DNA of 22,187 bases from a virus (IMGVR_UViG_3300005264_000636:1-22187), one strand, 5' to 3'; positions 1 to 22,187 are shown, counted from the first letter of the stretch. Program-made: numbers and translations. Notes: generated by a model not told the origin, from the letters alone.

Positions 1-467
1 AATTTCTCTGATAACATTCTCATCATACTCATAGCTTTACCAACACGATTCCTACTCAACATTTTAAACGGCTCATCCAAAATAAAAATTGGTCTTGTTG
101 TTTTGTTCAATGCCCAAAATGCAACTCTAAGAGCAAAACTAACAACGTCTATAACCCCACCTCCAACAGAATCTATAGGTTTCATTTTAATACCATTCCT
201 AATCAACCACAAATCTGCTTCGGTTTTACCACGTTTCTTAATGAACTCAAGTTGAAATTCATAAACATCTGATCCAAACACAATTTCTAACTTCTTTTGA
301 GTAGCTTCTGCCGCTTTTATAAAAATTAATTGTGTTTGTTCTAATGTTACTATCTGTTCCTTTTCTACCTCTAAATTTTCAAGCTCATTAGTTATACTTA
401 TCACAAGATGTTCTTGAGATGCCCTATCCTTTGTCAATTGTTTTCTAGCATTTTCAATAGCTGCCAT
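1..467 (-). CDS. SbcC/Rad50-like ATPase, C-terminal half (partial, runs off window)
   Basis: The reading frame opens with ATG at 467-465 and is still open at base 1, so the C-terminus is outside the window. About 60 residues of predicted coiled coil come first. They are followed by VGGGVIDVVSFALR, which matches the ABC signature region of SbcC/Rad50, and then RPIFILDEPF, the Walker B strand with its catalytic DE pair. There is no Walker A; that lies in the separate gene at 1615-2709, so the two proteins are probably the two halves of one Rad50-type head. The start lies 3 bases after the stop of the 77-aa gene, which suggests translational coupling. The family works with SbcD/Mre11 in processing DNA ends and in phage recombination-dependent replication. 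The two-gene arrangement is seen directly; joint function is inferred. Confidence 0.8.
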   Translation of the reverse strand, partial: MAAIENARKQLTKDRASQEHLVISITNELENLEVEKEQIVTLEQTQLIFIKAAEATQKKLEIVFGSDVYEFQLEFIKKRGKTEADLWLIRNGIKMKPIDSVGGGVIDVVSFALRVAFWALNKTTRPIFILDEPFKMLSRNRVGKAMSMMRMLSEK

Positions 468-470
468 GTA

Positions 471-704
471 TTACCACTCGTAAGATTTCCGAAGTTTTTT
501 AATACCTGATTCTAACTTGGCTTCTAATTCTGCCCCCTTCTTTTCTAATGCCTTAACTTCTCTATATCCCTCTTTCACTGTAGTTACCCCACAAGCTTTT
601 AATGCTTTCATCTGCTCAGAAAGAGTACCTTTCTTTTCCGCCTTTTCCTGTTTAGCTTGGGCAATTTGATCTTTCAACGAATTCAATTCTTTCAAAGCTT
701 TCAT
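471..704 (-). CDS. Small coiled-coil protein between SbcD and SbcC C-half
   Basis: This is a 77-residue, lysine- and glutamate-rich, almost entirely helical protein with heptad-like spacing. It has a central turn around LKACGVTTVKEG flanked by two helices, so it reads as a helical hairpin. It has no enzyme motif. It lies 2 bases after the SbcD stop and 3 bases before the SbcC C-half start, inside the split SbcCD locus. It could supply part of the missing Rad50 coiled coil or be an accessory subunit; this is inferred from position and composition only. Confidence 0.6.
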   Translation of the reverse strand: MKALKELNSLKDQIAQAKQEKAEKKGTLSEQMKALKACGVTTVKEGYREVKALEKKGAELEAKLESGIKKLRKSYEW

Positions 705-706
705 TA

Positions 707-1615
707 TTACCTCTCGTAGTATCTTCCAAGAATTTCTAATGCCTTATCTTCAACAGAAACGGAAACATTAGTTGTATCTAATATACTCTTAACATTTTTC
801 TCATAATCCAATTCCACTTCGTAATCCGATGACAACCCTTCCATGAAAACTTCTAAGTCCTCTTCTCGTTGCTTAACGCTACCCGCTAACTCTACATTCA
901 TAACTTCATCAAATGGATGATGTGGAATTATTAATCGTGTTATTTCCAAAGTTTCTGTATCAAACAAATAAACACTTGGTATATGTTCTCTTTGAATCAT
1001 AGAATTTCTCATAACTGAACCCGCATTTATAAGAACTCCACCATCCGATTCAATTACAAATGATTGATGATTGTCACCCGAAACGATTAAATTCATATCT
1101 GGATTATTCCAAAGCAACGAATTACCTTCGATAAAACCTTTATGTCCTGACCATAATGGACCGTCTTTAGTTACCATCCTATGAACAACCAAAATATTAA
1201 AGTTATCTGGATTTTTAGGAATTACATTATCTTCGTCCCACGATTGTCCATAAATTTCAGAATCTCCACAAACAGAAGACTCAGGTCCTAATAACGTAAC
1301 TGCTTGTGCTTCATCTAAAACTGTCAATTTTGCATCTTCTTTACGTCTATACTTCAAATCATGTTGACCATATACTGTAAGAATTGGAACATCTGTACTG
1401 TAACACAAGGACATAAGTTCTAATTCGGCCCAATTTGGAAGATCAGGGGCATCAAACATGTCTCCACCCAATAGCATTGCAGAACATTTATAAAATTCAG
1501 CTTGCTCCACAATCCACTCAAATTTTTCCATCAGAGTTTCGTAATAATTGTCTGTCCGGAATTTTGGTGATGTAATCCGAATATGTAAATCACTAAAACA
1601 TAAAAATTTAGACAT
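707..1615 (-). CDS. sbcD: SbcD/Mre11-like recombination nuclease (gp47-like)
   Basis: This 302-residue calcineurin-like metallophosphoesterase has the usual metal-binding motifs in order: SDLHI (D9, H11), GGDMFD (D52), GQHD (84-86, where the usual Asn of GNHD is Gln), VVH (H145) and SGDNH (D181, H183). Mre11/SbcD proteins form the nuclease subunit of the Rad50/SbcC complex, with 3'-5' exonuclease and hairpin-endonuclease activity; the phage T4 equivalent is gp47. The start ATG overlaps the stop of the upstream SbcC N-half (TAATG), as expected for tightly co-translated subunits. The Asn-to-Gln change in the third motif is worth noting, since that residue normally helps bind metal. Confidence 0.9.
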   Translation of the reverse strand: MSKFLCFSDLHIRITSPKFRTDNYYETLMEKFEWIVEQAEFYKCSAMLLGGDMFDAPDLPNWAELELMSLCYSTDVPILTVYGQHDLKYRRKEDAKLTVLDEAQAVTLLGPESSVCGDSEIYGQSWDEDNVIPKNPDNFNILVVHRMVTKDGPLWSGHKGFIEGNSLLWNNPDMNLIVSGDNHQSFVIESDGGVLINAGSVMRNSMIQREHIPSVYLFDTETLEITRLIIPHHPFDEVMNVELAGSVKQREEDLEVFMEGLSSDYEVELDYEKNVKSILDTTNVSVSVEDKALEILGRYYER

Positions 1616-2709
1616 TACTCAATCCACCTCGAATCATGGGTTTTCAACTCCCCACCACATAATGGACAAACCTCTAATTGTTCCATATACTCCGTAATCT
1701 GATCTGTTAACATTTGTACTCTTTCGTCAGCCTCATCTAAATCCTCAACTGTATTATCGATATCCAAAAGAATTATTTTTAAATCATTTAGCTTTTGTTG
1801 AATTTTCTTTCTTTCATCCCCAACAGCAATCAATAATTCCATTGACCGCTCTGCAGATATGATATAATCTATATTATCTATATCCTGTTCTGTTTTACTA
1901 ATACTATCCAAAATAGATACCAATAACTTTTTCTGCTTCTTATTATCCTCTAACTCTTGCAAATCCAAAAACAATTGTTCAGAATCTTTTTCAACTAATA
2001 ACCAACTATCAATCTCCTTAATCTTACCTTCTGTCTCTTCTATAAATTCTAATACATCGACGAATCTGTCATACTTTTGCAAACACTCTTTCTGCTCTTT
2101 TTCAAAATTTTCTAAATTTTCAACTAATACTTCAACATCATCTAAATGATCGTACTTAGAAAGTTTATCTTCCATTTCGGAAATTTTATTCTCAAGAAAT
2201 TTTGCCTCTCGTTTACTACTTCTAACATCACTTTGAACTTCTGCTATACAAAAATCAATGATATCTAAATTTGCTATTCGATTTAAAGTCTTTGCAACCT
2301 CACCAGATGAATCCTGTAATTGAAAATACTTTTCATGTTGTCCTTGAACATTTACATCATCTAACTTTATAAAATTACTAATCTCATTAGGTACATCAGT
2401 ACGGATAGCCTTAAACTCATCCGTACCTAATTTGTAACTATTCAATGTACCCTTCTTTATTCTTATTACTCTTTCATCTCCAAATACCAACGATACACTA
2501 GTTGCGTCCTTCTTACCTGCAAAATAACTCTGAAAAGCATTTCCCGTAGGTCGATTCTTAACAACCCAGTTTATTGCCCGGAATATAGCCGACTTACCTG
2601 AATCACTAGGACCAGTAATAGCATTAATACCTGGATGTAATGATAAAACGGTATTTTTATGAGATTGAAAATTTTTCACAACTACACGATCTAATATTTG
2701 ACGTTGCAT
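1615..2709 (-). CDS. sbcC: SbcC/Rad50-like ATPase, N-terminal half with zinc hook
   Basis: This protein of about 364 residues carries a Walker A loop, GPSDSGKS (about residue 33-40), then a Q-loop-like QGQHEKYFQLQ segment and a long coiled coil. It ends soon after CPLCGG, the CxxC zinc-hook motif that sits at the apex of Rad50 coiled coils. The descending coil, ABC signature and Walker B are absent here and appear in the gene at 1-467. ATG 2709 is preferred over ATG 2712 because it gives a better distance from AGGAG at 2717-2713. It is the first gene after the structured intergenic RNA at 2726-2788. The function expected from the family is ATP-dependent control of the SbcD nuclease. The truncation right at the hook is clear from the sequence; whether the halves assemble is inferred. 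Confidence 0.87.
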   Translation of the reverse strand: MQRQILDRVVVKNFQSHKNTVLSLHPGINAITGPSDSGKSAIFRAINWVVKNRPTGNAFQSYFAGKKDATSVSLVFGDERVIRIKKGTLNSYKLGTDEFKAIRTDVPNEISNFIKLDDVNVQGQHEKYFQLQDSSGEVAKTLNRIANLDIIDFCIAEVQSDVRSSKREAKFLENKISEMEDKLSKYDHLDDVEVLVENLENFEKEQKECLQKYDRFVDVLEFIEETEGKIKEIDSWLLVEKDSEQLFLDLQELEDNKKQKKLLVSILDSISKTEQDIDNIDYIISAERSMELLIAVGDERKKIQQKLNDLKIILLDIDNTVEDLDEADERVQMLTDQITEYMEQLEVCPLCGGELKTHDSRWIE

Positions 2710-2725
2710 CATTCTCCTAATTTAA

Positions 2726-2788
2726 TCCTGGACTGAGGATGGGGTTACAGGCCCCCATCCCTTAACCCCTGGCCTGGGGCATCCAGGA
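2726..2788 (-). ncRNA. GC-rich three-way-junction RNA element with complementary loops
   Basis: The 90-base gap before sbcC is far richer in GC than the rest of the window and folds neatly on the transcribed (minus) strand. P1 pairs 2788-2782 (UCCUGGA) with 2732-2726 (UCCAGGA). P2 pairs CCCC (2779-2776) with GGGG (2769-2766). P3 pairs GGAUGGGG (2760-2753) with CCCCAUCC (2744-2737). The P2 loop AGGCCA and the P3 loop GCCUGUAA share a complementary AGGC/GCCU tetranucleotide, so a loop-loop contact is possible. No U-tract follows, so it is a poor intrinsic terminator. The sbcC ribosome site lies about 9 bases downstream. The stems are read directly; that it is a functional RNA is inferred. Confidence 0.5.
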
Positions 2789-2799
2789 AACTGTATAAC

Positions 2800-3399
2800 T
2801 TAAACATTGAGTTCTTTGTTCCGAAGTTTCTTAGCTAACAAACACACAACATCTGGAGTTAACCACTCAAAGAAAATTTCCTTACGGATTAATTGTATCG
2901 TATGTTCACCAAAAGAAACCACAATAGCATATTCTGGACAAAGAAGACCTAAATACTCTTCAAATAATCTAATATGCTTTACGTCCATTGCTACTACAGG
3001 TACATGATAATCACGTTTAAAAATCAACATTGGGATGCGACTAGCCAATTCTGCATCACGTACTGTTTGTTCCCAAAAATCAATCAATACAAAATGTTTG
3101 ACTTTTTGATTCTTTCTTTTTGTATAATCCAATAAATCCAACACATCCCATGGAATATTTTTTACAGCCTTTGTCCCCTTCCTATTTTTTGAATATCCAG
3201 CTTTCAATTCTATACTAAATAATTGCAGTAATTCTTGACCCTCTGATGACTCACAAATGATATCTCCCAATTGAAACTTGTTACTATCCCTTCTATGACG
3301 TGTACGTTTTCTCCAGTACAAATCACTTCTCTTACCACCAGTAAACCAATCACTTAACTCTTTGGGTATTAATCGTTCAAAATCCTGTCCTTTTCCCAT
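2800..3399 (-). CDS. PD-(D/E)XK-type nuclease, possible Holliday-junction or recombination nuclease
   Basis: This is a 199-residue protein. FQLGDIICESSEG followed by FSIELKAGYSK gives the spacing of a PD-(D/E)XK active site, with D46, E64 and K66 as likely metal and catalytic residues and E8 as a possible extra acidic ligand. The N-terminus is rich in basic residues (WRKRTRHRR), which fits DNA binding. The gene starts at ATG 3399 after AAGAGGG and lies between the 5'-3' exonuclease and sbcC genes, so a role in recombination or replication-intermediate processing is likely. Holliday-junction resolvase is the family I would test first, but I cannot tell it from restriction-like or other PD-(D/E)XK nucleases by sequence alone. 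Confidence 0.6.
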   Translation of the reverse strand: MGKGQDFERLIPKELSDWFTGGKRSDLYWRKRTRHRRDSNKFQLGDIICESSEGQELLQLFSIELKAGYSKNRKGTKAVKNIPWDVLDLLDYTKRKNQKVKHFVLIDFWEQTVRDAELASRIPMLIFKRDYHVPVVAMDVKHIRLFEEYLGLLCPEYAIVVSFGEHTIQLIRKEIFFEWLTPDVVCLLAKKLRNKELNV

Positions 3400-3416
3400 A
3401 AATTCCCTCTTAGTAA

Positions 3417-3444
3417 AACAGCCGACAAACTCTGTTAAACCGGC
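3417..3444 (-). other. Possible H-type pseudoknot in the 82-base gap before the PD-(D/E)XK gene
   Basis: In the gap 3400-3481, GCCG (3444-3441) can pair with CGGC (3424-3421), and AACA (3436-3433) can pair with UGUU (3420-3417). The two helices interleave as in an H-type pseudoknot, shortly before the AAGAGGG ribosome site of the 2800-3399 gene. Each stem is only 4 bp, so chance is quite possible. I see no gene and no promoter in this gap. It does not match the preQ1-I riboswitch consensus as I know it. Confidence 0.2.
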
Positions 3445-3481
3445 CTTAGCCCCATGACAATCAATGATCTAGCAAACACCC

Positions 3482-4321
3482 TTATACTGGCCTACCCGGC
3501 TGCAAATTAAACCTTTGTACCCAAGTATTCATCTTCTTCTCTGACAAAAAAGAACCAAATCCCATATCAGAAAACTCATCGATAAAATCAAGTTCAAAAA
3601 GTTCATCTGGTTGTAATGTTATATCGATATCATCTGTTAATGGTAATTGTACAACTTTTAAATTTTCTTCAACCAACTCCGTTGAATTATTTATTGTTTC
3701 TAATTTCTTTCCTTTAACCAATTCTCCATTCAAATACCGAATAGCTGTCTTCTCACCAATTCCTACTAACCCACCAACATTATCAGTAGAACATCCAACA
3801 AGAGCTTTAACATTAACCCATTCCTCAGACTCAATTCCATACTTCTCTATAAACCAATCTTTGTCTAAAATCTTCTTAGTAGCCGGATTATAGATTTTTG
3901 AATAATCAAATAATTGATACAAATCTTGATCTGATGAAACTACAATATACTCATCAGGGAAAGTCTTAACTATGTACGCAATCAAATCATCTGCTTCCAA
4001 CCCTGTTTTCATAAAAATATTCTTAAATCCAAGATTTGGTAAAATCGATGTTCTGAGTTCTGTAAATTGTCGAAACGCATCAGCATTTTCTTTCTTTTCT
4101 TCTTCGGTCAAATCCTGACGTCTATTTGCCTTGTATTCAGGTCGAAGAAGTGTTCTATAAGATTTACGACTATCCCAACAAAAAATAAAATCGGAAGAAT
4201 TGAGAACTTTGGAAAATGAAAGTATCTGCATCATAAATCCAAAAGACACCCCGTCATCTAAAGCTCCATTCACAAACTTAGCACGATAAGCAATATTATT
4301 TGAATCTAAAATAATTTTCAT
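3482..4321 (-). CDS. 5'-3' exonuclease / flap endonuclease (FEN family)
   Basis: This 279-residue protein shows the FEN/PIN-like acidic cluster: D6 in ILDSNN, D50 in CWDSRKSYR, the basic PEYKANRR arch segment, GLEADDL (E109, D111, D112), SSDQD (D131, D133) and STD (D180). A helix-3-turn-helix, VGIGEKTAIRYL, follows. This is the complete domain order of the exonuclease domain of Pol I and of T4 RNase H or T5 D15. In the phage it would remove RNA primers and trim flaps for the neighbouring Pol I-type polymerase, which has no 5' nuclease domain of its own. Its start overlaps the RecA stop by 4 bases (ATGA). Confidence 0.9.
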   Translation of the reverse strand: MKIILDSNNIAYRAKFVNGALDDGVSFGFMMQILSFSKVLNSSDFIFCWDSRKSYRTLLRPEYKANRRQDLTEEEKKENADAFRQFTELRTSILPNLGFKNIFMKTGLEADDLIAYIVKTFPDEYIVVSSDQDLYQLFDYSKIYNPATKKILDKDWFIEKYGIESEEWVNVKALVGCSTDNVGGLVGIGEKTAIRYLNGELVKGKKLETINNSTELVEENLKVVQLPLTDDIDITLQPDELFELDFIDEFSDMGFGSFLSEKKMNTWVQRFNLQPGRPV

Positions 4322-5460
4322 CTTGCAAACCGACGTTTTCGTTTCAATTTTACAGAATCTTCTCTATTATTCCAAACCTGCTGTACAATGTCGAATAAAT
4401 CGTCAACGAGACCTTCATCTTCAATAGAACTAATCAACTTTGCTTTTGTAGCCTGAATATCAAACTCAACCGCATCGATCTTCTGTGACCCTTTCTGTTT
4501 CTTTTTTTCTTCGTCAGTCAAAAGTTTTCTTTTCTTTGATTCTTTCTTTGGCTTGATTTTTTTCCAGTGAACTGATTCAAGCAAGAAATCAACACAACTT
4601 CCTATGTCATCTACGCCATAATCATAAAAAATTGGAAATGTGACATCTCTTTTCTTACCAGTAAGTTTGTTCTTGGTAACCTTTGCCCCTACCCAATTTC
4701 CAATATTCAACCCTTTACTTTTTTCTGCCTGCAAAACAGCAAGCCAAATTTCATGAGTAGAATAAAATTTCAAAGCTTTTCCACCAGATCTTGTTTTAGG
4801 CTGAAACATAGCCCCAAAACCAATGTTATCGCGAGTTTGACTCACGATTAAAACCAAAGACTTACTATCAGCTACTCTACCCTTTATGACTCTTAGTATT
4901 TCAGATGCCATTCTTGGCTTTTCGGTTTTATAAGAACCTTTTTTATCTTTCTTCTTTTTCTTATAAGCTACCGATCTTTCTTGCTCAGCCTCAGACGTAA
5001 GAGAATCAAAACTGTCAAGGACATAAATTACTGGTTCCGGTTTGTCTAATTCAACTAATACATTTCCATAAAATTCTTCAATAGTTTCAGAAGCATCTTC
5101 ATCCATAACTTCTAATCGATTGACCAACTCAGATCCAAATAACTCCTCTATATCGAATTCATTAGCCCTTTCCGCATCATCGAGTACCAATCTATGTTTA
5201 TCAAATCTTGACATATAACACATTTCGGCTAACCCTGTAAGGACGAGAATCGACTTTCCACTAGAGCTATCACCGATAAGATTAACAATTTTCCCTGCTT
5301 TATATCCACCATCTATCCTATCAGAACAGGCCAAATTTAACATAGCAGATCCTGTGGGAATATAAAGCAGAGGACTTTTTACCTCCTCAACAGGGGAAGA
5401 GATGTTAGCTTCAACTTCGCTAGCAAACTCCCCTGCAGATTTACTTCGTCTATTCAGCAT
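4318..5460 (-). CDS. recA: RecA/UvsX-like strand-exchange recombinase
   Basis: This 380-residue RecA-fold ATPase has Walker A GDSSSGKS (63-70), Walker B VIYVLDSFDSL and the L2-like region SQTRDNIGFG...RSGGKALKFYST. These are followed by KVTKNKLTGKKR and a YGVDDIGSCVDFLL segment, as in RecA and phage recombinases. A strongly basic insert (KKKKKDKKGS) lies in the loop after Walker B, and the C-terminal third is lysine-rich. The length fits RecA/UvsX (340-400 residues). It starts directly after the ssDNA-binding-protein stop (TAG then ATG) and is followed by the exonuclease. With the upstream UvsY-like and gp32-like genes it forms a T4-like recombination set. No intein is present, although this family often carries one. 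Confidence 0.88.
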   Translation of the reverse strand: MLNRRSKSAGEFASEVEANISSPVEEVKSPLLYIPTGSAMLNLACSDRIDGGYKAGKIVNLIGDSSSGKSILVLTGLAEMCYMSRFDKHRLVLDDAERANEFDIEELFGSELVNRLEVMDEDASETIEEFYGNVLVELDKPEPVIYVLDSFDSLTSEAEQERSVAYKKKKKDKKGSYKTEKPRMASEILRVIKGRVADSKSLVLIVSQTRDNIGFGAMFQPKTRSGGKALKFYSTHEIWLAVLQAEKSKGLNIGNWVGAKVTKNKLTGKKRDVTFPIFYDYGVDDIGSCVDFLLESVHWKKIKPKKESKKRKLLTDEEKKKQKGSQKIDAVEFDIQATKAKLISSIEDEGLVDDLFDIVQQVWNNREDSVKLKRKRRFAR

Positions 5461-6621
5461 CTATCCTCTCCGACCCCGGCCTCTACGAGTCTTTTTCTCT
5501 TCTTTCTCTTCTTTTTTCTCTTCTTTTTTCTCTTCTTTAAATTTGATCCCAGCTCTAGCACAAGATTTCCACTCATCACAATCTTCACACTGATCTAACT
5601 TATCAGTGTCCTTACCAAATACACCTCCACCAGGACATTTATTATCTAACGATTCCGGTTCCGATTTTGACCTTCTACCTCCACGACCACGCTTAGGTTC
5701 GGATTCAGGTTCCGGTTCCGGTTCCGGTTCCGATTTTGACCTTCTACCTCCACGACCACGCTTAGGTTCGGATTCAGGTTCCGGTTCCGATTTTGACCTT
5801 CTACCTCCACGACCACGCTTAGGTTCGGATTCAGGTTCCGGTTCCGATTTTGACTCTCCACCCTCCTCTTCTTTCAATGCACCCCAATATGCTTCATACA
5901 ATTCATCATAGGTCGGAATCCTTAGCAAATCATCCAAACAAATTGCTTCGTCCATAGTTTCTTCATCAATCTCATAATCCCGATCAACAAAAGTATGACC
6001 AATAAACGAAGTATTAGTCTGTCCTGCCCCTTCTCTAGTAAATTCTATTGTTTTACCATCCATATCCGGACTTGCAAAAGCTACGGGTTCACCTGTAACT
6101 CCACCTCTACGTCGTTTCGGAGCAGCCAACTTAGTAAAAAATCTCTCACTAAACCATCTAGACACTTCCCAAATCTGAACACCTTTCTCTTCTTCTTCTG
6201 TCGTATCATAAACAATAACATTATAAACGCATCTATTTTTAGGATACAGCTCTTTAATCAAATCATCATCTGCACCCTCTTGTTTCAACACTCTTCTATG
6301 CTCACAAATTGGACAAGGTTTATTATAATTCTCAGCAAGACAAAGATAAGATCCTTCTGCGGCTCCAACCCTCTGATGAACCTTAACCTCCAAAACATAT
6401 CCAAGTTCACCTTCTTTAACATGTGGATCAAATTCACCAACATCGTAAGGAATAATGTCCATACTGTGATCTCCTTCCTTACACTTCCAAAAATTCAAAT
6501 CACCATAGTCATGGTCATCCCTAAAAATAGTAATATACCCACCACCAGACTTCCTATTGGTGCTCTCCTGAGTTCTTTTCTTCAACGCTTCTGCCATTGC
6601 TTTTCGATCTCTTTTCGCCAT
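5461..6621 (-). CDS. Single-stranded DNA-binding protein, gp32-like, with repeat-bearing tail
   Basis: The protein has 386 residues. The N-terminal 250 residues resemble phage gp32-type ssDNA-binding proteins and include a zinc-binding cluster around CLAENYNKPCPICEH (C94, C103, C106, H108). Residues about 255-320 hold three and a half copies of an SKSEPEPESEPKRGRGGRR-type repeat. A second Cys cluster, CPGGGVFGKD...CEDCDEWKSC, follows. The protein ends in a highly charged EEKKEEKKTRRGRGRRG tail rather than the purely acidic tail of T4 gp32. It would coat ssDNA during replication and recombination and cooperate with the RecA and UvsY-like neighbours. The start follows GGAGGG at 6632-6627. The ssDNA-binding role is inferred from the domain pattern and locus. 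Confidence 0.75.
   Translation of the reverse strand: MAKRDRKAMAEALKKRTQESTNRKSGGGYITIFRDDHDYGDLNFWKCKEGDHSMDIIPYDVGEFDPHVKEGELGYVLEVKVHQRVGAAEGSYLCLAENYNKPCPICEHRRVLKQEGADDDLIKELYPKNRCVYNVIVYDTTEEEEKGVQIWEVSRWFSERFFTKLAAPKRRRGGVTGEPVAFASPDMDGKTIEFTREGAGQTNTSFIGHTFVDRDYEIDEETMDEAICLDDLLRIPTYDELYEAYWGALKEEEGGESKSEPEPESEPKRGRGGRRSKSEPEPESEPKRGRGGRRSKSEPEPEPEPESEPKRGRGGRRSKSEPESLDNKCPGGGVFGKDTDKLDQCEDCDEWKSCARAGIKFKEEKKEEKKEEKEEKKTRRGRGRRG
5661..5852 (-). repeat. Tandem 57-bp repeat (one unit 69 bp) inside the ssDNA-binding-protein gene
   Basis: A unit beginning CCGATTTTGACC on the plus strand recurs at 5661, 5730, 5787 and 5844, giving periods of 69, 57 and 57 bp. The repeats are close to identical at DNA level. 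They keep the frame and encode alternating acidic SEPEPESEP and basic KRGRGGRRSK blocks. The longer period comes from extra TTCCGG hexamers that add proline-glutamate pairs. This points to recent slippage or unequal recombination. Confidence 0.95.
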
Positions 6622-6748
6622 TTTTACCCTCCAAATTTTTTAATTCAAAATAACTTCTAAACACTGCACTCGATAACATCCTTACTAACACATACAAACC
6701 AATGAAACTGAGTATAGCAAAAAGTACCCATTTCCAAAACTCAATCAC
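6554..6748 (-). CDS. Small single-pass membrane protein (GTG start)
   Basis: This 64-residue protein starts at GTG 6748 after AAGGAG with a 6-base gap. The GTG overlaps the UvsY-like stop (GTGA). Residues 5-28 (WKWVLFAILSFIGLYVLVRML) form one transmembrane helix, followed by a basic, polar tail. The last 68 bases overlap the start of the ssDNA-binding-protein gene in another frame, so the tail sequence is constrained by that gene. I do not recognise a family. The good ribosome site and coupling argue for a real gene; its role inside a recombination operon is unknown. Confidence 0.55.
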   Translation of the reverse strand: MIEFWKWVLFAILSFIGLYVLVRMLSSAVFRSYFELKNLEGKNGEKRSKSNGRSVEEKNSGEHQ

Positions 6749-7227
6749 GTTGTTCTCCTTCTTAACGTTTTCCTAACATTCTCCGAAACATCCTTACTAG
6801 ACATCTCTCTCGCCTTCTCAGAAATCTTGGGTTCTGAATAATACTCTCCAATCCACAAAGACGTTTCGGCTTCTAAGGCCTTCTTCTTATGCTCCATTGC
6901 CTCTTTTACACCACCAAGAATATTAACATCCTTCTTTGCTTGCAAATAATCTTCTGTTGCGTCCTGAAAATCATCTGTATCAATAATTTCATTTGTAATA
7001 GCGGCTTCTGTTGGTTTCTTACCTGTTGAGTATCTTCTCCTGATTTCAGTATCTAACTGAGCCTTAATCAAATCCAACTTTTCTTTTAACCTATCTCTTT
7101 CATACACCGCTTCAGAATACCGTTCCGCCCACTTCATATAAATTGATGGTTGGTCCTCCCATTCTACATCTAGTCGATGTTTGTCAATCGATAAATCTTC
7201 TTGATATTCAGTTCTTTCGTCTGCCAC
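6745..7227 (-). CDS. UvsY-like recombination mediator (putative)
   Basis: A helical protein of about 160 residues. The N-terminal part, DKHRLDVEWEDQPSIYMKW, followed by a long charged helix, resembles the layout of UvsY-type mediators (T4 UvsY has a similar IDSTKLQYEA...LYSKW stretch). UvsY loads the recombinase onto gp32-coated ssDNA, which fits its position just upstream of the ssDNA-binding-protein and recA genes. I choose GTG 7227, not ATG 7242. GTG 7227 has GAGAGGAG 5 bases upstream, while ATG 7242 lies at the expected transcription start with no leader or ribosome site. It is the first gene after the promoter at 7248-7277. The similarity is weak, so the assignment is tentative. Confidence 0.5.
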   Translation of the reverse strand: MADERTEYQEDLSIDKHRLDVEWEDQPSIYMKWAERYSEAVYERDRLKEKLDLIKAQLDTEIRRRYSTGKKPTEAAITNEIIDTDDFQDATEDYLQAKKDVNILGGVKEAMEHKKKALEAETSLWIGEYYSEPKISEKAREMSSKDVSENVRKTLRRRTT

Positions 7228-7247
7228 AATAACTCCTCTCATTTTTT

Positions 7248-7277
7248 ATTATAAACCATTCAGACTAGATCTGTCAC
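7248..7277 (-). promoter_or_regulatory. Sigma-70-like promoter for the recombination operon (copy 1 of shared element)
   Basis: On the minus strand GTGACA (7277-7272, a one-mismatch -35) is followed by an 18-base spacer and a perfect TATAAT (7253-7248). The spacer holds an interrupted palindrome, CAGA-TCTAG-TCTG. The same element with one mismatch over about 28 bases occurs at 18335-18364. It sits in the short gap after the clamp-loader gene and would drive the UvsY-like, ssDNA-binding-protein, recA, exonuclease and sbcCD genes. Confidence 0.8.
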
Positions 7278-7281
7278 ATTT

Positions 7282-8733
7282 TTATCCTGTTACAGTCAAA
7301 TAACAAGCCAGAGTCAATCCAGCTTTACCAGTATACATAAAACTATCCAAAAAATTTGTAATAACCAAAGCGGCTCTATCGTTTTCTGATTTAAGAAGAA
7401 CAGTATTCATCCATCCCAATACAGCATATCTTACTTTTTCTGGTTCATCATCAATACCAGATAAAATTTTACCAATTGTCTTCCATGACTTTCCTTCAAG
7501 TAAACCTCTACAAAGATCAATGACGACTTCCTTCTTCACGGAAAAATCAACTACAGTAGAAATCATCTCCTCTTCCGAACTCAAATCAATAACACTATCT
7601 AAAAGAACTAAAGCATTTCTTGGAGAACCTTCAGATACTTTAACAATCTCACTTACAACTTTATCCGAAATTCCTTCTATATTCTCTTCTTCCAAAACAA
7701 ACTTAATAAGAGAACTTAGTTTTCTTTTTGTCAAAGAAGAAACTTGAAATTTGGTACATCTAGTTCTGATTGTATTCAACAACCTCTCAGGTTCAGTTGT
7801 GCAAAGAATAAAATATACATGTTTTGGAGTATCTTCCAAGATTTTTAATACGGCATGCTGAGCATCAGACGTTAGTTTGTGACAATTGTGAACGGGAAGA
7901 TTATTAACAAAGTAAGACGGATGATTTTCTACCTCCAAATCATAAAATTCTACAAATCCCTGATTTCTTTCTTTATCTCCAATAATACTTTGGAAAGATC
8001 GTTCATTACCTCCTCGTTTGTAAACCTCAATACTTTCTACCCTAACTCGTTCAACTTTTTCATTTTCTTTTGATCTAACAATATAACTTTTTTCAATCCG
8101 TGATTGGTTCCATCCACTTTGATTTGACTCCTTTAGTAAATCGCTATCAAAGCCAAAAATCAAATCATTTGTTTGTAAATCTATAGATTTTTTCCAACCA
8201 TCATTCGTAAAAAACAAATGTTCTTTTGTTGAATGAACAACAGACCCATTAGAAAATCGTAATTTGACAACTCTATCCAAAACTACTTTATTAACAAACG
8301 TGTTAGAAACTTTGTCTACTCCTGACAATGAATAAACTGAATCTCCTTTTTGTATATTCTCAATTTTTTTACTACCAGAAGGAGTATTCACAAAAGATCC
8401 CTTTGCAAAACATTCGTCAAGCAGATAAATTTTACATGATCCTTTAACTGGAGAATACTTTGAATTAACCACCATCTCCCTGATAGCTTCAATACCTCTT
8501 GTATTCGCCATGTTCAATTCAGAAAAATCTCTGTCCGAACACTTTAACTCACTCTTTATAATTCTTGCTAAAGTTGTTTTTCCACAACCAGATGGTCCGG
8601 AAAATAGAAATGAATGAGGTCTACCCTCATCTCTTTCTAAAATTGACTTTAATGATGTAACAACACCTTCATTACCAACTACCTCGTCAAACGTTCGTGG
8701 TCTATACTCCAAATGCAATGGTTGTTCACTCAT
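7282..8733 (-). CDS. Clamp loader ATPase subunit (DnaX/RFC/gp44-like) with mini-intein
   Basis: A 483-codon gene in which a 176-residue intein (108-283) interrupts a 307-residue AAA+ clamp loader. The N-extein has the RFC/DnaX opening LEYRPRTFDEVVGN and Walker A GPSGCGKTT (46-54). Walker B is IYLLDE (102-107), and the intein lies exactly after it, so splicing restores LLDE-CHKLT. The C-extein begins CHKLTSDAQHAVLKILEDTP and contains the sensor-1 FILCTTEPERL and an SRC-like TRC. The spliced product would load the beta-clamp encoded at 12371-13384 for the adjacent polymerase. The start, after AAGGAGG, overlaps the polymerase stop by 8 bases. No separate small clamp-loader subunit is visible in the window. 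Confidence 0.92.
   Translation of the reverse strand: MSEQPLHLEYRPRTFDEVVGNEGVVTSLKSILERDEGRPHSFLFSGPSGCGKTTLARIIKSELKCSDRDFSELNMANTRGIEAIREMVVNSKYSPVKGSCKIYLLDECFAKGSFVNTPSGSKKIENIQKGDSVYSLSGVDKVSNTFVNKVVLDRVVKLRFSNGSVVHSTKEHLFFTNDGWKKSIDLQTNDLIFGFDSDLLKESNQSGWNQSRIEKSYIVRSKENEKVERVRVESIEVYKRGGNERSFQSIIGDKERNQGFVEFYDLEVENHPSYFVNNLPVHNCHKLTSDAQHAVLKILEDTPKHVYFILCTTEPERLLNTIRTRCTKFQVSSLTKRKLSSLIKFVLEEENIEGISDKVVSEIVKVSEGSPRNALVLLDSVIDLSSEEEMISTVVDFSVKKEVVIDLCRGLLEGKSWKTIGKILSGIDDEPEKVRYAVLGWMNTVLLKSENDRAALVITNFLDSFMYTGKAGLTLACYLTVTG
7885..8412 (-). mobile_element. Mini-intein at the Walker B site of the clamp loader
   Basis: The element has 176 residues. It begins with Cys (CFAKGSFVNTPSGS, block A), has a block B TxxH (HSTKEHLFF), a block F-like EFYDLEVENHPSYFVNN, and ends VHN followed by Cys of the C-extein. 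These are the residues of a class 1 intein with Cys1, penultimate His, terminal Asn and Cys+1. No LAGLIDADG or HNH endonuclease motif is visible; the middle (about residues 88-150) is a short charged linker. It looks splicing-competent but no longer able to home on its own. Confidence 0.9.
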
Positions 8734-11700
8734 TCGCTACCTCCTTTTTCCTTCTCCATACTCCATTCACCTTTATTGCATCATCTTTCATATACCAACT
8801 CCCATCAACTGGTGTAACTTCAAAATCTACATCCAACGGAACAATTATCCACGAATTTGCCTTTCTAACATCTTCACACATTACCTTTTTCACTACTTTA
8901 AAAACATGGTCTTGTTCAGATGGATCAAGATCAAATATAATACTATCGTGAATCTGACCAATAATTTTGGTTTTCCAATTTTCTTCTTTACTAATCTCAT
9001 TTACTCTCGTTAACGACCATAACAACAAATGAAAAGCCGTTCCTTGTATTGGAGTATTGATAATCTTGTTATGACTGAGATACCCTCCTCTCCTATGTCC
9101 AAACAACAAATTGACATAACCAGTCTTGTAATAATTTTTAATAGTAGCCTCTTGCCATTTTTTAAATACTTTAAATCTCTTCCAAAACTCATCTTCAATA
9201 GATTTAACATGTTTCTCAAATTGTGCGTAAGTCATTCCAATATGGTCTTTCACACTAACTCCATCAATAGAAAAACCAAAACAATTTTCCCAAATATTAG
9301 ATGCACAGGCCTTGTACCAGGAACCATAAAACTCAGGAAATACAAATTGATTTTTAGTATAAAATCTGAGATTAGTTGACCCTCCATCAACAGATTTCAT
9401 AACCTGATCCGTTGACATCTTAAAAATTTTCTTTGCCTGATCCCTATGCATACAAGAATCAGGATTATTGATGTACTTAACCAAAACTGGGTCCTTAGTA
9501 AAGCACGCAGCGATCCTAACTTCAATAGAACCATAATCTACTTCACATAACATATTGCCTGGACTCGGAATAATACCTGACCTTGTGACTTTCTTAGCCA
9601 ATTCATTTCTAACAGGAATGTTTTGAAAATTTGGCATACTGGACGAATTATGAACACAAATCTCATTAGCAATAAAATTATGACTACGTTCCGTTTCTAT
9701 ATCGTACACATCTACTTTTCTATTAAGTCGCACAACATTTGTTATTATATGATTTCCAGGAACAAATGATCCACATCCGTGAACTAAATGACCAGTAAAC
9801 CTAATAGTATCACCAACTCTCTTTGAAGATAAAACTCTTATCTTTGGCAATTTTCTACTAAATTCATCTTCGGTTCTAAAATCTCCCGCCAGATCTTCTG
9901 CTGGTACATACCTACCATCCGTCAACCGTACCAAATGTTCAGGAGTTAAATCCAAATAACCATGTCCTCCACCACCTTTAGAAGAATAATGAATTCTGAC
10001 AACTTCTTTATGTCCTGTTTTACCTGACCATACTACCTTCTCCACCGATGGTCGTAACTGATCATCAAAACAATAAACAAGATCACCAGATTTTACTGAT
10101 TCGATAGGTTTTCCTTGTGGATATTGTAACCTATCAGTCGCAGTTAAAACTAACGTACCTTTTGCAACACAGGACCTATATGTACGTGCAGTATGAAGAT
10201 CAAAAAATGGATGCATTTTTCCATCTTCTATCTCCCTAACAAACTGAGCAAGATATGTTCCCTTAATCTTATCTAACACTCTCATCTCAGTCAACTTTCG
10301 TGTAAAAGGAATATCAATTGCTGCCAACGCTTCTTTATCAACAGAAGGTTTTCCAGTCGTTGTTAACTTAATCGGTTCTAGTTCCAAAATACTAAACAAC
10401 AACTCTTTCATATGTAACGAAGACCTAGTATTTAACTCTTTCCCTGTTACCTTCTTAAATTTAATAGCTTCATCACTTTCCATCAATTCACTATACATTA
10501 TTTTAACTTTGTGCTCTAAATCACTAACCTGATCATGATAATACTCTTCGTTCATCATAATTCCATGATCCTGTGCATCTGCAAAAGCTAACAGACCTTT
10601 AACACAAAATTCATTTGCTCGACCCAAATCAGAATTTTTCTCAAAATGTTGTTTTTGATCCTTATATAATTTATATGTCAAAAGTGCATCTAATCCATTG
10701 TATAAAAGCAATTTGGAAAGTGGTACTTGATCTAATCGATTTATAAAATCATCACCTTTTGGTGCTATGAACTTATCAACATCTTTACTATAATCTTCGA
10801 TCCCATAATTTATATAGGATTGAAATTTTAACCCTGTAAAACCAGCTCTATCATCCACAATATGAGCCGCATTCATTGTGCACCAATGCCAATTAGTTGG
10901 TTTTACTTTGTAAATTTGTCTTGTCCACATCTCCTCAAACTTAAGATTATGAGCAATTTTCTTTATTTCATCACAAAGTAAAATATCTTCCCATAATTCA
11001 TCTAGTTCATCTAGTTCATCATCTGACCAATGTGGGTAATCAACGGGAATTGCGTAACAATTTCCAACATCGTCACAAACCCCTAAAGACCAAATTTTAT
11101 GACCTTTTCTATAAGGTTTCAAACTAGTTGTTTCGTAATCAAATGCCACTTCCGTAGACTCATTCAACGTTGATAACAAACAATTTTTCGCCTCCTCAAA
11201 ATCAACTACAATACTTACCTGACTTTCCAAATCCTCAAATACAGGACGGTCTTTATTCATCCAAGAAACAGCATTTTTAATATCACGTTTAAATAACGAT
11301 TTTAACCCTTCATCTCTCTTCTTTAAAATATAGGATGGATGAAATAACGAAACAACCCAAGCATCTGTTTGTTTGTCCGGAACACACAAACCACGTAACT
11401 TCGCAATACTCACCTTTTTAAATTTATTTATATAAAACGAATCTACTGCGGTCCCTCCTAATAACCAAATCATTCTTGGCTTCAATTTTTCAATAGTTTG
11501 ATACAAACGATCGTGACATAATTTTAATTCCCTTTTAGTCGGAACTCTATTCTTAGGAGGTCGACAACAAACCGCATTTGTCTTCCAAAAATCTATATCT
11601 AATGACAATTTATGTCGATCTAAAACTTCTCTTAAAAACTGACCGGATTTTCCAATAAACTGAGTCGGTACATCGTACCCTCTTCTTTTCCAATCTTCGT

Positions 11701-11875
11701 CTTCGGTATGACCAGGAGCCTCACCAACAATCAAAATCCCTTTTTCACCTTTACCTGTATATTCCATCCTAGGAGACATCGCTGATTTATAAAGTTTACA
11801 AACTTCACAGGGGTCTGCCAATGCCTTTGTACCCTGCCTTTTTTCAACCATCTTGTTTGTAAAAAATCCCTTCAT
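8726..11875 (-). CDS. polA: Family A DNA polymerase with N-terminal uracil-DNA glycosylase domain and mini-intein
   Basis: The gene has 1049 codons, 874 after removing an intein at 569-743. Residues 1-200 form a family-4-type uracil-DNA glycosylase domain: CEVC (C23, C26), GEAPG (51-55), CCRPPKNRVPT (C103/C104), C120 and HPSY (179-182). Residues about 240-400 are a 3'-5' exonuclease with D246 and E248, AHNLKFE (N310) and YNGLD (Y392, D396). The PolA part has spliced TARTYRS-SSSMPNFQNIP, motif A EVDYGSIEVR, a motif-B-like RFYTKNQFVFPEFYG and motif C QIHDS (H976, D977; usual HDE is HDS). UDG-PolA fusions are known in SPO1-like phages. The glycosylase part may proof-read for uracil or recognise unusual bases. 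The start overlaps the small upstream gene by ATGA. Confidence 0.95.
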   Translation of the reverse strand: MKGFFTNKMVEKRQGTKALADPCEVCKLYKSAMSPRMEYTGKGEKGILIVGEAPGHTEDEDWKRRGYDVPTQFIGKSGQFLREVLDRHKLSLDIDFWKTNAVCCRPPKNRVPTKRELKLCHDRLYQTIEKLKPRMIWLLGGTAVDSFYINKFKKVSIAKLRGLCVPDKQTDAWVVSLFHPSYILKKRDEGLKSLFKRDIKNAVSWMNKDRPVFEDLESQVSIVVDFEEAKNCLLSTLNESTEVAFDYETTSLKPYRKGHKIWSLGVCDDVGNCYAIPVDYPHWSDDELDELDELWEDILLCDEIKKIAHNLKFEEMWTRQIYKVKPTNWHWCTMNAAHIVDDRAGFTGLKFQSYINYGIEDYSKDVDKFIAPKGDDFINRLDQVPLSKLLLYNGLDALLTYKLYKDQKQHFEKNSDLGRANEFCVKGLLAFADAQDHGIMMNEEYYHDQVSDLEHKVKIMYSELMESDEAIKFKKVTGKELNTRSSLHMKELLFSILELEPIKLTTTGKPSVDKEALAAIDIPFTRKLTEMRVLDKIKGTYLAQFVREIEDGKMHPFFDLHTARTYRSCVAKGTLVLTATDRLQYPQGKPIESVKSGDLVYCFDDQLRPSVEKVVWSGKTGHKEVVRIHYSSKGGGGHGYLDLTPEHLVRLTDGRYVPAEDLAGDFRTEDEFSRKLPKIRVLSSKRVGDTIRFTGHLVHGCGSFVPGNHIITNVVRLNRKVDVYDIETERSHNFIANEICVHNSSSMPNFQNIPVRNELAKKVTRSGIIPSPGNMLCEVDYGSIEVRIAACFTKDPVLVKYINNPDSCMHRDQAKKIFKMSTDQVMKSVDGGSTNLRFYTKNQFVFPEFYGSWYKACASNIWENCFGFSIDGVSVKDHIGMTYAQFEKHVKSIEDEFWKRFKVFKKWQEATIKNYYKTGYVNLLFGHRRGGYLSHNKIINTPIQGTAFHLLLWSLTRVNEISKEENWKTKIIGQIHDSIIFDLDPSEQDHVFKVVKKVMCEDVRKANSWIIVPLDVDFEVTPVDGSWYMKDDAIKVNGVWRRKKEVANE
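9647..10171 (-). mobile_element. Mini-intein in the DNA polymerase gene
   Basis: The element has 175 residues. It begins CVAKGTLVLTATD with Cys1, has block B DLTPEHLVRLTDG (TxxH), block F DVYDIETERSHNFIANE, and ends CVHN followed by Ser+1. Removal rebuilds TARTYRS-SSSMPNFQNIP, which aligns without gaps to the PolA motif TGRLSSSNPNLQNIP, so the boundaries are well supported. No homing-endonuclease motif is present. It differs in sequence and +1 nucleophile from the clamp-loader intein, so the two were probably acquired independently. Confidence 0.92.
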
Positions 11876-12054
11876 CCAATTCTCCTCTTCTTCAAAAATC
11901 CATCTTTAATCATTTGCTCATACATCTCTTTACGAAATGGAACAGACAACCCAGCTAAATCGTAATAAGAAAATAACATAGTCGCTGGATTTTGTTCATG
12001 TAATAACCTTCTCACAGCTCTTTGATGACCCACCGCCGCTAAATAAATTCGCAT
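11872..12054 (-). CDS. Small MKIYLAG-type protein, DpdA N-terminal-module paralogue D
   Basis: The protein has 60 residues. It starts MRIYLAAVGHQ and continues to TMLFSYYDLAGLSVPF and a basic end (FLKKRRIG). The M[KR][IV]Y[LF]A opening plus an [SY]YY core is shared with the small genes at 11996, 12190 and 13368. It resembles the first two beta-strand segments that precede LDSGA in phage DpdA-like transglycosylases; that segment is missing from the DpdA gene here. The ribosome site GGGAG lies upstream. Its end overlaps the polymerase start (ATGA). The match to a DpdA N-terminus is from memory of the family, not from a search. Confidence 0.6.
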   Translation of the reverse strand: MRIYLAAVGHQRAVRRLLHEQNPATMLFSYYDLAGLSVPFRKEMYEQMIKDGFLKKRRIG

Positions 12055-12193
12055 GTTTTACAATCTCCCTCATCGTGATGAGAGTCTGTGCTTCGTAATA
12101 ATAAGAACATAACCTTCTTACATTCCACTCCGCCATTTGTTTTTCACGTTCAACTTGAACTCCACCAGGAACACCAGCCAAATATACTTTCAT
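11996..12193 (-). CDS. Small MKIYLAG-type protein, paralogue C
   Basis: The protein has 65 residues. It starts MKVYLAGVPGG and has RRLCSYYYEAQTLITM in the middle. It begins with an ATGA overlap on the previous gene. Its C-terminus overlaps paralogue D by 59 bases. That overlap seems to come from one extra G at 12067-12069 (AGGGAG, where the matching junction after dpdA has AGGAG). Without that G the frame would end MRRL-stop, exactly as dpdA does. The last 20 or so residues may therefore be accidental readthrough. Confidence 0.55.
   Translation of the reverse strand: MKVYLAGVPGGVQVEREKQMAEWNVRRLCSYYYEAQTLITMREIVKHANLFSGGGSSKSCEKVIT
12056..12074 (-). repeat. Junction repeat shared with 13549-13565 (end of dpdA)
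   Basis: The minus-strand stretch GATGAGGGAGATTGTAAAA here matches GATGAGGAGATTGTAAA just upstream of paralogue A (13547), with one G inserted. In both places it is followed within a few bases by the ATG of a small MRxxL-type gene. In the dpdA copy the stretch encodes the last residues MRRL and the stop. It supports a past duplication of the 3' end of dpdA, or of a small gene ending the same way, together with the next small gene. Confidence 0.6.
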
Positions 12194-12366
12194 CTGTCAT
12201 CCTTCACCCGACGATTGATTTCAATGTCCTTTTTAAAAAGATTATTTTGTTGACATTCACCAAACTTTTCATTCAAATAAAAATAAGTATACAACTTGTT
12301 AGTTCTATACCGATTCAACAACTCACTTCTATAATACCCGCCATTACCAGCAAAATATATTTTCAT
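12190..12366 (-). CDS. Small MKIYLAG-type protein, paralogue B
   Basis: The protein has 58 residues. It starts MKIYFAGNGGYYRSELLNRY and has a KLYTYFYLNEKF core, aligning with paralogues A, C and D. I chose ATG 12366 because it aligns with the paralogue starts; it lies 4 bases after the clamp stop, consistent with re-initiation. An alternative ATG at 12378 adds MSRI. No strong ribosome site precedes either. The function is unknown. Confidence 0.55.
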   Translation of the reverse strand: MKIYFAGNGGYYRSELLNRYRTNKLYTYFYLNEKFGECQQNNLFKKDIEINRRVKDDR

Positions 12367-12370
12367 AATT

Positions 12371-13384
12371 CTACTCATACAATGACATCAAATGATTTAA
12401 TCGTCCGGACTCAATCAAAATCTTTCCAGGTTCATATGTCAAAGTTGTCCCTTTATCCAAAATATCCAACATAAAAATTGGATTAACGCTAAAAGCCAAA
12501 TCAGGAACCTTCTCCTTAGTTTCTAGATCTGACTCAGCCCATCCACCAGACCCATCAGATCTACACTTTATTACTCCATCAGAAATGGATATTTCTACCT
12601 GTTTATCAATATCAAAGTCACCATCTGCCATAGGAGAAACAGTTTTAATACTATCTGAAAACTTAGAAGGTAACTGTATCTTAGGACCATCGTCCATTTT
12701 AAAAAACTCAGAAACATCTGGATACTCATCCGGAACAGTTCTTGAACAAAAAACAATACCATCTTTTGTTCCAAAAAATACCCATGACTCCATAAGTGCA
12801 TACTCAACGATATCCAATTTAATCAACTCAACTGCGGCATTAGCAGGAAGAAGAAAATTATCAGAAATAGACTTATTCAACTTATACAAACTAATTCTAA
12901 CATCATCACCAGATACCAATCGATCTTTTTCTACACTAATACAAGTCATATAGGGGCATGAAATATCTTTAGACGCACTGAATATACAAAGATTAATACC
13001 CTGCATAAACTCTTTATCGATAGGTTTCCAATCGTCATCTCCTGGAAATCCCATATCATCGATTAACCCAAGAAGAGTTTCATCAGTAGAAATATTAATT
13101 CCAGCCTTTGTCCGACCACATGTCAACTTCAACTGCATATCGACCAACTCCAACTCAATAGAATCACCTTTAAGATCTTTAACTATTCCATACAAGATTT
13201 CTGATGGAACTGAACATTTAAAATCCGTCTCCAATGGATAACTAATTGATATTTTATCGTTGTAAGTAAATATATCGTCACCACTAAATACGAAATGAGT
13301 GGCCTGCTCTACAATACCTTTTACCGCCAACGCCGGTTTTATCTTAAGTAATATCTCTCTAAAAATATCAGTCTTTATTTTCAT
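12371..13384 (-). CDS. DNA polymerase sliding clamp (beta-clamp-like)
   Basis: This protein of about 337 residues has a repeating beta-rich pattern like DnaN or phage clamps. It has an opening helix DIFREILLKIKPAL, then GDDIFTYNDKISISYPL, a central LPANAAVELIKL, and VFFGTKDGIVFCSRTVPDEYPDVSEFF. The last third contains AFSVNPIFMLDIL. The length is close to bacterial beta-clamps (about 366). It would encircle DNA as processivity factor for the adjacent polymerase, loaded by the 7282-8733 product. ATG 13384 is preferred over GTG 13396, since GTG overlaps the AGGAGG ribosome site. The similarity is moderate, but the position between polymerase, loader and helicase genes supports it. Confidence 0.75.
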   Translation of the reverse strand: MKIKTDIFREILLKIKPALAVKGIVEQATHFVFSGDDIFTYNDKISISYPLETDFKCSVPSEILYGIVKDLKGDSIELELVDMQLKLTCGRTKAGINISTDETLLGLIDDMGFPGDDDWKPIDKEFMQGINLCIFSASKDISCPYMTCISVEKDRLVSGDDVRISLYKLNKSISDNFLLPANAAVELIKLDIVEYALMESWVFFGTKDGIVFCSRTVPDEYPDVSEFFKMDDGPKIQLPSKFSDSIKTVSPMADGDFDIDKQVEISISDGVIKCRSDGSGGWAESDLETKEKVPDLAFSVNPIFMLDILDKGTTLTYEPGKILIESGRLNHLMSLYE

Positions 13385-13547
13385 CTTCCTCCTCACCTCC
13401 TACTAATCCATTAGTAACATACATAGAAGCAAAATCCTTTTTTACATCCTTCAAAAAGAAATAAGATAACAAACGATTTCGATAACCAGTTTTGGTCATA
13501 GTCCTACCTTGATTATCCTCTGTCCATGTCGATAAAAATACTCTCAT
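13368..13547 (-). CDS. Small MKIYLAG-type protein, paralogue A, directly after dpdA
   Basis: The protein has 59 residues. It starts MRVFLSTWTEDN, has GYRNRLLSYFFLKD, and an acidic end (GGEEEDENKD). It shares the opening and R-L-L-S-Y-F/Y core with the other three small genes. The start is ATG 13547, set by GAGGAG 9 bases upstream; this ribosome site lies within the dpdA stop region. It overlaps the clamp start by 17 bases. The acidic tail partly reflects the overlapping clamp ribosome site (AGGAGGTGAGGAGGAAG). Confidence 0.55.
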   Translation of the reverse strand: MRVFLSTWTEDNQGRTMTKTGYRNRLLSYFFLKDVKKDFASMYVTNGLVGGEEEDENKD

Positions 13548-13549
13548 AT

Positions 13550-14686
13550 TTACAATCTCCTCATCCCAAACCGTGGTGCTGTTTTTCGTTTCCACGACCA
13601 TGGCCACTTAGGAAGAAAATTTTCTAAATCCTTAAAATAAATAATATTAAGTTCATCTCTTAATTTATAATCATTCGAAAGACCAACTTCGACTATTGTT
13701 TCAACATAACGGTCTTTTGTTTCGTTTCCATCATCATACGAAATCAAATTTCCAAATTGATCAAAAACAGACCCATCATCGTCAATTCTACCAAACCAAC
13801 GTTCGTTATCTTCTAAAGGATAATTCTTACTTTCGGTTCTAAACGTAGATAACCCTACCTTAAACCCTTTCAACATCAAATATTTATCTATTTGTGTCTT
13901 TTCCATAGAAGTTAAAGCAGAATAATGTTTACTTCCCTGAAGACTATCCTTTTTACTAACATTCAAATTACCTTCATATGATGTTACAAAAGGGTTACTT
14001 CCATTTTCCGGTAAGTCTCCACGTTCACTAAACTTAACTTCTTTATTTATTCCACCAGGAGATCTAGTCGACATTCCAATCTTCCAAGTATTCTTTCCGT
14101 AAACATACTCACCATTTACTTCACGTGGAACGTAAATAGATCCAAACCTACTCGTCATTACCCAAGAAGTCGAATCAACACTATACCATGGCCAACGAAT
14201 CATCAAGTCTAACGCCGTCATAGCAAAACCATGAACTTTTACAATTGGATAACCTTTGGAATCGGTAAGAAACTGATCCCAACAAAGATCACCCCATTCC
14301 AAATATTCTGCCTTGTTTACCTCTTGACCAAGACCACCAAGGCCAATGTATTCACACCCATCATCTACATACTTTGTAATCCACTTCGGATCGGTTCCAA
14401 AGTGAATCACCGGAAGAGGGTTCAATCCATGTTTGTTCTTCAAATATTCATATATATCCCACGATCTGTCCGAATTAAAAATAACATCGACATTAACATA
14501 CACTTCGATATAATCTAAATTCTCTTTAACAAATTGTGCATAGTTATCAACATACTTCATGAAGTCCGGCGTATCGTAATATGCATAACCATCCGCATGA
14601 CCAAGCTGAATGACTTCTTTAGTATATAAACTATGAGCACCAGAATCTAAGAACAGATCAACACTTAATGGTGACTTCTGCGCCAT
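13550..14686 (-). CDS. dpdA: DpdA-like DNA guanine transglycosylase (TGT superfamily)
   Basis: This protein of about 378 residues resembles phage TGT/DpdA-like enzymes. DLFLDSGAHSLY (about residues 10-21) matches the DSGG base-binding Asp region of tRNA-guanine transglycosylase. YVNVDVIF is a conserved barrel strand, and IHFGTDPKW...YIGLGGLGQ follows. KVHGFAMTALDLM and YSVDSTSW match the later barrel strands, where the nucleophilic Asp is expected (D in SVDST is my candidate). Such enzymes swap guanine in DNA for 7-deazaguanine bases. The protein starts almost at the LDSGA strand; the usual MKIYLAG...SYYD opening appears only in separate small genes. ATG 14686 is set by GGAGG 9 bases upstream. 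It overlaps the T-fold gene by 29 bases. DNA rather than tRNA as substrate is inferred from context. Confidence 0.75.
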   Translation of the reverse strand: MAQKSPLSVDLFLDSGAHSLYTKEVIQLGHADGYAYYDTPDFMKYVDNYAQFVKENLDYIEVYVNVDVIFNSDRSWDIYEYLKNKHGLNPLPVIHFGTDPKWITKYVDDGCEYIGLGGLGQEVNKAEYLEWGDLCWDQFLTDSKGYPIVKVHGFAMTALDLMIRWPWYSVDSTSWVMTSRFGSIYVPREVNGEYVYGKNTWKIGMSTRSPGGINKEVKFSERGDLPENGSNPFVTSYEGNLNVSKKDSLQGSKHYSALTSMEKTQIDKYLMLKGFKVGLSTFRTESKNYPLEDNERWFGRIDDDGSVFDQFGNLISYDDGNETKDRYVETIVEVGLSNDYKLRDELNIIYFKDLENFLPKWPWSWKRKTAPRFGMRRL

Positions 14687-15008
14687 TCTCATTATCCTCC
14701 AAAACTGATACATAATTACAATTAAACTTCTCCAATACTCGACGTGCAATCTCTTCACACGACATCCGTCCAAGATCCGGTGTAGCTAAACTAGTATCAC
14801 ATAAACTCATTAAAAATACACTTATCTGCCTTTTAAACATAATAATTTCTACATCTCTATCCTCGTGAGTAACTTCCTTCTTTGCAACAACATGAAACAT
14901 ATGGCGATGTGAATCACGAAGGAACTTTACATCTTCTAAAGGACATTCCGGCCAACAATGTGACGCTTCAAACAACGTTTTAATTATAATATTAGTACAA
15001 TGTGTCAT
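14658..15008 (-). CDS. QueD-like T-fold protein lacking the catalytic Cys
   Basis: This 116-residue protein aligns by eye with QueD along its length. FEASH (H17) matches the FSAAH zinc ligand, SHRHMF (H34, H36) matches HGHN, SCEEIARRVLEKF matches the TAENIA helix, and VSVLEDNENGAEV (E104) matches the VxVxET Glu. QueD has a catalytic Cys four residues before HGH; here that position is Leu (FLRDSHRH). The zinc site therefore seems kept and the synthase chemistry probably lost or changed. Cys residues at 18, 22 and 84 could substitute. The ribosome site is AAAGGAG. It overlaps both the glycosyltransferase and dpdA genes. Published phage pathways include an enzyme that removes the carboxyl of 7-carboxy-7-deazaguanine (DpdL); whether this is related needs a search. 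Confidence 0.6.
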   Translation of the reverse strand: MTHCTNIIIKTLFEASHCWPECPLEDVKFLRDSHRHMFHVVAKKEVTHEDRDVEIIMFKRQISVFLMSLCDTSLATPDLGRMSCEEIARRVLEKFNCNYVSVLEDNENGAEVTIKC

Positions 15009-16113
15009 AGGCTTCTCCTTTCATTGTTTTATACATTCTAAACCATGCTAAATCAAACTTTTTGTAAACCCAATCCCAATTTTCTTCGGAACCATCGATA
15101 TACTTAATAATCATCTGAGCTGCGTCCTCTACATCATTCTTAATATACATTAAATCACCACGAAAGTCAAGAACTTCTGGAAAGCTCAAAAAATAAGGAT
15201 ACAAGGGTCTACAACCACATGTCGTCGCTTCTAATAAAGTCCAACTAACAAAATCCTGATCAGCTGTATTTATCTGCATAGATGACGACAAAAGATTTTC
15301 ATAATATTGTTCCTTTGATTGATTTTCTTTTAAAGTCAAATTTGGAAATTTATACGCTTCTAAAAGACTAAGTGCACTTTCTTCATTACTCCGAAGCTTA
15401 GTAGCGGATGTAGTAATAACAAATTGAATAGTTGGATCTAACTGATAAACTCTTTCTGCGATAGCTAAAAAGACATCTGGCCTCTTCTCCTTATCCCACC
15501 TACTGGAAAAAATTACCTGCCTTTTCCTCTTTGGAAACTCACTTGGAAAATGAGTTTTAACTTCATCTGAATTATAAGGTAATCCACAAATAAACAAATT
15601 ATTCTTGTTCCCTACTCCATTGTACAAACATAAATCATACAAACAAGTACTGGTAACAAAAATACCTGACAAAAAAGAACCAATACTTCTTTCCAAATGT
15701 CTCATCCAACCTCTCATAGGATAGGTAAAATCAAACATATCGACACTTTGAGCATGTAACATAGCATACATTTTGGGCCAAACATTACTAAGATGAAATG
15801 TATAAGGAAGTGCTTCTATTCCCGGATGCCAAAAGTCATCAAAATATAAAACATCATCCTGACTAACTTTTCCTTGTTGAAACAAAGACAAAAAATTCAT
15901 AATTTGTGAACATGCCCAATATCCACGACCATTCGAATCTAAAACACTTCCAGTTTTAATTTGATTATCATCATTCAAAGCAGTACCTTCTACACGAATA
16001 TAATCAATACCATTTTGAACCCACCTACTTTCAAGCCACCCTTTTTTTGAAGAAGACAACTGAACTGTATACCTCTCCTTATATGGTTCTAATGGAAAGT
16101 AAAAAATCTTCAT
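14992..16113 (-). CDS. GT-B fold glycosyltransferase (GT4-like)
   Basis: This 373-residue protein has a C-terminal half with typical GT4 features: VIFSSRWDKEKRPDVFLAIAERV as the first strand-helix of the nucleotide-sugar domain, then TIQFVITTSA. SWTLLEATTCGCRPLYPYF...PEVL is close to the EX7E donor-binding motif. The N-terminal half has FYFPLEPYKERYT and a VLYFDDFWHPG strand. There is no signal peptide or membrane helix, so it acts in the cytoplasm. Its start overlaps the QueE-like gene (ATGA) and its end overlaps the T-fold gene. This places it firmly inside the deazaguanine cassette and makes modification of a DNA base plausible; the sugar and acceptor cannot be read from sequence. Confidence 0.75.
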   Translation of the reverse strand: MKIFYFPLEPYKERYTVQLSSSKKGWLESRWVQNGIDYIRVEGTALNDDNQIKTGSVLDSNGRGYWACSQIMNFLSLFQQGKVSQDDVLYFDDFWHPGIEALPYTFHLSNVWPKMYAMLHAQSVDMFDFTYPMRGWMRHLERSIGSFLSGIFVTSTCLYDLCLYNGVGNKNNLFICGLPYNSDEVKTHFPSEFPKRKRQVIFSSRWDKEKRPDVFLAIAERVYQLDPTIQFVITTSATKLRSNEESALSLLEAYKFPNLTLKENQSKEQYYENLLSSSMQINTADQDFVSWTLLEATTCGCRPLYPYFLSFPEVLDFRGDLMYIKNDVEDAAQMIIKYIDGSEENWDWVYKKFDLAWFRMYKTMKGEAYDTLY

Positions 16114-16541
16114 ACTTTGACCTCCTCATCTGTATTATACAATTCACAAGATAACTTTGTATAATAAACTTCGCCTTCCTCTATCCAAAATAATTCTTCT
16201 GAGTTTTCAACTTTAATTGTATCAACATCATCACCAAATACAACCGTGTAAGTAATATGAATTCGTTCTTTGAAATCCAACGGGATCTTAGCTACTTCTC
16301 GACGATCTGAAATCTCAGCAACAAATTCAATATCTGATTCACACTTTTCTATTAAAGAACGAAGACATTTCATATCTGGAAGTCTACGATAATTACCTGC
16401 TCCTAAATAAATTCTTTTGATTCCATACAAAGACAACAATTGTATAATTGTTGTAACGTCAAAAAAATCCGTACCTATAAACAAAGTTTTTTTGCCTACA
16501 TCTGGACCCTCGGCTTCCAACCCAATAAAGAGTTCACTCAT
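16110..16541 (-). CDS. QueE-like protein without iron-sulfur cysteines
   Basis: The protein has 143 residues. The start is ATG 16541, set by AAGGAG just upstream; a longer open frame to 16652 runs back into folE and has no ribosome site at its start. The opening MSELFIGLEAEGPDVGKKTLFIG closely follows the QueE opening (EIFxSIQGEGPxVGxPTxFIR). IKRIYLGAGNYRRLPDM then matches the ITGGEPLLQ strand position. The radical-SAM CxnCxxC motif that should lie between them is absent; the segment is FFDVTTIIQLL. It may be a degenerate radical-SAM fold that binds a deazapurine or partners the real QueE. I do not know a named family. The alignment is by eye and short. Confidence 0.5.
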   Translation of the reverse strand: MSELFIGLEAEGPDVGKKTLFIGTDFFDVTTIIQLLSLYGIKRIYLGAGNYRRLPDMKCLRSLIEKCESDIEFVAEISDRREVAKIPLDFKERIHITYTVVFGDDVDTIKVENSEELFWIEEGEVYYTKLSCELYNTDEEVKV

Positions 16542-16560
16542 GTTCACTCCTTGTTCACTC

Positions 16561-17580
16561 CTAATGTGTTCTAGATAATTGTAACAAATCGAAAAATTCT
16601 TTTCGTGCAGCTGGATCATCCATAAATATTCCGGACATTGCTGAAGTTTCATACGAAGTTTGCTTTTTAATTCCTCTCATCTTCATACAAAAATGAGTAC
16701 CACTAACAACAACAGCACTTCCTATTGGTTTTATTTTTTCAAAAGCTTTAACTATATCCTGAGTTAATGTTTCTTGTAAAACTGGACGTTGACTTAAAAC
16801 ATCGATTATTCTAGCAAGTTTTGAAGCACCAAGCACTCTCCCTTCCTTTGAAGGAATATAAGCAATTGTGGTTTGATATTCAACAGGCAAAAAATGATGA
16901 GGACACATTGAAAAAGAAATTACATCCGGACAAAAAATCATAGACTCATAACCTTCACTTGGGAAAGATGTAGCAAGAATAGAATCTATTTGTTCTTCTG
17001 TATTTTTAAGACCAGCAAATATTTCTCTGTAAGCTCTAGCCACTCGTTTTGGAGTATCTCGAAAATTTTCATCTAAAAGATCTAAACCAAACTCCTGTTT
17101 CAACCCCTTAAAAATATAATGAACTCCTTTTTCAATTGCATCTATCCCGGTAAATCTCGATGAAACTTCATCTAATTCTTTATGAAGTTTAGCATAACAA
17201 GACTTACATAAAACTTGCAAACTCTCCAAATCGCGATTTCCTAATTCACTAGATATATTCACCAAATCTTTATGATGAACAGAAAAATCTAAAGAATTAC
17301 CAGACTCAAACCCACACCTAGCACATTCTAATCCATAAAATTCAAGTGCTCTTGCACGATAATTAGTTGTACTGTGAATCAAATCATCAGAACGCTCGTA
17401 CTTACTACATTTTTCACTAACATGATTCACTCCTTGATCAACTAATCCTGACACATCAATAGGTGAATCTGGAAACATATTTCTATACTCCTCCATAGTC
17501 AATTGATGTTTGGTAAACAAATGAGTATTTGTTATTCTACTATACTCATTTTTACACAACTTACAACGTATTTTATTCAT
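16561..17580 (-). CDS. folE: HNH endonuclease fused to GTP cyclohydrolase I (FolE)
   Basis: This is a 339-residue fusion. Residues 1-45 form a MucR/Ros-like zinc finger (CKLC at 6-9, H20, H25, then LTMEEYRNMFPDSPI), a module often seen in phage homing nucleases. Residues about 75-135 are an HNH domain: CARC (86-89), VHHKD (H102, H103) and CKSCYAKLH (125-133). Residues about 145-339 are GTP cyclohydrolase I: DENFRDTPKRVARAYREIFAGL, CPHHFLPVEY (zinc C226, H229) and GTHFCMKMRG (C298). FolE makes dihydroneopterin triphosphate from GTP, the first step toward 7-deazaguanine. No ATG occurs between the domains. The start follows AGGAGG. A remnant of another FolE N-terminus lies directly upstream. Confidence 0.9.
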   Translation of the reverse strand: MNKIRCKLCKNEYSRITNTHLFTKHQLTMEEYRNMFPDSPIDVSGLVDQGVNHVSEKCSKYERSDDLIHSTTNYRARALEFYGLECARCGFESGNSLDFSVHHKDLVNISSELGNRDLESLQVLCKSCYAKLHKELDEVSSRFTGIDAIEKGVHYIFKGLKQEFGLDLLDENFRDTPKRVARAYREIFAGLKNTEEQIDSILATSFPSEGYESMIFCPDVISFSMCPHHFLPVEYQTTIAYIPSKEGRVLGASKLARIIDVLSQRPVLQETLTQDIVKAFEKIKPIGSAVVVSGTHFCMKMRGIKKQTSYETSAMSGIFMDDPAARKEFFDLLQLSRTH

Positions 17581-17590
17581 TTAACTCCTC

Positions 17591-17668
17591 CTATGCCTTG
17601 AGAACCCTATTGGAAGTCTTTAACAAACCCTCCCAATCAGGGTCCTCACCAATATACTTAAGTAGCAT
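17591..17668 (-). pseudogene. Remnant of a resident folE N-terminus, cut by the HNH-FolE gene
   Basis: The frame from ATG 17668 reads MLLKYIGEDPDWEGLLK then TSNRVLKA and a TAG at 17593-17591. This matches the B. subtilis-type FolE opening (IGEDPxREGLLxTPxRVxKA). If the TAG is read through, the frame continues EELN, again as in FolE (KAWEEL), before the HNH-FolE ATG takes over in another frame. The GGAGGAG ribosome site of the fusion is therefore built from these old folE codons. The fused FolE domain starts with an E. coli-type opening (GLDLLDENFRDTPKRVARAY), so the two are of different lineages. Confidence 0.75.
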
Positions 17669-17671
17669 CTC

Positions 17672-18280
17672 TCACGCTGCCTTTTTACCAGATACTTTCC
17701 CATCTGCATCGATCGAAATTTCAACACCTTTTTTCTTAGTCAAATGATAAGTATGTGATTTGACCCGACTGACTTTAATAGACAATTTCTCAGCAATCTC
17801 CGCCAAAGTTGACTGTCCTTCGATAATAAGTGTATCAATGTCGCCGGCCTGTTTACCAACAACATGACCCCACGCAGTTTTCTCAACAGAACTTTTCTTT
17901 GCCGTAGCTTTCTTCTTTTTCGGTTTTTCTTCTACCACTTTACACGCCTCCTTACATTTTTTGTAATCATCTGGGTATTGTTCTTCACAGCCCTGACAAT
18001 CTTTATTATCAACATCCCATCCTTTCATGAATACAGGACACTCTTCTTTAACCTCTTCCTTCGTAGGTTCTTTCAACTGTTCTACCAACTTATTATACAT
18101 ATTTGCTACACCTCTTGGAATTTCAACCTCCTTTTCTTCTGGAATTGTCTCAACCGTCTTTAAAAAATCATTGATAAAATCTGCGTTAGTCAATCCAACC
18201 AACTTAACCTTTTTTGTCGCAAGTTTCAACGTATTCAACTCTTTTGCCGCAGCTTTAACTTCTTTCATATCAACTTCCAT
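17672..18280 (-). CDS. Cys-cluster protein with C-terminal helix-turn-helix-like domain
   Basis: The protein has 202 residues. The N-terminal 75 residues are helical and charged. Residues 81-113 hold CPVFMKGWDVDNKDCQGCEE and two more Cys (C81, C95, C98, C109, C113), likely a zinc site. A lysine-rich linker (KPKKKKATAKKSS) follows. Residues 145-185 (STLAEIAEKLSIKVSRVKSHTYHL) look like a winged helix-turn-helix. A related Cys cluster occurs in the ssDNA-binding protein tail. This is the first gene after promoter 18335-18364, with a perfect AGGAGG site, so a DNA-binding or regulatory role is plausible. I do not recognise the family. Confidence 0.6.
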   Translation of the reverse strand: MEVDMKEVKAAAKELNTLKLATKKVKLVGLTNADFINDFLKTVETIPEEKEVEIPRGVANMYNKLVEQLKEPTKEEVKEECPVFMKGWDVDNKDCQGCEEQYPDDYKKCKEACKVVEEKPKKKKATAKKSSVEKTAWGHVVGKQAGDIDTLIIEGQSTLAEIAEKLSIKVSRVKSHTYHLTKKKGVEISIDADGKVSGKKAA

Positions 18281-18334
18281 TTTCTACCTCCTATTTATTT
18301 AAAAACTTTCTTTCTCAACTACTCTCTCTCTTTT

Positions 18335-18364
18335 AGTATAAACAATTCAGACTAGATCTGTCAC
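18335..18364 (-). promoter_or_regulatory. Sigma-70-like promoter for the modification operon (copy 2 of shared element)
   Basis: On the minus strand GTGACA (18364-18359), an 18-base spacer and TATACT (18340-18335) repeat the element at 7248-7277. There is one mismatch between -10 and -35, plus the TATACT/TATAAT change. The spacer carries the same CAGA-N5-TCTG inverted repeat. It would drive the 202-aa gene, folE, glycosyltransferase and dpdA, and possibly the replisome genes. Conservation of the whole spacer suggests a regulator site as well as a promoter. Confidence 0.8.
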
Positions 18365-18600
18365 AAAAAGTTAAAAAATAAAAGATTCTGAATTGCTTTT
18401 CTCAAAATGTTATAAACGCCATTTACATCTGCATTGATTATTCGTCCAGAATTTGTTTTATACAATCCTCTTGTTCAACTTCTCCAATTTCAACCATTTT
18501 ACTTGAATTGAAGAAGATTTGTCGTACAATGTAATTGGCTTTGTTGTACAAATTTTTACAAGCAAATGATAAATCATTGAAAACAAAAGTTTTTCAAAAG
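18361..18600 (-). pseudogene. Decayed TnpB (IS200/IS605-type) C-terminal fragment
   Basis: The frame 18471-18361 reads RGLYKTNSGRIINADVNG then VYNILRKAI and stops. This is the conserved C-terminal RGLY-x-T/S-x2-G-x2-INADVNGAxNILRK motif of TnpB proteins in IS200/IS605/IS1341 elements. Upstream, 18600-18472 continues only in a shifted frame (FEKLL..., LEKLNKR) with a break just before RGLY, and no start is present. No tnpA or transposon ends are seen. The promoter -35 begins inside the terminal TGA. This accounts for most of the 347-base gap 18281-18627. Confidence 0.75.
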
Positions 18601-18627
18601 ATTTACTTGATTCTGTAAATCCTATTT

Positions 18628-19305
18628 TTAATCTAGTTCTTTTATATCTAAAACCTTATGCAACTGAAAATTAACAACAGCGTCCATAACTCTATCGTCC
18701 ATCAACCAAGAAATCAAATCATTTGGATTCAACTTTCCATGACAAGGAGAAAAAGCAAAATTGACTTTTGAATCCATATCCTGTTGAAGCCAATTCTTAA
18801 AATTGACAGCCTCATCGAAATCTTTTCGATCTTCAATAACAAACTTAACAAAATCTCCTGCTGTAAGTTCCAAAAAATTAGCAGCATCCATTTGATCTGT
18901 AACACCAGAACTAGCCAACTTGTAATCAACCACCCACGATCCAACATTATATCCAATACATGGAAGGGTTCCGTTAGTTTCAACCGAAATGGTATAATCC
19001 TGTTTAGCAAAATACAATGCTTTTGTCAATTCATAAACTTCTTCTACCTGAAGCATTGGTTCACCACCTGTTATAGTTATCTTGAATATTCCTATTTCCT
19101 CAATTCTATTCATAACATCTTTAACACTCATTTCTGTACCAGACTTCGGAGATAGAGCATACAGTGTATCACAATACAAACACGGTTTTGTATTTGAAAG
19201 ACCACCAAGATTACAACCGGCCATCCGAATAAAAGTAGTCAATCTGCCTTGATGATAACGAGAAACTTCTCCATCAATACTTGGAAATATACTATAAACC
19301 TGCAT
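18628..19305 (-). CDS. queE: 7-carboxy-7-deazaguanine synthase (QueE), radical SAM
   Basis: This 225-residue protein has the QueE opening YSIFPSIDGEVS, then FIRMAGCNLGG...CLYCDT with C31, C42 and C45 for the 4Fe-4S cluster, KITITGGEPML (79-85), SVETNGTLP and WVVDYKLASSG. The cluster spacing is CX10CX2C, unlike the CX3CX2C of most radical SAM enzymes and the CX14CX2C known from some QueE. QueE rearranges 6-carboxytetrahydropterin to 7-carboxy-7-deazaguanine. The start codon abuts the queD stop (TAA-ATG), with AAGGAGG inside queD, so the two steps are co-translated. Confidence 0.9.
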   Translation of the reverse strand: MQVYSIFPSIDGEVSRYHQGRLTTFIRMAGCNLGGLSNTKPCLYCDTLYALSPKSGTEMSVKDVMNRIEEIGIFKITITGGEPMLQVEEVYELTKALYFAKQDYTISVETNGTLPCIGYNVGSWVVDYKLASSGVTDQMDAANFLELTAGDFVKFVIEDRKDFDEAVNFKNWLQQDMDSKVNFAFSPCHGKLNPNDLISWLMDDRVMDAVVNFQLHKVLDIKELD

Positions 19306-19677
19306 TTAATCCTCCTTTTTCCATTCAGAATAAGAATTTGATGTTTCACTAACCCTGACTCTGACTAAACTATTACCAAAAACATTCCGCAACTCTTGTA
19401 CAATCCACATGACTATATTTTCTGCAACTGGGTTTGAAATAATATCATTCAAATATTGATGGTCTAATTTATCAATAATTGTTTCCTTAACCAACTTTTT
19501 GAAATCCCCAAAATCAATAATCATATCTTTATAATCTCTAAAATTCTCTGTAGTTTCAGTTGCAACTAACTCCACTTCTAAATGAGAATTGTGTCCATGA
19601 AGATTTTTACATTTTCCTTTGTGACCTGGCAACTGATGACCATAACAAAATTCAAATTTCTTTACAATGGATAACAT
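19306..19677 (-). CDS. queD: 6-carboxytetrahydropterin synthase (QueD)
   Basis: This 123-residue protein has all QueD residues: zinc ligands H14 (FCYGHQL), H27 and H29 (LHGHN), catalytic C23 (GKCKNLHGH), IDFGDFK, LDHQYLN with D72 and H73, the NPVAENI helix and VSETSNSYSEW with E111. The length is typical for the family. QueD converts dihydroneopterin triphosphate from FolE to 6-carboxytetrahydropterin, the substrate of QueE, encoded directly downstream. The ribosome site is AAGGAGG, right after the helicase stop. It is the intact counterpart of the Cys-less T-fold protein at 14658-15008. Confidence 0.95.
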   Translation of the reverse strand: MLSIVKKFEFCYGHQLPGHKGKCKNLHGHNSHLEVELVATETTENFRDYKDMIIDFGDFKKLVKETIIDKLDHQYLNDIISNPVAENIVMWIVQELRNVFGNSLVRVRVSETSNSYSEWKKED

Positions 19678-19689
19678 TTTGACCTCCTT

Positions 19690-20982
19690 TTATTCGTCGT
19701 CTTTATCTTCATTATACACTCTGGTCCATTCAAGACCACCTTTACCATCTTCCAACAAATGTAAATCAAACGATGACAACCCAGGTCCAGGTGCTATATT
19801 CCTGGATTTTTCAAACATAACAGAAAACTTAGCTCCCTCCTCCGCACTACAAATAGATGGTCTTTGCATCTTGATAATACAATCCAACGCATCTTCTCTT
19901 CCAGATGTACCACGCTGAGCATGTCCTTTTCCTGAATGATGAATTAATAAAATAGATACTCCTAAATGGCGAAGAGAAATAAGCCATTGATTAATTGGGT
20001 CCCAATCTTCTTTACTATTCTCATTCAAACCAGGAGTCAACGCCGATATATTATCCAAAATCAAAAGATAATACTTATCGTTATCATACAAATACTGATA
20101 AATAGCATTTCTGTATTCTTCGGACGAAATACTGATCTGACTACCATACGATTTGGCATACTTAAAATTTGCCATCAAAGTCAATGGAAAATCCAAATCC
20201 TCCTCTCCATACATTTTTTCCAATATTCTTAATCGTTGCTGCATATCAAATTCACCCATCTCACCATCCAAATACAAAACTCCACTTTTGTTCATCACTT
20301 CCCATGGGCCAAGTCTTTTTCCAACTCCATGTTTACGAGTTATCATAACGGCAAGAGTCAAAGATAACCAAGTCTTTCCAATTCCCCTTGGAGCATATAA
20401 CATAGAAATAGTACCATCCACGAGCCAAGGATGAATAATTGTTGTTGGAATTATAATATCTTCTTTTGTAAACGAGGAAGAATCGACAACAATATTCCCA
20501 AAATTCGATACAATGTCACCAAAAGATTCTTTTCTTTTTGAAAATGATTTTACAACATCTTCTGCTTTATCAATTCGATCCTTCTCTAACAAGGTATCTA
20601 CTTCTTGAGATAATACTTCCAAACTTCGTCGTTTGAGATAATCTTTGGCATTTGCAACTTCAAAATCAATGTTAAAATCTTCTAAATCCTCATAGCTATT
20701 ATTCAAATCCGTTAAAAAAGCTGACACGACTTCTACAGTCGCATCCGATTCATTGACCATAGCCTGATCAAATAACCCCTTAAGATTTCCTTTTGGAGCC
20801 TCTTTGTAATCGTTATAATACGAATTGGTCCATCCAAAAGCAACTTTAGAATTATTTGATTTTAAAAGTTTGGACGAAAGTAGTGGTAAAATCTCTTTGC
20901 AAAACTCAGTTGAAGTTATAAGATTGGTAATTAGTTGTCGTTCATTTGACGTATCTATCCTTTTCCGCTTCAAATTCAACAT
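19690..20982 (-). CDS. Replicative helicase, DnaB/RepA-type RecA-fold ATPase
   Basis: The protein has 430 residues. The first 160 residues look like a DnaB-type N-terminal helical domain (ITNLITSTEFCKEILPLL, later WTNSYYNDYKEAP). The ATPase core follows: Walker A APRGIGKTW (197-205), LYLDGEMGEFDMQQR with the catalytic Glu (E241), Walker B LLILDNISAL (306-315), and ILLIHHSGKGHAQRGTSGRED, characteristic of RepA/AAA_25 hexameric helicases. It would unwind the fork ahead of the polymerase. No primase domain is fused. The start is ATG 20982 after AAAGGA with a 10-base gap. The 3' end is followed immediately by queD. Confidence 0.8.
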   Translation of the reverse strand: MLNLKRKRIDTSNERQLITNLITSTEFCKEILPLLSSKLLKSNNSKVAFGWTNSYYNDYKEAPKGNLKGLFDQAMVNESDATVEVVSAFLTDLNNSYEDLEDFNIDFEVANAKDYLKRRSLEVLSQEVDTLLEKDRIDKAEDVVKSFSKRKESFGDIVSNFGNIVVDSSSFTKEDIIIPTTIIHPWLVDGTISMLYAPRGIGKTWLSLTLAVMITRKHGVGKRLGPWEVMNKSGVLYLDGEMGEFDMQQRLRILEKMYGEEDLDFPLTLMANFKYAKSYGSQISISSEEYRNAIYQYLYDNDKYYLLILDNISALTPGLNENSKEDWDPINQWLISLRHLGVSILLIHHSGKGHAQRGTSGREDALDCIIKMQRPSICSAEEGAKFSVMFEKSRNIAPGPGLSSFDLHLLEDGKGGLEWTRVYNEDKDDE

Positions 20983-21039
20983 AAATGGATGTTCCTTTCA
21001 AATCATACGAATCTAATGCCTGCCTTGTTTAAACAACAT

Positions 21040-21126
21040 CTAATCGAAACGGGTATATGGATATGGGTTTGCGGTTGAACTAGTCGTCAGTAGAGTGTTA
21101 AGCCGGTCAAAAGTACTTTTAATCAT
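21040..21126 (-). CDS. 28-codon micro-ORF with strong ribosome site
   Basis: The 344-aa gene ends in TAG, and the next codon is ATG (21126-21124), preceded by AGGAGG with a 7-base gap. The frame reads MIKSTFDRLNTLLTTSS, then TANPYPYTRFD and TAG. A second ATG follows that stop directly (MLFKQGRH, 8 codons). I recognise no family. The remainder of the gap to the helicase start (20983-21039) holds only the helicase ribosome site. The peptide may be real, or the gap may be a leader that couples translation. Confidence 0.35.
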   Translation of the reverse strand: MIKSTFDRLNTLLTTSSTANPYPYTRFD

Positions 21127-22187
21127 CTATTTACCTCCTTTCCTATTATGTTTGTCTTTATAATCTTTCCAAGGCATATCCAAAGGAATAAAATTCTTAT
21201 CTAATTTGTTATCATATTTCAAAAAATTCGGTAATAATTGTTCATATGTTTTTGTTGAAGTTAAATACGTAAGAGGAATCTTCTGTCCATCTCCAATAGT
21301 ATGTGATATTGCTCTGAATAAAAACAAAACCCATAACATTCTATCATCTCCTCTCATCCATTTGATAGATTTCTTTTTCCCGTTATCATATTCAGCATAA
21401 GTATCAATAAATATATTCAATCTTTTTGCTACTCGAACACAAAAATTTCGTTCACTAATAGAAAAATTTCCATTCTGCATATGTTCCGAACCCTTGAAAT
21501 TTATCTCAGGAAAGCGATAATCCACATAAGGATATGTACCTGCTTTGGTATTTGTAGTTGGTTTCATAATAAAATCTTTTACTTCTTGAGTCCATTTAGG
21601 ATACTTATCCTTTACTTCCAATCCATATTTATCATCAAGATAATCTTGTCCTTTCAAACACTCCTTAAACCAAACTGTACCTTTCTTAACAGGATTATTT
21701 GGAAATATTCTTTTTTTGGTATTTACTGTAAATCCATTCAAAAACTCATCAAAGCTGACTTTATGTCCAATAACATCATCACGTAAAATATAATCATAAG
21801 TATTGTGTAATAATTCGTTGTAAATTGATATTGACTTTTTTATAATAGATGCTCCATAACCATTTTGAAGTAATCTTGGTAAATACGTTTTAACAACTTT
21901 AGTATATATTTTGGTAGGAGCATTTCCATTCTTGGGTAATCTAACTGATCTGGTTTCAAGTTGATTATTCCAATGACGAAGGATTTCTTTTATCTCAGCT
22001 GATTTTATATTGTTATAATCGTCTTTTGTTTCCTCTTCTTTGATAAGGATTAATTCTTTTTCTGTAATAATCATATCTTGTGATTTTCTTCTGGATAAAA
22101 TTCTACCTGTACTATCTTCATTATCTTCCTCGTCAGATATAGAAGGATGATTGAAAATCATCCCTGAATTACCTTTAGGTAATTCAT
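21127..22187 (-). CDS. Hypothetical protein, possible replication initiator or helicase-loader-like (5' end open)
   Basis: The frame is open to the right edge. An internal ATG at 22161 gives 344 residues, but it has no ribosome site, and the codons before it (ELPKGNSG) stay in frame, so the true start is probably outside. The segment EIKEILRHWNNQLETRSVR...KVVKTYLPRLLQNGYGASIIKKSI followed by NELLHNTYDY resembles helical regions of phage replication-initiation or loader proteins (a WN, then LL-GY, then IxxY pattern). I see no catalytic motif. Its place just before the helicase gene fits this idea. Confidence in the function is low. Confidence 0.6.
   Translation of the reverse strand, partial: ELPKGNSGMIFNHPSISDEEDNEDSTGRILSRRKSQDMIITEKELILIKEEETKDDYNNIKSAEIKEILRHWNNQLETRSVRLPKNGNAPTKIYTKVVKTYLPRLLQNGYGASIIKKSISIYNELLHNTYDYILRDDVIGHKVSFDEFLNGFTVNTKKRIFPNNPVKKGTVWFKECLKGQDYLDDKYGLEVKDKYPKWTQEVKDFIMKPTTNTKAGTYPYVDYRFPEINFKGSEHMQNGNFSISERNFCVRVAKRLNIFIDTYAEYDNGKKKSIKWMRGDDRMLWVLFLFRAISHTIGDGQKIPLTYLTSTKTYEQLLPNFLKYDNKLDKNFIPLDMPWKDYKDKHNRKGGK

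Follow-up and report, generated by a model that had tools for sequence, protein, structure and literature searches.

A candidate pathway to glycosylated 7-deazaguanine in DNA, encoded by a phage operon with no QueC in view

Known deazaguanine systems and the layout of the operon

FolE, QueD, QueE, QueC and DpdA constitute the 7-deazaguanine DNA modification system of Queuovirinae phages and their relatives (Hutinet et al. 2019, PMC6884629). The viral sequence analysed here, a linear fragment of 22,187 bases that is the window in its entirety, shares with that system FolE, QueD, QueE, a phrog_887 DpdA and the order FolE ... DpdA - sliding clamp, but differs in that it has no QueC and that FolE and DpdA are separated by three genes, which encode an accessory protein (p180), a GT4-like glycosyltransferase (GT) and a QueD-like T-fold protein. 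Phage deazaguanine pathways that lack QueC, and end at 7-carboxy-7-deazaguanine (CDG) or 7-deazaguanine, are already known; phage dDG and dCDG, together with a predicted CDG decarboxylase, DpdL, were reportedly described by Cui et al. in 2023. Cellulophaga phage phiST encodes a member of the same T-fold family along with FolE, QueD and QueE, and likewise no QueC, whereas cassettes of the phiST type differ from that of the window in having no GT, another transglycosylase-like protein (DpdAc) and, often, a P-loop kinase.

The α- and β-glucosyltransferases of phage T4 are GT-B enzymes that attach sugar to 5-hydroxymethylcytosine in DNA, a different base that is made before replication, whereas in the present system a transglycosylase would insert the base and the glycosyltransferase is GT4-like. 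In animal tRNA a glycosyltransferase places a sugar on a 7-deazaguanine nucleoside, giving manQ and galQ, but there the nucleic acid is tRNA rather than DNA and the sugar acceptor is the cyclopentenediol of queuosine. For PA5oct, a jumbo phage, a deazaguanine synthesis and incorporation system has been noted (Iyer et al. 2021, PMC7824862), and the passages on it that were located link it to no glycosyltransferase. The papers searched link no glycosyltransferase to DpdA cassettes and report no chemistry for any GT-bearing phage. The FolE-QueD-QueE-DpdA core is well known, and the GT branch looks undescribed.

Eight genes form a block on the minus strand that encodes, in transcription order, QueD, QueE, a 202-amino-acid protein, FolE, p180, the GT, the T-fold protein and DpdA, as assigned with Pfam, PHROGs and NCBIfam profiles. 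QueD (6-carboxytetrahydropterin synthase, 19306-19677) matches PF01242 (PTPS, 1.2e-29) and, at the cut-off, TIGR03367; residue inspection showed that the catalytic Cys and Asp-His (C23 and D72-H73) and the HGH motif are intact. The radical SAM enzyme QueE (CDG synthase, 18628-19305) matches PF04055 (2.5e-9), phrog_2076 (1e-24) and the NCBIfam QueE family TIGR03963 (2e-42), and contains Cys31, Cys42 and Cys45. FolE (GTP cyclohydrolase I, 16561-17580) matches PF01227 (5.6e-48) and scores over the cut-off of NF006826, with its domain at residues ~142-335 and an HNH-like N-terminal extension (HNH match in PHROGs). The DpdA-type DNA guanine transglycosylase (13550-14692) matches phrog_887 (1e-40) and, by tblastn, sequences from DpdA phages. 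Its reading frame opens at a TTG at 14773, but the alignment makes a true start near 14692 more likely; both catalytic-type Asp motifs (DSG and VDS) are present, and D16 and D173 (alignment numbering) are invariant. The profile matches and catalytic residues thus confirm the four pathway genes that had been named in an earlier, sequence-only reading of this DNA. The 202-amino-acid protein (17672-18280), whose role is unknown, gave no family match and has weak relatives in several GT loci. The genes for p180 and the GT overlap by 4 bases and those for the GT and the T-fold protein by 17, an arrangement as in a translationally coupled operon. On the 3' side the cassette is followed by genes for a sliding clamp, a family A polymerase and a clamp loader, and known DpdA phages, among them Me-ZS1 and a Stenotrophomonas phage, share the FolE ... 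DpdA - clamp order.

The glycosyltransferase and its gene neighbourhood

The GT (14992-16113), the candidate sugar-adding enzyme, matches PF00534 (4.5e-6), and its AlphaFold2 model (pLDDT 95.3, pTM 0.92) displays a GT-B fold along the whole chain; the GT-B glycosyltransferase read from the sequence is therefore upheld, on the same minus strand as the pathway genes. The closest structures are BshA, sucrose-phosphate synthase and MshA (Z ~27; 317-337 residues aligned, rmsd 2.9-3.7). The donor-site residues R205 and K210 are invariant, as is E295, while D287 is nearly so, and the motif of an acidic residue, seven positions and Glu reads D-x7-E rather than the usual E-x7-E. As the acceptors of GT4 enzymes are highly varied, linkage of genes does not prove what the GT acts on.

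Profile scans of IMG/VR yielded at least 576 GT and at least 583 T-fold candidate loci, of which the best 80 of each were analysed. These comprised 153 non-redundant loci, 107 with both genes, 42 with the T-fold gene alone and four with the GT alone. Of the non-redundant GT loci among these best matches, 53 are 16 kb or longer, and all 53 contain the T-fold gene and a DpdA-type gene, a co-occurrence with DpdA of the kind that the sequence-only reading had named as a check; QueE, FolE and QueD are found in 49, 48 and 37 of them, respectively; the pathway genes share the strand of the GT in all loci, again among the best matches, that have both GT and T-fold genes. In a separate collection, which was outside profile building, four GT loci were found, all with the T-fold gene and three with the DpdA-type protein DpdAb. 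The loci come from related phages, and so the counts are not independent. Cultured carriers of the gene set are the PA5oct group, including Paride, together with Synechococcus phage BUCT-ZZ01, Xanthomonas phage X1 and Phosso. GT, T-fold and QueE genes are found in BUCT-ZZ01, X1, PA5oct and Phosso; PA5oct also encodes DpdAb. In Phosso, which has FolE as well, no transglycosylase was found with the DpdA-type profiles or PF01702.

Three transglycosylase-like types were distinguished: DpdA, the type in the window, DpdAb and DpdAc. DpdAb was assigned by motifs, the annotation in X1, weak similarity and weak PDB matches to TGT, and DpdAc by motifs only; both families resemble known transglycosylases weakly, and their profiles gave no significant score against the window-type DpdA. 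Among the best matches DpdAc occurs in 32 of the 42 loci that have the T-fold gene alone and was not found in GT loci, and it is present in three further GT-less phages outside profile building. A single-sequence DpdA scan of viral_contigs returned no match; the GT and T-fold searches succeeded.

Genes that could supply a sugar donor also track with the GT. UDP-glucose 4-epimerase (GalE; TIGR01179 over cut-off) is encoded in 36 of the 107 GT loci and none of the 42 T-fold-only loci, and a heptose-1-phosphate adenylyltransferase-like protein in 26 and one, respectively, among the best matches. Every GT locus in which either protein was seen is of the DpdAb type; neither is encoded in the 43 GT loci among the best matches that have the window-type DpdA, and the sugar donor in those phages would thus come from the host. 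This genomic evidence, namely the conserved neighbourhood and the restriction of GalE to GT loci, lends strong support to a tie between the GT and the deazaguanine pathway.

The cassette could instead yield plain dCDG or 7-deazaguanine, as QueC-less phages that have no GT do, with the GT a passenger directed at a different DNA base, or at a protein, small molecule or surface glycan. The 42 T-fold loci without a GT show that the pathway works without it, and indicate that the T-fold protein forms the core, to which the GT is an optional addition; phage glycosyltransferases often serve surface polysaccharides (PMC7824862), and GT4 acceptors are diverse. Against this, the GT is always accompanied by the T-fold and DpdA-type genes in the long loci described above, and the linkage recurs in the separate collection. 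Of the pathway enzymes, the T-fold protein is also the one whose pairwise distances follow those of the GT most closely (correlation 0.76, versus 0.59-0.68 for the others), although kinship of the phages alone could explain that ranking. We regard a passenger GT as unlikely, and addition of the sugar to the modified base as a reasonable inference from the gene linkage.

Distant GT matches in PhiXhv phages have another gene context and were left out of the counts. In Xanthomonas phage PhiXhv-15 (L192, 3648-6882) the neighbours of the distant GT are annotated as a GlmS-like aminotransferase and a GlcNAc-malate deacetylase, and this may be a further cassette based on a sugar.

The T-fold protein, QueC and accessory genes

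The T-fold protein (14658-15008, phrog_17812) is related to QueD in both sequence and structure. Profile comparison with QueD gave a probability of 86% (E 5e-6), and the T-fold part of a model of a T-fold/p180 fusion matches E. coli QueD over 103 residues (Z 13, 2.1 Å); mean pLDDT of the model is 76, mostly at least 90 across the T-fold, with the p180 part poorly predicted. The zinc-binding His triad (H17, H34 and H36) is invariant and aligns with H14, H27 and H29 of QueD, and both conserved Glu residues are kept. QueD residues C23, D72 and H73 have no counterpart. The T-fold protein had earlier been read as Cys-less, which holds for the catalytic Cys of QueD, lost together with the Asp-His pair, but is too strong for the protein as a whole as the Cys of its own SCE motif is invariant; an H-x-x-R motif is nearly so. 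Retention of the zinc and guanine-like ligand site, with loss of QueD catalysis, fits an enzyme that acts on CDG. We infer from these residues that CDG is the substrate and that the carboxylate is the most likely site of action, with decarboxylation to 7-deazaguanine the leading guess. The T-fold protein may be the CDG decarboxylase already named DpdL.

No QueC (PF06508) was detected within the 22,187-base record, which bears out its reported absence from the window. The record is a fragment, however, and the missing gene says little by itself; the step taken in the sequence-only reading, from no QueC in the window to no preQ0, is invalid alone, as the host could supply QueC or preQ0. Relatives were therefore searched instead. 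PF06508 was compared with 49 records containing the T-fold and/or GT genes, and none encodes a normal QueC, no match exceeding 33 bits. Among the 49 are 11 isolate genomes that encode the T-fold protein (BUCT-ZZ01, X1, PA5oct, phiST, MA9V-3, Bakedbeans, Roos, Phosso, RHph_I1_18, D479 and Ahp1), all without a normal QueC. As a control, eight phages without a T-fold gene were drawn from the DpdA search list, two of them showing just a weak match to the T-fold profile (E ~4e-4); all eight encode QueC, at 162-196 bits. T-fold protein and QueC are thus mutually exclusive in the sample, in which many contigs are incomplete and many related, and the exclusion suggests that what follows CDG is carried out by the T-fold protein instead of QueC. 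It seems, from this distribution of genes, that the T-fold protein replaces QueC, and the QueC-free reading of the cassette stands to that extent.

Marginal PF06508 matches of 16-33 bits occurred in seven of the 49 records, those of X1, five large contigs and Vibrio phage D479. The match in X1, a 277-amino-acid protein that reads like NAD synthetase, was not counted as a normal QueC, and nor were the contig matches that were inspected, which read as diverged members of the PP-loop proteins, have a cluster of Cys at the C-terminus and are encoded outside the cassette. Such QueC-like PP-loop proteins, of 217-233 amino acids, are encoded in the large cassette-bearing phage contigs L180, L181, L183 and L185.

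Completion of the pathway by the host, in which bacterial QueC turns phage CDG into preQ0 for insertion by DpdA and the T-fold protein and GT have side roles, has some points in its favour: many bacteria encode QueC, a match being present in 12 of 14 control genomes, and host completion of incomplete phage sets has been proposed (PMC7824862). It does not sit well with the exclusion described above (QueC in 8/8 control phages versus 0/11 T-fold isolates), or with the retention by related DpdA phages of their own QueC, and we consider it improbable.

The protein p180 (16110-16541; its reading frame opens at 16652, and 16541 is the probable start) is encoded in 29 of the 107 GT loci and none of the 42 T-fold-only loci among the best matches. 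In three contigs it is fused to the T-fold protein, which ties the two together. The description of p180, the 180-amino-acid protein, as a Cys-less QueE-like protein is not supported: the likeness amounts to one short N-terminal motif, and the hhalign probability of similarity to QueE fell from 23% with five sequences to 2.7% with 22, which also lends no support to a degenerate QueE. The p180 alignment contains no 4Fe-4S Cys motif, and in the structure searches run the p180 portion of the fusion model, which is poorly predicted, matched nothing clearly.

A P-loop kinase is encoded in 13 of the 42 T-fold-only loci, twice fused to the T-fold protein, and was not found in GT loci, among the best matches. 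The two T-fold/P-loop kinase-like fusions, L061 7929-8882 and L083 7189-8157, are in GT-less cassettes, and in phiST and MA9V-3 a separate kinase gene follows the T-fold gene. The T-fold-linked kinase may be another tailoring enzyme or a salvage enzyme. In L008 (8596-9600), L009 (7820-8728) and L010 (8582-9514) a phosphoribosyltransferase-like domain is fused to FolE, with similar proteins in 49 fetched loci, duplicates included; it is possible that this domain recycles to GTP the guanine that DpdA sets free. The T-fold protein of the Chryseobacterium phage MA9V-3 (L016, 8455-9339) has an N-terminal extension that appears HNH-like by eye, and this extension and that of FolE in the window are perhaps homing elements in the cassette.

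The proposed pathway and other features of the record

In the pathway proposed here FolE, QueD and QueE would, by homology, convert GTP to CDG, on which the QueD-derived T-fold protein would act in the place of QueC, for example by decarboxylation to 7-deazaguanine. DpdA, again by homology, would exchange guanine in the DNA for the resulting base. The strict gene linkage suggests that the GT would add a sugar to the deazaguanine derivative, either as the free base or in DNA, and in some relatives a UDP-glucose 4-epimerase adjoins the GT. Glycosylated 7-deazaguanine in phage DNA would hinder restriction and other DNA-targeting defences. On balance we lean towards this scheme, in which a QueC-free phage operon directs modification of CDG by the T-fold protein, insertion of the base by DpdA and glycosylation by the GT4-like enzyme to give DNA with glycosylated 7-deazaguanine. 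The broader proposition, of a widespread pathway in which a zinc T-fold protein replaces QueC and prepares CDG, and a GT4-like GT, in some phages with GalE or a heptose-type nucleotidyltransferase, adds the sugar, we judge to have an even chance of being correct.

The weakest point of the model is the acceptor. Decarboxylation of CDG by the T-fold protein would leave C7 without an oxygen to form an O-glycoside, and the sugar would then have to be attached as a C-glycoside or at another position; should CDG keep its carboxylate, that group could accept the sugar. That the GT glycosylates a free pterin or deazaguanine metabolite, leaving the DNA free of sugar, is very improbable: a tetrahydrobiopterin glucosyltransferase is among the GT4 structure matches (9v0l, Z 24.7), but it ranks below several unrelated GT4 enzymes (Z ~27) and is hence unspecific, and the T-fold protein and a transglycosylase accompany the GT in every long locus among the best matches.

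If the proposed pathway is correct, sugar-bearing deazaguanines would join the known DNA bases as a guanine counterpart of the glucosylated cytosine of T4, and the T-fold protein indicates what may stand in for QueC. At least 107 non-redundant loci, as well as cultured phages, contain the gene set. Resistance to restriction enzymes, and perhaps to those of CRISPR systems, is expected of DNA modified in this way, and the GT has potential as a DNA-labelling tool.

Several features elsewhere in the record, all on the minus strand, deserve mention. The family A DNA polymerase (8726-11875) comprises an N-terminal domain of the uracil-DNA-glycosylase superfamily (PF03167, 2e-21) in addition to exonuclease and polymerase domains, and contains an apparent mini-intein at 9647-10171 (residues ~569-743; Intein_splicing 7e-7, below the cut-off). 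A second apparent mini-intein is located in the clamp loader at 7885-8412 (residues ~108-283; Pfam Intein_splicing 2e-9). At 5646-5861 a KSEPEPESEPKRGRGGRRS-like unit is repeated in frame within a 386-amino-acid protein that is encoded directly before a RecA-like gene.
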